From Ruminococcus sp. (lineage in GTDB: Bacteria; Bacillota; Clostridia; Oscillospirales; Ruminococcaceae), in assembly GCF_017464355.1 (NCBI RefSeq), contig NZ_JAFUAG010000030.1, forward strand, positions 39,510 to 103,509: DNA of 64,000 nucleotides, given 5' to 3'. Shown piece after piece: positions 1 to 64,000 of this stretch; within the stretch, counting starts at the first letter, position 1; each line of letters begins with the position of its first letter. The notes below the pieces were generated by a model. That model was not told the DNA's origin and searched no databases. It saw nothing but the letters and a program-made list of their open reading frames with translations. Made by a program: the position numbers and the translations under genes.

Positions 1-1695
1 ACGGTTGGTGTCGTTCTGGGGCATGGCGTTTAGCACCTTTTCCATTTCGATAGAGATCATGCCGCCGTCGCTGGACAGGCATACGGGGTGGGATTTCAGC
101 TTTTTGGAGAGGCGGACGGTAGTTACCTTGCCTGCGATAGAATCAGCCATAAAGGTGAACATATCCTTGTTCTCCTCGTCAAGCTTCCTGGCCTCTTCCT
201 TTTCCTCCTCGGTATCGAGGTCGATATCTGCGTCGCTGATAGACTTGAAGTTCTTGCCGTCATAGTTTATCATGACCTTTACGCAGAACTCATCGACGTC
301 CTGGGTCATGTAGAGGACTTCGTAGCCCTTGTCCTTTATCTTCTCGATCTGGGGCAGCTTGTCTATGCGCTCCTTGGTCTCGCCGCAGGCATAGTAGATG
401 TACTGCTGATCCTCCTTCATACGGGAAACATACTCTTTAAGGGTAACGTTCTTGCCGTCCTCAAAGGTAGACTTGAACATCAGCAGATCCTTAAGGGTGT
501 CGATAGCTGCGCCGTAGCTCTGGTAAATGCCGAACTTGAACTGCAGGCCGAAGACATCGAAGAACTTCTCATACTTCTCGCGGTCGTTTTTCAGCAGCTT
601 TGCCAACTCGTTCTTTACGGACTTCTCAACGTTCTTGGCGATTATCTTCACCTGTCTGTCCTGCTGGAGCATTTCACGGGAGATGTTCAGGGAGAGGTCC
701 TCGCTGTCAACTACGCCCTTTACAAAGCCGAACCAGTCAGGCAGGAGGTCGCCGCACTTATCCATTATCAGCACACCGCTGGAGTAGAGCTGGAGACCCT
801 TTTCGTAGTCCTTGGAATAGAAATCGAAGGGTGCCTTTGAGGGGATATAGAGCAGTGCATCGTAGGTGGCAATGCCCTCGTTATGGGAATGGATATGGGT
901 AATGGGCTCCTGATAATCAAAGAACTTTTCGGAGTAGAAGCTGTTGTACTCCTCCTCGGTCAGCTCGTTCTTGTTCTTCTTCCATATGGGGGTCATGCTG
1001 TTGAGAGTTTCGACCTCCATAGTGGAAGTGGGCTCCTCGCCCTCCTCGGCATAGTTCTTATGCTCCACCTCCATTTTAATGGGGAAGCGGATATAGTCGG
1101 AATACTTCTTTATCAGCTGTCTTATGCGGTATTCCTCGCAGTACTCGGAATACTTGTCGTCCTCGGTATCGTCCTTGAGGAACATGGTTATCTTGGTACC
1201 TGCGGTCTCCTTTTCGGCGGGCTCGACAGTGTAGCCGTCAACGCCGTTGGACTTCCACAGGTAGGCCTTGTCGCTGCCGTAGGCCTTGGTCAGCACCTGA
1301 ACTTCCTTAGCCACCATAAAGGTAGAATAGAAGCCCACACCGAACTGGCCGATGATATCCACATCTTCACCAAGGTCGTTATCTGTCTTGAAAGCGAGAG
1401 AGCCTGACTGAGCGATAGTGCCCAGGTTATTCTCCAGTTCCTCCTCGGTCATGCCTATGCCGTTATCCTCTACTATGAGAGTCCCGGCCTCTTTATCGGC
1501 GGATACGGTTATGGCGAAATCGTCCTTGTTAAGGCCGACGCTTGTATCTGTCAGGGACTTGAAGTAAAGCTTGTCGATAGCGTCACTGGCATTGGAGATG
1601 ACTTCTCTGAGGAATATCTCCTTATGAGTATAGATAGAGTTTATCATCATATCCAGAAGTCTTTTCGACTCTGCTTTGAACTGTTTGGTTTCCAT
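1..1695 (-). CDS. htpG: Molecular chaperone HtpG (Hsp90), C-terminus cut by window edge
   Basis: The reverse-strand frame is open from the ATG at 1693-1695 to base 1, exactly 565 codons; the rest of the C-terminal dimerisation domain lies outside. The N-terminus carries the GHKL ATPase signature ([13 protein letters not shown], then [10 protein letters not shown] and the GTIAQSG lid), which identifies Hsp90. It is an ATP-driven cytosolic chaperone. An AGGAG site lies just ahead of the ATG, and a perfect CIRCE operator lies upstream, so heat-shock control by HrcA is expected. Confidence 0.97.
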
Positions 1696-1730
1696 TAGTT
1701 TTCAGCTCCTTAGATATTTTCTGCAAATAT

Positions 1731-1757
1731 TTAGCACTCCCTTGCTTTGAGTGCTAA
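1731..1757 (-). promoter_or_regulatory. CIRCE operator (HrcA site) of htpG
   Basis: TTAGCACTC, nine bases, GAGTGCTAA: a perfect CIRCE inverted repeat. It lies between the htpG -10 and start codon, so HrcA bound here would block transcription. Confidence 0.96.
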
Positions 1758-1761
1758 ATAT

Positions 1762-1789
1762 ATTATACCTCATGTGCCGAAAAATGCAA
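1762..1789 (-). promoter_or_regulatory. htpG sigma-A promoter
   Basis: On the reverse strand TTGCAT (1784-1789), 16 bases, TATAAT (1762-1767), directly upstream of CIRCE. Confidence 0.8.
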
Positions 1790-1896
1790 GGGGTTACACA
1801 AAATATCTATGATTTGTTTACACTTTTTAAATATACGTACTCAGGAATACGGCTTTGTATTTTTTGTGAACGGCGGGGTGGGTATGTTCATGGTAC

Positions 1897-2001
1897 GGAA
1901 ATATTCGGTGTGGGAAATATCATTTATGAAGATGATGTGTACAGAGGGAGGAGTCTGTTAAATTCGCGGACATATTCGGTGCGGAAAATATCGTTTATGA
2001 T
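1897..2001 (+). repeat. Imperfect direct repeat pair upstream of the CPBP gene
   Basis: A ~34-bp segment around ATATTCGGTG and AAATATC.TTTATGA occurs at about 1897-1930 and again at 1968-2001, an offset of 71 bp. Both copies are upstream of the promoter of the next gene. Regulatory use is a guess. Confidence 0.5.
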
Positions 2002-2018
2002 GAAAGTATTAACGGTGC

Positions 2019-2047
2019 TTTACTTTTCCTCTGAAATGTGGTATAAT
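2019..2047 (+). promoter_or_regulatory. Promoter of the CPBP protease gene
   Basis: TTTACT (2019-2024), 17 bases, TATAAT (2042-2047). It rules out any start upstream of about 2055. Confidence 0.75.
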
Positions 2048-2080
2048 CATGTGGAACGCTTTTTTAGGAGTGATACTTGC

Positions 2081-3103
2081 TTGAACTTGGAGAACTATTT
2101 TGCTCCCCCAAAGGACGGGGCTGATATAAGGCGGAACATCACCTATGACTGCATAAAGCTGGGTGCCATGCTGATAACCTACAGGCTGCTGACCACCATT
2201 TTCACCTACGGCTTTTACATAGGGGCATATTACCGTTTCACGGGGAAGCTGGCGGGGCTGAACGCTGCCATAAAGGGGCTGCGGGAGGACTACAAGGAAA
2301 CTGTGACCTCAACGGCCTTCAGCATGATACTGAATTCCACGGTGACGGGAACGGGGCTGATATGCACCCTGCTGCTGGGGTGGCTGGTGCTGGGGTTCGG
2401 ATTTGATGGCTTCCTCAGGCCTACGAAAGACGGGGCTAAGAAGGGGCTTTACTTCTTCCCTGCCTGCTTTATAATGAACATGGTGGTCTCACTGGCGGTG
2501 AACTTTTTTACTTCCGCCATGGAGTCGGCGGGTGTTACCATACCCGAGGCTGATTTCACCATAAAGACCCCCTCGACGGCGGCGGTGGTATTCCAGTTTT
2601 TATATGTGTGCATAGCAGCGCCCCTGGTGGAGGAGATCGTCTTCAGGGGCATGATACTTGGGGCTCTCACCAAATACGGGGAGATACCTGCCATTTTCAT
2701 TTCAGCGCTGTGCTTCGGGCTTATGCACGGGAATATCCCCCAGGCGGCTGCGGCCTTTGTGGTGGGTCTTGCCTATGCAAGTCTGGCGGTGAGCAGCCGT
2801 TCCATAGTGCCCTCATTCATCGTGCATATGCTCAACAACATGGTAGTCAGCATGGCTGAGCTGGGCAACGGGCTGGAGCTGCCCTATGTTGACGAGGTGA
2901 CGAGCATAGTGCAGGTCATCGTCGCGGTAATAGGCATATACATAGCTTTTACAAAGTACAGCTATTTCAGGAACGATAGCAGGGAGGCTCTGCCTGCCAG
3001 AGGTGCTGTGCTGAAAACCGAGATGACCAACCCTGTGCTGCTTATCTATCTGGCTATGCTGGTACTGAACATAGTTGAGGGTCTTATAAATGTGAACAGC
3101 TGA
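2081..3103 (+). CDS. CPBP family intramembrane metalloprotease
   Basis: A polytopic membrane protein of about 340 aa. The C-terminal half has the CPBP (Abi/CAAX protease-like) motifs: EEIVFRG, then FGLMHG and FIVHMLNN, whose Glu and His residues bind the metal in this family. The open frame extends upstream to 1751, but a promoter at 2019-2047 and an AGGAG at 2066-2070 favour the in-frame TTG at 2081. The family includes prenyl-protein processing enzymes and bacteriocin immunity proteins; the substrate cannot be inferred here. A terminator follows 25 bp after the stop. Confidence 0.85.
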   Translation: MNLENYFAPPKDGADIRRNITYDCIKLGAMLITYRLLTTIFTYGFYIGAYYRFTGKLAGLNAAIKGLREDYKETVTSTAFSMILNSTVTGTGLICTLLLGWLVLGFGFDGFLRPTKDGAKKGLYFFPACFIMNMVVSLAVNFFTSAMESAGVTIPEADFTIKTPSTAAVVFQFLYVCIAAPLVEEIVFRGMILGALTKYGEIPAIFISALCFGLMHGNIPQAAAAFVVGLAYASLAVSSRSIVPSFIVHMLNNMVVSMAELGNGLELPYVDEVTSIVQVIVAVIGIYIAFTKYSYFRNDSREALPARGAVLKTEMTNPVLLIYLAMLVLNIVEGLINVNS

Positions 3104-3127
3104 ACAATACACTGAGATACAAGTTTA

Positions 3128-3161
3128 CCCCGCAGAGGCAGATGACCGCTGCGGGGCTTTT
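3128..3161 (+). terminator. Terminator after the CPBP gene
   Basis: CCCCGCAG (3128-3135) pairs with CTGCGGGG (3149-3156), followed by CTTTT. Confidence 0.85.
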
Positions 3162-3170
3162 GCGTCTTTG

Positions 3171-3203
3171 GCGGAGGGGGAGCAATACACGGCCAAATTG
3201 GGA
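3171..3203 (+). repeat. Partial copy (right end) of the 98-bp hairpin repeat
   Basis: Only the right end of the dispersed element is present: a GGAGGGGGA stretch, then CAATACACGGCCAAATTGGG. Confidence 0.6.
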
Positions 3204-3355
3204 CAGCGAGGTTTCACCCTTTCGGGAGATGTATTAAAAATATGTGCGCGCAGCGAACATCTTCGCTATTCACTATTCACTGTTTACCGCTTGCTGCGCA
3301 AAACTGCCCAAGGGCCGGGCGGTCAGGCTGTGCAAAACGCTGAATTTAAAATTTG

Positions 3356-3397
3356 CGAACATATGTTCTTGACAAGAACATATGTTTGATGTATAAT
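3356..3397 (+). promoter_or_regulatory. SOS promoter with two LexA boxes
   Basis: CGAACATATGTTCT (3356-3369) and AGAACATATGTTTG (3375-3388) both match the Firmicutes LexA/DinR consensus CGAACRNRYGTTYG. They flank and overlap a -35 TTGACA (3369-3374), which lies 17 bases from a -10 TATAAT (3392-3397). A weaker third site (GAACATTCGTGC, 3416-3427) follows. LexA repression and DNA-damage induction of the next gene are strongly suggested. Confidence 0.88.
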
Positions 3398-3528
3398 ATA
3401 GTTGCTACCTGATAAGAACATTCGTGCCCACGATAATTCTTAGCTGAGGTACCGCCTGACCAAACGGGACTTCGGCCGACCGCTGCAAGCGCGCCCCCGC
3501 TGAGCAGCAGAGAACTCAGGAGGATGAA

Positions 3529-4047
3529 ATGAACAGAAACAGCAAAGAAAAAGACATACTTGACACCATGGACATCTACGACTACATAGCAGAGCTGATG
3601 AGGGTACCCAAGGGTGAGGCTGCAAGGAAGTACAACAGGGACGAAAGCGCCCGCCACGGGAACAGAGCCTGCGTGCTTGCCAGAGAATTCGGGAGCTACC
3701 GCAGCCTTTGCCTGAGGGAGAACCGCACCCGCAGGCGGATAGAGGAGCTGCTCGCACGTATCATCAGGGCAGAGAGGGAGCATTCGCGGAGGCTGCCGCT
3801 GCTGCGGGCAGAACTCAGGCGGGAAACTGTGGCGCTGGCCGACCTGACGCTTCGCAGGAGGAGGCTGGAGGAGCGCAGGGACGGACTTAAGGGTGAGATC
3901 GTGAAAATGGTGGTGCAGCACCGCTATTTTGAGCAGACAGACAGACGTCTGCCCAGCTGGAACGAAACTGCCCGTGACCTTGGCATAGCCCTCAGCGGCG
4001 AGGAGCTGCGTAGGTATGTTTGCAGATGTTTTGAGGAACAGCTATGA
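3529..4047 (+). CDS. SOS-regulated protein of unknown function
   Basis: 172 aa, ATG preceded by AGGAGG. Not recognised. It is strongly basic and Arg-rich, with no signal peptide or membrane segment. Residues ~65-125 form heptad-like Leu/Glu/Arg helices (probable coiled coil), and the C-terminus (SWNETARDLGIALSGEELRR) could form a helix-turn-helix-like end. It stands alone between a double LexA-box promoter and its own strong terminator. The promoter suggests a role in the DNA-damage response; a DNA-binding or phage-type regulatory protein is possible but not shown. Confidence 0.8.
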   Translation: MNRNSKEKDILDTMDIYDYIAELMRVPKGEAARKYNRDESARHGNRACVLAREFGSYRSLCLRENRTRRRIEELLARIIRAEREHSRRLPLLRAELRRETVALADLTLRRRRLEERRDGLKGEIVKMVVQHRYFEQTDRRLPSWNETARDLGIALSGEELRRYVCRCFEEQL

Positions 4048-4051
4048 AAAG

Positions 4052-4088
4052 ACCGCCCGATGTGGAGGACATCGGGCGGTAGTTTTTT
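4052..4088 (+). terminator. Terminator of the SOS gene
   Basis: ACCGCCCGAT (4052-4061) pairs with ATCGGGCGGT (4071-4080), followed by AGTTTTTT. Confidence 0.92.
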
Positions 4089-4189
4089 ATACATACGCAC
4101 TGCGGGTCTTATTTACATAGAGGGTAACTGCCAGGGCTGCGAGAGTTATAAGGGGGATGACGAAGAAGATACCTGAACCAAGGCAAAGG

Positions 4190-4238
4190 GGGCAATACAA
4201 AAAAAATCAGCCATTGTGTATCATCAAAATTCGGGGAT
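4190..4238 (-). repeat. Partial inverted copy of the 98-bp hairpin repeat
   Basis: The reverse strand reads the same GAATTTTGATGATACACAATGG module as the neighbouring full copy, with internal deletions. The two copies stand head to head. Confidence 0.5.
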
Positions 4239-4246
4239 AAACAAAC

Positions 4247-4344
4247 TCCCAATTTTGATGTGTATTGCTTATGATACAAAATGGCTGTTCTTTCGTATTG
4301 TTCCCCCGCCTTCGGCGGGGGAACAATACACAACCAAATTGGGA
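4247..4344 (+). repeat. 98-bp hairpin repeat, copy A
   Basis: Terminal inverted repeat TCCCAATTTTG / CAAATTGGGA. Inside is a GC hairpin (CCCCCGCC TTCG GGCGGGGG) flanked by GTATTG/CAATAC. No coding capacity. Near-full copies lie at 20029, 20301, 41588 and 50342. Confidence 0.85.
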
Positions 4345-4345
4345 T

Positions 4346-4380
4346 AAACAAAAACGAACTGCGCGGGGCAGTTCGTTCTT
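4346..4380 (-). terminator. Terminator of the CobW-like gene
   Basis: AACGAACTGC (4353-4362) pairs with GCAGTTCGTT (4368-4377). On the reverse strand the hairpin is followed by TTTTG. Confidence 0.8.
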
Positions 4381-4387
4381 ATAATGC

Positions 4388-5344
4388 TTAATAGAAAGTA
4401 GCCACGGGCTGGGCGGGGGGCTGGGCATCGGTCATGGACTCGACCACCAGGACGGGGCCTTTGCCTTTATAGAGCTTATGCTTCATCATCTGCACCTTGA
4501 AGGTGACGTTGACCCATTTGGGTTGGGAGGCATCTATGGGCTTATCCCACAGGCTTGCCAGCCAGCAGAAGGTTATATCCTCCACGCAGCAGGTCATTAT
4601 CTGCCTGCCCAGGCCGATAGTTCCCTTGGGGAACTGTGGGTTATAGGCGGCCATAGCTTTCAGCTGAATGCGCTTGCCGTTATACTTATCGGGTTCCTCG
4701 TTGATATCACGGTACCACAGGGCATAGTCTCTGTCCTCAACAACGATAGTATCTGCGTTGATATCGAAAGGCAGGGGGTCTTCGATGTCGTCGTACTCGG
4801 AGGTACCGTCGGTATACTCATAGGCTATCTCGGTACGGCGGCTGACACCTCTGACTATCTTATGGAACTCCATTTTATCCATAGTCTTCTTATCGAAGCG
4901 GTTGAAGACGGTCAGCTCGCAGTTCTGGAGCTTATCCACCACCAGGGAACGCATATTCTGGTTATAGTTCAAGAATGTGTTCGCATCGGTGAAGTTCATT
5001 ATCTGGTAGATAGCCCAGTCATCGGGAAGTGCGGCAAAGAGGTCATTCATTGTCCACATACCGTTATACTCTATCATGACTCTCTGGCCGTTTATCTCAT
5101 CATAGAGCCGCTGGAGGTTCTCGGGGGTGAAGTCCGCCTTATCCTCTATGGTCCTCAGGTAGATATGGCTTTTCTCGAAGTCCTTGGTATCGTACTCTTC
5201 TATACCCTCTTCACAGACCAGCAGCAGAGTTCTGTCACCGTTATTGAATCTTTTATCACCCAGGGTCTTTTGGATAAAGGAGGTCTTGCCGCCCTCCAGA
5301 AATCCCGTAAACAGGTAGACGGGTATGAAATTATCTTCATTCAT
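4388..5344 (-). CDS. CobW-like P-loop GTPase with C-terminal OB-like domain
   Basis: 318 aa. A Walker A motif GFLEGGKTS (residues ~14-22) starts a G3E/CobW-type GTPase half. The C-terminal ~110 residues (GKRIQLKAMAAYN..., then GRQIMTCCVEDITF) resemble the DUF1980/TIGR03943-type OB domain with a conserved Cys pair. The usual CobW CxCC motif is absent; the equivalent region reads LVCEEGIEEYD, so metal transfer is uncertain. It is the last gene of a three-gene same-strand set with an unknown gene and a His-rich COG0523 protein. A metal (zinc) homeostasis role is inferred from the neighbours. Confidence 0.75.
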   Translation of the reverse strand: MNEDNFIPVYLFTGFLEGGKTSFIQKTLGDKRFNNGDRTLLLVCEEGIEEYDTKDFEKSHIYLRTIEDKADFTPENLQRLYDEINGQRVMIEYNGMWTMNDLFAALPDDWAIYQIMNFTDANTFLNYNQNMRSLVVDKLQNCELTVFNRFDKKTMDKMEFHKIVRGVSRRTEIAYEYTDGTSEYDDIEDPLPFDINADTIVVEDRDYALWYRDINEEPDKYNGKRIQLKAMAAYNPQFPKGTIGLGRQIMTCCVEDITFCWLASLWDKPIDASQPKWVNVTFKVQMMKHKLYKGKGPVLVVESMTDAQPPAQPVATFY

Positions 5345-5493
5345 GTTTTTTTACTCTCCTTGATAAATGTACAGCGGGGGCTCCGCTGTGACTTTGGCGC
5401 TTATGCGGCGGTGGTTTGCTGTTTTACGCTCTGCGCTGTGCGGGACTTTGCTATGTTCCCAGCAATGTCTGCCGCGCAATTATGAATTATGAA

Positions 5494-6774
5494 TTAAGAA
5501 AACCTGTCAGGGTCGTAGGATACAAAGTCGTCCTCCAGTACAGGCTCGGGAACATAGCTTGCCATGCCGCCGTCAGGTATGAACTCCATATCGCAGTAAT
5601 ACTTATAAGGCTGGTCATACACAGGCAGATGTCCTGCACCCGCTTTCATCTTTGAGGGGGCTGCGATATAGTCAGCTTCAAGTCTTACAAGGCCGTTCGC
5701 TGTTTCTACCATGCAGTGAAGTCCGCTGACCTCAAGTCCGCCTGCTACACGTACTATACTGCCGCTGTCGTCAACGTACTCGAAGCTTATGCTCTCTCCC
5801 CTGCTCAGGGCTCTTATCTCATCGGGGGTGAAGATATGGTTTCTCCACACCGACCTGAAGCAGATGTTATTATACAGTGCATCGTGGGTGATGTTACTGA
5901 TATCCTCATCGGTGAGCCCTGCGGCGGTCAGGTCGTCAATGCGTTCACGTCCGAAGATCTTGCAGGCTATTTTATTGTAGTCCATGCCCTCGGGGTAGGC
6001 CATGCTGAAAAGCTTGGTCTCTGGCAGGCCGCCTGTCACAGACCTTTCGTAGAGCCTGAAAAGTGCCGTGGAGGTATCGTACACGGTCAGGCTGCCGTCC
6101 ATATTTTCAATGACATAGCCTGCGCCGTCCTTAACTGTTTCTCTGAGGACGTAGCCTGCGTATTCAGCGGCCTTGCCGTTTTCAGAGAGGACAGCGTTCT
6201 CCAGTTCGATAACTCCCCCGTCCAGCAATGACCGGAGCTGTTTCTCATCGGGAACGGCTCTGCGGTCGAAGTTGAGTTTAAGCAGTTCGCCCTCATGCAT
6301 AGCGTAAATATCAGCGGGCTGTCTGTCGTCATCGAAGTTAATGACCTCGGGTACGAACTCCTGCGGGAGGTCATCGGCGACGAACTCATAGTCCACTGCG
6401 TTATACAGTTTATAGGAGGAATTATAGGGGATAGAGAACGGGTCTACCTCCTTGACGGCTTCTTTCAGGCCGCCTGTTATCTTATAGATGAGGCTGCCCT
6501 CGGCCAGTTCAAAGGTGACTTTGCCGCCCCCGCACAGCACGGCTATCTCTTCCTCGGTGAAGATATGGCTGCGCCAGATGCCCGCAAAGCGTGCGTCCTT
6601 GCCGTCCTTTTTGAATGTGACTGTCACATCATAGAATATCCTGCCTTTGAGGTCATCTGTGAAGACATACTTTTTGCCCTCGTTCTCGAAGCGGTCGGTA
6701 GGCTGCTCGCTGTCGTAGTAGCCTTCTCCGTAGAGAACACTTCTGTTGATACGGTAATTCTTCTCATTATCCAT
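5494..6774 (-). CDS. Unknown protein with a duplicated WR-HIFT module
   Basis: 426 aa, ATG preceded by AAAGGAGGG. Not recognised with certainty. A ~43-residue module occurs twice: residues ~63-104 (FAGIWRSHIFTEEEI...GGLKE) and ~305-348 (FRSVWRNHIFTPDEI...GGLEV). It recalls the DUF3945-like 'WxxHxFTxEEI..L..G..V' pattern. The protein is acidic, with no signal peptide or membrane span. It sits between two CobW-type GTPase genes on the same strand, so it may belong to the same metal-related unit. Confidence 0.7.
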   Translation of the reverse strand: MDNEKNYRINRSVLYGEGYYDSEQPTDRFENEGKKYVFTDDLKGRIFYDVTVTFKKDGKDARFAGIWRSHIFTEEEIAVLCGGGKVTFELAEGSLIYKITGGLKEAVKEVDPFSIPYNSSYKLYNAVDYEFVADDLPQEFVPEVINFDDDRQPADIYAMHEGELLKLNFDRRAVPDEKQLRSLLDGGVIELENAVLSENGKAAEYAGYVLRETVKDGAGYVIENMDGSLTVYDTSTALFRLYERSVTGGLPETKLFSMAYPEGMDYNKIACKIFGRERIDDLTAAGLTDEDISNITHDALYNNICFRSVWRNHIFTPDEIRALSRGESISFEYVDDSGSIVRVAGGLEVSGLHCMVETANGLVRLEADYIAAPSKMKAGAGHLPVYDQPYKYYCDMEFIPDGGMASYVPEPVLEDDFVSYDPDRFS

Positions 6775-6862
6775 GCTGTACCCTCCTTTATCAGCTTATG
6801 GTCTTACGGACGAAAGGTCCTGCTAAAAATATTGCCCATCTCCTGTTCTCGCTGTGTAAGCC

Positions 6863-6904
6863 TATGATACAAGTGTGGAAAGCAACACACAACCAAATCG
6901 GGAG
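6863..6904 (+). repeat. Internally deleted copy of the 98-bp repeat
   Basis: TATGATACAAG and CAACACACAACCAAATCGGG are joined directly; the central hairpin is lost. Confidence 0.55.
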
Positions 6905-6963
6905 CTGTCAATTACAGGCAGACCCGCCCGTGGGGGCAGGCCGCTGCATTTATGCATTAGTTA

Positions 6964-8094
6964 TTACTGCACACCGAAAAGCTCGGCTACTGCGTCTTCC
7001 TTAAGCTCGGCGCCGATGACGCAAAGTCTGCCGATAGTGCTTGCGGAGCCTGTTCTGACATCGGGCACACCGGGAACGTAGTCATAGTGTATCCAGCTGC
7101 CGTCGGGGCTTTCAACGATACCCTTTGCTCTCAGCACGAGGCCGTACTTCTTCTCGTCCTCCAGGGCTTCGAGGGCAGCCTGTATCTCTTCGGCGGTATA
7201 TTTCTTGGTAGTTTCCCTGCCCCAGCTGGTGAAGACTTCATCAGCGTGGTGGTGGTGATGATCGTGGTCATGGTCATGGCAGCCGCAGGTACAGCCTTCG
7301 CCGTGGTCATGGTCGTGATCGTGGTGGTGATGATGTTCATGCTCATCATCATCGTGGTCGTGGTGGTGATGATGTTCATGCTCATCATCATCGTGGTCAT
7401 GGTGGTGGTGATGTTCATGCTCATCATCATCGTGGTCGTGGTGGTGGTGATGATGTTCCTGCTCCTGTTCAAGCAGAGCCTTCAGCTCATCATCAAGGGT
7501 ATTCTTCTGAGTCATGGCATCGGTGAGCTGCTTGCCTGTCAGCTGATCCCACTCGGTAGTAACTATGGGGGCAGCGCTGTTCAGGCTGCGGAGCCTTTCT
7601 ACCACATCGTCAAGTCTTTCCTGGGAGAGGCCTGCGGTATGGCTGAGGATAAGGCAGCTTGCGTAGGTTATCTGGTTATTGAAGAACTCACCGAAATTCT
7701 TCTGGTACATCCTGCACTTATTGGCGTCAACGACGGTGGTAAAGCCGTCAAGCACCACATCTTCGGCATTGATATTCTGCACGGCCTTTATAACGTCGCT
7801 GAGCTTGCCAACACCTGAGGGTTCGATGAGTATGCGGTCGGGCTTATAGGTCTCAAGCACCTGCTTGAGTGCTTCGCCGAAGTCGCCCACCAGTGAGCAG
7901 CAGATACAGCCCGAATTCATCTCGGTGATCTCAACGCCTGCGTCCTGCAGGAAGCCGCCGTCTATACCTATCTGGCCGAACTCATTCTCGATAAGCACCA
8001 GTTTTTCGCCCTGATAGCCTTCAGCTATGAGCTTTTTTATCAGCGTGGTCTTGCCTGCACCCAGGAAGCCGCTGAAGATAGTGATTTTTGTCAT
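6964..8094 (-). CDS. COG0523 metallochaperone GTPase with long His/Asp-rich insert
   Basis: 376 aa. Walker A GFLGAGKTT (residues 9-17), the metal-binding CICC motif (C63, C65, C66) and IEPSG place it in the YjiA/ZNG1-type G3E GTPases, which use GTP hydrolysis to deliver metals such as zinc. Between residues ~212 and ~292 is a low-complexity insert: three near-identical units of His runs with DHDDDEHEH, then a DHDHDHGEGCTCGCHDHD segment, followed by the CobW C-terminal domain. A family match is secure; the metal is inferred. It heads a three-gene reverse-strand set behind its own promoter. Confidence 0.93.
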   Translation of the reverse strand: MTKITIFSGFLGAGKTTLIKKLIAEGYQGEKLVLIENEFGQIGIDGGFLQDAGVEITEMNSGCICCSLVGDFGEALKQVLETYKPDRILIEPSGVGKLSDVIKAVQNINAEDVVLDGFTTVVDANKCRMYQKNFGEFFNNQITYASCLILSHTAGLSQERLDDVVERLRSLNSAAPIVTTEWDQLTGKQLTDAMTQKNTLDDELKALLEQEQEHHHHHHDHDDDEHEHHHHHDHDDDEHEHHHHHDHDDDEHEHHHHHDHDHDHGEGCTCGCHDHDHDHHHHHADEVFTSWGRETTKKYTAEEIQAALEALEDEKKYGLVLRAKGIVESPDGSWIHYDYVPGVPDVRTGSASTIGRLCVIGAELKEDAVAELFGVQ

Positions 8095-8151
8095 TTCAGA
8101 ACACTTCTTTCCTTATTATACATGAATTTAAGCGCTTCTCGCGTCAGTATC

Positions 8152-8180
8152 ATTATAGCACAAACTAACCTCAATTGCAA
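8152..8180 (-). promoter_or_regulatory. Promoter of the COG0523 gene
   Basis: On the reverse strand TTGCAA (8175-8180), 17 bases, TATAAT (8152-8157). I saw no clear Zur box. Confidence 0.7.
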
Positions 8181-8316
8181 GACCTGCGGGCTTCGATTTC
8201 AGGAAAATATCATAATGCAGACTTTTTGGGTATAGTTTGGCGGGAATACATTGTGCAGTATTTACAAGGCTATGCTCCCGCAGTTGTATGATAAGCCTAA
8301 AAGGAGGCTGTAATTC

Positions 8317-8345
8317 TTTACAAGGGGGGGCGGGTATGGTATAAT
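8317..8345 (+). promoter_or_regulatory. Promoter of the Gfo/Idh/MocA gene
   Basis: TTTACA (8317-8322), 17 bases, TATAAT (8340-8345). Confidence 0.8.
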
Positions 8346-8421
8346 AATTCATAATTCATAGTTATTGGCAGGGGCGGGAGTTCGCTGTTTTTTATTACTG
8401 TTCTGAAAGGAGTTTTTTATT

Positions 8422-9402
8422 ATGACACGCTGGGGTATCATTGGTACGGGGAAGATAGCTCATACTTTTGCTGAGGCGCTCAGGGGGACGGAGAATTCTG
8501 TGCTGGCGGCGGTGGCTTCGCGGTCGCTTGAAAAGGCTGAGGTCTTAGCGGCAGAGTTCGGGTTTGAAAAGGCTTACGGCAGCTACGAGGAGCTGGCAGC
8601 TGACGAAGCTGTGGACATTGTTTACATTGCCACACCCATGAGCGAGCATTATGCAAATTCTCTGCTTTGCCTGAATGCGGGCAGGAACGTACTTTGCGAA
8701 AAATCCATTGCGCTGAACACTTCTCAGGCGGAGGAGATGGTGGCACTGGCTGAGGAGAAGGGGTTATTCTTCATGGAGGCCATGTGGATGAAGTTCCGCC
8801 CGACTTTCCTCAAAGTAAAGCAGTGGATAGACGAGGGGCGCATAGGCAAGGTTGAATTCATCAAGGCGGATTTCAACAACTTTATCCCCTACGACAAGAA
8901 CGACCGTCTTTTCAAGTCTGAATGCGGCGGCGGTGCTTTACTTGACCTGGGAGTTTATCCCCTGACCTTTGCCACTGCCCTTATGGGTGAGCCGAAAGAG
9001 ATCATCACCCATGCCCACATAGGCCGTGACGGTGTTGACCTGAGCCACGAGATCACCCTGACTTATGAGGACGGTGCTTTTGCGGCAACGACCTCGGGAT
9101 TTGAGGTACAGAACCGCAACAATGCTGTAGTGTCAGGTGACAAGGGCAGCATAACCATGGGCGACTGGTTCTTCTGTTCATCGGAATGCACGCTGTACGA
9201 CCTTGACAGCCAGCCTGTGGAGGAGAGGGTGTTCCCCCCTGAGATAAACGGGTACGAGTACGAGATAAGGGAAGCTGAGCGCTGCCTGGCAAACGGGCTG
9301 AAGGAGAGCCCTCTGTGTCCTCATAGTGACACCCTGCAGGTCATGAGGCTGATGGACAGGTGCAGGGAGATATGGGGCATGAAGTTTCCCCAGGAGAAAT
9401 AG
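8422..9402 (+). CDS. Gfo/Idh/MocA family NAD(P)-dependent oxidoreductase
   Basis: 326 aa, ATG 9 bases after AAAGGAG. The N-terminal Rossmann fold has GTGKIA (residues ~8-13). ATPMSEHY and EKSIALN occupy the place of the EKP motif with the catalytic Lys. The C-terminal sheet domain contains GGGALLDLGVYPL. Family members oxidise or reduce sugars, inositols or dihydrodiols; the substrate is not evident. It precedes an unknown gene by 49 bp and may start the transcript that runs into the VYGPP/radical SAM genes. Confidence 0.93.
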   Translation: MTRWGIIGTGKIAHTFAEALRGTENSVLAAVASRSLEKAEVLAAEFGFEKAYGSYEELAADEAVDIVYIATPMSEHYANSLLCLNAGRNVLCEKSIALNTSQAEEMVALAEEKGLFFMEAMWMKFRPTFLKVKQWIDEGRIGKVEFIKADFNNFIPYDKNDRLFKSECGGGALLDLGVYPLTFATALMGEPKEIITHAHIGRDGVDLSHEITLTYEDGAFAATTSGFEVQNRNNAVVSGDKGSITMGDWFFCSSECTLYDLDSQPVEERVFPPEINGYEYEIREAERCLANGLKESPLCPHSDTLQVMRLMDRCREIWGMKFPQEK

Positions 9403-9451
9403 GCGGTGTTTCTTCGGCAAAGCTGAAACTCAGGAAACGGAGAGAGCAGAT

Positions 9452-10567
9452 ATGACGGACGAAGAAAAGGTCATGGATATGCTGGACAGCGAGATAAGGA
9501 GCTGTTACCCTTTGCTGGGCTATGCAGAGGAACATCTTGATGAGATAATAGACGGCGCTTACGGCGGGGCTGTACGAAAGGCTTACACCACGCGGGCAAG
9601 CGACCTCGGCATAGTATGCCCCAGCCTGATACTGCACAGGGTCGTGGGCGGTGCAAAGAGGGGGCGGGTGCTTAAGTCCGTGCCCGAGAAGGGTGCTTAC
9701 TGCGAGATAGGTTACGATGCGGCTGACAGGCCCCTGTACTTCAAAATGGTGAACCAGTTCGGCAGTGAGGAGACTTATTTCTTCGTTGAATATGAGGGTG
9801 CCTGCTGGGCTGTAGACCTGGAGGCGGTATACAAGGGCGATGTGAGCAGGCGCATAAGCTCTTTCAAGATGAAGAAGTTCCGCCGTGACGAAAAGGGTCG
9901 CATACTCTTTTATGCTGAAATGGAGCCCTTTGGCTTTGCACACGGGGAGGTATACGAGTACCCCGATGATGAGGGTGCGGACATGATCTGCCACTCATAT
10001 TACTATGTGACGCATACGGACAGGGAGCCCATACCCTCAAGGCCGCGGTGGGAGGGCACAAGGTTCTCGGAGAAGCTTTACGGGATAACGGCTGACCTCA
10101 AGGTCATAAACGAGTACAGCAGGAATGCTGAGGGCGAATTTGTGTTTTCAAGGCAGCTGGTCTCGGGTGGGAAGAAGTCGGCCAAAGCGGCAGAGAGCTT
10201 TGAGAAGTTTTCACGCTGGCTGGACAGCGAGCTTGAAAAGGACATACCCGACGAGGGCGGAGTTTATTTTGACCTGTTCCCCCCTGCGGAGGACGGTTTC
10301 GGCATATATTTCTGTGTGACGGAGGGCTTTGACAAGGACGATGATGACTGGGCCTGCGGGACTGTTTATCGGTCGGAGAAAATGCATATGATGCCCGCAA
10401 GCGGCGCCCTTGAAGATGAAGCAGCCCTCGGCACGGCGGTGAAGCTCATAAAGAAGTATCTGAGGGAGGGTGTACACAAGGACGTCCTGAGAAGATACGG
10501 GGGCATAGGCACCGCCTTTGCGGACGGGGACATTGAGTACATATATGTCAGGAAAAAACGGGGCTGA
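9452..10567 (+). CDS. Unknown cytosolic protein upstream of the VYGPP/radical SAM pair
   Basis: 371 aa, ATG after GGAGAG. Not recognised. It is acidic, rich in Tyr, Phe, Asp and Glu, with no signal peptide, no transmembrane span and no catalytic motif I can name. It lies 18 bp upstream of a small lipoprotein gene and in the same orientation as a radical SAM enzyme, so cotranscription is likely. It could be a partner in that system or unrelated. Confidence 0.7.
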   Translation: MTDEEKVMDMLDSEIRSCYPLLGYAEEHLDEIIDGAYGGAVRKAYTTRASDLGIVCPSLILHRVVGGAKRGRVLKSVPEKGAYCEIGYDAADRPLYFKMVNQFGSEETYFFVEYEGACWAVDLEAVYKGDVSRRISSFKMKKFRRDEKGRILFYAEMEPFGFAHGEVYEYPDDEGADMICHSYYYVTHTDREPIPSRPRWEGTRFSEKLYGITADLKVINEYSRNAEGEFVFSRQLVSGGKKSAKAAESFEKFSRWLDSELEKDIPDEGGVYFDLFPPAEDGFGIYFCVTEGFDKDDDDWACGTVYRSEKMHMMPASGALEDEAALGTAVKLIKKYLREGVHKDVLRRYGGIGTAFADGDIEYIYVRKKRG

Positions 10568-10585
10568 AAACAGGGAGATGATAAT

Positions 10586-10936
10586 ATGAAAAAGAGCAAA
10601 AAAACAGCATTCATCGCGGCGGTGCTGACGGCGGCTGCGGCAGGACTAAGCGGGTGCAACGGGCCTTTTGATGATGAGGTGCAGACGGTATACGGCCCGC
10701 CTAAGGACTTTGACAAGTCTTCGGCGGAGGAGAGTGCGGAGGAAAGCATGGCTGTGACAAGTGCGGCAGACAGCTATTCCCCCGAAGACGAGCCTGTACA
10801 GGACGTTTACGGTCCGCCTGAGGACTTTGATCCCATAGACGCCAGCGAGGAAGAGAGCCTTGCAGAGGACAGCAGCTATGCTCCCGAAGACGAAGAGATA
10901 CCCACGGTATACGGCCCCCCTGAGTGGCTTGAATAG
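10586..10936 (+). CDS. Small lipoprotein with three VYGPP motifs, candidate radical SAM substrate
   Basis: 116 aa. A lipoprotein signal peptide ends in the lipobox LSGC (C24). The mature chain is highly acidic and holds three evenly spaced motifs: TVYGPPKDFD (from residue 34), DVYGPPEDFD (from 73) and TVYGPPEWLE at the very C-terminus (from 107). The gene sits 9 bp ahead of a radical SAM/SPASM gene. Repeated short Tyr-centred motifs beside a SPASM enzyme are the usual arrangement of a multi-core RiPP precursor, and lipoprotein substrates paired with radical SAM enzymes are known in Bacteroidetes (the 'lipo_with_rSAM' families). The modification is inferred. Confidence 0.85.
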   Translation: MKKSKKTAFIAAVLTAAAAGLSGCNGPFDDEVQTVYGPPKDFDKSSAEESAEESMAVTSAADSYSPEDEPVQDVYGPPEDFDPIDASEEESLAEDSSYAPEDEEIPTVYGPPEWLE

Positions 10937-10945
10937 GGGGCTGCC

Positions 10946-12019
10946 ATGCTTGATGTGGGAATGAAGCAGGAACATCTGCGTGCCATGGCCGAATACAGGC
11001 AGGAGCTGACCCGAAAGCCGCAGCTGAGAAACCTGTTTTTAGAGCTGACCGTGCGGTGCAACGAGAGGTGTCTGCACTGCGGCAGCAGCTGCGGGGAGGT
11101 ACAGAGCGAGGAACTGACCTTTGAGCAGTACAGGGAGTTTCTGGACGGAGTAAAGGCTGACCTTGGGGTGGAGGGCAAGATGCTCTGCATAACGGGGGGC
11201 GAGCCGCTGCTGCGCAAGGACTTCTTTGAGATAATGGGCTATGCGGCTTCACTGGGGTTCAGGTGGGGCATGACCAGCAACGGCACCCTGATAGACAAAA
11301 AGATCGCCCGCAGGCTGAGGCAGGCGGGCATGGGGACTATCTCAGTGAGCATTGACGGACTTGAGGCCACCCACGACGCTTTCCGCAGGACGGAGGGCGG
11401 GTACCGCAAGGCCATGGAGGGCATACAGGCTCTCATAGACGAGGGCGGTTTCAGGCACATACAGGTGACGACGGTGGTGACCCACCGGAACATAGGTGAG
11501 CTTGATGAGCTGTTTGAGATATTCGACAAAATGGATATCGACTCATGGCGGGTCATCGGGATAGAGCCCATGGGACGGGCGCTGAGATACCCCGAGCTTC
11601 TGCTGAGGGACGATGACCAGCGCAGGCTCATGGAGTTCATAAGGAACAAGCGCATGGCGGGCGAGCCTGTGTGCTACGGGTGCAGCCATTATCTGGGGCT
11701 TGAATACGAGCATGAGGTGAGGGACTGGTACTTCCTGTGTACGGCGGGGCTGCAGACCGCCAGCATTACCGCCTGCGGCGACATTATCGCCTGCCTTGAC
11801 ATTGAGCGCAGGCCTGAGTTCGTGCAGGGGAACATACTGCGGGACAGGTTCAGCAGGGTGTGGCTGGAGAAGTTCTCGCCTTTCAGACAGAAGCACTGGC
11901 TGAGCAGCGAAAAGTGCCGTGAATGCGAACATAACAAGTTCTGCAGAGGGGACGCTTTCCACAGCCTTGACCACAATACGGGGGAACCGATGGTGTGCTT
12001 CAAGGGTGTGCTTTTCTGA
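10946..12019 (+). CDS. Radical SAM/SPASM enzyme, probable peptide or lipoprotein maturase
   Basis: 357 aa. The radical SAM cluster motif CNERCLHC (C38, C42, C45) is followed by ITGGEPLLR and the usual barrel signatures. The C-terminal half carries a SPASM-type Cys set (ACLDIE region, then CRECEHNKFC) for extra Fe-S clusters. Such enzymes install C-C, C-S or C-O crosslinks in peptides by a 5'-deoxyadenosyl radical. Spacing of only 9 bp from the VYGPP lipoprotein gene points to it as substrate. An ATG at 10946 is used; a second in-frame ATG lies 5 codons later. A convergent terminator follows. Confidence 0.92.
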   Translation: MLDVGMKQEHLRAMAEYRQELTRKPQLRNLFLELTVRCNERCLHCGSSCGEVQSEELTFEQYREFLDGVKADLGVEGKMLCITGGEPLLRKDFFEIMGYAASLGFRWGMTSNGTLIDKKIARRLRQAGMGTISVSIDGLEATHDAFRRTEGGYRKAMEGIQALIDEGGFRHIQVTTVVTHRNIGELDELFEIFDKMDIDSWRVIGIEPMGRALRYPELLLRDDDQRRLMEFIRNKRMAGEPVCYGCSHYLGLEYEHEVRDWYFLCTAGLQTASITACGDIIACLDIERRPEFVQGNILRDRFSRVWLEKFSPFRQKHWLSSEKCRECEHNKFCRGDAFHSLDHNTGEPMVCFKGVLF

Positions 12020-12029
12020 TAAAAAGATA

Positions 12030-12062
12030 GGGGGATGACCTTTTTCGTCAAGGTCATCCCCC
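12030..12062. terminator. Bidirectional terminator between convergent genes
   Basis: GGGGGATGACCTT (12030-12042) pairs with AAGGTCATCCCCC (12050-12062). The T-rich tract is on the reverse-strand side (CTATCTTTTT). Confidence 0.8.
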
Positions 12063-12070
12063 GAAGTGTT

Positions 12071-13567
12071 TCAGTGGCAGTCTGAGTAGTGTATCAGAAG
12101 TTCCATGGGGAGTATTACCAGTATGAGCAGCAGCAGCATTTTCAGGTGGGTGCGCTTTTCGGAGCTGAGGGCGGCGATGAATTCACGGATAAAGGCATTT
12201 ATCCAGAAATAGGCTTTGGTCTTAGCGCCTATGCCCTCCATGGGAAAGCCTGCGCGGTCGGCTATACAGCCTGCACGGAACACATGGTAGTTGGTGGTGG
12301 AGAAGGCAGCTTTTCCGCCGCCTTTTTCTTCGATGAGCTTTTGTGAGAGGGTGATGTTCTCGTAGGTGTTCACCGACTTGTTCTCGGTCAGTATGCGTTC
12401 CCCAGGGATACCCTGTTCACGCAGGTAATTGGCAATGGCTTCGCCCTCGGCCATGACCTCGTCATCGCCCTTGCCTCCTGAGGGCACAAAGGTGATATCC
12501 CTGCCTGTGGCCTGCTTCTGCATTCGGGCAAATTCAAGGGCTCTGTCGGTGCGGGACTGCAGCAGCTTTGTCAGGCCGCCGTCTTTTCTTATCTGGCAGC
12601 CCAGGATAAGGATATAGTCCTTATCAAAAGCAGGAACATGGCGGGCTGCCCTGAGGGAGGATATGATGGTGCCAAGCAGCACGCATTCCAGATAGGTGAT
12701 GAAAAGGGAAAAAATATCCTCGGTGATCCGTTCCGCAAGGTTCCATTTGCTCGGGGCATAGTTGACATCGACGCCGAGAACCCTGAATATCCCGTAGATG
12801 AACATGGAGAACACTGTGCCTGCGCAGATGACCAGCCCCAGTACGGTGCCCAGCATATTCCGCCAGGTAACACCCTCACGGCGCATGAGTATGATATGGC
12901 TGAACGTCACCAGCACTGAGGTGATAAAGGCCGCAGGCATTACCAGCAAAGAGAAGGTGCGGGCCAGTGCGGCGGTGGTGCTGAAGATGTTGTACAGGGA
13001 CATGAAGCCGCGGCCCGCTGCAAGGTTTTCAACTGTAAGGTATATCTGCACGATAATGTTGAACAGCAGGAATATCATCATGCCCAGCAGGATAATGTTC
13101 CTGTAGCGGCAGAGATCTTTCCTGACGCTCCGACGGTAAGCCCTTGCTGTCAGGAAAAAGGCTGCCAGGAAAATGAGTATCTCGGCGGCGAAGTACAGCG
13201 GGTCGCAGCTGCATTCGCCAAAATATGTTCCCCCTGTAAGCACCCCGAAAGGGTGCAGGTATACAACGTCAAAATTGTTTATCATCTGATCTTCTTCGCT
13301 CTGATCGTGTTCGCACAACACCCCGATACAGGAACTGCTGCTCGCTTTGACCTGCCTGAGCTTTACATACAGCCTATTGCCCTCACGGCGGACGGACACG
13401 ATCTCAAGGACATCATCTTCTATCTCAAAGGAGTAGTCTGTGTCGGGGCTGCAAAAATAGCTGAGGGTCACTGTTCTGCCGAAGATGACAGTACACAGCA
13501 GGCAGAGCAGTATCACTGCTGCGGTGAACACTGCCATGACCCTGACGGAGTATGGTATTTTCTTCAT
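12071..13567 (-). CDS. Membrane protein with YdcF/ElyC (DUF218) domain
   Basis: About 498 aa from the ATG at 13567, which has an AGGTGAG site; 18 further upstream codons are open but lack one. The N-terminal ~300 residues carry an extracellular loop and several hydrophobic spans. The C-terminal domain has the DUF218 signatures: DYILILGCQIRKDG, SGGKGDDE, SEGEAI-like AEGEAIANYL, TENKSVNTYEN and TNYHVFRA. The family (SanA, YdcF, ElyC) acts in the envelope and is linked to peptidoglycan or lipid carrier metabolism; the reaction here is unknown. Confidence 0.87.
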   Translation of the reverse strand: MKKIPYSVRVMAVFTAAVILLCLLCTVIFGRTVTLSYFCSPDTDYSFEIEDDVLEIVSVRREGNRLYVKLRQVKASSSSCIGVLCEHDQSEEDQMINNFDVVYLHPFGVLTGGTYFGECSCDPLYFAAEILIFLAAFFLTARAYRRSVRKDLCRYRNIILLGMMIFLLFNIIVQIYLTVENLAAGRGFMSLYNIFSTTAALARTFSLLVMPAAFITSVLVTFSHIILMRREGVTWRNMLGTVLGLVICAGTVFSMFIYGIFRVLGVDVNYAPSKWNLAERITEDIFSLFITYLECVLLGTIISSLRAARHVPAFDKDYILILGCQIRKDGGLTKLLQSRTDRALEFARMQKQATGRDITFVPSGGKGDDEVMAEGEAIANYLREQGIPGERILTENKSVNTYENITLSQKLIEEKGGGKAAFSTTNYHVFRAGCIADRAGFPMEGIGAKTKAYFWINAFIREFIAALSSEKRTHLKMLLLLILVILPMELLIHYSDCH

Positions 13568-13678
13568 TGATCTCACCTGTATAATATATTTCGCAGTATC
13601 GTCAGATATGTGACCGCCCACGGGTCACGCATTTTATCTTATCACAGCGCTGAACTTTTGTCAAGGCGGCATACAAGA

Positions 13679-13710
13679 AAAACGGGCTGAGTGACAGCCC
13701 GTTTTATTTT
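13679..13710. terminator. Bidirectional terminator
   Basis: AACGGGCT and AGCCCGTT form the stem around a GAGTGAC loop, with T-rich tracts on both sides. On the reverse strand it ends the PHP gene transcript. Confidence 0.85.
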
Positions 13711-13867
13711 GCCGTTCTTCACGCTTTCTGCGCTTGCAGCACAGCACACAGCCTATGGCGCCCAGAGGTGCCGTGACCCCTGCCTTTATCAAGAAAGCGG
13801 CCTCCCGCTTTTTTGGGGTGACCGCCCGAACGTTCTTATAGTTTTTCAGGGGCTTGCTTTCGCCGTT

Positions 13868-14758
13868 TTAATCCATTTCCTTCGGCTGGTTGAATGCGGC
13901 TTCGCCTGCTTTCTTCGCGGCTTTCGCATTCTTGCTTATCAGCTTGAAAAGCTTCTCCAGGTTTTCCTCGTCTGTGGTGAATTTGCCTATGTGCGTCATG
14001 GTAGAATTATACAGCCCATGGAAGTCCGAACCGCCTGTTACCAGCAGCTCATTCTCTTCGGCATATTTTTTCAAGGCCTGCTGCTGTGAATCAGTGGCGG
14101 AAAAATGGAAGCACTCTATGCCGTCCAGCTTGCCCGCTGCCACCAGCTCTTTCATAAGCTCTATATTCCCGAACATATGGGGGTGCGCCAGCACTGCCAC
14201 GCCCTTGGAGGAATGTATCAGGTCAAGCACAAAATTTACGTCGGGATATTCCCTTGTCACCAGGCACCGGCCGTGGGGGTAGGAGAAAAGTTTGTCATTG
14301 ACCGAGCCGTAAAACTCCGTGGCATAGCCATAGCTTATCAGCGCCCGCATTATATGGGACTTATATATGCTCTTCGACCCCTTTGTATACTTCATCACCG
14401 CTTCGCGGGGTATGGGGTAGATGTCTATTATCTTATCTATCATTTCCTTTGCGCACTCTGTCCTGATATTGCAGGATTTCAGGCACAGCCCCTCAAGTCT
14501 GTTGGGCTTCTGGGGTGCATAGCAGAGGATATGCACTTTCTCATTACGCTTCTTATCCCACGCCGAAAGCTCCACCGCAGAGATCATCTTCACCCCGTAG
14601 CGGTCGCCCAGTATCTGCGCGCGGCTCGATGAGGACAGCGTGTCGTGGTCGGTTATGGCAAGAAAATCCAGCCCCATGCGCTTTGCCTGCGCGATGACCT
14701 CCTCGATGCCGAGAGAGCCGTCCGAAAGGGTCGTGTGACAATGCAGATCACCGATCAT
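13868..14758 (-). CDS. PHP domain phosphoesterase
   Basis: 296 aa, ATG 6 bases after GGAGG. It has the PHP metal motifs GDLHCHTTLSDGS, AITDHDTL, ISAVELSA and, near the C-terminus, GSDFHG. These match the RNase AM/TrpH-type 3',5'-nucleoside bisphosphate phosphatases, which use a trinuclear metal site. Past the TAA stop the same frame stays open for about 50 sense codons with host-like codon use (see findings). A consensus promoter and a small palindrome lie upstream. Confidence 0.92.
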   Translation of the reverse strand: MIGDLHCHTTLSDGSLGIEEVIAQAKRMGLDFLAITDHDTLSSSSRAQILGDRYGVKMISAVELSAWDKKRNEKVHILCYAPQKPNRLEGLCLKSCNIRTECAKEMIDKIIDIYPIPREAVMKYTKGSKSIYKSHIMRALISYGYATEFYGSVNDKLFSYPHGRCLVTREYPDVNFVLDLIHSSKGVAVLAHPHMFGNIELMKELVAAGKLDGIECFHFSATDSQQQALKKYAEENELLVTGGSDFHGLYNSTMTHIGKFTTDEENLEKLFKLISKNAKAAKKAGEAAFNQPKEMD

Positions 14759-14788
14759 TGTTGTGAACCTCCAAATAAAGAATTCGTT

Positions 14789-14800
14789 CGGTACATACCG
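14789..14800. promoter_or_regulatory. Palindrome downstream of the PHP -10
   Basis: CGGTA CA TACCG, 12 bp, just downstream of the PHP gene -10. Its position suits an operator; no regulator is identified. Confidence 0.4.
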
Positions 14801-14808
14801 ACCGTATA

Positions 14809-14837
14809 ATTATACCACATTTCTTGAATATTTGCAA
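14809..14837 (-). promoter_or_regulatory. Promoter of the PHP gene
   Basis: On the reverse strand TTGCAA (14832-14837), 17 bases, TATAAT (14809-14814). Confidence 0.8.
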
Positions 14838-14992
14838 GTATTTTTGAGAAAATTTCACAAAAGTGTCCCCGTAATGCCATACTGCACAAATCGTCGTGGG
14901 GATATTTGTGGGTTATATACAGTTGGTGGGCGCTGTTGCAGCGTTTTTTACGGAAAGATCGGGGGAAGGGCATATTTTCGGGTGCATTTGCA

Positions 14993-15022
14993 AAAAAGGA
15001 CAGCCCGCAGAGCTGTCCTTTG
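14993..15022 (-). terminator. Terminator of the lipoprotein-domain remnant
   Basis: AAGGACAGC (14996-15004) pairs with GCTGTCCTT (15012-15020). The reverse strand continues with TTTTTT. Confidence 0.85.
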
Positions 15023-15029
15023 GAATATG

Positions 15030-15293
15030 CTATTTTACCTGTATTATGACCTTTTCGTCTGTCCAGAAGTTTGCACTGTATTCAAGCTCGATGTCCCGGC
15101 TGTCTTTGGGCACCTCATAAAAGGCAGTGAATGACACCTTTCTGCCCGAGGAGAGGTTGGTATTTATGAAATCATTGTCATCAGGCAGGAAAGCCTGCTC
15201 ATAGAACAGTACCGCAGGCTCACCGAGCGCAGCAAGGGGAAGCACGATGTTCTTATGGAGCAGCTCATCGAACAGCAGGGAATGTAAATTCAC
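15030..15293 (-). pseudogene. Remnant of an extracytoplasmic DUF5067/DUF4352-like domain protein
   Basis: About 87 codons, open only from a GTG with no ribosome site. The end (GRKVSFTAFYEVPKDSRDIELEYSANF) resembles the C-terminal strand pattern of DUF5067/DUF4352-type surface lipoprotein domains ('..G....FEVP....LEL..'). The signal peptide and N-terminal half are missing, yet a good terminator remains. I read it as a 5'-deleted gene. Family assignment is by pattern only. Confidence 0.55.
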
Positions 15294-15325
15294 AAACAGA
15301 TAACAAATTCCACGGCGGGATATAG

Positions 15326-15331
15326 TATAAT
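15326..15331 (+). promoter_or_regulatory. -10 of the malic enzyme promoter
   Basis: TATAAT at 15326-15331; no good -35 at the normal distance. Confidence 0.5.
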
Positions 15332-15412
15332 AAAGGAGAGTGCAGTTTTTTACTGCGTATCGTAATTTATCCTCCTGCTGAGGCGGGGGTATCTGAAAGG
15401 AAGTTTTTTGAC

Positions 15413-16585
15413 ATGAACGTTATGGAAGAATCTTTACAGCTGCATGAACAGTGGAAGGGCAAGATAGAAGTCATCTCAAGGGCAAAGATAAACAATGCCC
15501 GTGACCTGACGCTGGCTTACACCCCAGGTGTTGCACAGCCCTGTCTGGAGATCGAGAAAGACCCCGACCTTAGCTATGTTTACACAAGACGTGCAAATCT
15601 GGTGGCTGTTATAACCGACGGTTCTGCGGTACTGGGACTTGGCAACATAGGCCCTGAGGCAGGTATGCCTGTTATGGAGGGCAAGTGCGCTCTGTTCAAG
15701 GAGTTTGCCGATGTGGACGCTTTCCCCCTTTGCGTAAGGAGCAATGACGTTGATGAGATAGTAAACACCGTAGCCATGATAGCAGGCAGCTTCGGCGGAA
15801 TAAACCTGGAGGATATCGCTGCGCCCAGGTGCTTTGAGATAGAGGCAAAGCTGAAGGAGCGTGTTGATATCCCCGTATTCCACGATGACCAGCACGGCAC
15901 TGCCATAGTTGTGGGTGCTGCAATGCTCAATGCCTGCAAGCTGACAGGCAGAGATATAGGTTCGCTGAAAGTTGTCATGAGCGGTGCGGGCGCTGCGGGC
16001 TGTGCTATAGCAAAGTTCCTGCTGAGCCTGGGTGTAAAGGACATAATCATGCTCAACTCCAAGGGCATAATCTGTGAGGGCGACGACATAAAGAACCCTG
16101 CACAGGCTGAAATGGCAAAGATAACCAACCGTGAACATCTGAGGGGCGGTCTGGCTGACGCTATGAAGGGCGCTGACGTATTTGTAGGCGTTTCAAAGCC
16201 CGACCTGGTAACTGCCGACATGGTAAAGAGCATGAACGACAAGCCTTTCATCTTTGCCATGTCCAACCCTGTTCCCGAGATAATGCCCGATGTTGCCAAG
16301 GAGGCAGGTGCTTACATCGTAGGTACAGGCAGGTCTGACTTCCCCAACCAGATAAACAATGTGGTAGCATTCCCCGGCATATTCAAGGGTGCGCTGGCAG
16401 TAAGGGCGAGCGACATCAACGAGGAGATGAAGCTGGCTGCGGCTTACGCTATAGCTTCCTGCGTGCCCGAGGACAAGCTGTGCCCCGAGTTCATTCTGCC
16501 TGACGCATTTGACAGAGCTGTTCCCGTGGCAGTTGCAGAAGCTGTGGGCAAGGCTGCAAGAGAAAGCGGAGTTGCTAGGATATAA
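15413..16585 (+). CDS. NAD(P)-dependent malic enzyme (short bacterial form)
   Basis: 390 aa, ATG after AAGGAAG; a second ATG lies three codons on. It converts malate to pyruvate and CO2 with NAD(P)H formation in the cytosol. Visible signatures are YTPGVAQPC with the catalytic Tyr, MPVMEGKCALF with the Lys, the metal site HDDQHGTA, the nucleotide motif SGAGAAGCAI and ALSNPVPE-like AMSNPVPE. Length fits the YtsJ/MaeB malic domain without the phosphotransacetylase extension. An EEP nuclease gene begins 3 bp after its stop. Confidence 0.96.
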   Translation: MNVMEESLQLHEQWKGKIEVISRAKINNARDLTLAYTPGVAQPCLEIEKDPDLSYVYTRRANLVAVITDGSAVLGLGNIGPEAGMPVMEGKCALFKEFADVDAFPLCVRSNDVDEIVNTVAMIAGSFGGINLEDIAAPRCFEIEAKLKERVDIPVFHDDQHGTAIVVGAAMLNACKLTGRDIGSLKVVMSGAGAAGCAIAKFLLSLGVKDIIMLNSKGIICEGDDIKNPAQAEMAKITNREHLRGGLADAMKGADVFVGVSKPDLVTADMVKSMNDKPFIFAMSNPVPEIMPDVAKEAGAYIVGTGRSDFPNQINNVVAFPGIFKGALAVRASDINEEMKLAAAYAIASCVPEDKLCPEFILPDAFDRAVPVAVAEAVGKAARESGVARI

Positions 16586-16588
16586 GCG

Positions 16589-17509
16589 ATGATAACATCG
16601 TGGAATGTTAATCAGTTTTTGAGAACGAGGAACTGGACAGAGTTTGACGAGGAAGCCCTTAAAAAGTCTGGCAAGAGCGATGAAGAAATACAAGAAATAC
16701 GCCGAGAAAAAGAAAATATTCAAAATGAGTGTTCAAAAGAGATCAAGTGTCTTATCAAAAAAAGATATGCAGCAAAAGAACAAGACTTGATTTTTTTGCA
16801 TGAAGTACCAAATGATCTTGCTTGGAAAATACAAGAGAATGTCAACAGGTGGCTGGACTTGAACGATAATAAATATGAATGCCTTTTGCCGTATAAAACA
16901 GCCCCAAAAACGCATTTTCAAACTCTGGCAATATTCATGGAAGGTAAATATGAATATAATGAAACATATACGAATAATGTTGAAATAAAATTCGCCTTTA
17001 ATGGAACAGGCTTTAGAAACAGGATACTTGCACTAAACCCCAAAAATAAAAAATCGGAAATCATATGCGGTGTCCATGTTCCTCCTGATGAGAAAGAATG
17101 TCCCGTTTATTATGAGAGCCTTATTGGTCTTCATAATAAGTTTAAAGAGGCTAAAGCAAAAACGATATACTATATAGGCGACTTCAACGCTTTTTTGCCA
17201 AATAAGATCAACAAACGCAAAATGCATGATCTGATGGCATTGGGTCTGGAGGATTATTGGTTAGCGACAGGCAATAGTAATAATTCTCCCACACATTTAT
17301 TTGGCGAAAGAATCGATTATGTATTGGCATATAGAAATAGTCGTTTCAAAAACTTGGAAGACTATCAGAAATATTTCAATAAATATGAAATGACCGTTGA
17401 CCCGAAGGATATAGCGGACAAGGGCAATAGAAAAGAGTCCTTGCTCTCCGACCATTCCGCGATAATACTTAAAGAACGTACACCCGAAATGAAAAAGACA
17501 GGTGATTGA
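16589..17509 (+). CDS. Endonuclease/exonuclease/phosphatase (EEP) family protein, AT-rich
   Basis: 306 aa. EEP-fold motifs are in order: SWNVNQF (metal-site Asn), DLIFLHEVP (Glu), IGDFNAF (Asp/Asn), ERIDYVL and, near the end, LSDHSAII (His). These fit a Mg-dependent DNase I-like phosphodiesterase. There is no signal peptide, so it acts inside the cell. Base use is clearly more AT-rich than in malic enzyme and nadA on either side, suggesting transfer. It starts 3 bp after malic enzyme and its end abuts the nadA start, so it probably shares their transcript. Substrate unknown. Confidence 0.82.
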   Translation: MITSWNVNQFLRTRNWTEFDEEALKKSGKSDEEIQEIRREKENIQNECSKEIKCLIKKRYAAKEQDLIFLHEVPNDLAWKIQENVNRWLDLNDNKYECLLPYKTAPKTHFQTLAIFMEGKYEYNETYTNNVEIKFAFNGTGFRNRILALNPKNKKSEIICGVHVPPDEKECPVYYESLIGLHNKFKEAKAKTIYYIGDFNAFLPNKINKRKMHDLMALGLEDYWLATGNSNNSPTHLFGERIDYVLAYRNSRFKNLEDYQKYFNKYEMTVDPKDIADKGNRKESLLSDHSAIILKERTPEMKKTGD

Positions 17510-17510
17510 T

Positions 17511-18443
17511 ATGATTAGAGATATTCAGGACGAGATACTCAGGCTGAAAAAGGAATATAACATATGCATACTTGCCCACAGCTATCAGGCGGCGGAGATA
17601 ATCGAGGTCGCTGATATAACGGGCGACAGCTACAAGCTGAGCGTTGAGGCGGCAAAGGTGCAGAACAGGAACATACTCATGTGCGGGGTACACTTTATGG
17701 CAGAAACTGCCAAAATGCTCTCCCCTGACAAGCGGGTATTTCTGGCACACAAGGACGCAGGCTGTCCCATGGCTGAGCAGATGGAGCCCGAGATGATACA
17801 GGCGCTGAAAGACAAGGAGCCTGACCGCAAGGTGGTATGCTACATAAACACCACAGCTGCCCTAAAGACCGTATGCGATGTGTGCGTCACATCATCTTCC
17901 GCCCTTAAGATAGTGAAGAACATGGAAGCGCAGAAGATACTTTTTATCCCCGATATAAACCTTGGCACCTTTGTAAAAGACGCCTGTCCCGATAAGGACG
18001 TTATGCTGCTCAACGGCGGCTGTCCCGTACACGCGGCCATAACCGAGGCTGAGGTCGAGGAAGCGAAGAAGGCTCACCCGAATGCACTGCTGCTGGTACA
18101 CCCTGAGTGCAGGCCTGCGGTAACAAGGCAGGCGGACTATGCGGGTTCGACCTCGGGCATAATGGAATATGCGGCTAAGAGTGACGCTAAGGAATTCATC
18201 ATCGGTACAGAGGTATCTATCAGGGAGCATTTGCAGTACAAATATCCCGAGAAGAGATTTTACGACCTGTCGAAGCGGCTTATCTGCCAGAACATGAAAG
18301 CCACCACCCTTATGGACGTATACAACACTGTAAAGGCCATAGGCGGCGACAAGGCATATGAAGCGGCTGAGATAGAAATGGACGATGAGCTGATAGCTAA
18401 AGCAAAGGTCTGCATTGATGAGATGATAAGGCTGGGCGGCTGA
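17511..18443 (+). CDS. nadA: Quinolinate synthase A
   Basis: 310 aa. NadA condenses iminoaspartate with dihydroxyacetone phosphate to quinolinate, using a [4Fe-4S] cluster. Signatures: HSYQAAEI with DITGDS, MCGVHFMAETAK, DAGCPMAEQ, CVTSSSAL, PDINLG, NGGCPVH, HPECRPAV, GSTSGIM and IGTEVSI, including the three cluster Cys. The ATG at 17511 has an AGGTG 6 bases upstream; a GTG at 17502 inside the previous gene is the alternative. nadB and nadC are not adjacent. Confidence 0.97.
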   Translation: MIRDIQDEILRLKKEYNICILAHSYQAAEIIEVADITGDSYKLSVEAAKVQNRNILMCGVHFMAETAKMLSPDKRVFLAHKDAGCPMAEQMEPEMIQALKDKEPDRKVVCYINTTAALKTVCDVCVTSSSALKIVKNMEAQKILFIPDINLGTFVKDACPDKDVMLLNGGCPVHAAITEAEVEEAKKAHPNALLLVHPECRPAVTRQADYAGSTSGIMEYAAKSDAKEFIIGTEVSIREHLQYKYPEKRFYDLSKRLICQNMKATTLMDVYNTVKAIGGDKAYEAAEIEMDDELIAKAKVCIDEMIRLGG

Positions 18444-18454
18444 CGCCCTCTGAC

Positions 18455-18776
18455 AAAAAAACAGCGGCTGCCTGTTATGGCGGTTCTCATAAAGAAGCTT
18501 ATGTATTTATTGGGGGAAACCTTTCTGAAGAAAGGTTGTCCCCCAAGCCCCTTTCCAAAGACTTTTATATTTGGGGGCGAAAGGGTGCTGTACTATCGGA
18601 GTATGGCAGATATCCGAACACTGCGTTCTATCGCAGAATGGCACCCTTTCGCCCCCAAACGTAAAAAGTTTTAGGAAGGGGGTCTGGGGGATAACCCTTT
18701 TTCAAAAGGTTTTCCCCCAGAAGAACATATAAGCTTCTTTATGAGAACTACCCATAACGGGCGGCCGCTGTTTTTG
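18455..18776. repeat. ~320-bp palindromic (MITE-like) element
   Basis: Two long imperfect inverted arms of ~130 bp, running from AAAAACAGCGGCTGCC at the left to the GGCGGCCGCTGTTTTT region at the right. Both arms contain TCTCATAAAGAAGCTTAT, GGGGGAAA and TTTGGGGGCGAAAGGGTGC modules. It has no coding capacity and fills the gap between convergent genes; its outer stem with T-runs can act as a terminator both ways. Confidence 0.85.
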
Positions 18777-18783
18777 TTTGTTC

Positions 18784-20001
18784 TTACTGTATCTCGTTCT
18801 TGTCGCCCTCATCTGAAAGGGTAACATCTTCGCCGTATATGGTGGCAAAGTCATCTCTCATGGACACGGTATAGAAGCCCAGCTCATCGCAGGTGGTCTT
18901 AAGCTTTTCTGCGGTTTCGGGCTTGCCGTATTCACGCTCGGTATCATCGCACAGCAGCAGATATGCTCTGCCCTCGTATTTATCGTTCAGGGTGACATAT
19001 TCCGCCATGGAAAGGTCGCCTGAACTGTTGCCCAGCGCCAGCACGGGCACCATGCCTATCTCCTGGGCGATAACTGCTACCTTGTTCATCTTGAGGTTCT
19101 TGGTGATATACTCACCGCCGAAGACTACTTCGTCATCGGGCCGGTACATATAGTCAAGGCCGTCGGTATCGCCCTGACCCTCTGCCACCATGGTGGTATC
19201 TGTGCCTATGACATGGTTTGCGGGTATGCCGAACATTTCCTCACATATAGCACGCACCAGTGTTCTGTCGGTACCGCTTACCACATAGAAGGTGAAGCCG
19301 TTTGCTTCAAGATAATCCACCAGCGACTTCATGGGCTTATAGTAAGCGTCGCCCCTGGTCAGGTTCTCAAAGCCGCTTGCTTCGGTCTTAAGGTACTCCT
19401 TGGCATAATCCTTTAGCTCGTCAACAGTCATGCCCTTGTAGGCCTCTGCTGCGAACTTTGCGTGGGTGGTCTCGCAGTTATCGGGGAGCTTGCCTGTTTC
19501 TTCCAGGGACTTCTCCACCTCTCTTGCGAACTCCTTCATATCCTCGGGAGCGTCGTAGGTGTCATCATACAGCGCCCTGTGTACGAAAATGCAGTGGTCG
19601 AAGTAGGTGGGGTAAAGCTCACCGATGAGGGTGCCGTCCAGGTCTGAAACGACTATCCTTTCTTCCTCGGGTATGAACTTATCCGAGTCGGGGTCGGTCA
19701 CGGCTTCAACGTACTCTACCAGCGACTTTGCCACCTCAGAGCCCTCTGTCCAGTATTCCAGAGAAACTGCCTTTTCCTCCTCGGGGGTAGGCTCCTCGTC
19801 CTCGGCGGGGGCTTCGGTCTCAGCGGGCTTTTCCTCGGGGGCGGCGGTGGTGGTCTCGGGTTCTTCCAGGGACACTACCGTGGTAGTTGCAGCCGTTTTT
19901 TCGGTGGATTTTTCCTTAGCGGGCTCCTCCTTGCTGCCGCAGGCTGACATTGAGAACACCAGCACCATAGCGGCTACGGCGGCGAAGATCCTGTTTTTCA
20001 T
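18784..20001 (-). CDS. HAD-superfamily phosphatase lipoprotein
   Basis: 405 aa. A lipoprotein signal ends at SMSAC (Cys21), followed by a ~65-residue Thr/Glu/Pro-rich linker. The catalytic part has HAD motif I VVSDLDGTLIG (nucleophile Asp), motif II VVSGTD and motif IV GNSSGDLSM. It is therefore a surface-anchored phosphohydrolase; the substrate is unknown. Its 5' untranslated region of ~150 bases contains a copy of the 98-bp hairpin repeat between promoter and start codon. Confidence 0.9.
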   Translation of the reverse strand: MKNRIFAAVAAMVLVFSMSACGSKEEPAKEKSTEKTAATTTVVSLEEPETTTAAPEEKPAETEAPAEDEEPTPEEEKAVSLEYWTEGSEVAKSLVEYVEAVTDPDSDKFIPEEERIVVSDLDGTLIGELYPTYFDHCIFVHRALYDDTYDAPEDMKEFAREVEKSLEETGKLPDNCETTHAKFAAEAYKGMTVDELKDYAKEYLKTEASGFENLTRGDAYYKPMKSLVDYLEANGFTFYVVSGTDRTLVRAICEEMFGIPANHVIGTDTTMVAEGQGDTDGLDYMYRPDDEVVFGGEYITKNLKMNKVAVIAQEIGMVPVLALGNSSGDLSMAEYVTLNDKYEGRAYLLLCDDTEREYGKPETAEKLKTTCDELGFYTVSMRDDFATIYGEDVTLSDEGDKNEIQ

Positions 20002-20028
20002 ATCATCATTTCCTTTACTTTAGATTTT

Positions 20029-20126
20029 TCCCAATTTTGCAGTGTATTGCTCATGATACAAAAAGGCTGTTTTTCGTATCGTTCCCAAGACTTGGGCAGT
20101 GTGAACGACACACGCCCAAATTGGGA
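20029..20126 (+). repeat. 98-bp hairpin repeat, copy B
   Basis: Same TCCCAATTTTG / CAAATTGGGA ends. The central stem is diverged (TTCCCAAGACTTGGGCAG). It lies inside the leader of the HAD lipoprotein gene. Confidence 0.8.
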
Positions 20127-20155
20127 TCTGATTTTTTCTTGGGACTATAATATTG

Positions 20156-20184
20156 ATTATATCATAAATTTTATGAATTGTCAT
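20156..20184 (-). promoter_or_regulatory. Promoter of the HAD lipoprotein gene
   Basis: On the reverse strand ATGACA (20179-20184), 17 bases, TATAAT (20156-20161), about 155 bases ahead of the start codon. Confidence 0.65.
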
Positions 20185-20237
20185 TAACTAAAGCGACAAA
20201 ATTTTAATATTTTATATTTCGGGGATAAATGATTGAA

Positions 20238-20275
20238 CAAAAAAGCACACCTGCCTGAGCAAGTGTGCTTTATCA
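20238..20275 (-). terminator. Terminator downstream of the dockerin gene
   Basis: AAAGCACAC (20242-20250) pairs with GTGTGCTTT (20263-20271). The reverse strand continues with TTTTG. Confidence 0.75.
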
Positions 20276-20300
20276 TCATATCTCAGAATTATTACTTCAC

Positions 20301-20399
20301 TCCCAATTTTGAAGTGTATTGCTGATGATACAGAATGGCTTTTTTTCGTATTGTTTCCCCCGCCTGCGGCGGGGGAAACAATACACAACCAAATTGGGA
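20301..20399 (+). repeat. 98-bp hairpin repeat, copy C
   Basis: A 99-bp, near-perfect member with a CCCCCGCC TGC GGCGGGGG stem, immediately after the dockerin gene stop. Confidence 0.85.
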
Positions 20400-20400
20400 T

Positions 20401-21624
20401 TTACTTTACCCTGGGCCCATCATTGCCGGGTATCACCTTAAGGCCCTTTACCTGAGCCGCTGTCAGCACAACGTCAGTAACATCTATCTCGCCGTCATTG
20501 TTGGCATCAGCAGCATATGCGCCGTAAGCGGATACTGCCCTGATGTTCTTTACATGGGCTGCGATGATGTTAACGTCGGTAACGTTGACCTCTTCGTCCA
20601 TGTTGGCATCGCCCTTGTAGATAATGCGCCTGAGGGTGTTGGGATATTCCTCTGTGGCAGGAGAAGGTGTCCCGGCCTGGTAGCGGTGTGGATCGCCCTC
20701 ATCGTTGCCGTCGAAATATACCGCTCTCTCAGAGGAGAACTTGGTGCTGCCCATAGCAAAGTATACCTTGCTGTTGTTGTTTACATTTCTCTCGGGATAG
20801 ACCGCGCTGGCACCCAGGTCGCAGTAGTACCACTTCTCATCATCGAGCTTTATCATGTTGAAGGCTTCGTCGTGGCCGTTCCACTTGCCGAGGAAATATG
20901 CGTTTGCCACGTCAGCATAGTTCAGCACCAGCTGGTAAACTCTTGCCAGACCCTCGCTGGTGGCGGTGTGGTTGATGACAGGGCCGTAAATGGAATAATC
21001 CCTGTAATCCGAACTGCCGTCGCCCTTGTAATCGGTCTTGTTGATTATCTTTTCATGTACGCTGTGGGCAAATGCATAATAGGTCATGTATGAGCCCCAG
21101 GCGTCGTCATAGGTCTTCTTGACGTAATTTTCGATGTTCTTCTGTTCCTCAGCCCTTGTGGCGCCCTTAGCCTGAGCTCTCTCAACGGTGTAGATGTACT
21201 TGCCGTCCTCAAAATAAACGTTGCCCGATATCCAGTAAAAAATGGGGTTGTCGTTCCTGAAAATGCGTACTACCTTTTCAGCATCGGACTGGGAGATATC
21301 CAGTTCGCTGAGGGAGATCCTGAGGCCTGTTTCAGCCAGGTCGGTGCCTGCCAGCAGGTTCTCGTCCGTGGAATTCCAGAGCCTTACAGACTCGTCCCAT
21401 ATCTTGTTGTAAAGCGCCCTCATGCTCTTGCCCTTTGCGTCGTTGGAGAACTGGTCGTAGCCCCACCTGCTCGAGCAGTCCAGCAGGAAGTCTGTGCTGT
21501 CCTCTTCTGCAGCGATGGTCTCGGCATTTGCAGCAAAGCTGAAAGCGGGCATCATCTGTGCGGCGGGTGCAGCCAGCATTACAGCTGCGGCAGAGATCGC
21601 GGAGATCTTTTTCATTAAGTTCAT
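20401..21624 (-). CDS. Secreted dockerin protein with transglutaminase-like domain lacking the Cys
   Basis: About 407 aa. A signal peptide with AFSFAANAET near the cleavage site leads into a transglutaminase/protease-like fold. The usual nucleophile position reads TATSEGLA (no Cys), while the His (GHDEAFN) and Asp (WYYCDLG) of the triad remain. The last ~60 residues form a type I dockerin: two Ca-binding repeats starting KGDANMDEEVNVTDV and AADANNDGEIDVTDV. It should be exported and docked to a cohesin scaffold or surface. The start at 21624 (MNLMKK) fits an AAGGATGG site better than the ATG at 21636. Confidence 0.9.
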   Translation of the reverse strand: MNLMKKISAISAAAVMLAAPAAQMMPAFSFAANAETIAAEEDSTDFLLDCSSRWGYDQFSNDAKGKSMRALYNKIWDESVRLWNSTDENLLAGTDLAETGLRISLSELDISQSDAEKVVRIFRNDNPIFYWISGNVYFEDGKYIYTVERAQAKGATRAEEQKNIENYVKKTYDDAWGSYMTYYAFAHSVHEKIINKTDYKGDGSSDYRDYSIYGPVINHTATSEGLARVYQLVLNYADVANAYFLGKWNGHDEAFNMIKLDDEKWYYCDLGASAVYPERNVNNNSKVYFAMGSTKFSSERAVYFDGNDEGDPHRYQAGTPSPATEEYPNTLRRIIYKGDANMDEEVNVTDVNIIAAHVKNIRAVSAYGAYAADANNDGEIDVTDVVLTAAQVKGLKVIPGNDGPRVK

Positions 21625-21734
21625 TTTTTTGTCCATCCTTTTCTTTGTTGAATTTTTTTGTTTTCAGGCGGAGCTTTCCCTTACAGAGGCCACTGACCTG
21701 CCTGCTTAACGGCAAGTCCGTCTTAAACGTTTTA

Positions 21735-21763
21735 ATTATAGCATAATGACCCGTTCGTGTCAA
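21735..21763 (-). promoter_or_regulatory. Consensus promoter of the dockerin gene
   Basis: On the reverse strand TTGACA (21758-21763), 17 bases, TATAAT (21735-21740): a perfect sigma-A promoter. Confidence 0.93.
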
Positions 21764-21862
21764 CGACAAAAGGGATAATGATCTGACAAAAATAGAGCGC
21801 CCCATTTAGACAGAATGTTTAATTCGGTAAATTTTCCTGTTCCCTTTTCTTACAGCCGCCCC

Positions 21863-21890
21863 AAAAAGAAATGCCCGCGGGCATTTCTAC
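21863..21890 (-). terminator. Terminator of the ABC/two-component operon
   Basis: The palindrome GAAATGCCCGCGGGCATTTC (21868-21887) is followed on the reverse strand by TTTTTGG. Confidence 0.85.
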
Positions 21891-21919
21891 TGCTCGGGGC
21901 ATTGTGTATGTTTCTGATA

Positions 21920-23065
21920 TCAGGGTAATATGTACCCGACCAGAGCCGCTTCTATCATCAGGGCTATGGGGAGGATATATTTTCTGGGATTATGTGTCAG
22001 GTCGGCCTCGGTCTTCCAGGTCTTTATGGGATATCTGTTTTCCAGGAACGAAGTGAGGAAAGCGCCCTCAGCCGCGAACACGGGTGCCATGATGATGTAC
22101 CTTATGCCCCCTGTGCCCCCCGCTACGCGGAAAGCTGCCAGGAACAGCCCGAAGCACACAAGGTAAAAGCAGAAGAGCGTCACGCCGAAGGGTATGAAAA
22201 ATCTTTCCGTCTTGGCGGGAAGTGCGTCCAGCTTGCGGTCAAGGCCTCTGTTGGCGCTGACCATAGTTGAAACGGGGGAATTTATGGAGATAGCCGCCAT
22301 GCCCATTCCGCAGGCGAATTTAAGCCCCATATTTTCCGCATTTATAGCGAAGAACACTGCAAACCCGATGATGAACACAGTGGAGAAAATATAGCTTTTG
22401 TGTTCCAGCAGATACCTCCCCAGATAGCGGGGTATGAGCATTGAGGGCTTGCTGTTTTGGCGGACTTTCCTTGCCCTGCCCGCGGCGGGGTCAATGCGGA
22501 AGTTTTCCATTTTAAGCAGAAACAGTGTGCCCGCACAGATGATATCCGCAGCACCCAGGGCTATGACAGCGGCCTTGCCATGGGGAAGCAAAAATGCCAT
22601 AGCCACCCCCGCGGCCACATACAGCGCCGAGATGAACGGCCTTTTCTTAAAGTTCCCGAAAGCGGCCATCCCACCGAAAACGGCATACAAAAAGGCCAGC
22701 AGGAAAAGCACCCACCGATAAGTGTTCATTTTGGTGAACGAGAAGAAAAGCACAGCCAGCAGTGATACCTTTGAGGTCAGTATATAAGCCCCCATGACCG
22801 CCGTGTATTCCCCGAGGGTGCGGCGCTCATCGCAGGGCATGGCAAAAAGCCCCCGCAGCAGCTTTGCGTTATCGGCAGAACCCAGGGACTGTATGACCAG
22901 TGTGCCCGAAAAGACTATGACCGTCAGCACCAGCACTTTTTCCGAAAGGGGTATCTGCTTGCCTATGGAATAAAGCCCGTAGGCTATAAATACCGAGATG
23001 AACAGGTTTTTCAGGGCGCTGCTGTAATTTTCACCCAGCAGCTTGCGGGACAGCATTTTAAACAT
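21920..23065 (-). CDS. ABC-type transporter permease (ABC-2-like)
   Basis: 381 aa with about ten hydrophobic segments and basic loops; no enzyme motif. Its start overlaps the end of the ABC ATPase gene by 8 bp, which marks it as the membrane partner. It is the last gene of the reverse-strand module running from 29.3 kb. A lantibiotic or peptide export role is plausible from the Bce-like neighbours, but the substrate is not shown. Confidence 0.85.
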   Translation of the reverse strand: MFKMLSRKLLGENYSSALKNLFISVFIAYGLYSIGKQIPLSEKVLVLTVIVFSGTLVIQSLGSADNAKLLRGLFAMPCDERRTLGEYTAVMGAYILTSKVSLLAVLFFSFTKMNTYRWVLFLLAFLYAVFGGMAAFGNFKKRPFISALYVAAGVAMAFLLPHGKAAVIALGAADIICAGTLFLLKMENFRIDPAAGRARKVRQNSKPSMLIPRYLGRYLLEHKSYIFSTVFIIGFAVFFAINAENMGLKFACGMGMAAISINSPVSTMVSANRGLDRKLDALPAKTERFFIPFGVTLFCFYLVCFGLFLAAFRVAGGTGGIRYIIMAPVFAAEGAFLTSFLENRYPIKTWKTEADLTHNPRKYILPIALMIEAALVGYILP

Positions 23066-23777
23066 CTTTCACCACGTCCTCTTTTTCAAGGGAAGCCCTG
23101 ATATTTTCGGCAGTTATATCGCTGCCCGAATAAGTCTTTGCGATAACGCCGTTTTCCAGCACCAGCACCTTGTCCGAGGTCAGGGTGACGCTTTCCAGTA
23201 TATGGGAAGAAAACAGCACCGTACCGAACTCCTTATATCCTGCTATGAGTGCATAGAGGGCTTCGGTGCTGTTGAAGTCCAGGCCGTTGACAGGTTCGTC
23301 CAGCAGCAGCAGGGGCAGCTTAAGGGCGAAGCCCGTGATGAGGTAAGCCTTTCTGCGGTTGCCCAGGGAGAGGTCTTTTATGAGAGTGCCCCGATACTCC
23401 CCGAAGCCGAATTTTTCCACCAGCCCGTCGATATATGCCTTATCCGGGGTCTTGCCGTAGCAGCCGAATACATAGGTCACATACTCATCGAAGGAGAAAT
23501 ACCCGAAAGACTCATCTTCCGAGAATACGATATATCTCTGCGCCTTGAAGTTTTTGTCCTTAAAGTCAAGGTCGCTGCCGTCAAATCTCTTTGCCGTGCA
23601 GGAGAAGCCTTCGTGCAGGCCGCAGAGGACGTTCATAAGGGTGGTCTTGCCAGCGCCGTTAAGGCCTATAAGTCCCACGACGCTGTGTTCGTCCAGTTCA
23701 AGGTCAAGTCCTTTGAGGACTTGTTTCTTGGGGTCATACCAGGCTTTCAGTTCAGCCAGTTCAAGCAGCTTTGCCAT
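23058..23777 (-). CDS. ABC transporter ATP-binding protein
   Basis: 239 aa. Walker A GLNGAGKTT, the signature region LSLGNRRKAYL (variant of LSGGQ) and Walker B LLLLDEPVNGLD are all present, followed by a switch His (SSHILE). It pairs with the overlapping permease gene. It lies 9 bp downstream of a 52-aa membrane protein gene and in one strand run with a histidine kinase and response regulator. Confidence 0.95.
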   Translation of the reverse strand: MAKLLELAELKAWYDPKKQVLKGLDLELDEHSVVGLIGLNGAGKTTLMNVLCGLHEGFSCTAKRFDGSDLDFKDKNFKAQRYIVFSEDESFGYFSFDEYVTYVFGCYGKTPDKAYIDGLVEKFGFGEYRGTLIKDLSLGNRRKAYLITGFALKLPLLLLDEPVNGLDFNSTEALYALIAGYKEFGTVLFSSHILESVTLTSDKVLVLENGVIAKTYSGSDITAENIRASLEKEDVVKDV

Positions 23778-23786
23778 GATATCACC

Positions 23787-23945
23787 TTACATTTTTTTCA
23801 TCATAGAGAATGAGCTGAACCCAAAGGCAGCGCCTGCCGCCAGCGAGATGACACCCTCAGCTGTCTGTCCTCTGACCAGTGCCACAATACCTACAACTAC
23901 CCATATAACTGCTACGATCGCCCTGATAATGATATGTCTGTTCAT
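23787..23945 (-). CDS. 52-aa membrane protein
   Basis: From the ATG at 23945, preceded by AAGGAGATATC; the longer open frame lacks a site. It has two hydrophobic helices (AIVAVIWVVVGIVALV and GVISLAAGAAFGF) joined by RGQTAE. Small proteins of this kind often accompany ABC exporters. It sits between the sensor kinase and the ABC ATPase genes. Function unknown. Confidence 0.75.
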   Translation of the reverse strand: MNRHIIIRAIVAVIWVVVGIVALVRGQTAEGVISLAAGAAFGFSSFSMMKKM

Positions 23946-23997
23946 GATGATATCTCCTTTTTTTGAAAGTTCTTTATATTTTACGGATATCTGCTTT

Positions 23998-24978
23998 TTA
24001 CATCGCATATATCTTTACCCTGAATTTAGTGCCCCTGCCCTTTTCGCTTTCAACTTCAATGATACCGCTGTGGGCACTTATTATATTCTTCGCCAGCGCC
24101 AGCCCTATGCCAACGCTCTGGGGCGAGGAATTGTCTGCTTTATAAAATCGCTCAAATATGTGCGGAAGATCCTTTTCGCTTATACCGCTGCCGTTGTCCT
24201 CTATGGTAAGCTCGGTACACAGGTTGTTCTCTGTGCCTGTCACCCGTACATAGCCGCCCTCGTCCGTATGCTCGATACAGTTCTTGATGACGTTCATCAA
24301 AGCCTCCCGCAGCCAGTGCCTGTCGGCCTTTAATTCGGTGTCGGGTACTTTTACCTCCAGTGATACGCCCTTGACCTCCGCCATTATCTCCAGCGAAGAC
24401 CGTATGTCTTCCATGAGCCCGCCTATGTTCACATCATCGAGCTTCATTTTCAGCACGCCCGCTTCAAGCTGCGAGAGCGTCAGCAGGTTGCGTATCAGCC
24501 AGGTTATCCGCCCCACCTGGGAGTCTATCTTCTCGGCATACTGAAGCCGTTTGTCCTCTTCCAGGTCAGGCTGTTCCAGCAGCTCGGTCATGAGCTGTAT
24601 GGCCGTCAGGGGGGTCTTTATCTGGTGGGATATGTCAGACAGCATATCCGACATATACTCTTTCTGATTTTTCTCGGCGGAATACTGCTCTCTCAGAAGA
24701 GCCACCACCTTGTATATCTCGCTTTGCAGTATGCCCGTCAGCCCCTCATCGGAGCATTCGGGGGCGGAAAGAGTAAGGTCGTCCTGCACACGGGTGATGT
24801 AGTCGATAAGCTCCGTCAGCCTGCGCTTGCGGCGGATATCCGTGACTATGCCCTCCCCCACGAGGAAAGCCCCCAGCCCCCCGAGGACTATGCAGCAGCC
24901 CACAGGTGTGTGCAGTATCAGGCACAGCACCGCCGCCGCTGCAGCGGCACCTATCCGTACATAGCTTCGTGTACTCAT
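23998..24978 (-). CDS. Intramembrane-sensing histidine kinase (BceS-like)
   Basis: 326 aa. Two N-terminal helices (residues ~8-22 and ~28-42) are joined by only a few residues, the layout of intramembrane-sensing kinases, which get their signal from a partner ABC transporter. The H-box is SDISHQIKTPLTA (His118); the ATPase domain has NVIKNCIEH, DNGSGIS and GIGLALAKNI. The start overlaps the response regulator stop by 4 bp. Together with the BceAB-like transporter upstream it forms a peptide-antibiotic detection module. Confidence 0.93.
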   Translation of the reverse strand: MSTRSYVRIGAAAAAAVLCLILHTPVGCCIVLGGLGAFLVGEGIVTDIRRKRRLTELIDYITRVQDDLTLSAPECSDEGLTGILQSEIYKVVALLREQYSAEKNQKEYMSDMLSDISHQIKTPLTAIQLMTELLEQPDLEEDKRLQYAEKIDSQVGRITWLIRNLLTLSQLEAGVLKMKLDDVNIGGLMEDIRSSLEIMAEVKGVSLEVKVPDTELKADRHWLREALMNVIKNCIEHTDEGGYVRVTGTENNLCTELTIEDNGSGISEKDLPHIFERFYKADNSSPQSVGIGLALAKNIISAHSGIIEVESEKGRGTKFRVKIYAM

Positions 24979-25637
24979 TTCAGCCTGTACCCCAGCCCGC
25001 GGACGGTCTGTATGACCTCGTCGCCGTCTTCCAGCTTTTCACGCAGGCGCTTCACATATACCGTCAAGGTGTTGTCGGTGACGTAATCACCTGCCACGTC
25101 CCAGATATTGTGCAGCAGCTGCTGGCGGGAAAGCACTGCCCCGCGGTTGTTTATGAATATCAACAGCAGCTTGTATTCCATGGCGGTAAGTATTATCTCC
25201 GTGCCGCCGCGGAAGACCTTGCCTGTGCGTATATTCACATCATTGCTGCCCACCTTTACCACATCTTCGCTTTCGGTCCTGCGGCCTGTGCGGCGCAGGA
25301 CAGCCTTTATCCTCGCCATAAGCTCCCGCATACGGAAGGGCTTTGCTATGTAGTCATCAGCACCGTTTTCCAGTGCCAGGACAGTGTGCAGCTCATCATC
25401 GCAGGCCGTCAGGAAGATGACGGGGGTATCGCCCCGCTTGCGTATCTCGGCGCAGACATCATAGCCTGTGCCGTCGGGGAGCATAACATCTAATATACAG
25501 ATATCATAATCATCATTCAAAAGGCTTTTTGCTTCCGCCACAGAGGACGCAGCGTTGAAGCTGCAGCCCTCGGAGGTAAGGGCAAGCTTAAGCCCCTCCT
25601 GAATGATAGGGTCATCTTCGACCAGAAGTATCTTCAT
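24975..25637 (-). CDS. OmpR-family response regulator (BceR-like)
   Basis: 220 aa. Receiver domain with VEDD, phospho-acceptor D50 (CILDVMLPDG), the Thr (FLTA) and Lys (AKPF); C-terminal winged helix with ...TVRGLGYRLK. It is the partner of the overlapping kinase. Its likely target is the TGACA-N4-TGTCA palindrome ahead of the bceA-like gene at 29.3 kb. Confidence 0.95.
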   Translation of the reverse strand: MKILLVEDDPIIQEGLKLALTSEGCSFNAASSVAEAKSLLNDDYDICILDVMLPDGTGYDVCAEIRKRGDTPVIFLTACDDELHTVLALENGADDYIAKPFRMRELMARIKAVLRRTGRRTESEDVVKVGSNDVNIRTGKVFRGGTEIILTAMEYKLLLIFINNRGAVLSRQQLLHNIWDVAGDYVTDNTLTVYVKRLREKLEDGDEVIQTVRGLGYRLK

Positions 25638-25652
25638 AATAACACCGTCCGG

Positions 25653-25677
25653 AACAGCCCCGACTCGCGGGACTGTT
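25653..25677 (-). promoter_or_regulatory. Hairpin in the leader of the response regulator gene
   Basis: AACAG-CCCG pairs with CGGG-CTGTT across a short loop, between promoter and start codon. No T-run follows; its role is unknown. Confidence 0.4.
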
Positions 25678-25702
25678 TAGATTATTTCAATATTTTAACT
25701 TT

Positions 25703-25731
25703 ATTGTATCATACTTTTATTTTATTGTCAA
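25703..25731 (-). promoter_or_regulatory. Promoter of the response regulator gene
   Basis: On the reverse strand TTGACA (25726-25731), 17 bases, TACAAT (25703-25708). The regulator/kinase genes therefore have a promoter separate from the transporter genes upstream. Confidence 0.88.
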
Positions 25732-25758
25732 GCCGATACGCCTTTGCAGAACGGTCTA

Positions 25759-28554
25759 TCACACGGTTTCCCGCCTTATCTCGCTGATTATGTCTTCCCT
25801 GCTGCTGCGGTTGCATACCCTGGTCATCACAGCACTTATCAGCGCAGTTATCAGTGCTATGCCTGCGGCCAGCAGTACGGGGGAGGGTGTCCTTACATTG
25901 CCGAAATAGCCTACCACCACATACCTCAGCCCCGCACACAGTACGGTGCAGATGACAGCCGCTATGAGAAGTCCCCTGCCCAGGAGCATCAGGTTCTCAA
26001 GGTCGTGCATTTTTGTGAACTGCCTGTCGGTCATGCCCATGGAACGCAGCACTGCTGTTTCCTTGCTGCGCTCTGCCGCACGGCCGCGGATAGAGTTGTA
26101 AAGGTTCAAAAGGCATACCAGTGATATCAGCGCCGTGAAGCAGTATGCAAGTATCTTTATGATATCGCTTATTATCTGCTTTATGCTGGCTACCTGATGG
26201 AAGGCGTTTTTGCTTATCAGGCGTATGTTATCGATCTCGTTCTCAGCATTTGAATATGCCATGAATGTTTCATTCAGCTGCTTTACGGAGTTCTCGTCCT
26301 TGTCAGCAAAAAGTATCAGGCCTGAGGGCTGTGCGTAGGGGCTGCTGATGATCTCTTCCTTAGCCGCCTCGTTTACAAACAGGTATACGGAGGAAGGCTT
26401 TATTATATACCTGTCTGCTATGTCGCCGCTGTCTGCCATGCCCGCTATCTTTACGGGTATCTTCAGGTCCTCACCCTTGTCAGGGTCGAAGCTCAGCAGG
26501 TCAACGCTTTCACCAGTGTCCGCTTTGAGTATGCTGTCTCTTACATTTACATACTTGTAGCCTTTGCATTCATTACCGCTTGCATATCTGTCTGTGTCAA
26601 GGAATACCTCGTTGTATACCAGCGCAGCAGGCTCAGAGCCCGCCTTCGCCAGGGACATATCTCCGCCGCAGTTCGCTGCGATGTGTTCAAACTCCTCGTC
26701 CTCCACCATGAGTATATAAACGTTCAGTTCGTTGAAGTATGCTTCCTTTACATACTCTCTGTAGTCAGCAGGGTCGTTGTCATCGTACTGGCCCCATATA
26801 GCTGCAAAGCCTTCCATAAGCTCATCGCTTATGTCATCATAGCTCAGGTTTACCGATAAGAAAGTATCAAGTATCTCCCTGGTGTCGGTAACGCTCTTGT
26901 CAGCCGCAAGGGTCTCCTTTGCATAGTCAAATGCGCCATCGTTGACCTCTGCTGCCACTGCATAGTCGTAACCGTCGGTCACAGGTGCCCAGCCGTCTTC
27001 TTCTGTCTTGGCTTCCACCACCTTGATGATGGAGTGCGCACCGTACAGCGTCACCATGATAAGTGTGGCAAATACCGCAATGCTGCGTATTATGCTCCTG
27101 GTCAGGTGCCTGGTGCGGCCTGTGGAATTGACAGCCAGCATAAGCTCGGGCTTGCCCTTTTCCAGCAGACTTTTTCTTGTTTTGAAACGCTTCTTCTTTT
27201 TGGTGTAGTTTTCAGCTGCACCCTTTACGCTCTCTACAGGAGGTATCCTGCTTATCTTTATGGCAGGTATCAGTGCGGAGATCAGCACCGTTACCGTACA
27301 CATCACCAGTATTATCACTATCTCGGATATGCCGAAGGAAAGTGTCATGGGTACATCGCCCGATATCATGGAGCCGCCGATGGAAAGCATGGTGTCAAAT
27401 CTGGGTTTGAGCAGCTGGGTGGCACCGTATACCGTACCCATGCCCAGGATGACCCCTGCGGGCAGGGCAGGCAGCAGCAGCGCAAAGCTCTCGAAATATA
27501 TGCTCTGCCTTTTCTGGCGGCGGGTAGCACCTACGGAGGAAAGCATACCCAGATATCTTGTCCTCTCCGCAAAGGACATATTGAATACATTATATATAAG
27601 TATCACTGAGGCTGCCATGGTGAACAGCGTGAAGAAGACCTCCATGAAAAGAACTATGGTGTTGATGTTGGAGTCCCCCGACATGGCCGAGAATGCCAGC
27701 AGCATACTGTTGTATTCGCAGTTATGCTCTTCACCCGATACCGAATAAATGTCATTGACGACCTCCTGTGTGCCCGATACCTTATCGGTGTCAAGACGTA
27801 TCATCATATTCACCTTATCAGTGCGGGCCTCATCAAGGAAGGTCAGGGCTGCGTAGCTGCCGCCGCCGTGTACCTCGTAGGAGGGGCTCTTCATTATGCC
27901 CACTACTGTGTAATCTCCCGAAAGACCTGTGGGCTCCCTGCTCTCGGAGAAGGACTCTGTTTCGCCGTAGTAAGCGAAGGATACAGGTATCTCAGCGCTT
28001 TCGCCTGCGGGTAAGGTCACATTCTCATGGGGGAACTCCGTGACGCCCTTATCGCACTTGGATGTCAGTATGCGCTTGAAAAGCTCGCCGCTTATCTTGT
28101 CGCCTACCCTGATGTCAGCGCCCTGTTCCAGGGCATATTCGGAAATTATTATCTCTCCCGAGTTTTCGGGGTATCTGCCTTCGGCCAAAGCTATATTCGC
28201 CATGCCGAAGCTGTCAGCTGAGTAAGCCTTGATGTTCAGGAAAGGCACCAGCTCAGGCTCCCCTGACTGAGGGAAGTCCATGCAGTACAGCTGCTCGGAA
28301 AGCCCTGCCTTTTCGACATAATCGCGGGAAGCTATGGTCTTTGCAGTTTCAGTGTCCACCTCATAGGCGGTCATGTGCCAGCTGCCCTTGTCAAGGGAAG
28401 CCACCTTGTCAAGGTATTTCATAACAGTTTCCCTGCCCACGAAAACGCAGGTCATCATGACCACCATAAGGGTAATGCCCATGAAAGCAATGGCCGTGCG
28501 GCGGCGGTTGAGCTTCATGTATTTTTTTGTCACCTTGAAAACTATGTTGTTCAT
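25759..28554 (-). CDS. FtsX-type ABC transporter permease (BceB-like role)
   Basis: 931 aa. An N-terminal helix (residues ~20-40) precedes a large extracellular domain, then a three-helix FtsX core (SVILIYNVFNMSF... region), a second single helix and extracellular domain, and a C-terminal FtsX core ending near the C-terminus. The double FtsX layout belongs to the MacB/LolC/BceB superfamily, which works without crossing transport in many members. It is longer than B. subtilis BceB (~650 aa), so peptide specificity may differ. The ATPase gene is 18 bp upstream, and its kinase/regulator genes are downstream. Confidence 0.92.
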   Translation of the reverse strand: MNNIVFKVTKKYMKLNRRRTAIAFMGITLMVVMMTCVFVGRETVMKYLDKVASLDKGSWHMTAYEVDTETAKTIASRDYVEKAGLSEQLYCMDFPQSGEPELVPFLNIKAYSADSFGMANIALAEGRYPENSGEIIISEYALEQGADIRVGDKISGELFKRILTSKCDKGVTEFPHENVTLPAGESAEIPVSFAYYGETESFSESREPTGLSGDYTVVGIMKSPSYEVHGGGSYAALTFLDEARTDKVNMMIRLDTDKVSGTQEVVNDIYSVSGEEHNCEYNSMLLAFSAMSGDSNINTIVLFMEVFFTLFTMAASVILIYNVFNMSFAERTRYLGMLSSVGATRRQKRQSIYFESFALLLPALPAGVILGMGTVYGATQLLKPRFDTMLSIGGSMISGDVPMTLSFGISEIVIILVMCTVTVLISALIPAIKISRIPPVESVKGAAENYTKKKKRFKTRKSLLEKGKPELMLAVNSTGRTRHLTRSIIRSIAVFATLIMVTLYGAHSIIKVVEAKTEEDGWAPVTDGYDYAVAAEVNDGAFDYAKETLAADKSVTDTREILDTFLSVNLSYDDISDELMEGFAAIWGQYDDNDPADYREYVKEAYFNELNVYILMVEDEEFEHIAANCGGDMSLAKAGSEPAALVYNEVFLDTDRYASGNECKGYKYVNVRDSILKADTGESVDLLSFDPDKGEDLKIPVKIAGMADSGDIADRYIIKPSSVYLFVNEAAKEEIISSPYAQPSGLILFADKDENSVKQLNETFMAYSNAENEIDNIRLISKNAFHQVASIKQIISDIIKILAYCFTALISLVCLLNLYNSIRGRAAERSKETAVLRSMGMTDRQFTKMHDLENLMLLGRGLLIAAVICTVLCAGLRYVVVGYFGNVRTPSPVLLAAGIALITALISAVMTRVCNRSSREDIISEIRRETV

Positions 28555-28572
28555 GTTGTATCTCTCCGTCAG

Positions 28573-29262
28573 TTAAACTCTTGTTCTTACAGTTTCATTT
28601 TTTATCAGCCTGCCGTCTTCGAGGTAGAAGACTCTGTCAGCCTGCATGGCCAGGCGCTCATCGTGGGTTATGAGGATAAGGGTCTGTTTCTGCATACGGT
28701 TCGATTCTTTCAGCAGAGCAGTTATCTCATCGCCTGTTTTTCTGTCCAGGTTGCCTGTAGGCTCATCAGCCAGCAGTATGGCAGGACGGCTGTAAAGGGC
28801 ACGTCCGATAGAAACACGCTGCTGCTGACCGCCCGAGAGCTGAGAGGGAAGATTTTCCCGCCTTTCGGTAAGGCCTAAATGCTCAACTATGTTATCAAGC
28901 CTGGTCTTGTCCAGCTTTCTGCCGTCCAGCAGATGAGGGAGAGCGATGTTCTCGTCCACATTCAGCACAGGCATAAGGTTGTAGAACTGATAAACAAGGC
29001 CTATTTGTCTGCGCCTGAAAACTGCCAGCTTATCTTCGCCCAGGGCGCAGATATCGGTACCGTCTATCATTACCCTGCCTGAGGTAGGCTTATCGACACC
29101 GCCCAGTATATGCAGGAGAGTAGATTTACCGCTGCCCGAGGGGCCTATAACGGAAACGAACTCACCTTTTTCCACCGAGAAAGAGACACCGTCTAGGGCT
29201 TTCACCTTAGTATCGCCTTCGCCGTATTCCTTAACGAGATTTTCGACCTTAAGAATTTCCAT
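28573..29262 (-). CDS. ABC transporter ATP-binding protein (BceA-like)
   Basis: 229 aa from the ATG at 29262, which follows GGAGGACA; 31 upstream codons are open but unsupported. Walker A GPSGSGKST, signature LSGGQQQRVSIGRAL, Walker B ILLADEPTGNLD and a switch His (LITHDE) define a MacB/LolD/BceA-type ATPase. It partners the FtsX permease downstream. Operator and promoter elements for peptide-induced expression lie directly upstream. Confidence 0.95.
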   Translation of the reverse strand: MEILKVENLVKEYGEGDTKVKALDGVSFSVEKGEFVSVIGPSGSGKSTLLHILGGVDKPTSGRVMIDGTDICALGEDKLAVFRRRQIGLVYQFYNLMPVLNVDENIALPHLLDGRKLDKTRLDNIVEHLGLTERRENLPSQLSGGQQQRVSIGRALYSRPAILLADEPTGNLDRKTGDEITALLKESNRMQKQTLILITHDERLAMQADRVFYLEDGRLIKNETVRTRV

Positions 29263-29293
29263 GATATTGTCCTCCGTTTCATTTGTTGAGTTT

Positions 29294-29299
29294 ATTATA
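29294..29299 (-). promoter_or_regulatory. -10 of the bceA-like promoter
   Basis: On the reverse strand TATAAT at 29294-29299. No good -35 is present, as expected for an activator-dependent promoter. Confidence 0.6.
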
Positions 29300-29332
29300 A
29301 ACAACGCAAATGACATTACAGTGAATTTAAAA

Positions 29333-29348
29333 GTGACAGTTTTGTCAC
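29333..29348. promoter_or_regulatory. BceR-type operator
   Basis: GTGACA gttt TGTCAC, a perfect 6-4-6 inverted repeat whose centre is about 45 bp upstream of the -10. From memory, BceR-like regulators bind TNACA-N4-TGTAA; this site fits in spacing and in 9 of the 10 positions. Confidence 0.7.
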
Positions 29349-29367
29349 AAAGCAAAAGCAGAGTAAA

Positions 29368-30028
29368 CTGCCAAGGAAAAAGAGCGTGCGGTCAAGCCTC
29401 GCGCCAGCAGGCTTGCGGGAGCTTGAGGGCAGAGCCCTCGATCACCAAGGCACAAAACCAAAATGCACAGCAAACCATAAAAGCAAAGCAAACCTCCGAA
29501 AAAAGCGGGCGGTCGCCAACTTCCGAGCGTACATAAAACCATGCCCCACTGCAAGCTATGTGCGTACAACGACCGCCCGCGTGCAATTTTCGGCGAAGCG
29601 ACGAAAATTGCGCCCCGACAGGGGCAACTGCCCCTCCCTTGGGAGGGGTTGGGGTGGGGCGTTTGCGCAGGAACTTGTGTTAACGTGGACATTCCTGCGG
29701 TACACCCTGCTGCGTTAAAAGGCATTCTGTCTGTAGGGACTGCGCTGCGACCGCCGAAAGCGCTTCGCTGTTCGGCTGGTTGACGCGGGCGGTCGTTGTT
29801 CCAACCTGGCTTTGTGTGTGCGGGTACTTTGTTCGCCCAGCGAATTTGGCGACCGCCCGCTATTTGTCATTGGCGGGAAGTTACTGTTCTTATCGCTTTT
29901 TTGTTGTTTCGCTTTTTTGCTTTGCTGGTGATTTTGGTTTTGTGCCTTGGTGATTGAGGGACTCCGCCCCTCAAACTCCTCGCAAGCCTTTCGCGAAAGG
30001 CTTGACCCAAAGCTCTCTGCCTTGGCAG
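29368..30028. repeat. ~660-bp inverted-repeat element, non-coding
   Basis: The tips are CTGCCAAGG (29368-29376) and CCTTGGCAG (30020-30028). Long arms share GGTCAAGCCT, GAGGG and TGCCTTGGTGATTGAGGG-type blocks in inverted order. The middle is rich in GCGGGCGGTCG/CGACCGCCCGC. I see no credible gene; short open frames inside are low-complexity readings of the repeat. A related stretch ends the window (63720-63880). It fills most of the gap between the bceA-like gene and the GGDEF gene. Confidence 0.75.
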
Positions 30029-30086
30029 TTTCCGCTGCCTCGCTTTTTTCTTTCGCTTATTATGTTAATTTTTTCATATTAACTAC

Positions 30087-30115
30087 TTGAAATTAAACAA
30101 ATTCCATGATATAAT
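30087..30115 (+). promoter_or_regulatory. Promoter of the diguanylate cyclase gene
   Basis: TTGAAA (30087-30092), 17 bases, TATAAT (30110-30115). Confidence 0.85.
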
Positions 30116-30157
30116 ATTACACACTCGGCGTAACTATGTCGGGCATGGGTAAAATGA

Positions 30158-30176
30158 CCTCATTCCAATGAGGAGG
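30158..30176 (+). promoter_or_regulatory. Hairpin covering half of the ribosome binding site
   Basis: CCTCATT (30158-30164) pairs with AATGAGG (30167-30173), hiding the first half of AGGAGG (30171-30176), 7 bases before the GTG start. Translation may be limited by this stem. Confidence 0.5.
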
Positions 30177-30183
30177 TATTGCG

Positions 30184-32100
30184 GTGAAAAGAAAAACTAT
30201 AGCAGTCTGTGTCACAGGCTTCGACCTCGAATATGAAATGGACGTAGTCCGTGGCATTAAAGATAAGTGCAGGGAACTCGGCATAAATCTCCTGGCCTTC
30301 TATAACCCTACAAGAAAACCCCCGATAGATATGGGTATCGTTATCCCCGATGACCTCATGAACGGCGAGATGTCTGTCTACAAACTCATAGATTATGATA
30401 ATATTGACGGTATCGTCATCTTCGGTGAGTCTATCCTCGGTGAAGCGGCTTTCTTTGAGATCTGCGAAAAAGCCAAGGCTCACAACGTCCCTCTTATAAA
30501 TGTGGACGACCTGCAGCATACCGCGGGCAAACGTATAGTCCTCAGCAACAGCTTTGCTATGTCTTCTGTGGTTGAACATCTCATAACCGTCCACGGGCTG
30601 ACCAGGATAGATTTCATCGGCGGTTTCAAAGAGGATAATATCCAGTCGGAGGAGCGCCTTGCGGCTTACAAGGCTACCCTCGAAAAACACGGTATCCCCG
30701 TGGAGGAGGACAGGATATTCTACGGTGAGTTCTGGCAGAAAGCTATCGGCTGCACCGAGGAGATACTTTCCCGTGATGAACTGCCGGAAGCTATAGTTTG
30801 TGCCAACGACACCATGGCTTTTTTCTGCATGGATACCATAAAGGCTCACGGCCTTAAGATACCCGATGATATCATTGTCACGGGCTTTGACGCCATCAAG
30901 GATTGCAGGGACTATTCCCCCACGCCCACCACTGTCCGCCGTGCGACTTATGAGTCAGGCAGTGTGGCAGTTGAGCTGCTGCTGAAAATGGCCGCAGGCG
31001 AGGAGATAGACGATGTCACCTATGTTGAGTCGGTGCTGATGACAGGCCAGTCCTGCGGGTGCAAACCTTTGGTAAGACCTGATGAGATATCCTATAACCA
31101 GAGGTATTTCTATTATCAGGACTTCAAGGAGTTCACAAGGTTCCTGCTGTTCATGGACCTGGCGCATTCCAGCGTGACCGAGTCTGTACACCTGTTTGAC
31201 AGCCTTTATGATACCGCAAAATTCTTCAAGCTGAAGGAGCTTTATGTCTGCATAAGCGATGACCTTGAAAATTCAGCGGAAAAGATAGACCTGGACAGCG
31301 AGGAGTCCCCCTGGAAGCTGCCCGAACACATGGTATCGCTTTTTCAGATGGGACATGGTGTGCCTGTGGGCTATCGTTTCCCTACCAAGCTGCTGCTGCC
31401 CTACGGCATAGATGACAGCGAAGCACCCGTGTGCTATGCCTTTGCGCCCCTGTATTTCAAGAAATTTTTCCTGGGCTACATGGCAGGCGTGCTTACGGAT
31501 ATGGAGCTTGATGACAGCCTGCTGGCTACCTGGCTGACCACCGTCAGCAACAATGTGGGCAGCTTTTACATGAACAACAAGCTGGAAAGAGCCCTTGATG
31601 AACTGGAAGCCCTGAACCTCCACGATGCCCTGACTGGCCTGTACAACAGGCGGGGCATGAAGAAATATGAGCATGAACTGCTGAACAGAGCCATTGCCGA
31701 GGGCAGGTATTTCTCGGTGATATGTGCCGATGTGGACGGGCTCAAGGTCATCAACGATGCCTACGGCCACGAAGAGGGCGACAAGGCCATATCAGTATGC
31801 AGCAGGACCTTGCTGGAGGTCTTCCCCGAGGACAGCATCTGTGTGCGTACAGGCGGCGATGAGTTCATGGTACTTGGGGTATTCGATGACGAGAAAGCCC
31901 CCGACAACTACATCAAGGAGATATACGGCAGAGTGGCCGCCTATAATGCCGAGCATGATGAGCAGTACAAGGTAGGCTGCAGCTGCGGCTATGTCATAGT
32001 AAAGCCCACGGCAGAGACATCACTGAGCGAGCTGAAAAACGAAGCCGACAGCCGTATGTACACCGAAAAGCACAGGCGGAAAACTGTGAGGAAATTCTAG
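30184..32100 (+). CDS. Diguanylate cyclase with LacI-type periplasmic-binding-like sensor domain
   Basis: 638 aa, GTG start 7 bases after AGGAGG. Residues ~5-290 are a type I periplasmic-binding fold as in LacI/GalR regulators (AVCVTGF..., ICANDTMAFF-like VCANDTMAFF, VTGFDAIKDCRDYSP, TTVRR), but there is no HTH and no signal peptide, so it senses a ligand in the cytosol. A middle region of ~180 residues leads into a GGDEF domain (DALTGLYNRRGM..., VDGLKVIND, RTGGDEF). The intact GGDEF motif implies c-di-GMP synthesis; no upstream RxxD inhibitory site is seen. Its neighbours (AraC, arabinofuranosidase, cellulase) suggest a sugar signal. Confidence 0.93.
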   Translation: MKRKTIAVCVTGFDLEYEMDVVRGIKDKCRELGINLLAFYNPTRKPPIDMGIVIPDDLMNGEMSVYKLIDYDNIDGIVIFGESILGEAAFFEICEKAKAHNVPLINVDDLQHTAGKRIVLSNSFAMSSVVEHLITVHGLTRIDFIGGFKEDNIQSEERLAAYKATLEKHGIPVEEDRIFYGEFWQKAIGCTEEILSRDELPEAIVCANDTMAFFCMDTIKAHGLKIPDDIIVTGFDAIKDCRDYSPTPTTVRRATYESGSVAVELLLKMAAGEEIDDVTYVESVLMTGQSCGCKPLVRPDEISYNQRYFYYQDFKEFTRFLLFMDLAHSSVTESVHLFDSLYDTAKFFKLKELYVCISDDLENSAEKIDLDSEESPWKLPEHMVSLFQMGHGVPVGYRFPTKLLLPYGIDDSEAPVCYAFAPLYFKKFFLGYMAGVLTDMELDDSLLATWLTTVSNNVGSFYMNNKLERALDELEALNLHDALTGLYNRRGMKKYEHELLNRAIAEGRYFSVICADVDGLKVINDAYGHEEGDKAISVCSRTLLEVFPEDSICVRTGGDEFMVLGVFDDEKAPDNYIKEIYGRVAAYNAEHDEQYKVGCSCGYVIVKPTAETSLSELKNEADSRMYTEKHRRKTVRKF

Positions 32101-32118
32101 CTGAGATACCAAAAAGAC

Positions 32119-32172
32119 AAGCAGTGCGGAAAGCAGGGTCATGTGACACCTGCCTCCTGCACTGCTTTTTAT
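32119..32172 (+). terminator. Terminator of the diguanylate cyclase gene
   Basis: GCAGTGC (32121-32127) pairs with GCACTGC (32159-32165), followed by TTTTTATTT. It overlaps the stop of the convergent AraC gene. Confidence 0.8.
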
Positions 32173-32942
32173 TTCCTCAGCTCCGAGGGGCGCCTGCCTG
32201 TTCTCTGGCGGAACTGCCGCATAAAATGTATGTCCGAGGAATAGCCGCATATCCTTGCGATATGCGTAACGGTGTAGTCCGTTGAGGTCAGCAGATATTT
32301 GGCATATTCCACCCGTGCGGTTATGACATCGTTCATGGGTGTCACCCCGAACAGCCGCCTGTATTCATGCTGAAAGGACGACCTGCTCATGGTCAGCTCA
32401 TGGGCCAGGCCGTCTATGGTCCAGTTATTTGCGGGGTCGTTGTATATCTTGGTGCGCAGTACAGACATTTTCTCCCAGCGGCTGCCCCCTGCACCTTTGG
32501 CGGACATATTTATCTTCTCGCTGAGTTTGAGCAGGAACAGCTTTATCAGCAGGTCGGCGGAATCGGTCTTGTAGATGTTATCGGAATACTTCTCGTGGCA
32601 CATCATGCTGACCAGCACCGAAAGTTCGCTGATACTCTCCAGCTTTACGGGGCTGTCAAAGGGTATGCCCAGTGCTGCGATGAACTGCTCGTCCTCACGG
32701 CTTTCGGGGACAAAATGGAACCAGTCGTTGCCGAACTGCACCCCTGCCCCCCGATAGAACTGGGGCGTATCGGGGCGGTAAAGCATAGCCGAGCCGCTTT
32801 CGGCAGGCACCTCTTTCCCGCCGATCTCAAACACACCTGCTGTTTTCAGCAGCAGCATGAGATAGTCTCCCGAGCCCTCGGGTCTGCTGATAAAAAAGTC
32901 CGCATCATGGAAATGGTTATAGCCCACGTTATTTATCTTCAT
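32169..32942 (-). CDS. AraC-family transcriptional regulator
   Basis: About 257 aa from the ATG at 32942 (an upstream ATG at 32960 is possible). The N-terminal cupin-like ligand domain (FHDADFFISRPEG...) is followed by the two HTH motifs of AraC proteins; the second reads VTHIARICGYSSDIHFMRQFRQRTGRRPSE, shown here only by its ends: VTHIARICGY and RQRTGRRPSE. It is divergent from the GH51-GH5 genes, and the shared 250-bp gap holds a large inverted repeat. Control of those genes by arabinose or a plant oligosaccharide is inferred. Confidence 0.94.
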   Translation of the reverse strand: MKINNVGYNHFHDADFFISRPEGSGDYLMLLLKTAGVFEIGGKEVPAESGSAMLYRPDTPQFYRGAGVQFGNDWFHFVPESREDEQFIAALGIPFDSPVKLESISELSVLVSMMCHEKYSDNIYKTDSADLLIKLFLLKLSEKINMSAKGAGGSRWEKMSVLRTKIYNDPANNWTIDGLAHELTMSRSSFQHEYRRLFGVTPMNDVITARVEYAKYLLTSTDYTVTHIARICGYSSDIHFMRQFRQRTGRRPSELRK

Positions 32943-33019
32943 AGGGTGCCCGCCTTTCATCTGCCCCAAAATACAGGTAAAAATGAATGTTCTGTGAGAC
33001 AGCTGTATATTCTGTAAAT

Positions 33020-33048
33020 ATACTAACATATCCTGCATGGCAAGTCAA
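33020..33048 (-). promoter_or_regulatory. Promoter of the AraC gene
   Basis: On the reverse strand TTGACT (33043-33048), 17 bases, TAGTAT (33020-33025). The left operator arm overlaps it. Confidence 0.75.
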
Positions 33049-33091
33049 GGCACATTTTGCAGAAATTCCCGCTTTTGCACGATATGTTAGT
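33022..33091. promoter_or_regulatory. Divergent AraC operator, 16-bp inverted arms
   Basis: The left arm 33022-33037 (reverse strand TGCAGGATATGTTAGT) and right arm 33076-33091 (TGCACGATATGTTAGT) differ at one base and are 38 bp apart. The left arm covers the regulator's own promoter; the right arm ends 19 bp before the GH51 -35. This fits autorepression plus activation. Confidence 0.8.
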
Positions 33092-33110
33092 GTTATTGCA
33101 TTATAGTCTA

Positions 33111-33139
33111 TTGAAGTCGGGGCAGGAATGGAGTACAAT
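33111..33139 (+). promoter_or_regulatory. Promoter of the GH51-GH5 operon
   Basis: TTGAAG (33111-33116), 17 bases, TACAAT (33134-33139). Confidence 0.8.
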
Positions 33140-33189
33140 TGTATCAAAGACAGGGCGGGGCTTTCCCGCAAAACGATACACGGAGGTAA

Positions 33190-34668
<1,479 letters not shown>

Positions 34669-34669
34669 T

Positions 34670-35884
34670 ATGAGGATACATAAGCTGACGGCTCTGCTTA
34701 CGGCGCTGGCTATGTCAGCGGCAGTGATGACCTCCTGCGGAAGCGGAAAGACCGAGGACAGCTCTTCTGCCGCAAAGTCTGAAAGCACTGCCGAAACAGA
34801 AGCCCCCGCCGAAGTTCCCGCGGAAAAGCCCGACCTTGAAAGAAAGGGCGATATGCGTGGCCTTACCCCCACCGAACTGGTGGCCGAGATGAAAACGGGC
34901 TGGAACCTGGGAAACTCCCTTGACGCCACAGGCGCTGCGGGGCTGGCCTCGGAGACCTCCTGGGGGAACCCTGCCACCACCAAGGAAATGGTGGACGAGA
35001 TAAAGGCAGGGGGCTTCGACCTCATACGCATACCCATAACCTGGGGCGGACACCTGGGAGATGCCCCTGACTACACCGTGGACGAAGAATGGTTCGGCCG
35101 AGTGCAGGAGGTGGTGAACTATGCCTATGACAACGATATGTATGTCATCATAAATTCCCACCACGAGGAGGACTGGCGCATACCCGACAATGCCCACATA
35201 GATGCGGTCAGCGATGAGGTATATGCCCTGTGGGCGCAGATAGCCGAGCGCTTTAAGGATTACGGCGACCACCTGATATTCGAGGGGCTGAACGAGCCCC
35301 GTGTCAAGGGCGGAACCAATGAATGGAACGGCGGCACCGATGAGGGCAGGCGCTGTCTTGACAGGCTCAACCAGACCTTTGTGGACGCAGTGCGTTCGAC
35401 AGGGGGCAACAACGAAACCAGGCTCCTGCTGGTGACTACCTTTGCTTCCTCCGCAGTAAAGGCCGCCATAAACGATGTTGCCATACCCGATGACGACAAC
35501 ATTGCTTTCTCCATACACGCCTACACACCCTATGCATTCACCTACAATGCCAATGCCGACTGGGAGCTTTTTGAATGGGACGGCAGCCACGACAGCGAGA
35601 TAGACAATATGTTCTACGACCTTAAGGACGCTTTCCTCGACAAGGGCATACCCGTCATCATCACCGAATACGGTGCGGTGAACAAGGACTTCAACGATGA
35701 GGAGATAGCCGGGTGGGTGACACACTATCTTGAGACCGCCAAAAGCCTGGGCATACCCTGCGTATGGTGGGACAACGGCTACTACATCTCGGGCAACGAG
35801 CTGTTCGGCATATTCGACCGAAACGACTGCGACTGGTTCAGTGATACCGAGCTGGAGGCTATAATGAAAGTGTATGAGGAATAG
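34670..35884 (+). CDS. GH5 family endoglucanase-like lipoprotein
   Basis: 404 aa. The ATG lies 1 bp after the GH51 stop. The lipobox MTSC (Cys23) is followed by a Ser/Glu/Ala/Pro linker (~30-60). The GH5 domain has GWNLGNSLDA, RIPITW, HHEEDW, acid/base E209 in EGLNEPR, HAYTPY and nucleophile E333 in IITEYG. It should cleave beta-1,4-glucan or a related polymer at the cell surface and feed oligosaccharides to the cytosol. No cellulose-binding module or dockerin is attached. Confidence 0.95.
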   Translation: MRIHKLTALLTALAMSAAVMTSCGSGKTEDSSSAAKSESTAETEAPAEVPAEKPDLERKGDMRGLTPTELVAEMKTGWNLGNSLDATGAAGLASETSWGNPATTKEMVDEIKAGGFDLIRIPITWGGHLGDAPDYTVDEEWFGRVQEVVNYAYDNDMYVIINSHHEEDWRIPDNAHIDAVSDEVYALWAQIAERFKDYGDHLIFEGLNEPRVKGGTNEWNGGTDEGRRCLDRLNQTFVDAVRSTGGNNETRLLLVTTFASSAVKAAINDVAIPDDDNIAFSIHAYTPYAFTYNANADWELFEWDGSHDSEIDNMFYDLKDAFLDKGIPVIITEYGAVNKDFNDEEIAGWVTHYLETAKSLGIPCVWWDNGYYISGNELFGIFDRNDCDWFSDTELEAIMKVYEE

Positions 35885-35918
35885 CAAAAACGCTCTCCTC
35901 CTACTGCAATAACAAACC

Positions 35919-35950
35919 GAGCCCCTATCCCGCGGATAAGGGCTTTTTTT
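35919..35950 (+). terminator. Terminator of the GH51-GH5 operon
   Basis: GCCCCTATCC pairs with GGATAAGGGC (one mismatch) across CGC, followed by seven T. Confidence 0.88.
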
Positions 35951-36045
35951 CTGCGGTGGCAGGCAATTTTATGCCACTTTGTATCAAAAGCTACACCTGC
36001 TCCCCTGCCTGTTGCTTAAGTTACATTTTGAGGAAATATTGGAAA

Positions 36046-36074
36046 TTGAAAACCTCGGGGCTGTATGATATTAT
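36046..36074 (+). promoter_or_regulatory. Promoter of the double-Gly leader peptide gene
   Basis: TTGAAA (36046-36051), 17 bases, TATTAT (36069-36074). Confidence 0.75.
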
Positions 36075-36134
36075 TAAGACATAGAAGAGAATTAAACTAA
36101 CAGAACATCAATACAGATTTTGAGGAGGATAACT

Positions 36135-36422
36135 ATGAATTCTGATAACAGCAAAAATGAAAAGCGCACTGAGGAAGAAATGTCAGCGGAAGAGCTGGGC
36201 AAGGTGGGCGGCACCCTGGAGATGCCCGAATATTTCGTGATAAACGGTGTGAAAATGCCCCCCGATGTGGTCATGGCCAACGTTGAGCAGGTAAGGAAAA
36301 ATCTTGGAAACAATGTTGCCGAATTCTTCCTGGTGGAGCTGCTGGGCTCCTATTACTCCAGCAAAAGCCTGCTGCTGAGCCTTTACAGGGCTTCGCGGGG
36401 GGAATTGTTCAGTGATATGTGA
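36135..36422 (+). CDS. Small protein with double-glycine leader, candidate secreted peptide
   Basis: 95 aa, ATG 7 bases after GAGGAGG. The acidic N-terminus contains EEEMSAEELGKVGG (Gly-Gly at 25-26), which looks like the Leu/Glu double-Gly leaders of bacteriocin and RiPP precursors cut by C39 peptidase exporters. The 69-residue remainder is amphipathic (FFLVELLGSYYSSKSLLLSLY). The gene has its own promoter and terminator and no exporter nearby. Peptide status is inferred from the leader alone. Confidence 0.7.
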   Translation: MNSDNSKNEKRTEEEMSAEELGKVGGTLEMPEYFVINGVKMPPDVVMANVEQVRKNLGNNVAEFFLVELLGSYYSSKSLLLSLYRASRGELFSDM

Positions 36423-36435
36423 TAATGTTTTCTGA

Positions 36436-36462
36436 CCGACAGTTTGCTGTCGGCCTTTTTTT
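36436..36462 (+). terminator. Terminator of the leader-peptide gene
   Basis: CCGACAG (36436-36442) pairs with CTGTCGG (36447-36453), followed by CCTTTTTTT. Confidence 0.88.
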
Positions 36463-36536
36463 CGTCATGTTGAATATGCTGCGTCGGGGGAGGTTGTATA
36501 TATCTTACTGAATCATGAAAATGTTAACCACACTCA

Positions 36537-36565
36537 TTGACAATTTGTGACAAATATGTTATCAT
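36537..36565 (+). promoter_or_regulatory. Promoter of the STAS-kinase gene
   Basis: TTGACA (36537-36542), 17 bases, TATCAT (36560-36565). Confidence 0.85.
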
Positions 36566-36613
36566 TAATTATTCCCGAAGGGGATAAGATATAGGAAAAA
36601 GGAGTAAATTATA

Positions 36614-37792
36614 ATGAGGACTACCAGCGAGAACGGCACCCTCACCATTTTTCTTGAGGGCAGGATAGACACCAACAATGCGGCGCAGACCGAGGCTGAC
36701 ATATTCGCGGCGAGGGCTGACAAGGCGGAGAACACCATAGTTGACGCGGCGGAGCTTGAATACATCTCCAGTGCGGGACTGCGTGTGCTGATGAAGCTGC
36801 GCAAGGCTGTGGGCAGGCCGCTGCCTGTGATAAACGTTTCCTCGGAGGTATATGAGATATTTGAGACCACGGGCTTTACCGAGCTGCTGGACGTTCAGAA
36901 GAAGCTGAGGGAGATATCCGTTGAGGGCTGCGAGGTCGTGGGCAAGGGCGGCAACGGTACGGTGTACCGCCTTGATGATGACAAGATAGTCAAGGTATAC
37001 CGCAGCCAGAGCCTTGATGCGGTAAAGCGTGAACAGGCCTTTGCAAGGACAGCCCTGATAAACGGTGTGCCCTCAGTGATACCCTACGATACCGTCCGCT
37101 GCGGCGAGTATTACGGGGTGGTGTTCGAGATGCTGCGCTCCGATACACTGGGTCACGCTATCTCGGGAGACCCTGAGCATATGGACGAGTATGTGGAAAG
37201 ATATGTAGCACTGGCTAAGGAACTGCATTCCACCCATATACCCAAAGGCGCCATACCCGATGTGCGGGACCTGCTCAGACACAGGATAGATAACCTTGAC
37301 AGGTGGTGCAGCGAGGAGGAGCGCAGTGTTCTCCGCGGGATAGTTGATGCCATGCCAGAATGCGACACCCTGCTGCACAACGACCTGCACCCGGGGAACA
37401 TCATGCTGCAGGACGGCGAGCTGCTGCTCATAGATATGGCAGAAGTCACCGTAGGCCCCAGAGCCTTTGACCTGGCGGCCATTTACCGTGACATGATAGC
37501 AGGCGCCCGCACCGATCAGGCGACCACCGAAGCTTCTCAGGGTATGCCCGTGGATATGGTGGAGCAGGTGGGCAAGCTGTTTTTTGCAAAGTACACAGGC
37601 ATGACCGACCCCGATGAGCTGAAAGCCTACTTCGACAAGATGGGCCTGCTGTTTGCATTCAATACGGTGCTGGTATGCGGCTCGGATATGACCTCAGCCC
37701 ATGCCTATGCCCCCCAGATAATGGAAAAGCTGCTGCGCCCCGTAGTTCTGCCAAACAAGGACGCTATAGTTTATCTGCTGAAAACCCTCTGA
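36614..37792 (+). CDS. STAS domain fused to an aminoglycoside-phosphotransferase-like kinase
   Basis: 392 aa. Residues 1-95 form an anti-sigma-antagonist-type STAS domain (LEGRIDTNNA..., YISSAGLRVL with the phospho-acceptor Ser region at 52-53). Residues ~100-390 form a kinase fold: a Gly-rich loop GKGGNGTVYRL, Lys127 in IVKVY, catalytic loop HNDLHPGN (Asp257, Asn262) and metal Asp274 in LLIDMAE. The kinase part resembles the TIGR02172 paralogue family known from Fibrobacter. Its paralogue without STAS lies at 42998. The fusion suggests a phosphorylation switch; the target is unknown. Confidence 0.88.
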   Translation: MRTTSENGTLTIFLEGRIDTNNAAQTEADIFAARADKAENTIVDAAELEYISSAGLRVLMKLRKAVGRPLPVINVSSEVYEIFETTGFTELLDVQKKLREISVEGCEVVGKGGNGTVYRLDDDKIVKVYRSQSLDAVKREQAFARTALINGVPSVIPYDTVRCGEYYGVVFEMLRSDTLGHAISGDPEHMDEYVERYVALAKELHSTHIPKGAIPDVRDLLRHRIDNLDRWCSEEERSVLRGIVDAMPECDTLLHNDLHPGNIMLQDGELLLIDMAEVTVGPRAFDLAAIYRDMIAGARTDQATTEASQGMPVDMVEQVGKLFFAKYTGMTDPDELKAYFDKMGLLFAFNTVLVCGSDMTSAHAYAPQIMEKLLRPVVLPNKDAIVYLLKTL

Positions 37793-37817
37793 TAAAGCAA
37801 AGAACTGTCAAGCCGTG

Positions 37818-37855
37818 TAACGCTCCCCCGTCTTCTGCGAGGGAGCGTTATTTAT
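37818..37855 (+). terminator. Terminator of the STAS-kinase gene
   Basis: TAACGCTCCC (37818-37827) pairs with GGGAGCGTTA (37841-37850), followed by TTTAT. Confidence 0.8.
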
Positions 37856-37904
37856 GACAGACATTTTTATCATCAGCAATACCTATCGGGAACCGTTGAA
37901 AAGC

Positions 37905-37938
37905 AAAGGCCGACAGCAAAAAACTGTCGGCCTTTTTA
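37905..37938. terminator. Bidirectional terminator
   Basis: AAAGGCCGACAG (37905-37916) pairs with CTGTCGGCCTTT (37924-37935), with T-runs. It serves the reverse-strand radical SAM transcript. Confidence 0.88.
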
Positions 37939-37961
37939 TTCTGTGCAAAACATCGATCCCA

Positions 37962-39350
37962 CTACAGGGGCAGAGGGGTAAGGTTCTTCCAGCCCTCCAT
38001 AGCAGCGGAAACTTTGTGGTGCCAGCCATTTTCGTAGAACAGGCATTTTGAGATATCCGCCCCTGTGAATTCCCCCGAATAGAGATTGCCCAGGGCGGGA
38101 CAGCCGCCGTTGCAGTAACTGAAAAATCGGCATTCACGGCACTTTCGGTTCGCCTGCTGCATTTTGTGCAGGTTCAGGCAGACGGTCTTAAGGTAGCCTC
38201 CCCCGCTTAGGAATTCTCTCAGGGGTTTTTCGTGCAGGCTGCCAAAGTCTATGCCGTATTCCTCCAGGTACCCCGACATTTGCAGGCAGGGCACTATCTT
38301 CCCCGAGGACGTTACCCCCACCATGCCCCTTATGCCTTTGCAGACAGGGTCGGTGGGCTTGAAGTTCCCGTCGGGGCAAAGCACCGCTTCAAGGGAATAG
38401 CTTTTGCTGCACGGGTACAGCTTCATGAACTGCCAGATGATAAGCTCCATTTTCAAGCCGCTGTTTTTGTAGTCATCTGCAAAGTCCAGCATGGCCTGAT
38501 AGTATTCTTCCGGGTCAAGGCAGCTGTCGGGGGCATTTTCCGCCCAGCGGGGGACTTCGGTGGTGCGTATGAGCCTGAGGGTATCCACCCCTATATCATT
38601 GAGCCTTCTCGCCGTATCCATAAGCACATGGAGGTCACGGCGGTGGACCTGGGTCTGGGACATGACCCGAAAACCCTTTTTCACACAAAGCTCCATAGCC
38701 GCCAGAGTCCTTTCCTCAGCGCCCTTGTGCCCCCTCAGCCAGTCGTGGCAGCCAAGGCCGTCAAAGGATATTTTCATCAGAGGTCTGCAACCCATTCCCG
38801 CCAGCTCATCAAGTATCTTCTCGGTGATGAAATACCCGTTGGTGTTAAGCTCCTCCAGGAACATTCCCCGCTCGTATATCCCCCTGACTATCTCCATGAA
38901 ATTCGGGTGCAGCATAGGCTCCCCGCCTGTTATGGTGAAAGCGTTTATGCCGCAGTCACGGGCTTCATCGAGAAGTTCAAGGGCATCAGCACAGCCCCAC
39001 TCGGTCATGAGAGGGGCGTTGTCTGCCGCATTGAAGCAGTGCAGGCAGTTGTAGTTGCACCTGCCTGTTATCATAAAATTGATCTTCGGGAAATACCTGT
39101 GCTCATAGGCCTTCGGCTTTGACCACTCAGCGCAGCCCTCGCCCTTTTTGCAGCGCACTATCAGCCCCCGCTTTTCAAGGTCAGCGGTCAGGGGGCTTTC
39201 GGGGATATCGCAGCTGCCGTCACAGCTTTGCAGCAGCGTCCATTCCTCTTCGTTAAGGCCTTTGGCATAGGGTCTGTTCCTGACATAATATGCCCTCGGC
39301 ACGAACTGCCAGCTGCGCAGGGCAATTTCAGGTGAAAGTCTGTAATACAT
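37962..39350 (-). CDS. Radical SAM/SPASM peptide maturase
   Basis: 462 aa. Residues 1-75 look like a small winged peptide-recognition region. The radical SAM motif CNYNCLHC (C98, C102, C105) is followed by ITGGEPMLHPNF. The C-terminus has SPASM-type Cys (VCKGIRG, KIVPCLQMSGY, CRECRFFSYCNGGCPALG). The start lies 1 bp from the end of a leader-peptide gene with Cys pairs, so the two are translationally coupled. It may belong to the 'FibroRumin' maturases named from Fibrobacter and Ruminococcus albus; I cannot confirm that without a search. Confidence 0.92.
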   Translation of the reverse strand: MYYRLSPEIALRSWQFVPRAYYVRNRPYAKGLNEEEWTLLQSCDGSCDIPESPLTADLEKRGLIVRCKKGEGCAEWSKPKAYEHRYFPKINFMITGRCNYNCLHCFNAADNAPLMTEWGCADALELLDEARDCGINAFTITGGEPMLHPNFMEIVRGIYERGMFLEELNTNGYFITEKILDELAGMGCRPLMKISFDGLGCHDWLRGHKGAEERTLAAMELCVKKGFRVMSQTQVHRRDLHVLMDTARRLNDIGVDTLRLIRTTEVPRWAENAPDSCLDPEEYYQAMLDFADDYKNSGLKMELIIWQFMKLYPCSKSYSLEAVLCPDGNFKPTDPVCKGIRGMVGVTSSGKIVPCLQMSGYLEEYGIDFGSLHEKPLREFLSGGGYLKTVCLNLHKMQQANRKCRECRFFSYCNGGCPALGNLYSGEFTGADISKCLFYENGWHHKVSAAMEGWKNLTPLPL

Positions 39351-39351
39351 A

Positions 39352-39699
39352 TCACTGTATGGTCCTGGTGTCGTATTCGGTCATGTACTTAAGGCACAAA
39401 GGACACCACTTTCCGCTGACACCGCTGTTGTCGGCGGGGCTGCCCCCCATGACGTTCCGTGCCGACATATTATCCATGAGCCTTGTATGGCACACCTTGC
39501 AGAAATACCCTGTTTCAGCGCCTTTGCTGCTGACGTTACAGCCGAAAAGTCCCCCCGAAACAGCCTCCAGGACATCTTCACTTAGCTCTATGTCATTATC
39601 TGCTATAAGCTCGTTCAGTTCACGCATATCCCTGCACTGTCTTGCCTTTTCCTGCAATTCAGCAGGCAGATCCTTGATATACTTTTCTATATCCATCAT
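39352..39699 (-). CDS. RiPP precursor candidate with Nif11-like leader and two CxxC pairs
   Basis: 115 aa, ATG 8 bases after GGAGG. The N-terminal half (ELNELIADNDIELSEDVLEAVSGG, Gly-Gly at 49-50; only ends shown: ELNELIADND, LEAVSGG) is a typical Nif11-type or double-Gly leader. The putative core of 65 residues holds five Cys: C54, then CKVC (67, 70) and CPLC (99, 102). It is immediately followed by the radical SAM/SPASM gene. Thioether or other crosslinks are possible; alternatively the CxxC pairs bind zinc. Confidence 0.82.
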   Translation of the reverse strand: MMDIEKYIKDLPAELQEKARQCRDMRELNELIADNDIELSEDVLEAVSGGLFGCNVSSKGAETGYFCKVCHTRLMDNMSARNVMGGSPADNSGVSGKWCPLCLKYMTEYDTRTIQ

Positions 39700-39753
39700 A
39701 GTCCTGTCCTCCTTTTCTATAGCAAAAAGCTTCCGAACATACGATACTGCCCC

Positions 39754-40081
39754 TTACTTCGGAAGATGTACATACCACCACATAAAGGCGCACCCGTTTT
39801 CAACTTCTTCAGGGGTCATCCCATGGAAAAGCGCAGGTCTGAGATCGTAGTTTTTCAGCATACTTTGGTATATTCTTCATCGTTGGTGATACGGGGGTCG
39901 TTTATGCATACCGCAAACTATATCCTGCCTTTGTTTGCAGGGCTTTCCCCGTTGTTATCCGCATTTCGTCTGAGAGAAACAGCGCCGCCTGCAGGTGTTT
40001 CATTCGTACCTCCCGAAAGCGAATAGAAATCATGTAAAACAAGCGTATCGTCAATTTTCAGAGACAGCGGTGTTATCTCTT
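39754..40081 (-). pseudogene. Decayed gene between the two peptide genes
   Basis: Protein-like sequence runs on the reverse strand through several stops and frames: DDTLVLHDFYSLSGGTNE near 40045, FAVCINDPRITNDEEY near 39890, and finally a clean 35-codon frame (39861-39754) containing FHGMTPEEVENGCAFMWW. It probably was one gene, now broken by frameshifts and a TAG. Family not recognised. A genuine tiny peptide in the last frame cannot be excluded. Confidence 0.5.
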
Positions 40082-40122
40082 ATCTCATCATCAGGTCGTT
40101 TATCCATATCAGACATCTCCTG

Positions 40123-40377
40123 CTATTTGTTAAATGCGTCATTGCCTGTCGGGTCTTCGGGATCTAGCTCGTCCTGCCGGGCATTGAGCATGGAATAACT
40201 GTTTGCAGGCATTGAGTAGATCGACCTGATACGGGCAGTCGCTTTTGCAGCCCGCAGGCCGTCATCGATCAGACCGCCGCTGACATCATCAAGCTCATTC
40301 AGCGAAAGCTCGCTGTCCTCATTTTCATTTGGTGTGATAATGTTGTTTCTGAGTTCGTCTTCAAGTTTCTTTTTCAT
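40123..40377 (-). CDS. Second RiPP precursor candidate with double-Gly leader
   Basis: 84 aa, ATG after CGGAGG. The acidic leader ends SLNELDDVSGG (Gly-Gly at 34-35), the classic LSxxELxxVxGG pattern. The 49-residue core (LIDDGLRAAKATARIRSIYS..., ending GNDAFNK) is rich in Ala, Arg, Ser, Tyr and Asp and has no Cys. It lies upstream of the first precursor and maturase genes on the same strand, and downstream of a response regulator gene. Confidence 0.75.
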   Translation of the reverse strand: MKKKLEDELRNNIITPNENEDSELSLNELDDVSGGLIDDGLRAAKATARIRSIYSMPANSYSMLNARQDELDPEDPTGNDAFNK

Positions 40378-40630
40378 AAGTTACACCTCCGTAAAAATAT
40401 AGCCGTATCACGATATGTAATATTTCTTATCAGTTCATCACTGAGTTTGCTGTCCTGTGTTCTGTTTACAGTATAGCACACCCTCCGCAACAAAAGCGCT
40501 GCAAAATGCGCATTGTTGACCTTGTGTTTCTGTATGAAATTCACAAAGTTATTTTGTTTATATTCTATAATTAATTCTTCCGCACAGGCAATGTACAGCC
40601 GAGGACACAAGCCCCCCACGGGAGAGCCCC

Positions 40631-41443
40631 CTATTCATCGCCGTGAAAGCCGCCGTAATATTTCATTTCAAGGAAAGCTCTGGTCTCCTCAGCAAAGCTG
40701 TACTGGGTCATGTATTCCCCCGAATATCGGGAGATAGCATAGGGGTCGCCGCTGAGGTAGCGGTAGTAGTCGCAGTCCAGCAGGGCAGGGTCAACGGCAA
40801 AAGTCCCCGAGGAACGCACGATGAGGTCATCTATCCCAAGCCTTAAAAAGGTGACTTTCAGGTCGCCTATATACACCCTTATCCTGCTGCGTGAGGCCTC
40901 GTCATCGGGGCGGTCGGGCTCCACGTTGCCTATCATCATGTCCATGCTGCACAGTGCCCCGCGGCGGTCTATCAGGTAGGCCAGCAGCTCCTTGCTCTTC
41001 TGCCGCCCGAACTTCACAGGCTCGCCGTTCACGAAGACCTCAAAGCTCCCGAAGCACTGCACCTGCAGCGGCCTGCTGCCGAAATATGGCGTGCGGAAGC
41101 GCAGGTGGGTCAGGGCATCTTCTATCTTACCGTAATCGAAGGGCTTCATTATGTAGCCGCTGGCGTGCATCTCAAAGGCTCGCAGGGCATATTCGCTGTG
41201 GGCGGTCAGGAAGATCACGTTGCACAGCGGATAGCGGGCAGTTATGCGCTCCGCCAGCTCCAAGCCGTTCATGTGGGGCAGGCCGATATCCACAAAGGCC
41301 GTTTCTATGGGCTTGTCCAGCTCTTCAAGAACTTTCAGCGGGTCGGTGTAGTACCTGTGGTCGCTGCTTTTGTCAAGCTTGTCCAGTATTTTCTGCAGCA
41401 TTATCACATTGGCACGGTCGTCGTCCACTGCTATGATGTTCAT
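40631..41443 (-). CDS. Response regulator with receiver and SARP-type winged-helix domain
   Basis: 270 aa from the ATG at 41443, which follows GGGAGGTGAGG. The receiver domain has VDDDRAN, acceptor Asp52 (AFVDIGLPHMNG), FLTAHSEYA and KPFDYG. Residues ~145-270 read QCFGSFEVFVNGEPVKFGRQ and KELLAYLIDRRG, the DNA-binding pattern of SARP/BTAD regulators. No kinase gene is adjacent. SARPs often control peptide or secondary metabolite clusters, so it may control the RiPP-like genes just downstream. Confidence 0.88.
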   Translation of the reverse strand: MNIIAVDDDRANVIMLQKILDKLDKSSDHRYYTDPLKVLEELDKPIETAFVDIGLPHMNGLELAERITARYPLCNVIFLTAHSEYALRAFEMHASGYIMKPFDYGKIEDALTHLRFRTPYFGSRPLQVQCFGSFEVFVNGEPVKFGRQKSKELLAYLIDRRGALCSMDMMIGNVEPDRPDDEASRSRIRVYIGDLKVTFLRLGIDDLIVRSSGTFAVDPALLDCDYYRYLSGDPYAISRYSGEYMTQYSFAEETRAFLEMKYYGGFHGDE

Positions 41444-41482
41444 GTTCCTCACCTCCCTGCAAAGGCTGAATGTGTTACATAC

Positions 41483-41488
41483 ATTATA
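41483..41488 (-). promoter_or_regulatory. -10 of the response regulator gene
   Basis: On the reverse strand TATAAT at 41483-41488, about 40 bp ahead of the start; the -35 is weak. Confidence 0.55.
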
Positions 41489-41587
41489 CCACAGAGAATG
41501 CGTTATCTCACATATTTTGCAAAAAAACATGAACAAACTTTATCTTTCATATTTATGCAATTTAACGACGTCCCACAAAAGGGCATC

Positions 41588-41685
41588 TCCCGATTTTGAT
41601 ATGTATTGCTGATGATACAGAATGGCTTTTTTCGTATTGATTTCTCCGCCTTCGGCGGGGGGATCAATACACAACCAAATTGGGA
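41588..41685 (+). repeat. 98-bp hairpin repeat, copy D
   Basis: TCCCGATTTTG / CAAATTGGGA ends and a TCTCCGCC TTCG GGCGGGGGGA stem. Confidence 0.82.
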
Positions 41686-41691
41686 TAAGGG

Positions 41692-41740
41692 CATAAAAAC
41701 ACCGACCTCAGGCTTTATGTTCGCTCACCTGAGGTCGGTC
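41692..41740 (-). terminator. Terminator of the GH26 gene
   Basis: ACCGACCTCAGG pairs with CCTGAGGTCGGT; the reverse strand continues with TTTTTATG. It also reads as a plus-strand hairpin. Confidence 0.85.
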
Positions 41741-41750
41741 CGGTATTATT

Positions 41751-42719
41751 TCAGTAAAGCTTCGGCAGGTCTTCCAGCGTAACGGCATTGGGGCTTTGGT
41801 AGGTCTTTTTCAGGTAGTCGAAGGAAGTGAAATGCTCATCAAGGCAGAATATCTTCGACCAGGTCATAAAGCTTGCCCAGCCCAGCTTTTTATCAGCTAT
41901 GCTGTCCACATCGGGCAGACTGCCTATCTCGCCTATCAGGGCGAGCTTTGGGGCTTCCGTCAGGGAGATCAGCTCCTCGTACTCGGCTTCGTGGGCGGTG
42001 TGGGAATGGGGCTAGGGGTACATATCGCGGGAGATGATATCCACCACATCGTCCCCCGGGTAGCATTCTTTTTTTGTGCCGTTCCATACCCAGATCAGGT
42101 CATCAAGGCCGTGGACTTTTGTAAAGCGCTCAAACATCAGCCGCCACAGCTTCACCACAGTTTCGCCGCCCTTGGAGCCCCACCAGAACCATGTACCCTC
42201 GCATTCATGGAAAGGCCGCCAGAGTATGGGTATGCCCTTGTCGCAGAAAGGCCGCAGCAGCCCCGCCATATAGTCCATATCGGATATCAGCGCCCTGTTC
42301 TCGGGGGTGCCGCTTATGACGGCACGGGCGGGGTCGAAATCGGTGTTCTCGGTGAAGAAAGCCTTTGAACGTCCCCCCAGTGGCGAGAACCAGTGCCAGG
42401 TAAAGGTCACAAGACCTCCCCTCTCCGCCCACTGCCAGGCCTGCCTGAGTGTGCCGTAGTTGGCCTCCACCTCGGTCATGCATTCCTCGTCGGTGTCGGT
42501 ATAGTTTATGTTGGGCGAATAGCTCAGCAGCTCAAAGCCCAGCAGTGCAGGCTCCTTCCCTGTTACCGCCTTTATGTGATGAAGCTCCTCCTGCGCCCTG
42601 GTCTGGGTGTGCTGGCCTGTCAGCGTTTTCTCACAGCATATCTCCGCCAGATATCTCATCACATTCTTTACGCATTCCTGCGCATTGCTGTTTGCAGGAA
42701 CTATGTTTATTTCCCTCAT
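41751..42719 (-). pseudogene. GH26 beta-mannanase-like gene interrupted by one in-frame TAG
   Basis: The full frame from the ATG (42719, after AGGAGGT) to TGA (41751) is 323 codons, with a single amber TAG at 42012-42014 (codon 236). Before it: HTQTRAQEEL, FTWHWFSPLG, RPFHECEGTWFWW with acid/base E172, and VWNGTKK. After it the frame goes on without shift: PHSHTAHEAEYEEL, LALIGEIGSLPD with the second catalytic Glu, and FMTWSKIF. No signal peptide. Without readthrough the product lacks its nucleophile. Promoter and terminator are intact, so the mutation looks recent. Confidence 0.88.
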
Positions 42720-42762
42720 ATCATTACCTCCTGTCAGAGCCGCCGGCTTTATCTTATGAGAT

Positions 42763-42791
42763 ATGATAGCACACTTTACTGGCGCCGTCAA
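42763..42791 (-). promoter_or_regulatory. Promoter of the GH26 gene
   Basis: On the reverse strand TTGACG (42786-42791), 17 bases, TATCAT (42763-42768). Confidence 0.82.
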
Positions 42792-42932
42792 GGGGTGGTT
42801 CAAACCTTTAAGGCGGCGGCGGAAATTGGCTGTTTTCGGGAAGAACGCACCATGACAAATTGAAACCGCCCCATGTGTGAACTGCGGCAGGTGCATTTGC
42901 CTTTTCGGCAAACAAATTTTATCCTGCGGTAC

Positions 42933-42961
42933 TTGACCTATGTGTAAAATTGTGCTATCAT
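42933..42961 (+). promoter_or_regulatory. Promoter of the kinase-like gene
   Basis: TTGACC (42933-42938), 17 bases, TATCAT (42956-42961). Confidence 0.82.
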
Positions 42962-42997
42962 AAATATATACAAAAATATGGTTAAGGAGGCGTGACT

Positions 42998-43906
42998 ATG
43001 AACGGCAAATCAACCAAAAAGCCTATGCGTGAGATCTCTGTTGAGGGCTGCAGACTCATCGGCAAGGGCAGCAACGGCGCAGTGTATCAGCTGGACGACG
43101 AGACCATTGTAAAGGTCTATGACGGCAGGCGCTACAGTCCCGAAAGAATACAGAAAAGCCGCGAGACCACGAGAAATGCTTTCGTTCAGGGCGTGCCTAC
43201 CATGATAGCCTTTGATATGGTAAAGGTGGGAGCGGACTACGGTGTGGTATACGAGATGATAAATGCCGTGAGCCTTAACAACGTCATCGCCGCCGAGCCC
43301 GAAAAGACCGAGGAATACGGCCACCTCATAGCGGCCACGCTTAAAAAGCTCCACAGCACCGAGTTTGAGAAAGGCGCCCTCCGCGACGGCAGGACCCTCA
43401 TCAGGGACGAGGTGAAAAAGTGCATAGAGCTGGGGGTGTATAACAAGCAGCAGGCCGAAAGGGTAACAAAGCTCATAGAGGACATACCCTACAGGAACAC
43501 CTTTATACACCACGACTTCCACCCGGGGAACCTCATGCTGCAGAACGGCGGGATAATGCTCATCGACATAGATGACGCAGGTCTGGGGCACCCTATAATA
43601 GACCTGGCCTCCATGTACCTGGTATATGTTACGGCGGCCAAGACCAACTGGAAGGTCAACGAGAACGACATCTCAAAACAGCAGTATGCCCTGCTGTGGG
43701 ATACCATTCTCAAGGATTACTTCGGCACCGACTCCCCTGCTGAGCTTAAGGAGATATACCGCACCATAAAGGGCTACTCTCTGGTCAGGCTGATAAAGGG
43801 GGTAGCTGTCAAAAAGGAGATACCGTCTATTATCCGCAAGCCTTTCGTGGCAAACTCCAAGCGGCAGCTTTTCTCCATGATAGACACCCTCAGACCCATA
43901 CCGTAA
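42998..43906 (+). CDS. Aminoglycoside-phosphotransferase-like kinase, paralogue of the STAS fusion
   Basis: 302 aa, ATG 7 bases after AAGGAGG (a GTG at 42992 is too close). It matches the kinase half of the STAS fusion at 36614: MREISVEGCRLIGKGSNGAVYQL against LREISVEGCEVVGKGGNGTVYRL (only the core EISVEGC..GKG.NG.VY is needed). Lys in TIVKVY, catalytic loop HHDFHPGNLML and metal Asp in LIDIDD are intact. Probable small-molecule or protein kinase; the substrate is unknown. It is divergent from the GH26 gene. Confidence 0.87.
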   Translation: MNGKSTKKPMREISVEGCRLIGKGSNGAVYQLDDETIVKVYDGRRYSPERIQKSRETTRNAFVQGVPTMIAFDMVKVGADYGVVYEMINAVSLNNVIAAEPEKTEEYGHLIAATLKKLHSTEFEKGALRDGRTLIRDEVKKCIELGVYNKQQAERVTKLIEDIPYRNTFIHHDFHPGNLMLQNGGIMLIDIDDAGLGHPIIDLASMYLVYVTAAKTNWKVNENDISKQQYALLWDTILKDYFGTDSPAELKEIYRTIKGYSLVRLIKGVAVKKEIPSIIRKPFVANSKRQLFSMIDTLRPIP

Positions 43907-43957
43907 GGCTTTTGCAAAATAGAGCAATATCGTTTTTCTCCTCCTATATATTATAAA

Positions 43958-44006
43958 ATATCGGCAGGTGCCGCAGTTTTTGCAGGTGCCTGCCGATATG
44001 TTTTTT
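43958..44006 (+). terminator. Terminator of the kinase-like gene
   Basis: ATATCGGCAGG (43958-43968) pairs with CCTGCCGATAT (43989-43999), followed by GTTTTTT. Confidence 0.88.
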
Positions 44007-44076
44007 ATGGTTTTCTTCAGAGAAATACAGCCCCCAAAAACTGTCACCCTGCCCCGTGGCGGGCGGAAGAAACAGC

Positions 44077-44105
44077 TTGACGGCATATCTCAAATATGCT
44101 ATACT
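44077..44105 (+). promoter_or_regulatory. Promoter of the HAD phosphatase gene
   Basis: TTGACG (44077-44082), 17 bases, TATACT (44100-44105). Confidence 0.82.
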
Positions 44106-44169
44106 TTTGTATAGGGATATGCATAACAAACTCAGGCACGGATAATTCATATAGTAAACGGCGGTGAAG

Positions 44170-45042
44170 ATGATGTATAACAGAAAAACCAAAGAGGACA
44201 GACCCGTTCTTGCGGTCTGCTATGATTTTGACAAGACCCTGTCCCCCGATGATATGCAGGCGCAGGGGTATATACAGAAGGTATACGACGGCGATGTAGC
44301 TTCTTTCTGGGCTGACTGCAACAGGCTTTCCGAAGAGGCGGATATGGATTCAAACCTGGCCTATATGTTCAAGATGAAGCAGGAGGCCGAGGGCAGAGAG
44401 ATATTCAGCAGGAGCAAGCTGGAGGACTACGGTTCAAAGGTAACACTGTTCCCCGGGGTGGAGGACTGGTTTGAACGCATACGCAGATTTGGTGAGGAAA
44501 ATGGTGTGATAGTTGAGCATTACATAATCTCATCAGGGCTGAAAGAAATGATAGAAGGCACAGCACCCGCCCGCGCAGGCGCCTTTGAAAGGATATATGC
44601 CAGCTCGTTTTTCTACAATGAAAGAGGGGTGGCGGTGTGGCCTGCACAAGTAGTCAACTACACCAACAAGACCCAGTTCCTGTTCCGTATATCAAAGGGC
44701 GTGCTTGATGTGAACGACCCCGGGGTAAATGATTATTTTGAGCCCGAGGATATTCGCATACCTTTCAGGAACATGGTGTACATCGGTGACAGCGATACGG
44801 ATATCCCCTGCATGAAGCTTGTGAACAGCTACGGCGGACACTCTATCGGTGTATACAACAGCGAGACCTGCGACAAGACCAAGGTCCGCAGAATGATAAA
44901 TGAGCGCCGCATAAAGTTCTTCGCCCCCGCTGACTATACCGAAGGCTCACAGATGGACAAACTGCTCAAAGCTATCATCGCAAGGACAGCTGCCAATGAA
45001 CAGCTTGAAGAGATATACTACGCCTGCAAAAACGACAATTGA
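44170..45042 (+). CDS. HAD-superfamily hydrolase (phosphoserine phosphatase-like)
   Basis: About 290 aa. HAD motif I CYDFDKTLSPDD (nucleophile Asp), motif II IISSGLKEM, a conserved Lys (NKTQ) and motif IV YIGDSDTDIPC. No signal peptide, so it acts in the cytosol on an unknown phosphate ester. The start is ambiguous among GTG 44164, ATG 44170 and ATG 44173; no strong ribosome site is present. A terminator follows and overlaps the tail of the convergent gene. Confidence 0.88.
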   Translation: MMYNRKTKEDRPVLAVCYDFDKTLSPDDMQAQGYIQKVYDGDVASFWADCNRLSEEADMDSNLAYMFKMKQEAEGREIFSRSKLEDYGSKVTLFPGVEDWFERIRRFGEENGVIVEHYIISSGLKEMIEGTAPARAGAFERIYASSFFYNERGVAVWPAQVVNYTNKTQFLFRISKGVLDVNDPGVNDYFEPEDIRIPFRNMVYIGDSDTDIPCMKLVNSYGGHSIGVYNSETCDKTKVRRMINERRIKFFAPADYTEGSQMDKLLKAIIARTAANEQLEEIYYACKNDN

Positions 45043-45482
45043 TGAAAGCACAAAAACTTCCGAAACAGCCTGTAAGGGCGGTTCGGAAGTTTTTTCGTAT
45101 CTGTCAGGAAGTTCTGTTTACTCTTTATAGGAGAAGACTCGTCCCAGTCCAGCGACGCCAGGTCAAGGGGCCTGCGTATCTGATAAGAAAGTACAGCGAA
45201 CATTATCACCCTGAGATGATCAAGATCCATTTTATAGCCCGGTGCCTGTGTCAGCCGCCAGACCTGATAAATGCATACACCGTGATCATCTTCACGGCAC
45301 AGCTTACGGTTCATGTCAAGGCTGCTGCTAAAGCTGCTGAACATTCTCGTATCAAAGAATATCCTTGCGGCAAGTGCCGCAGCAAGATCATCGGGCTCCG
45401 ACTCGGGCAGCTCCATATATACGTATTTGACTTTGTCGATCTCGGTCTCACGGCCTGCAAGTTCTGTAATAATATTGATCAT
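45018..45482 (-). CDS. Unknown protein whose frame runs through the convergent terminator
   Basis: 154 aa, ATG after AGGAGG, with a promoter at 45571-45599. Not recognised. The first ~115 residues (VKYVYMELPESEPDDLAAALAARIF...) look like a normal acidic protein. The last ~40, from about KSKQNFLTDTKK, are basic and antisense to the terminator and C-terminus of the HAD gene, so the native stop may have been lost by mutation. Cytosolic; no motif seen. Confidence 0.6.
   Translation of the reverse strand: MINIITELAGRETEIDKVKYVYMELPESEPDDLAAALAARIFFDTRMFSSFSSSLDMNRKLCREDDHGVCIYQVWRLTQAPGYKMDLDHLRVIMFAVLSYQIRRPLDLASLDWDESSPIKSKQNFLTDTKKLPNRPYRLFRKFLCFHQLSFLQA
45054..45096. terminator. Terminator between convergent genes
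   Basis: ACTTCCGAA (45056-45064) pairs with TTCGGAAGT (45082-45090), with T-runs on both sides. Confidence 0.85.
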
Positions 45483-45570
45483 AATTTCATCCTCCTGATA
45501 TTGTATATCTATCCTTTCGGGAGCAGCTTTCCGAATAGCTGCTCCCCTGCTGTCTCATGAGGTCAATATC

Positions 45571-45599
45571 AGTATAGCATATATCCCGCATGATCTCAA
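45571..45599 (-). promoter_or_regulatory. Promoter of the unknown 154-aa gene
   Basis: On the reverse strand TTGAGA (45594-45599), 17 bases, TATACT (45571-45576). The leader then contains a GGAGCAGCT/AGCTGCTCC hairpin (about 45519-45546). Confidence 0.75.
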
Positions 45600-45713
45600 T
45601 CATAAGTTTTTAGCCGAGAACGCCCGTGTTTTCGCGTTTTCAAAGACTTCGCCCCATGGCGGCACGTCATGATAGCGGTGGATGACGTCTTTTGTCGGAA
45701 AGGCAATGATATG

Positions 45714-45750
45714 AAAATGCCCTTGCCGAAAAACAGCAAGGGCATATCAA
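45714..45750 (-). terminator. Terminator of the feo operon
   Basis: ATGCCCTTGC (45717-45726) pairs with GCAAGGGCAT (45736-45745); the reverse strand continues with TTTTC. A second hairpin ACGTCAT/ATGACGT lies at 45664-45688. The rest of 45483-45830 shows nothing I can name. Confidence 0.75.
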
Positions 45751-45830
45751 AATATTAAACTGCATACCATTTCTCACCGAAGTGGGAGCAATGCGAATGA
45801 ACAGCTATTTTTTCATCGACGTACAGGTGT

Positions 45831-47672
45831 TTACATAAACAGCTCTGCTATATGGTACACGATGCAGGACAGCACCATTGCATTGCAGAAGTAGAAAACT
45901 GCGACCCTGACTGTCCATTTAAGGGAATGGGACTCTTTATAGGTGGTAGAGAGTGCCATGAGGCAGGGTATGTTGAAGGTGGTCGCGAACATGAACGCGA
46001 GGGCTTCTGCGGGGGAGATAGCTGCTGTCATGGCGCCGCCGAGAAGTGCTGTATCGGTGGCTGCTGTCTTGGCATAGAAAGTGGCCTCCATAAGGGAGTT
46101 GCCGTTCATGAACACAGCGTTGAGGGTACCGAGGACGGCTTCCTTTGCAAAAGCGCCGCTGAAAAATGCCATGAAGGTCTGCCAGCCCATACCGAAGAAT
46201 TTTGTGACAGGCTCGATGAAAGTTCCCACACGGTAGAGCAGGCTGTGGCTGACATCACCGTCACTGCTGAATGACAGCACATAGAAGATCACCGACACCA
46301 GTGTAACTGTGCCAAGGGCACGCTTGAAGATATCCCAGGCCTTGAAGAAAGCCTCCTTGAAGATGTGCTTCCAGTGTGCCTTGTGGTATGGGGGAAGCTC
46401 CATTATCATACCGCTGCGAGTCTCCTTCGGGGCAAGCTTTTTGCTGAATATCTTTGATACTACTATCATGGTGATGACCACATACAAAAGTATGCCCACG
46501 CAGACCAGCATAGTCTGCCACCAGGAGAAGAACATACCCGAGACAACGGGGATTATAGACCAGATAGACGCACAGGGTATGGCCCAGACAATGGACATGG
46601 CCAGCATTCTCTGGCTCCAGTTGTCCATGACCCTTGTTCCGCAGGCGCCGCCTATGGTACAGCCGAAGCCCATGAGCATGGGACAGATAGCCTTGCCCTG
46701 CAGCCCCAGCTTGGAGAGCAGGCCGTCAAACTGGTATGCCGCCCTGGCCAGAAAGCCTGTTTCCTCCAGAAAACCGAAGACCACGTTCACGCCGAAAACA
46801 AAGCTTGCCATGGAGATGACAAAGAACAGTACGTTTGGCAGCATGGTGCTGAACACCGAAACTATCCAGGGGTGAACGTTCCAGCCTGTCAGCAGTTTGT
46901 CCACAGGGTCATGTAGGGCGCCGGGTATCATCTTGCCGATATTCATAAAGGGTATCATTATTATCATAGCTACCAGGAATGCCAGCAGCACCACGCCTAT
47001 GCAGATAACCTTGCCCAGTATGGGTCTTGTCATCAGGCGGTCGAACTTTGACATTTTGTATACCGTGTCCTTAGTCTTAGTGACGCCCTCGATGATATTC
47101 CTGACCCACTCGAATTTCGCCTTGCTGTCAGCCTTGACATCGCTCTTGGTTTCAGGGGCGGGGACTTTCAGCTTGTGAGGAGCTTTAAGTTCCTCGGCGA
47201 TGAGTTTTTTCAGCCTGTCATAATCCTTTGTATCGGTGGCATTGAAAGGCAGCACGGGGATACCCAGCTTCTTTTCCAGGGCTTCGGTGTCTATCTCCTT
47301 GCCAAGACCCTTTGCCACATCTATCATGTTCAGCACCAGCATGGCGGGCTTATCAAGCCTTGCAAACTCCGCCAGCATGAACATACTTCTCTCCAGCTGA
47401 GAAGCGTCCACCAGCACCACGGTAAGTTCGCTTTTGCCTGACTTGATGTAGTCGGTGGTGATGACCTCTTCATCGGAATTTCCCGAAAGGCCGTAGCTGC
47501 CCGGCAGGTCGGTAACAGAGAATTTCTTTCCTCCGTAGGTGTAGCTGCCCTCGTTCTTCTCGACGGTCTTGCCCGCCCAGTTGCCTACGTGCTGCCTTGC
47601 GCCCGTCAGGTTGTTGTATATGGTCGATTTGCCCGAATTGGGCTGTCCCAGAAGTGCTATCGCCGTGCTCAT
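45831..47672 (-). CDS. feoB: Ferrous iron transporter FeoB
   Basis: 613 aa. The N-terminal G domain has GQPNSGKST (G1), DLPGSYGL (G3) and LNMID (G4 region). The C-terminal membrane part has about eight helices with the two GATE-type repeats, including GFGCTIGG and the CxxG-like IPCASIW segment. It drives GTP-dependent Fe2+ uptake across the inner membrane. Its start overlaps the feoA stop by 4 bp. It ends a TetR-feo cys-rich-feoA-feoB set on the reverse strand. Confidence 0.97.
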   Translation of the reverse strand: MSTAIALLGQPNSGKSTIYNNLTGARQHVGNWAGKTVEKNEGSYTYGGKKFSVTDLPGSYGLSGNSDEEVITTDYIKSGKSELTVVLVDASQLERSMFMLAEFARLDKPAMLVLNMIDVAKGLGKEIDTEALEKKLGIPVLPFNATDTKDYDRLKKLIAEELKAPHKLKVPAPETKSDVKADSKAKFEWVRNIIEGVTKTKDTVYKMSKFDRLMTRPILGKVICIGVVLLAFLVAMIIMIPFMNIGKMIPGALHDPVDKLLTGWNVHPWIVSVFSTMLPNVLFFVISMASFVFGVNVVFGFLEETGFLARAAYQFDGLLSKLGLQGKAICPMLMGFGCTIGGACGTRVMDNWSQRMLAMSIVWAIPCASIWSIIPVVSGMFFSWWQTMLVCVGILLYVVITMIVVSKIFSKKLAPKETRSGMIMELPPYHKAHWKHIFKEAFFKAWDIFKRALGTVTLVSVIFYVLSFSSDGDVSHSLLYRVGTFIEPVTKFFGMGWQTFMAFFSGAFAKEAVLGTLNAVFMNGNSLMEATFYAKTAATDTALLGGAMTAAISPAEALAFMFATTFNIPCLMALSTTYKESHSLKWTVRVAVFYFCNAMVLSCIVYHIAELFM

Positions 47673-47890
47673 ACTGCTTCCACCTCTATCCTTTCGGCAT
47701 CTGCCCTGTTAAGGGAGATAAGCGTCTCCCGAAGATAGATCAGCAGGGGCATACGCCTGTCATTTCTCACCGTCTGGAAAGCTGTGCCCTCGGTGATACC
47801 TATTGAGGTTATGCGGTTCATGAAATGGTCATCGCCGCTTACGGAGAGTATCTTCCCCCGCATCTCTGCTTTTGATTCTGTCAGTTTCAT
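47669..47890 (-). CDS. feoA: Ferrous iron transport protein FeoA
   Basis: 73 aa, an SH3-like cytosolic domain (GITEGTAFQTVRND..., LISLNRADAERIEVE) that assists FeoB. It overlaps feoB by 4 bp and follows a Cys-rich membrane peptide gene by 15 bp. Confidence 0.93.
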   Translation of the reverse strand: MKLTESKAEMRGKILSVSGDDHFMNRITSIGITEGTAFQTVRNDRRMPLLIYLRETLISLNRADAERIEVEAV

Positions 47891-47905
47891 ATTTTTCCTC
47901 CAATT

Positions 47906-48094
47906 CTATTTTACAGACTTTGTCTGCTTTTTGCTGTTTGTTCCGCAGCTGCTGCACCCCGAGCACCCCGAACAGCCGCACCCGCAGCCCCCCGAGCCCT
48001 TTGCCTTTATCTTGTTCCTCAGTATAAAGAATACTATGGCTGCAAGAACCAGCAGCAGCACTATGGACATTATGTTGTCAGTCAGCCAGGTCAT
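47906..48094 (-). CDS. FeoB-associated Cys-rich membrane protein
   Basis: 62 aa from the ATG at 48094 (after GGAGG). One helix (IMSIVLLLVLAAIVFFIL) is followed by a basic stretch and a Cys cluster (GGCGCGCSGCSGCSSCG). This is the layout of the small FeoB-associated membrane proteins of Firmicutes, thought to help iron delivery at the FeoB pore. Its position in front of feoA supports the call. Confidence 0.92.
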   Translation of the reverse strand: MTWLTDNIMSIVLLLVLAAIVFFILRNKIKAKGSGGCGCGCSGCSGCSSCGTNSKKQTKSVK

Positions 48095-48111
48095 ACAGAT
48101 ACCTCCAAAAT

Positions 48112-48129
48112 AGTTAGTTTCGTCTAACT
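48112..48129. promoter_or_regulatory. Inverted repeat before the feo genes, possible iron box
   Basis: AGTTAG tttcgt CTAACT lies just ahead of the Shine-Dalgarno of the Cys-rich gene. It recalls DtxR/IdeR-type boxes (TTAG...CTAA), but no regulator of that type is in the window. Confidence 0.5.
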
Positions 48130-48143
48130 TTAGCCAAATAAAT

Positions 48144-48166
48144 ATCGGCATAAATGCCGATAATTT
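48144..48166 (-). terminator. Hairpin between the TetR gene and feo genes
   Basis: ATCGGCAT (48144-48151) pairs with ATGCCGAT (48154-48161); the reverse strand continues with ATTTATTT. A weak terminator separating the regulator from feo. Confidence 0.55.
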
Positions 48167-48780
48167 TATTCCATTCCGCATAGCCACCTCCAGCCCTTTG
48201 AGAAGAATGTGTTTATGGTCTTTGCGTAGTGCATGGCCGCTTCTCTGGTGAAATCGTGCCGTATAGGCTGCAGCACAGCCTCCACATTCGAGGACACCAG
48301 CAGGTGGAATTCACGCCTGTCAAAGTCGGGGACCTTATCCCCTCGCCGTCGCAGCGCCTCGATATGCTTCAGTGAGCTTTTCTCCTCCATTTCAGCCAGG
48401 GTATGGGCGTAGTTCTCATACCTCGTCCCCTGAGAACAGCAGACCAGCAGCTTGAACTCATCAAAATGGTCATAGATGAATTCCATGGCGAAAACAGCGT
48501 CCTCATTCAGGAAAGCCGCTGCCGCACCTATCTCAGTGATAGCGTCCTGCTCCTCCTGCTCCTTACGGTAATACATTTCACCGAATTCTTCAAGGACGGG
48601 TCTGACCAGGTGGGCAAACATATCCTCCTTACAGGGGAAGTGCTTGTAAAGCCCCGAGGCTGTTATGGCTGCATTTGCAGCTATCCGCCGCATGGAGGCA
48701 TTCTCAAAGCCGCAGGTCAGGAACTCTTCCTTGGCCGCCGCTATGATACGTTCGTGGCTCTCGGTCTTATCTCTGGGCAT
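48166..48780 (-). CDS. TetR-family transcriptional regulator
   Basis: 204 aa from the ATG at 48780 (after GGAGATG). The N-terminal HTH is typical (IIAAAKEEFLTCGFENASMRRIA..., SGLYKHFPCKEDMF; only parts shown). The C-terminal domain is a helical ligand or dimer region. A 34-bp palindrome overlaps its own promoter, so autorepression is likely. It precedes the feo genes on the same strand and may also act on them. Confidence 0.94.
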   Translation of the reverse strand: MPRDKTESHERIIAAAKEEFLTCGFENASMRRIAANAAITASGLYKHFPCKEDMFAHLVRPVLEEFGEMYYRKEQEEQDAITEIGAAAAFLNEDAVFAMEFIYDHFDEFKLLVCCSQGTRYENYAHTLAEMEEKSSLKHIEALRRRGDKVPDFDRREFHLLVSSNVEAVLQPIRHDFTREAAMHYAKTINTFFSKGWRWLCGME

Positions 48781-48799
48781 TTTATCATCTCCATTCGGT

Positions 48800-48833
48800 G
48801 AACAGTGTTCTCTTATATAAGAATACACCGTTC
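48800..48833. promoter_or_regulatory. TetR operator, 34-bp imperfect palindrome
   Basis: Outer arms GAACaGTGT and ACACcGTTC, inner TCTTATATAAGA. It covers the -10 of the TetR gene. Confidence 0.75.
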
Positions 48834-48848
48834 TCCTACCTTTGTCAA
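48820..48848 (-). promoter_or_regulatory. Promoter of the TetR gene
   Basis: On the reverse strand TTGACA (48843-48848), 17 bases, TATTCT (48820-48825). Confidence 0.85.
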
Positions 48849-48962
48849 GGGGGTGCGAACGGATTTGTCACTTTGCATAATTCTGTAAGGACCGCTGACT
48901 TCTTTTTTATTCTTGACAGCGAAAGGAATTTTGCAGATAACTCTGACAATACCGCACAAGAT

Positions 48963-48993
48963 ACCCCCTGCGTTTATTGCTGACGCAGGGGGT
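48963..48993. terminator. Hairpin after the WYL gene
   Basis: ACCCCCTGCGT (48963-48973) pairs with ACGCAGGGGGT (48983-48993). The T-tract is weak. Confidence 0.6.
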
Positions 48994-49045
48994 GTAAAGT
49001 CAGACAGAATGAACAGTCTTCAGAACAGGTACCGTCACACCGTTT

Positions 49046-50143
49046 TCAGTATGCCTCCAATATGCGCTTAAGATGTTCACGATAATTTACCACGATCTCA
49101 TCGGGGGCGAGAATACGCAGCTCCTGCGGAGTGTACTTTGCTGCCCAGCTGTAAAATGTCGGTGCTTCCTGTATCTGTGCTTTGAATATAAAATGCGTAT
49201 CATCGTATTCGGCAGGCTTTATGTTCGGGCCGAATTTATCGTACATTGCACCGATAAGCCTTTTTTTGACCACAAAGGTCACCTCTGTCAGTCTTGCATT
49301 TTTTGAGATGAACATTTCAAAGATCGATCTGAGATATTTTTCTGCGTCAAATATCCCTCTGTCGGGATCATAGAAATCGCTTGAGGTATCAAACCTGTCA
49401 CTGTCCTCAGCTTCCATTGAGATCTCATATATTTTATCAGCTCTGAAATTCTTTATGGTCCTGCTGTTCCCGTCGGATATTATGCATATCAGGTAGCACT
49501 GTGAATTGTCCCACACAATTTTACAGGGCGAAACAGTATATATATGATCCTCAATGTATTCTGATGAAATATGTTCTTTGGTTTCGACCATGACCTTCTC
49601 ATATTTATTGCCCCTGACATTCAGCAGATACCAGTATCGTCCTTCTTCATCATATCCCGCATAGCTGAAGCTTATCTTTTTCCCTTTGCTTATCGCCTCA
49701 GAGATCACCTCGATATTTTCGATACATCTATCATTGAATGTCTTGTTGCGCAGAGCGATATCTGTTTCCATATCAAGTTCATTGAATTTGCTTACCGACA
49801 TTGCATTGCACAAATGCTGTATGAGTTCTATGGCTTTATCCTTGGTCAGATAGCAGGCCGAACATATGATATTGAATATCAGCATGAGTTCGCCGTCAGT
49901 AATAAGGCGGTCGTAGTAAAAATGCTTATTTCGGGAACTGCCCCTTGATTCATAGATGACGCCCTTTTTCATTTCAGCAAGCACTTTAAGGTCTTCACGG
50001 ATTATGGGTTCATGGGAAAATTCATCATCGTTAAGATAGCTGATGATCTTTTCGATATCTATCCTTTCGCCGTTTTCCACATTATCAGCCAGATACTGCA
50101 TTATACTGAGCAGTCTTTTTCGTGATTTATTTTTGCCTGACAT
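49046..50143 (-). CDS. WYL-domain transcriptional regulator
   Basis: 365 aa. A N-terminal winged helix (RLLSIMQYLADN..., IIREDLKVLAEM) is followed by a WYL domain (KKISFSYAGYDEEGRYWYLLNVRG, shown in part: YWYLLNVRG) and a C-terminal WCX-like region (TPQELRILAPDEIVVNYREHL, ends only). Such proteins sense nucleotides or ligands and often control defence or mobile genes. It is divergent from an unknown gene, with a 35-bp palindrome between the two promoters. Confidence 0.92.
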   Translation of the reverse strand: MSGKNKSRKRLLSIMQYLADNVENGERIDIEKIISYLNDDEFSHEPIIREDLKVLAEMKKGVIYESRGSSRNKHFYYDRLITDGELMLIFNIICSACYLTKDKAIELIQHLCNAMSVSKFNELDMETDIALRNKTFNDRCIENIEVISEAISKGKKISFSYAGYDEEGRYWYLLNVRGNKYEKVMVETKEHISSEYIEDHIYTVSPCKIVWDNSQCYLICIISDGNSRTIKNFRADKIYEISMEAEDSDRFDTSSDFYDPDRGIFDAEKYLRSIFEMFISKNARLTEVTFVVKKRLIGAMYDKFGPNIKPAEYDDTHFIFKAQIQEAPTFYSWAAKYTPQELRILAPDEIVVNYREHLKRILEAY

Positions 50144-50166
50144 CTCTTCGCCTCCTGTCAGTATTG

Positions 50167-50195
50167 ATTATAGCATGGGAAAACTGAGAAGTCAA
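50167..50195 (-). promoter_or_regulatory. Promoter of the WYL gene
   Basis: On the reverse strand TTGACT (50190-50195), 17 bases, TATAAT (50167-50172). Confidence 0.88.
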
Positions 50196-50206
50196 CAAAA
50201 TATATC

Positions 50207-50241
50207 AAATTTAATCGAAAATAAGTTTTTCGATTAAATTT
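50207..50241. promoter_or_regulatory. Perfect 35-bp palindrome between divergent promoters
   Basis: Arms AAATTTAATCGAAAA and TTTTCGATTAAATTT around 5 bases, placed between the two -35 boxes. Candidate operator of the WYL regulator. Confidence 0.75.
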
Positions 50242-50255
50242 AATATAATTTTCGG

Positions 50256-50285
50256 TTGTAATATATCTGACGGCCGTGCTATAAT
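50256..50285 (+). promoter_or_regulatory. Promoter of the 298-aa unknown gene
   Basis: TTGTAA (50256-50261), 18 bases, TATAAT (50280-50285). Confidence 0.75.
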
Positions 50286-50341
50286 GTTTGCATAAAAAGG
50301 TGCTGCTCCACGGTAAGAATGTGAGCAGATGAAAAAAATGA

Positions 50342-50438
50342 TCCCGATCCGTTTGTGTATTGTTCCCCCAAAAAGGCTGGGAAAGCAGTACGAAAGAACA
50401 GCCATTCTGTATCATCAGCGATACATATCAAGATCTGG
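50342..50438 (-). repeat. 98-bp hairpin repeat, copy E (reverse, diverged)
   Basis: ATCCCGATC at the left, GTGTATTGTTCCCCC, a degraded central stem, then GAACAGCCATTCTGTATCAT as in the other copies. It lies in the leader of the next gene. Confidence 0.7.
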
Positions 50439-50466
50439 AAAAAAAATATGACTAAGGAGTGTTGTT

Positions 50467-51363
50467 ATGAAAACATTAAGAGACCTTATCGCGGTATGTG
50501 ACAGGGACAAACTGATCCGCTGTTATTTCAAGATCTGCAAGGATATACCTGCCGAGAGACACGAGGACGTCGGAGTAATGCTGTCACTTTTCATCGATGC
50601 GCTTCTTGCTGTCGAGCCAAAAAAGACAGACGACAAGCTTTTGCTTTGTTATACTTCCTTCCTGCACGCAGACAGGACGCTGTATCCCATGACAGAGGTA
50701 TACAGCTTATCGGATATAAAAGAGAAATTCCGTTTCTGCGAATACCTGGACAAGTACAATGATACCGAGCTTGGGGTATACAGCCATGAAGAGATCGTAT
50801 TCAAGGTATCACCTGATGTTACTGACGAGCTCCTGCCCGTGTCTGATTTAAACAGCGTTTATTCAGTAACTGACTATGAAAGAGAGCTTGCAGTTCATAT
50901 CTTCTCCGAGGATGATATATACGATATCCGTGATAAGTATCTTGGGACCCGGGAGCCTGACTATCTGCAGGGTATACATTCCTACCCGATATATCACGAC
51001 GAGGGCGATACAGTTCCCTTCTGTGACTGGGCTGAGATACTTGGATATCTTGTGCCCGAATATCTCTTCTATCCTGACAATGCGGCTATAACGGCAGCAG
51101 GGGTGCTGGACGTACTGACATATTTCGGATACATCCTGGAAGAATACAACGAACATATCGATATCCGCTATGAATTCGGACGCACCAAGGGTACCGAAAC
51201 AGAATACGGCCCATATGCATCAGACGAAGATATACAGATAAAAAGCACGGTACTGACTGACATTTCAAGATACAGAGCCCTGCGCAGTGTTTTCATGGAA
51301 CTGGAATACGCTGATGAGATCCTATACGGCACACAACTCATGCTTGAAATAGGCAGCTGGTAA
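50467..51363 (+). CDS. Unknown acidic protein next to the WYL regulator
   Basis: 298 aa, ATG after AAGGAGTG. Not recognised. It is acidic and rich in Tyr, Asp and Glu, with no signal peptide and no membrane span. Its start (MKTLRDLIAVCDRDK) resembles DUF6557-like proteins, a weak recollection only. It may be controlled by the divergent WYL regulator through the palindrome at 50207. Confidence 0.7.
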   Translation: MKTLRDLIAVCDRDKLIRCYFKICKDIPAERHEDVGVMLSLFIDALLAVEPKKTDDKLLLCYTSFLHADRTLYPMTEVYSLSDIKEKFRFCEYLDKYNDTELGVYSHEEIVFKVSPDVTDELLPVSDLNSVYSVTDYERELAVHIFSEDDIYDIRDKYLGTREPDYLQGIHSYPIYHDEGDTVPFCDWAEILGYLVPEYLFYPDNAAITAAGVLDVLTYFGYILEEYNEHIDIRYEFGRTKGTETEYGPYASDEDIQIKSTVLTDISRYRALRSVFMELEYADEILYGTQLMLEIGSW

Positions 51364-51394
51364 AAAGAGAATATATAAACGAGGTGAAGAAAAC

Positions 51395-51709
51395 ATGAGC
51401 CACATAAAATATAAAGACGCATACCCGATAAAATGCAAACTGAATTCTGCCAAGAGCATTACCGACTTTGGTATAAGACGATTTGGCAATGACCTGGGAA
51501 ACAGTATGAGTTTCATAGTCTTTCTCATAACAAAACTGCTGAACAAAGCTTGTGTATGGGGAACGATAATATTCGGAGTGATGACGATAATAAATATCTT
51601 TTCAATGGGTATCAGCCTTGAATTACTGCATACCAGATCTCTGTCATTACTTGGAGCATCTTTGGCCGTGGGTGTAGTTTCCTACATTATCAGCGGCATT
51701 GTGGGATAG
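51395..51709 (+). CDS. Small membrane protein
   Basis: 104 aa, ATG after GAGGTGAAG, 31 bp behind the previous gene. Three hydrophobic segments: SFIVFLITKLL, TIIFGVMTIINIFSMGI and SLLGASLAVGVVSYIISGIVG (last shown to its end). Unknown function; probably in one transcript with its neighbours. Confidence 0.65.
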   Translation: MSHIKYKDAYPIKCKLNSAKSITDFGIRRFGNDLGNSMSFIVFLITKLLNKACVWGTIIFGVMTIINIFSMGISLELLHTRSLSLLGASLAVGVVSYIISGIVG

Positions 51710-51771
51710 AGAGAATGGGAAAGTAAAACCGCTGCGGCTTATGCTGCCGTATAAGAGAAGGAGTACAATGT

Positions 51772-52521
51772 ATGAAAGACTACCTGAACGATGTAATAAA
51801 CAGTAAAAAAAACGGGCTGTTCATATGCAGGCTGTGCTGTACCACAACATCTGCAAGGGTGCGCTGGGCGAGATAGCAGGCAGGTTCATACTTGAAAATG
51901 AGCGCGGGATAGTACTTTCGCCCATAGATGACCCGAACTGTTTTGAGTTCTTTGACTATATCCTGGCCCCGGGTGTATATATAGATTTTAAGAACCGGAA
52001 ATTCAGCTGCGTGCAGGACAAAGAAAAAACCAGAGCAAGGATATTAAAAAAAGCTGGAAGAAACAGGCGGAAAGAGAGCATATATCATCAACATGACAGA
52101 TACCCACGGAAGCGCACCCTGTATATCTCACGGCGGACGTATCATAGAGATACCGCGTCTGATAGACGAAAACGGTAATGTTGACCATAAAATGCCGGAT
52201 ATTTTAAAGGCGGACAGCAAAGCCCTTGTGGTGCAGTACGCCTTCGGGAAAGCAGCCTTTGTACTTTTCAGAAAGGGTCAGGTGACGCCTTCGGCATTCA
52301 GGGAGAGGGCGCAGGAAAGGCACAGGGATATCTGCGTTCAGAAAATGGATATCAGCGATGAAGAGGGCCGAAATAAGCTTTACTTCTATGACAGCACACT
52401 GATACAGCTTCCGGCAAATTCGGTACACGTTCCCGTAAACGACCTGTTTCCTATAATGCCCTCACGGGAAACCCTCATATCTGTTGAGTGCAGGTATATC
52501 CCTCGGGTCAAGTTTCCATAA
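51772..52521 (+). pseudogene. Unknown gene with two compensating frameshifts at poly-A runs
   Basis: The ATG at 51772 (after AAGGAG) opens a frame that loses sense after an A8 run (51805-51812). Reading goes on in the frame of 51825 (LYHNICKGALGEIAGRF...) and shifts back after an A7 run (52046-52052) into KKLEETGGKRAYIINMTDTHG. The reconstructed product is ~250 aa and not recognised. It needs a -1 change repaired at the first run and a +1 at the second. The last ~20 codons are antisense to the GGCT remnant, so the native 3' end is probably lost too. Slippage, phase variation or assembly error are all possible. Confidence 0.65.
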
Positions 52522-52722
52522 AAGAACAGGAACCTCAGTATTTGGCTTTGGCACGATCGTCGCCACACCTCTGAACTCCGGTTCCCAGCCCTTAACCGTT
52601 GCCGTTCCGACCGCCTTCGAGTGCGGACATCTGAACGACATCTGCGGCAGATTGATATTGCTGCCGTATGCAATATACAGCATAGGCTTGGTCGGCAGCC
52701 TGTATTCGCTTTTCTTTTTCAC
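52462..52722 (-). pseudogene. Truncated gamma-glutamylcyclotransferase (AIG2-like)
   Basis: 86 aa, GTG start after AAGGAAGTGAG, 13 bp downstream of the amidoligase gene. The N-terminus is typical: LYIAYGSNINLPQMSFRCP, GWEPEFRGVATI and DIPALNRYEGFP. The frame then stops, where the family normally continues for another ~60-100 residues including the catalytic region. The cut coincides with the end of the convergent frameshifted gene. Amidoligase plus cyclotransferase is a known pairing; here the second member is broken. Confidence 0.78.
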
Positions 52723-52735
52723 TCTCTCACTTCCT

Positions 52736-53836
52736 TTACATATTCATTGTGACCGCAGTTTCCTCGGCTATCTCTTCCTCGGAACTGCTCGACAAATCGC
52801 CCACAGCGCCGTTCTGTTCCTCATCGAGTGTTTCCCCGACCTCGCTCTCATTTTGCGACACGGCTCGCACACGCTCGTTACGGGCGGCTTCACGCTCGGC
52901 CTTGATCCTTTCTCGCTGGGCGATGGCATCTTCGGGGTGCCGCCATGCGATATTGCCCGAAAGGTGCTTGAGCAGGTGAGAACGGTAGTTCTTGTACTCG
53001 TCCCCGATAAAACCCAAATTCAGCAGAAGAACACGAAAGCTGTACCGCATATTATCTGAATGCGATACAGCCGGAGAGCATTTTGTTCTTGTAACTGCGG
53101 CGTTGCTGATAGCAAGTGCAAGAAGTATCTGTGCCTTGACCTCGCCCGCATGGAGCGAGGCATTGCAGGCTCTGATCTCATAGTGACCATGCTGAAAAAA
53201 GCTGTGCAGATTCAAAGCATGGTAACGGGTAGGGTTGTAATGCTGGTAAGGGCTGCTGTCAGTTTCGGCGTACCACAGCCGTTTGATACCTTCCATAGTT
53301 TTGGGTTTCTTTCTGTTAAGCTGCTCAACAAAAGTCCTGTTGATCTTCTTGCAGTAGTTTGAGCGAGCCGAGGATACCTGAAGAGCATCCCACAGGTAGT
53401 CTTCCTTGCACGACCACAGATTAACAAGGTTCCGTATCTGCTGTGGGGTGTAGTCGGCAGCGTCAATGTGAATGTGAGTACCGCAGTCATACTGCGGACC
53501 GGTAATTGCTCCTTCCTTACGCAAAGCTCGTATGGCCTCCTGCAGCAGGTCAAGGTCATCAAATTCAAGGATAGGTGAGTTCATCTCAACCTTATAGTAG
53601 TCTGAGGCGGGATCTCCGTTTTTCTTTCGGGCATAGATACTGCTGTCACTCACTATTTGCCACCTTCTGCCTTTCTCATCACCGACAGTGTATTTATCAT
53701 AAGTCCCACCCTCATGATCGATAGAACCGCCCAGCACCTTTTGGATAGCCTTTGCTGCCGCACAACGCGTGATGCCTGTCATCTCGATCTCGACACCGAA
53801 CCGCCTCGTCTTGATACCGTCATAGTTTCCTGCCAT
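52736..53836 (-). CDS. Amidoligase family protein
   Basis: 366 aa from the ATG at 53836 (after CGGAGGTG). The start KTRRFGVEIEMTGITR and the later GTHIHIDAADYTPQQIRNL (ends: CGTHIHID) match the COOH-NH2 ligase family PF12224, related to glutamine synthetase and expected to form amide or peptide bonds with ATP. The C-terminus (~310-366) is a charged Glu/Arg tail. The family is frequent on phages and conjugative elements, often next to a gamma-glutamylcyclotransferase, as here. Substrate unknown. Confidence 0.9.
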   Translation of the reverse strand: MAGNYDGIKTRRFGVEIEMTGITRCAAAKAIQKVLGGSIDHEGGTYDKYTVGDEKGRRWQIVSDSSIYARKKNGDPASDYYKVEMNSPILEFDDLDLLQEAIRALRKEGAITGPQYDCGTHIHIDAADYTPQQIRNLVNLWSCKEDYLWDALQVSSARSNYCKKINRTFVEQLNRKKPKTMEGIKRLWYAETDSSPYQHYNPTRYHALNLHSFFQHGHYEIRACNASLHAGEVKAQILLALAISNAAVTRTKCSPAVSHSDNMRYSFRVLLLNLGFIGDEYKNYRSHLLKHLSGNIAWRHPEDAIAQRERIKAEREAARNERVRAVSQNESEVGETLDEEQNGAVGDLSSSSEEEIAEETAVTMNM

Positions 53837-53881
53837 TGTTTCACCTCCGTCCTTTTTAATATGTATCCAGGTTATTGCAAC

Positions 53882-53935
53882 AAAAAAGCCCGGACTCGGT
53901 GTTCTCACATTTCGTGAAAAGCACCAGATCCGGGC
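53882..53935 (-). terminator. Strong terminator upstream of the amidoligase gene
   Basis: GCCCGGA and TCCGGGC form the outer stem, with CGGTG/CACCG inside. The reverse strand continues with TTTTTTG. It would stop transcripts from the AT-rich genes at 54-59.6 kb. Confidence 0.85.
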
Positions 53936-54013
53936 ATCCGAGCATAAAAGATTGCAAAAATATAAGTTATGTATGGCTTTATCCATTTAGACAGAATTGT
54001 TTTATGATTGTTA

Positions 54014-54556
54014 TCAGTCTGATATAGCATTGTATGCTGATATTATATTATCTTTCAAGCCGCCATTTTTAAATTCATATTGACTGCTTAAGCATGGAGA
54101 AACGCTTTTATCTGGATAAACACGAACAGCGCAAACATGTTCTTTGCATTTTTCGGGGCAATCATTACATATTTTTCGTGTTATAAGCGAGCTGAACCAA
54201 GGATGTTTAATGCTGATTATACATTTCTCACTTTTATATATTACTAACTTGGGAACACCATTCATTTCAATATATGGTGAGTTTTTCATTATATTATTCT
54301 CTATAATTGATAAATACTTATGTTCATCAGAGTTATTACTAATATTAAACATTATATCCATCGAAATATTATTTGTAATACAGAATTCTATCATCATAGG
54401 CAGATCCAAATAATTATCATGGACTACTACCAGATTCAAGTTAACATTATCTGACGGGAAACTATTAATTATTTGCTTTATAATATCAAAGCTGACGTTT
54501 TGATATTTTTGTGTAATTTCATTTTTAAATGATACTATTGAAAGGTTTAGTTTAAT
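54014..54556 (-). pseudogene. C-terminal remnant of a radical SAM/SPASM protein
   Basis: The frame is open from 54556 to the stop at 54014 (180 codons) but has no good start. The sequence (NLSIVSFKNEITQ, SFDIIKQII, LVVVHDNYLDLPMMIEFC) reads as the second half of a radical SAM barrel, followed by a Cys-rich end CNDCPEKCKEHVC, VRVYPDKSVSPCLS like MoaA/SPASM C-termini. The CxxxCxxC cluster half is absent. Very AT-rich. It begins exactly where the 52-aa peptide gene ends, so it may be a deletion fusion. Confidence 0.65.
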
Positions 54557-54705
54557 CTACTTTCGTTAATTATAGCAATTATAAGATTCGTAGCTGAAGT
54601 TACAAAGGCTGCAAAAACCGCAGCTGTTAAAAAAGATGTTTTAACTAAGCTAAGCGAACTACTTAAATTGACTACATCAGTTGTAAAATATAATAAATTG
54701 TTCAT
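54547..54705 (-). CDS. 52-aa hydrophobic peptide
   Basis: ATG (54703-54705) 6 bases after TTAGGAG; stop at 54547. Sequence MNNLLYFTTDVVNL..., then a hydrophobic helix (TAAVFAAFVTSATNLIIAII) and ESRLN. It resembles small membrane or holin-like peptides and could be a peptide precursor for the vanished radical SAM gene or a toxin. It lies downstream of the 238-aa gene in the AT-rich set. Confidence 0.6.
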   Translation of the reverse strand: MNNLLYFTTDVVNLSSSLSLVKTSFLTAAVFAAFVTSATNLIIAIINESRLN

Positions 54706-54850
54706 AAGCACTCCTAACCTGTTTTTTTAATAACGTCATTTTGATTAAGTTATTATATATTCTAAATTACGGATAGTATTTCAAATCTATATGTAATAAG
54801 GTATTATCTTACTACTGGAAGATGTTATTATAGCTAAGTTAAGTATATAT

Positions 54851-55567
54851 TTAAAAGAATAAATCTGCATCTGGATAGTTATTAAGAAAAATCCTTCTTA
54901 AATTAGAAAAATCAAAATGGATTAGTCTTTTGTTAAAGTTGCTTTCGATATATTTAATATAGTCATTTATATTGCTGAAGTTTTCGCTTTCTTTATTCCT
55001 TTTTGAATTAATATAACTAGAAATAGCTGTGTTGATACTCTTAATCTCACTGGCATAAACTTTCCAACCTTTATTAGATTCAAGTTTATCATATATCTCC
55101 TTAAAAGCTTTGTCCATTGGTCTAGGTTCAATACTATGTAATATAATCATAGATCTTGATAATATAATCAATTTTCTAAGATTACGATTATCCTCATTTT
55201 CTTTTTTATTAATTTTATATGAATTTGTAATATCAGCAGTGTTATCGTGCCTGTTTTCATCAGCAAAAAGATTCATTTTGGATTTTACAGGGATACCCCA
55301 GGCCTTCGCCAGTTTTCTTCCTACAGATTCAGAAAAAATAGGATTATATAATATATTATTAGTCTCATCCGTTACCTTAAAAATAATAAATGATGTAGTT
55401 ATCCTTCTGTTCCCACAAGCGTAGCTATGTATCTCTTTTCCTGGAAGTAATTCTTCAAAAGAATCCATTTCAATTGAAAAATAATTACTCATTTCTATAC
55501 GTCTTTTTTCATTATAACAGAATTCTTTTTTAAACCTATCAATTTCGTTTTTGTTTGCATCTCTCAT
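54851..55567 (-). CDS. Unknown protein of the IetAS-like AT-rich operon
   Basis: 238 aa, ATG after AGGAGG. Not recognised. It is basic and Asn/Lys/Ile-rich, soluble, with no signal peptide. Tentative motifs: YACGNRRITTSFIIFKVTD in the first third and a helical C-terminus (NDYIKYIESNFNKRLIHFDFSNLRRIF, ends only). It lies downstream of the YTGPGGG repeat gene with a 290-bp AT-rich gap in which I see no gene. Same base composition as the AAA/protease genes, so probably acquired together. Confidence 0.7.
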   Translation of the reverse strand: MRDANKNEIDRFKKEFCYNEKRRIEMSNYFSIEMDSFEELLPGKEIHSYACGNRRITTSFIIFKVTDETNNILYNPIFSESVGRKLAKAWGIPVKSKMNLFADENRHDNTADITNSYKINKKENEDNRNLRKLIILSRSMIILHSIEPRPMDKAFKEIYDKLESNKGWKVYASEIKSINTAISSYINSKRNKESENFSNINDYIKYIESNFNKRLIHFDFSNLRRIFLNNYPDADLFF

Positions 55568-55857
55568 ATTAATGCATCCTCCTTAAGTATTTACATTTAT
55601 TTACAGATAACAGTTCTAATATATCATCTTTACATTCTTTTAATTAGTATGAGATATATGGTATGTATTTTACCAAGAACATTCTTTAAATCTAATTATT
55701 TTTAACTGTTTTAGTTAATTTAGTATAGGCTCTGTCATAACTATGGTTGATTATTATGCATTATGCTTTTCAAACGTATGTATTAACAGAGCCTAAGTTA
55801 ACAATTTACTCTCTCTATATACTAATTAGATTGGGAATGATTTCTGTTGACAATAAT

Positions 55858-56190
55858 CTAAAATCCATTATTTATTAAAAGCTGAATTATATTTGTCATC
55901 CCAGCATCCCTTAAAGCCCTTAACAAATACTCTCTTGGCGGCCAGTTACTCATATACGGATTATCATCAGGCCCTGTGTATAATCCTCCACTAGGTCCTG
56001 TGTAAAGTCCACCTCCGGGGCCTGTATATAATCCACCGCCAGGTCCTGTGTAAAGCCCACCGCCGGGACCTGTGTATAATCCTCCACCAGGACCTGTATA
56101 TGCACCACCACCAGGTCCAGTATACATTCCTCCACCTGGTCCAGTATATAATCCTCCGCCCGGTCCTGTATATCGATTTCTAACCCACAT
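55858..56190 (-). CDS. YTGPGGG tandem-repeat protein
   Basis: 110 aa. The ATG at 56190 is 8 bases after GGAGG; the ATG at 56195 is too close. After MWVRNR come nine 8-residue units: YTGPGGG followed by L, M or A seven times, then YTGPSGGL and YTGPDDNP (residues ~7-78). A 32-residue C-terminus (YMSNWPPREYLLRALRDAG..., ending LLINNGF) looks helical. The 24-bp DNA repeats vary at third positions, so selection acts on the peptide. It follows the protease gene by 91 bp on the same strand. Function unknown; substrate of the protease or of a modifying enzyme are the main ideas. Confidence 0.85.
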   Translation of the reverse strand: MWVRNRYTGPGGGLYTGPGGGMYTGPGGGAYTGPGGGLYTGPGGGLYTGPGGGLYTGPGGGLYTGPSGGLYTGPDDNPYMSNWPPREYLLRALRDAGMTNIIQLLINNGF

Positions 56191-56281
56191 TTCATTGTCC
56201 TCCTTTAAAAATTCTAGATTTCAAACAATGTATTATAAACCACATAACTCATATATTTAAGAAACAATACATAAGAGCATA

Positions 56282-58525
56282 TTAGTCGAATTCAATCTCC
56301 TCGTTGACTTTCTGATGTATATCGATTCTGTTCTGAATCTCAATAGCATTAACAAGCCACCCATTAAGATTGCAATTCCTTATAAACTCATCTATTCGGT
56401 TGATCCCATCAATGGCCTTAACAGTCACTACTACGCCAAACCTAAGACCTACACCATCTTTAGGATCTAAACGGTTGCTGGTTTTGACCTCCATTCCCCA
56501 ATTCTTATTCTTATATGATGACTTGGTCTTTTTGGCTTTTTTAGCATTCTCGGAGATATACTTGACATTATCCCATTTCCTAAATAGCTTTCTTGCTTCT
56601 CCTTCGTACAAGTAACTGTTTTCACCTAAAGTATCCTGAATTGAATTTTGCTTATCATCATTAATAGCGTAAATAGTTCCATCATCTTTTATTCTGCCAA
56701 ATTTCAGGTTCAGCTCTGTGTTTGTATAGTCGACACCCTGCGATCTGTTACATACGGGGAAATAACACATCGTTGCCTTGGAAATATAAGGATAATGATC
56801 ATCTTTCATTGGTATGGGGAAGTGATAATTGTATGTATTCCACTTTTCACTTATATCAGTAACCAAGAACTTTATTTCATCATCTTGTGATTTAATTATA
56901 TCTTCTATCCTGATCGGAACTATTCCATGCCCATACAGAGCAATCATTTCAGGAGTCGGCTGAGTGTCCCAACCTCGGGCAGAATCAATTATCATCGCTT
57001 TAGCCAGTTCTCTGTTTAATCCGATAACATCGATCAGATAAGAAAGCTTGCGTGCGATCCATGGTGCTGCATATGATGTTCCGGAAACATCGGCATAATT
57101 AAAAGGTTCACAAACACGAATAAATTGCTCTTTGCTTCCTCCGTAATAGCTAACGTCAGGCTTGGCAAAAAAGCTCAACGCCAACCCTTTTCTGGCATAG
57201 TTAGGTGAAAGCTTATCCTTAGTGACTGAGTTAACCACCATACTGTTGATAGAATCAGCAGGAGATCCTATCTTTGTAATACTGTCATTATTCCTGTTTG
57301 TTCCTGCAATAACAAAGATAATATCATATTCGTTCTGGAGCTGATCCAGAACAGCAGCTTCAGCAGAAATATAATTATCGCTTATTTCCTTGTCACTTCC
57401 AAGTGATAAGTTCCAAACCTTAATATCTCTGTTATCTGAAATAATCTGTTTTATAAGTTTAATGATAGTAAAGGATGAGAATCCTGCTTTTAAGGATACG
57501 CCAAAATGACGCACTCTAAATCTTCCGCACCCATCGTCCAACCAAGGATTCAATGTCGGTCCGTCAACTATTATTGAAGTTACTGCTGTCCCGTGTCTTT
57601 TATCATCCGTTGTTTTTTTTAGGTTTTCATCTGTCATATCATGATACTCGACCCAGTCGTGAAAATAAACCGTATCATCAAACAATGTATCGATAACACC
57701 AATAGTAGGTTCTATTCCGGGGGAAGGAATATACATCATCCCCGTATCTGCGTCAATTTTAAAATCATCTGGAGACAAAGATGAAAGGTTCTCTGTTGCC
57801 ATTGCCACCAAATACGGAGCCTTTTCAATTAACGTTCTCAATTGATTCTCGTCGAGAAAAACTGTTAAATTATCAAGGATACGACTGGATAAAACATCAA
57901 TACCAAAACCACTTAATAGTCTTTTAGTATCCACACCTGTATCATACAACGTGATGATACTTTGTGTTATGTTTGAACTCAATACTTCTCTGTCATAATC
58001 AATGAAATCGTCTATATATGATACATCAGCAATCACCTGTTTAAAAGTGGATTTACTAATAGCATATTTATCGAATCTTATTCTATTTATCAATGCACTA
58101 TCGTTAAAACGAGTCTGATCTATAGAATTAAGTGAGCTGTCGTTCATTATTTGATTAGCTATGCTAAGAAGGCTAATGGTATTATCAAGGTCAACCATAT
58201 CAATATAATATGTTATAATATGTTTATCTTTCTTATCATTAAACTTAGCACCCACAATAGCATAGTTTGAATCTGCCCCTTTTAACAACGCTGCTATACG
58301 GTTTGACTTAGCTACTATTTTATTATAGTGAACGCTAATTAGAATACCACTGAATGGCCTTTTTTCATTTTGCCAGAACAGTTTAATGCTTTTCAGCTTT
58401 TCAACAATGCTATTGATCTTATCGATCGTTACTGTAACCTTGCCGTTCATTGAAGCACCACCATTGCCACTAGGTTTTGATGCTTGAACAAATCTTTTTC
58501 CTTTCAGTTCCAGCACATCATTCAT
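56282..58525 (-). CDS. ietS: Subtilisin-like S8 protease, IetS-like partner of the AAA ATPase
   Basis: 747 aa. An N-terminal ~260-residue region of unknown fold precedes the S8 domain with Asp279 (IGVIDTLFDD), His311 (KRHGTAVTS), the oxyanion Asn region (IAGTNRN) and Ser484 (VSGTSYAAPW). A ~200-residue C-terminal domain follows. No signal peptide. The ATPase gene ends 4 bp upstream. The pair AAA ATPase plus subtilase matches IetA/IetS, described as an Agrobacterium plasmid stability toxin-antitoxin and later listed among anti-phage systems (Gao et al. 2020). AT-rich, unlike the chromosome. Confidence 0.88.
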   Translation of the reverse strand: MNDVLELKGKRFVQASKPSGNGGASMNGKVTVTIDKINSIVEKLKSIKLFWQNEKRPFSGILISVHYNKIVAKSNRIAALLKGADSNYAIVGAKFNDKKDKHIITYYIDMVDLDNTISLLSIANQIMNDSSLNSIDQTRFNDSALINRIRFDKYAISKSTFKQVIADVSYIDDFIDYDREVLSSNITQSIITLYDTGVDTKRLLSGFGIDVLSSRILDNLTVFLDENQLRTLIEKAPYLVAMATENLSSLSPDDFKIDADTGMMYIPSPGIEPTIGVIDTLFDDTVYFHDWVEYHDMTDENLKKTTDDKRHGTAVTSIIVDGPTLNPWLDDGCGRFRVRHFGVSLKAGFSSFTIIKLIKQIISDNRDIKVWNLSLGSDKEISDNYISAEAAVLDQLQNEYDIIFVIAGTNRNNDSITKIGSPADSINSMVVNSVTKDKLSPNYARKGLALSFFAKPDVSYYGGSKEQFIRVCEPFNYADVSGTSYAAPWIARKLSYLIDVIGLNRELAKAMIIDSARGWDTQPTPEMIALYGHGIVPIRIEDIIKSQDDEIKFLVTDISEKWNTYNYHFPIPMKDDHYPYISKATMCYFPVCNRSQGVDYTNTELNLKFGRIKDDGTIYAINDDKQNSIQDTLGENSYLYEGEARKLFRKWDNVKYISENAKKAKKTKSSYKNKNWGMEVKTSNRLDPKDGVGLRFGVVVTVKAIDGINRIDEFIRNCNLNGWLVNAIEIQNRIDIHQKVNEEIEFD

Positions 58526-58529
58526 TGAT

Positions 58530-59585
58530 TTAGTCCTCCTTGTTTATCTTCCTAGCCACAGAACTCTTTGACTCACCCTTCAGTTTTTCGATTTCTCTTA
58601 CGGTGAAGCCTTGGTCAGATAGCTGGTTTATAGTTATATCATCAAGATTATTGATCAACCTACTATATAGTCTTCTTAGATAGTCATATTCGTATTCAGT
58701 ATCACTAAATGCAAGTGAAGTTTTTATCAAGTTTTTTAATTCTCCGGGATAAGGCAATTCATCAGCGGTATTGAGGATTTTCTTAAACAAGCGTACATCT
58801 TTAGATACACCCTTAAAGTTTTTGATAAAGGAGTTTAAATAGGATTCGGCAATTTCTATCAAATCTTCCTTTGTGTATCTATTAAAATTGATAGTCGCAT
58901 CAAAGCGTCTTATAAGAGCTTTATCGAAGTTCTTGAAAAGATTTGTAGTAGCTATTATTACTATCTCCTTGTTTAAATCTGATAATCTGTCTAATTCTCT
59001 CAGTATTGTAGATGTAACTCTTCCCATTTCCCGAACATCGTTTGAGCTTATTCGATCAAGCGCAATTACGTCAATTTCATCAAATAGTATTATCACATTT
59101 CCGGGATAAGGCAAAGAGTTGATCTCGTTAAATACCTTTGATATATTTTTATTTGTTTGGCCAAGCTTACTATCAATCAAATTATCAAAATTCACGCTGA
59201 ATAATGATTTATCTGACAATCTGGCAATTTGCTTAACTGCTTCAGTTTTTCCTGTACCCGGCATTCCTTCAAACATAAATTTGTTAATTCCGATATTATG
59301 CCTGATTGCATTAATTACTCCTTTAATATCTTCTGAAATAGCTGTCGGCAGATTCAGCGGAGCAAGATTCCGAGTATCCACTTGTTTTAAATAGTCACTT
59401 TCAAAATCAGATCCTTGAGGAACGTACTGATTCGCTTGTGCAATCATACTCATAATGTATTCAGCCAGTTGGTCATCACCAATGCTATCAAAATATCTTG
59501 CTATGCCTATTGCTTCATTACGGAATGCATTTTCATTTCTCTCCACATGATACCTAATAAGGTTTAATATATTCTGCTTTTTCAC
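58530..59585 (-). CDS. ietA: AAA ATPase, IetA-like
   Basis: 351 aa from the GTG at 59585, 9 bases after GGAGGAG; 17 more upstream codons are open. Walker A GMPGTGKTEA (Lys113), Walker B ILFDEID (Asp169, Glu170), sensor-1 ATTN and arginine finger RRFD define a classical AAA module, with ~80 residues ahead of it. In IetAS the ATPase restrains or targets the protease. A consensus promoter with 15-bp direct repeats drives it. First gene of the AT-rich reverse-strand operon. Confidence 0.9.
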   Translation of the reverse strand: MKKQNILNLIRYHVERNENAFRNEAIGIARYFDSIGDDQLAEYIMSMIAQANQYVPQGSDFESDYLKQVDTRNLAPLNLPTAISEDIKGVINAIRHNIGINKFMFEGMPGTGKTEAVKQIARLSDKSLFSVNFDNLIDSKLGQTNKNISKVFNEINSLPYPGNVIILFDEIDVIALDRISSNDVREMGRVTSTILRELDRLSDLNKEIVIIATTNLFKNFDKALIRRFDATINFNRYTKEDLIEIAESYLNSFIKNFKGVSKDVRLFKKILNTADELPYPGELKNLIKTSLAFSDTEYEYDYLRRLYSRLINNLDDITINQLSDQGFTVREIEKLKGESKSSVARKINKED

Positions 59586-59607
59586 TATGCAACACTCCTC
59601 CATTTGT

Positions 59608-59636
59608 ATTATATCATACACTGGGACAAATGTCAA
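59608..59636 (-). promoter_or_regulatory. Consensus promoter of the IetAS-like operon
   Basis: On the reverse strand TTGACA (59631-59636), 17 bases, TATAAT (59608-59613): a perfect match. Confidence 0.92.
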
Positions 59637-59650
59637 TACTCTGGGACAAT
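59616..59650. promoter_or_regulatory. 15-bp direct repeats over the operon promoter
   Basis: ATACACTGGGACAAA (59616-59630) and ATACTCTGGGACAAT (59636-59650), offset 20 bp (two helical turns). The first fills the spacer between -35 and -10; the second is just upstream of the -35. Likely repressor sites. Confidence 0.7.
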
Positions 59651-59813
59651 ATTTCTGAAATATACAGCTACTCGATTTACCTGCGCTACAATGCAGCGAC
59701 CTTCGTACTCACTTAAAACAAGATGCCTTGTCAGCATTTTAACTCTGAAATGCCCTCGGTACACTTTGAATATCTCGCAATCTTATATCGTTAATTGACC
59801 TATTTAACAAGAG

Positions 59814-59849
59814 AAAAGGTATCTCGTTTTTTTACCAAGATACCTTTTT
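59814..59849. terminator. Terminator-like hairpin between ietA and the recombinase remnant
   Basis: AAAAGGTATCT and AGATACCTTTT with T-runs on both strands. The remaining bases of 59651-60017 hold no gene I can support. Confidence 0.7.
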
Positions 59850-60017
59850 GTTTAATCATTTTTACTATTAATTGGACTTTTTATATAGTTTCGGGGTGTT
59901 TTTTGCTTAAAAATCCGATTTGTCATCTATGGTTTTGCAGTATAAAAATTTCTGTAAAATGGCTCTTAAAAAACCGTATTTTCGGGACTTGGAGGGGTTG
60001 TCATCTATTTTGTGTGA

Positions 60018-61418
60018 GCAAGGGACCTCAGCCGTTTCGGAAGAAACTATATCGAGGTCGGCAGATATGTGGATTACATTTTTCCGAGTTATAATATCCG
60101 CTTCATCGCTCTCAACGATAATGTGGATACTGCCAGCAAGGATACCTCAGCACTTGACATGATGCCGATCGTCAACCTATTCAACGAATGGCACGCCGCT
60201 TCTACGAGTAAGAAGATCAAGGCTGTCATTGAAGCCAATGCAAAGGCAGGCAAGTATCGCACGACCTGCGCTCCGTTCGGGTATACGAAAGGCGATGATC
60301 CGAATCATCTGCCTGTGATCGATCACGATGCCGCACCTATCGTCCGCAATATATTTGAAATGCGGGCAAGTGGAATATCTCCGCATCATATTGCTGACAA
60401 GCTCAATGAGGACGGCGTACCGATCCCCTCGGACTATTACTATGCAAAGCTCGGCAAACCAAATCCTCGCAGAACAAGACATATGTGGAGTCCCGAAACG
60501 GTAAGGCAGATACTCCACAACTACACCTACCTCGGACATCTTGTTCAGCTCCGCACCAGAACGGTCAGCTATAAGAATCATAAGGTCATCAAAAATGATG
60601 AGGAAGATATGATCGTTGTGAAGAATACGCATGAAGCTATTGTTTCACAGGAGCTTTGGGAAAGGGTGCGTGAAATGGAGCAGTCTGTATCGCAGGGCAA
60701 GCGAAACTCGGACGGCTATGTTGCTAACCTCAGCGGACTTATTTATTGTCAGGATTGCGGAAATAAAGTAAGGCTGTGTTGGAACAACACCCGTCATCAG
60801 CGTGGCGGTTCTCGTGAATTCTATCGTCACAACTTCAACTGCACATCATATCTGAAATACGGAAAACGCTATTGTCCGAGTCACTATATCAAGATGAAAG
60901 ACATGGAACGTATCGTTCTTGAAGATATTCGCAGTCTTGCACAGCTTGTGGTAGAGGACGAGGAAAAGGCTAAAGCAGAGTTCCTCGCTCGCAAAGCAAA
61001 ACACCACGAGGAGCAGTATTCCGTTGACACCAATAAGCTCACAGAGGGCAGATACCGCTTGCAGGAGCTTGACACGCTGATCCAGAACATCTATGAGGAC
61101 AAAGTTCTTGGCAAGGTATCAGAGGACGTTGCGATGAAGCTGATAGCGAAGTACGAGACCGAACAGAAAGAACTGTCGGCAGAAGTTGCAGACCTCGAAG
61201 AAAAGTTCTCAACGATCAGGCAGGACGAAGAAGATGTAGCTCTATTCATGGAGCGTCTGAGAAAGTACACCGATGTGCAGGAGCTTATCCGTGAGATGTG
61301 TCTGGAGCTTATCGAGTATATCACCCTTGATGCCTATGTTGAGGAGCAGCCCCGTGAGATCTACATCTACTACAAACTGCTCGACGAACCTCTGATAGAC
61401 AAGAGAAGCCTGTTTTAA
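60018..61418 (+). pseudogene. Large serine recombinase lacking its catalytic N-terminus
   Basis: The frame is open from 60018, where DLSRFGRNYIEVGRYVDYIFP begins (residues ~85 onward of the family), so the nucleophile Ser region is deleted; the displayed part lacks a start codon until 60069. The rest is complete: FGYTK...(recombinase domain), the zinc ribbon (IYCQDCGNKVRL ... CTSYLKYGKRYC), a long coiled coil and the DUF4368-like C-terminus. It belongs to the integrases of clostridial conjugative elements. With no start and no catalytic Ser it should be inactive. Confidence 0.85.
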
Positions 61419-61453
61419 GGCGTATTTACGTTATTTATCAATCATATGAAAGT

Positions 61454-61651
61454 GTGTTACTATTTGGCAAGGGGACTACAACTTCCATTTACTGCCACGT
61501 ATTTCAGCAGGCTCAGGCGAGGGCAGGAGATGCTATCGCTAATGTCCTTGATTTCAAGAAGAAACACGATGACGAACCCACAGACCCGCCCGGCATAACA
61601 ATGACAACCAACACAAACTACTCAAAAGATATACAAAGCTCTGCGAAATAA
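61454..61651 (+). pseudogene. C-terminal fragment of a tyrosine recombinase
   Basis: About 65 codons: TTTSIYCHVFQQAQARAGDA... then NVLDFKKK. TTxxIYxHVFxxAQxxA with the active-site Tyr is the end of Tn916/phage-type integrases. The catalytic Arg and His boxes are missing. The fragment stops 80 bp from the 3' end of tRNA-Leu, the usual place of an integrase gene. Confidence 0.8.
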
Positions 61652-61689
61652 GCGTAATGGACAAGCAATGGACAGAGGGCATTTTTGGG

Positions 61690-61727
61690 CATAAAAAAAC
61701 CTCGCAAACGCCGTGTTTACGAGGTTT
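61690..61727 (-). terminator. Terminator of tRNA-Leu
   Basis: AACCTCGTAAACA and GTTTGCGAGGTT pair on the reverse strand, followed by TTTTT. Confidence 0.9.
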
Positions 61728-61732
61728 CGTTT

Positions 61733-61816
61733 TGGTGCGGCAAACGGGACTTGAACCCGTACGTCTAGGACACACGCCCCTCAAACGTGCCTGTCTGCCA
61801 GTTCCAGCACTGCCGC
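61733..61816 (-). tRNA. tRNA-Leu(GAG)
   Basis: 84 nt on the reverse strand including an encoded CCA. The acceptor GCGGCAG pairs with TTGCCGC; the anticodon loop TTGAGGG gives GAG; the long variable arm and GTTCAAGTC T-loop fit a class II leucine tRNA. Its 3' end faces the integrase remnants. Confidence 0.95.
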
Positions 61817-61863
61817 ATTGATAGATATTTATGAGGGACTGAATTTACACATTCAGCTTAATT

Positions 61864-61892
61864 ATTATATCACAGTATATCGGAAAAGTCAA
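61864..61892 (-). promoter_or_regulatory. Promoter of tRNA-Leu
   Basis: On the reverse strand TTGACT (61887-61892), 17 bases, TATAAT (61864-61869). Confidence 0.88.
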
Positions 61893-62091
61893 GTATTTTT
61901 TTCAAAATCGGGGGTTCATGCGGCATTTTATATGCGGCATATCATTTTATATATGGGGTTCAGAAGCGGCTATCCATAGTTTCGGGGCGGGATTTCTGCG
62001 GGCTTTCACTGCGGCACGGCTATGGTATAAAGGATAAAGGAAGATACCTCAGCAGACATTTTTATACTGCGACAGTTCGTGAACTCTCCTT

Positions 62092-62490
62092 TTATAAACA
62101 GGCGAAGGGCAGCAGATCTTTTATCCCTACCTTGACTACATTGTTCTCATTATCATTAAGAATCACCTTGATATCGGGACAATACTCGATGAGCATTTGT
62201 CTGCAGTTGCCGCACGGCGAGATCAATTTATTGGGATGATCCCTATGGACCGCAACAATAGTGTCAAAATCACGTTCTCCCGCAGAAACGGCGATACCGA
62301 TAGTGATATACTCTGCGCAGGAGCCATGTATACCGTTGCAGTCGACACCTGAATAAATGCGGCCGTTTTTGCACCTTACCGCTGCACCTACTGTATGGTT
62401 ATACTTTTCTCTGTCATAATTGGTTTCCAGCTTTGATAAAGCGAGCTTTATCAATTCTTTATCTTCTTCTGAAATTTCATAAAAAATCAT
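62092..62490 (-). CDS. cdd: Cytidine deaminase
   Basis: 132 aa from the ATG at 62490 (after GAGGAGG). Zinc-site motifs SCAEYITIG (Cys and catalytic Glu) and PCGNCRQML fit the small tetrameric cytidine deaminases, which convert cytidine to uridine in pyrimidine salvage. A blasticidin-S-deaminase-like specificity cannot be ruled out by motif alone. Monocistronic. Confidence 0.93.
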   Translation of the reverse strand: MIFYEISEEDKELIKLALSKLETNYDREKYNHTVGAAVRCKNGRIYSGVDCNGIHGSCAEYITIGIAVSAGERDFDTIVAVHRDHPNKLISPCGNCRQMLIEYCPDIKVILNDNENNVVKVGIKDLLPFACL

Positions 62491-62726
62491 AGCTGCCTCC
62501 TCAAATACAGTTTTATGCGGCAATTATACCACAGAATTCAGGGTCTGTCAACAGAAACTCAACAGCGCTCAGGTTTCTTTCAGGCTGAACCTTCGGGCAG
62601 GGGGCGGCATAGTATATATCACCGAAAGCGAAATTCCGCGGGAAAATTTTTACAGGGTGAATTTTCTTCAGCGGGACGGGAATAATATCCACAGAAAAAA
62701 AATACACGGACAAGGAGTGTTTTACG

Positions 62727-63071
62727 GTGATCGTACACAGAGGTGACATATACTATGCAGACCTGAGCCCTGTGGTGGGTTCTGAGCAGGGCGGGCTGCG
62801 GCCTGTGCTGATAGTGCAGAACGACATAGGCAACCGCCATTCGCCCACGGTGATAGCGGCGGCGATAACCAGCAGGCAGGACAAGGCACGGCTGCCCACG
62901 CACATCTCGTTAGGGACGGGGTGTGGTCTTTCACGGGAATCGGTGGTGCTTTTAGAGCAGATACGCACCCTTGACAAGCGCAGGCTGAAAGAGAAAATGG
63001 GTCAGCTGGACAAGGGAGCGATGACGGCAGTTGACACGGCGCTGACAGTAAGCTTCGGGCTGGGGAGCTGA
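62727..63071 (+). CDS. mazF: MazF/PemK-family mRNA interferase, no antitoxin gene adjacent
   Basis: 114 aa, GTG start 9 bases after AAGGAG. It matches EndoA/NdoA: RGDIYYADLSPVVGSEQGG, RPVLIVQND, IAAAITS and RTLDKRRL. It cleaves mRNA at short motifs. The gene normally follows a small antitoxin gene; here the preceding gene is cdd on the other strand and the 236-bp gap encodes none. The antitoxin must be elsewhere or the toxin serves alone. Confidence 0.93.
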   Translation: MIVHRGDIYYADLSPVVGSEQGGLRPVLIVQNDIGNRHSPTVIAAAITSRQDKARLPTHISLGTGCGLSRESVVLLEQIRTLDKRRLKEKMGQLDKGAMTAVDTALTVSFGLGS

Positions 63072-63149
63072 GCGAACTGCACATAAGTTTCGGGGAATGA
63101 TCGTGCAATAAAACGATTTATAATTTTACCATAACATATTTCATTAAAG

Positions 63150-63169
63150 GTTGTACAAAAACGTACAAC
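63150..63169. promoter_or_regulatory. Palindrome upstream of the 69-aa gene
   Basis: GTTGTAC aaaaac GTACAAC, perfect 7-bp arms. Possible operator. Confidence 0.5.
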
Positions 63170-63285
63170 TTTTGATCCGAAACAGCTGATAGTGAAAAAC
63201 GTTTTTCAAGAGCACAGCGAGGGTCAGGGCTGCCCCGTGACTGACCTGCGCGGCAAAAAATCAGCTGAGAGAGGAGAGAGAAGTA

Positions 63286-63495
63286 ATGGTAATTCTGAGG
63301 GAACAGTTTCTGGGAACAGATGAAGAAGAAGCGATAAGCAGGATAGAGTTTGCCATAGACGATGCGAGCGAGCTGGAATACCTTGTGAACATTGGCGGCA
63401 GGACAGTAGCGGAGGCATCGCTGGCATGGGATCTTTCGACGGGCAACATATATGCGTTGAATTCCCATGGTGAATGGAAGCTGCAGACCAACTAA
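63286..63495 (+). CDS. 69-aa protein of unknown function
   Basis: ATG after GAGAGGAGAG. Acidic, soluble: MVILREQFLGTDEEEA, then IEFAIDDASELEYLVNIGG and WDLSTGNIYALNSHGEWKL (end). No family recognised. It lies alone after mazF, behind a palindrome. Confidence 0.6.
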   Translation: MVILREQFLGTDEEEAISRIEFAIDDASELEYLVNIGGRTVAEASLAWDLSTGNIYALNSHGEWKLQTN

Positions 63496-63501
63496 AGTCC
63501 T

Positions 63502-63719
63502 CGGCCGGACGGGCCCATATCGGCCGCTTACGCTCCCTACGGTCGCTCGCTGTCACAGGCGGGGCGGCGGGTCGTTTACGAAAACGGGAGAGTTGTGGGC
63601 GGAAGGTATGTTCAGGCGGCCGGACGGGCCCATATCGGCCGCTTACGCTCCCTACGGTCGCTCGCTGTCACAGGCGGGGCGGCGGGTCGTTTACGAAAAC
63701 GAGAGAGTTGTGGGCGGAA
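63502..63719 (+). repeat. Tandem 103-bp repeat
   Basis: Copies at 63502-63604 and 63617-63719 (period 115 bp) differ at one base. The unit contains GGGCCCATATCGGCCGCTTA and GGTCGTTTACGAAAAC. GC-rich and non-coding as far as I can see. Confidence 0.88.
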
Positions 63720-63880
63720 TGCCAAGGAAAAAAAGCGGGCGGGTGCATACTTCCGAGCATGAGCGTTGTTGTACCCCATAACAAAATCCGATGCGGATAA
63801 CGACCGCCCGCGATCACCAGCCGAACAGCGAAGCGTTTTCGGCGGTCGGTCAGCAGTTCAAAAAACAAGAACACACACCG
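63720..63880. repeat. Relative of the ~660-bp element at 29.4 kb
   Basis: TGCCAAGGAAAAAAAGCGGGCGG-type start, CTTCCGAGC, CGACCGCCCGCG and CCGAACAGCGAAGCG blocks are shared with 29368-30028. No gene seen from 63496 to the window end. Confidence 0.6.
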
Positions 63881-63950
63881 TCCGCAACACTGTCAGCCGC
63901 ACAAACTACACATACTTGCAGGGTGCAGGCGGGTACAACTGAACAAGACA

Positions 63951-63991
63951 AAAAGGCCTTTGTCGGCGCCCCACCGACAGAGGCCTTTTTC
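63951..63991 (+). terminator. Terminator at the window end
   Basis: GGCCTTTGTCGG pairs with CCGACAGAGGCC (one mismatch), with A-run before and TTTTT after. Confidence 0.85.
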
Positions 63992-64000
63992 GTCCTCGGC

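What the first reader, a model, noticed from the sequence alone, without database searches (positions are those of the whole stretch)
54014..59650. AT-rich IetAS-like operon extended by a YTGPGGG repeat protein and two unknown genes
An AAA ATPase and a subtilisin-like protease with intact catalytic residues are followed on the same strand by a tandem-repeat protein, an unknown 238-aa protein, a 52-aa membrane peptide and a radical SAM remnant. All share low GC, a consensus promoter with operator-like repeats, and one strong terminator at 53.9 kb. The two-gene IetAS pair is known as plasmid toxin-antitoxin and anti-phage system. A repeat protein as third member is, to my knowledge, not described; it could be the protease substrate, a sensor decoy or the effector released by cleavage.
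Basis: partly seen in the sequence, partly recalled or inferred. Interest (0 to 1): 0.85.

Follow-up and report, generated by a model that had tools for sequence, protein, structure and literature searches.

The report
IetAS pair beside hidden YTGPGGG-repeat gene
A known type of bacterial protease defence pair sits next to an apparently independent gene from a widespread, very strongly conserved repeat-protein family that the family databases searched here do not list and that is carried by phages, plasmids and genomic islands.

Summary
The genes are real: IetA-like AAA ATPase, IetS-like subtilase, YTGPGGG repeat protein, two orphans and a radical-SAM-like fragment, AT-rich, with a 12/12 promoter and a strong terminator. 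The idea that the repeat protein is a third IetAS member fails its own test. No repeat lies beside any of 19 close IetS relatives (17 with at least 1 kb downstream) or 28 distant hits. A same-genus IetAS locus is similar from operator to ietS stop, then continues with other genes. None of 131 other repeat loci encodes IetA or IetS; none of 49 repeat-bearing genomes searched has IetS. Two results are stronger than the original idea. (1) This IetAS subfamily has a conserved direct-repeat operator in 18 of 18 other promoters and an HTH-like IetA C-terminus: probable autorepression. (2) YTGPGGG proteins have no model in Pfam (a weak DUF3432 match in 3 of 74), NCBIfam or PHROGs, occur in 15 named phyla and are under strong purifying selection (dN/dS 0.02-0.05). 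They sit near integrases, on plasmids and in E. coli (18 of 5426 genomes; five opened, all P2-like prophages, gene misread or missed). Function unknown; best guess a stand-alone, self-associating mobile-element cargo protein.

The parts
59621..59649 (-). Direct-repeat operator: TTGTCCCAG at 59649-59641 and 59629-59621, 20 bp apart, around the -35 box
   Evidence: paired [T/C]GTCCC upstream of ietA in 18 of 18 other close loci that hold the region; 3 hits in 1.15 Mb of control loci
59608..59636 (-). ietA promoter TTGACA-17-TATAAT with TG
   Evidence: 12 of 12 matches, the only such site in 53700-60300
58530..59585 (-). ietA: AAA ATPase, 351 aa, GTG start, HTH-like C-terminus
56282..58525 (-). 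ietS: subtilisin-like (S8) protease, 747 aa
55858..56190 (-). YTGPGGG octapeptide-repeat protein, 110 aa: W-x-R-N start, 8 full units (7 YTGPGGG, 1 YTGPSGG), PYMSNWPP and helical-looking tail
55726..55795 (.). 70-bp stretch bounded by 10-bp inverted repeats TAGGCTCTGT/ACAGAGCCTA between the repeat gene and the 238-aa gene; single copy in the held genome
54851..55567 (-). Orphan 238-aa protein; no homologue in 390 other class genomes
   Evidence: (weak matches only)
54547..54705 (-). 52-aa hydrophobic peptide from its ATG (54 aa from an upstream GTG)
   Evidence: no convincing family match
54014..54439 (-). 141-aa ORF with Cys-rich C-terminus, a radical SAM/SPASM-like fragment
   Evidence: no significant family match (GeoRSP_SPASM E 0.051 only); label rests on my reading of the Cys motif
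53882..53935 (-). Intrinsic terminator closing the AT-rich unit

Best explanation
The block is an AT-rich cargo cassette, probably of a mobile island, made of separate modules and not one five-part system. Module 1 is a complete two-gene IetAS toxin-antitoxin/defence pair. Its AAA ATPase IetA probably restrains the subtilase IetS and, through a C-terminal helix-turn-helix-like segment, probably represses its own promoter at two TGTCCC direct repeats 20-21 bp apart (shown: operator and HTH-like segment conserved; inferred: binding and repression). Module 2 is a YTGPGGG repeat gene of a widespread, uncatalogued family that has no fixed partner and is found again and again on prophages, plasmids and islands, often just downstream of other genes. 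Its strong conservation across phyla without a shared neighbour suggests that the protein acts alone through a physical property of the repeat array (a rigid or self-associating Gly/Tyr scaffold) and benefits the mobile element or its host, perhaps by blocking other invaders (inferred, low certainty). The 238-aa, 52-aa and radical-SAM-like ORFs are orphans or remnants.
For: Same-genus IetAS locus L173: DNA similarity (74%) covers window 59649-56280, operator to ietS stop; then a 96-aa ORF and a TIR protein, no repeat and no 238-aa gene in the 5.8 kb downstream. Repeat absent from all 47 other loci found with IetS. IetA/IetS absent from 131 of 131 other repeat loci. IetS absent from 49 of 49 repeat-bearing genomes searched. 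Operator in 18 of 18 promoters; HTH-like C-terminus with invariant residues in 11 of 11 IetA aligned. 7 pairs dN/dS 0.024-0.051, three more synonymous-saturated.
Against: In the window the repeat gene starts 91 bp after ietS on the same strand with no terminator listed between them, so it may be co-transcribed with ietAS. In 86 of 115 repeat loci the upstream gene is on the same strand. One lineage, mostly Bacillota MAGs, keeps an ImmA/IrrE-Fic gene (or an edge fragment of it) directly before the repeat gene in 14 loci, 11 of them with an HTH gene before it, so partnership with TA/defence proteases is possible in some lineages. No function, structure or expression of the repeat protein was tested. 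IetA binding to the operator is not shown.
Confidence: 0.75

Rival explanations
1. The repeat protein is a third, functional IetAS component (substrate, decoy or effector released by IetS), recently recruited in this lineage only.
For: Same strand, 91-bp gap, shared AT-richness, one 12-of-12 promoter and one terminator around the block. In another lineage the repeat gene stably follows an ImmA-like protease-Fic gene; ImmA-like proteases are the antitoxins of RosmerTA (passages of PMC10440598).
Against: 0 of 47 other loci found with IetS, including a same-genus copy, carry it; 0 of 49 repeat-bearing genomes searched have IetS.
Confidence: 0.1
2. The repeat protein is a precursor of a modified peptide (RiPP) once processed by the nearby radical SAM enzyme, with IetS as maturation protease.
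For: A repeated core-like sequence and a Cys-rich radical-SAM-like ORF in the same block.
Against: The radical-SAM-like ORF has no Pfam match and is at most a fragment; no radical SAM family is among the 25 families listed for each set of nearest neighbours (92 and 98 families matched, so the unlisted rest was not seen); no obvious leader.
Confidence: 0.05
3. The repeat protein is a lysogeny-expressed or plasmid-expressed exclusion or anti-phage factor that acts alone.
For: Position beside integrase and CI repressor in P2-like prophages, in four of the five opened also with an AAA ATPase/DUF4276 pair (Pfam check on L174); integrase enrichment; plasmid carriage, once near a reverse transcriptase, a DUF4062 gene and an MspI gene.
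Against: Position is indirect evidence only; no phage test; other cargo genes share these sites. Two tblastn searches of the phage collection found no match, though the repeats are masked there.
Confidence: 0.3

Closest known systems
IetAS (AAA ATPase IetA + subtilase IetS) toxin-antitoxin/defence pair
   Same: Gene content, order, AAA and S8 motifs; PADLOC IetA 5.1e-36 and IetS 3.5e-61
   Different: Far below NCBIfam equivalog cut-offs (96.7 of 510 and 148.3 of 900 bits); carries a conserved TGTCCC operator and an HTH-like IetA C-terminus
AAA-ATPase/subtilisin-like TA module of mycoplasmas (PMC8562856, passages read)
   Same: Same two enzyme classes; reported there as a functional TA module in an E. 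coli neutralisation assay
   Different: No operator or helix-turn-helix of this module in the passages found
RosmerTA (ImmA-like RmrA antitoxin; passages of PMC10440598)
   Same: In one lineage an ImmA/IrrE-Fic gene is followed by a YTGPGGG gene; 13 upstream neighbours match PADLOC RmrA models
   Different: Not related to the window's IetAS by any match seen here; the YTGPGGG gene is not named as a RosmerTA toxin in the passages read
GPGGX/resilin-like Gly-Pro-Tyr elastomeric repeats (recalled, no call)
   Same: Short Gly/Pro/Tyr tandem units
   Different: No homology tested beyond the PDB profile search; bacterial, about 110-150 aa, unit-specific positions conserved across phyla

Membership tests
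IetAS | AAA ATPase with Walker A/B directly followed by an S8 protease | tested here: met
   IetA-like ORF found in 18 of 19 close IetS loci, the other starts inside ietS
IetAS | Profile match to IetA and IetS defence models (PADLOC) | tested here: met
   (E-values; no cut-off given)
IetAS | NCBIfam equivalog cut-offs NF042959 / NF042956 | tested here: not met
   96.7 vs 510 and 148.3 vs 900 bits; IetAS-like, not the named equivalogs
IetAS | IetS toxic, IetA neutralises; phage protection | not testable with these tools
   Needs experiment
IetAS | YTGPGGG protein as a third component | tested here: not met
Catalogued protein family (Pfam, NCBIfam, PHROGs, PDB) for the YTGPGGG protein | Significant match of the family | tested here: not met
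   74 members: PHROGs 0, NCBIfam 0, Pfam DUF3432 in 3 members only, best 2.4e-5; PDB profile best E 0.05. PADLOC was not scanned with the repeat protein
RiPP precursor with radical SAM | Intact radical SAM gene in the cluster | tested here: not met
   141-aa ORF without a match

The most novel reading that the evidence does not exclude
YTGPGGG proteins are a new class of stand-alone mobile-element effectors, spread over many bacterial phyla and hidden by low-complexity filters and wrong-frame annotation, that work by self-assembly of a rigid Gly/Tyr octapeptide array (cytosolic and exported forms) to protect the element-bearing cell against competing invaders.
Probability: 0.2. Interest if true: 0.85.

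Novelty: categorically new. Interest (0 to 1): 0.6.

Why it matters
The IetAS part is a new member of a known kind; its gain is a conserved operator that makes autoregulation by IetA directly testable. The novelty label refers to the YTGPGGG family. A low-complexity protein with dN/dS of about 0.02-0.05, found in 15 named phyla, in prophages and on a 2.4-kb plasmid, without a model in NCBIfam or PHROGs and with only a stray Pfam match, and called in the wrong frame or missed by RefSeq in the five E. coli records opened, is a real gap. It also warns that low-complexity masking and wrong-frame calls can hide strongly selected genes. If it proves to be an exclusion or defence factor it would be a new, very simple kind; if structural, a natural Gly/Tyr repeat material.

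Tried and rejected
Third-member hypothesis: tested from both sides and rejected. Shared mobile unit with the 238-aa gene: no homologue in 390 other class genomes and no tblastn match in the other 131 loci. Recent slippage as origin of the repeats: rejected by synonymous codon differences. Multi-copy MITE between the repeat and 238-aa genes: single copy in the held genome. Fic link: of the 13 Fic hits among 115 upstream genes, 12 appear by phmmer to be one ImmA/IrrE-Fic clade, so I do not count them as independent. Searches of the phage collection with two repeat proteins and of plasmids with the second gave no match; BLAST masks the repeats, so this says little. A plasmid search with an STGPYGG-type protein was swamped by low-complexity matches and not used. 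Class-level scan with the strict pattern: only the own genome (7 hits) and one genome with two scattered single hits among 391. Tree of 64 repeat proteins: weak support (4 of 59 inner branches starred); I use only the phylum names, which come from record titles.

Limits of the counts. At least three of the 14 viral contigs appear to be copies of genome loci (L122/L024, L127/L025, L128/L022). Neighbours were taken for 126 of 131 loci; five gave no usable repeat ORF. Integrase enrichment compares neighbours at E 1e-3 with genome counts at 1e-10, one genome's candidates were scored only in part (G434, 56 of 101), and I assumed one gene per kb; at triple the baseline P is still 1e-5. dN/dS: 14 pairs tried, 1 identical, 3 not in register and dropped, 10 used, not all independent. 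The operator pattern was relaxed to [T/C]GTCCC after seeing L134. Promoters of the 28 distant IetS hits were not examined by alignment.

Paper searches: YTGPGGG 0 papers, GPGGGLY 0, TGPGGG 1, by its title on Chlamydomonas light tolerance, seen in listing only; IetAS and its regulation, listings only; two searches gave nothing on point in their listings; RmrA, listing and passages of two papers. The library holds open-licence PMC papers only. UniProt, InterPro and AlphaFold DB were not searched.
Full report
What is there. On the minus strand, 59.65 to 53.88 kb, lies an AT-rich block (GC 27-39% against about 50% for most of the window) with, in order, an AAA ATPase, a subtilase, a YTGPGGG repeat protein, a 238-aa orphan, a 52-aa hydrophobic peptide and a 141-aa radical-SAM-like fragment. 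It opens with a 12-of-12 promoter and closes with a strong terminator. To its right lies a serine recombinase ORF that matches only the end of the resolvase domain (profile 91-145 of 145, weak, E 0.014), then a tRNA-Leu, so the block looks like cargo of an integrated element; that is inference.

The IetAS pair. Both proteins match PADLOC IetA and IetS (5.1e-36, 3.5e-61) but score far below the NCBIfam equivalogs. IetS matches occur in 15 of 391 class genomes and 36 of 398 phylum genomes, own genome included in both and some weak. In 18 of 19 close relatives an IetA-like ORF is present; the other locus starts inside ietS. Upstream of ietA, the ten relatives and the window share two [T/C]GTCCC direct repeats 20-21 bp apart, over or just before the -35/-10 region. 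In the enlarged set the pattern is found in 18 of 18 close loci that hold the promoter region, against 3 hits in 1.15 Mb of other fetched loci. The IetA C-terminus (TVREIEKLKGESKSSVARKI in the window) is conserved in 11 of 11 aligned and reads like a helix-turn-helix; that label is my reading, not a profile hit. I infer autorepression. I saw no mention of it in the listings and passages looked at.

The repeat gene is not part of IetAS. The same-genus genome G459 has IetAS 86/75% identical with the same operator; DNA similarity to the window (74%) runs from 59649 to 56280 and stops at the ietS end, where a 96-aa ORF and a TIR-domain protein follow. None of 47 other loci found with the IetS query shows the repeat (one has a single GPGG, no array): 19 close relatives, 17 of them with at least 1 kb downstream, and 28 distant hits, 13 with a recognisable IetA-like ORF. 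None of the 131 other repeat loci encodes IetA or IetS by tblastn at 1e-3. None of 49 repeat-bearing genomes searched has IetS.

What the repeat gene is. By record title the genome stretches fall in 15 named phyla: 45 Pseudomonadota, 35 Bacillota, 11 Bacteroidota, 23 in twelve other phyla, 3 unassigned. Of 115 closed ORFs (own and viral copies included), 77 were scored as W-x-R-N/D type; the other 38 include a subgroup ending PYMAIHPPWPLF, for which the script chose a Met after W-x-R-N, and an exported-looking, Cys-bounded type ending WNRPNPNC. Units are position-specific: in 62 proteins the last residue of unit 3 is Ala in 56, while neighbouring units mostly have Leu/Met. Ten comparable gene pairs show pN 0.009-0.089 and pS 0.23-0.79; seven give dN/dS 0.024-0.051, three are synonymous-saturated; the other two frames give ratios of 1.7 to 12.5 where defined, as expected if only the YTGPGGG frame is constrained. 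SD-like cores precede 59 of 76 starts, against 19% of random positions. So this is a strongly selected protein and not junk repeat DNA. Scans of 74 members find nothing in NCBIfam or PHROGs and only DUF3432 in 3 members in Pfam; a PDB profile search gives E 0.05 at best.

Where it travels. Nearest neighbours are diverse (92 and 98 Pfam families). Phage integrases are 9 of 222 nearest neighbours, against about 0.4 expected from 409 integrases in 202.6 Mb of 49 such genomes (approximate). In E. coli the gene is in 18 of 5426 genomes; in the five records opened it lies directly after the integrase of a P2-like prophage beside rcdA. RefSeq calls a hypothetical protein in the wrong frame there in three of three translated (WP_024205920.1; L174, L175, L177) and annotates nothing in two (L176, L208); of the 15 records listed, ten show a hypothetical protein and five nothing. 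It also sits on a 2365-bp Weissella plasmid whose only other annotated gene is rep, and on Acinetobacter, Enterococcus and Aerococcus plasmids and a 2-Mb Vibrio replicon. One lineage, mostly Bacillota MAGs, keeps it behind an ImmA/IrrE-Fic gene or fragment (14 loci), 11 of them with an HTH gene before.

How it may work. No partner is shared, host range spans phyla, and both cytosolic and exported-looking forms keep the same unit. That favours a physical property of the array, such as a rigid or self-associating scaffold, over a specific partner. The benefit is unknown; position in lysogeny and defence neighbourhoods makes exclusion or defence the leading guess, at about 0.3.

Noticed in passing
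L174 12035-12349, L175 12035-12349, L177 8035-8349: RefSeq WP_024205920.1 in E. coli P2-like prophages is a wrong-frame reading of the YTGPGGG gene; in L176 and L208 no gene is annotated there.
   Followed up: yes
59621-59649 and 18 homologous loci (L133-L142, L173, L178-L183, L205): Conserved TGTCCC direct-repeat operator upstream of ietA, with a conserved HTH-like IetA C-terminus in the 11 IetA aligned.
   Followed up: yes
60069-61418: Serine recombinase ORF matching only the end of the resolvase domain (weak match) at the right border of the AT-rich block, near tRNA-Leu 61733-61816.
   Followed up: partly
55726-55795: 70-bp single-copy stretch with perfect 10-bp terminal inverted repeats (TAGGCTCTGT).
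   Followed up: partly
L040, L089, L110 and further MAG loci, mostly Bacillota (14 in all): ImmA/IrrE-Fic gene or fragment directly before the YTGPGGG gene, in 11 loci with an HTH gene before it; resembles RosmerTA neighbourhoods.
   Followed up: partly
L158 (Acinetobacter plasmid pAJ_068-3): STGPYGG-repeat variant near HTH, reverse transcriptase, DUF4062 and MspI genes.
   Followed up: no
52736-53986: Amidoligase-family protein downstream of the terminator; its listed ORF start lies before the terminator, so the true start is probably further in.
   Followed up: no
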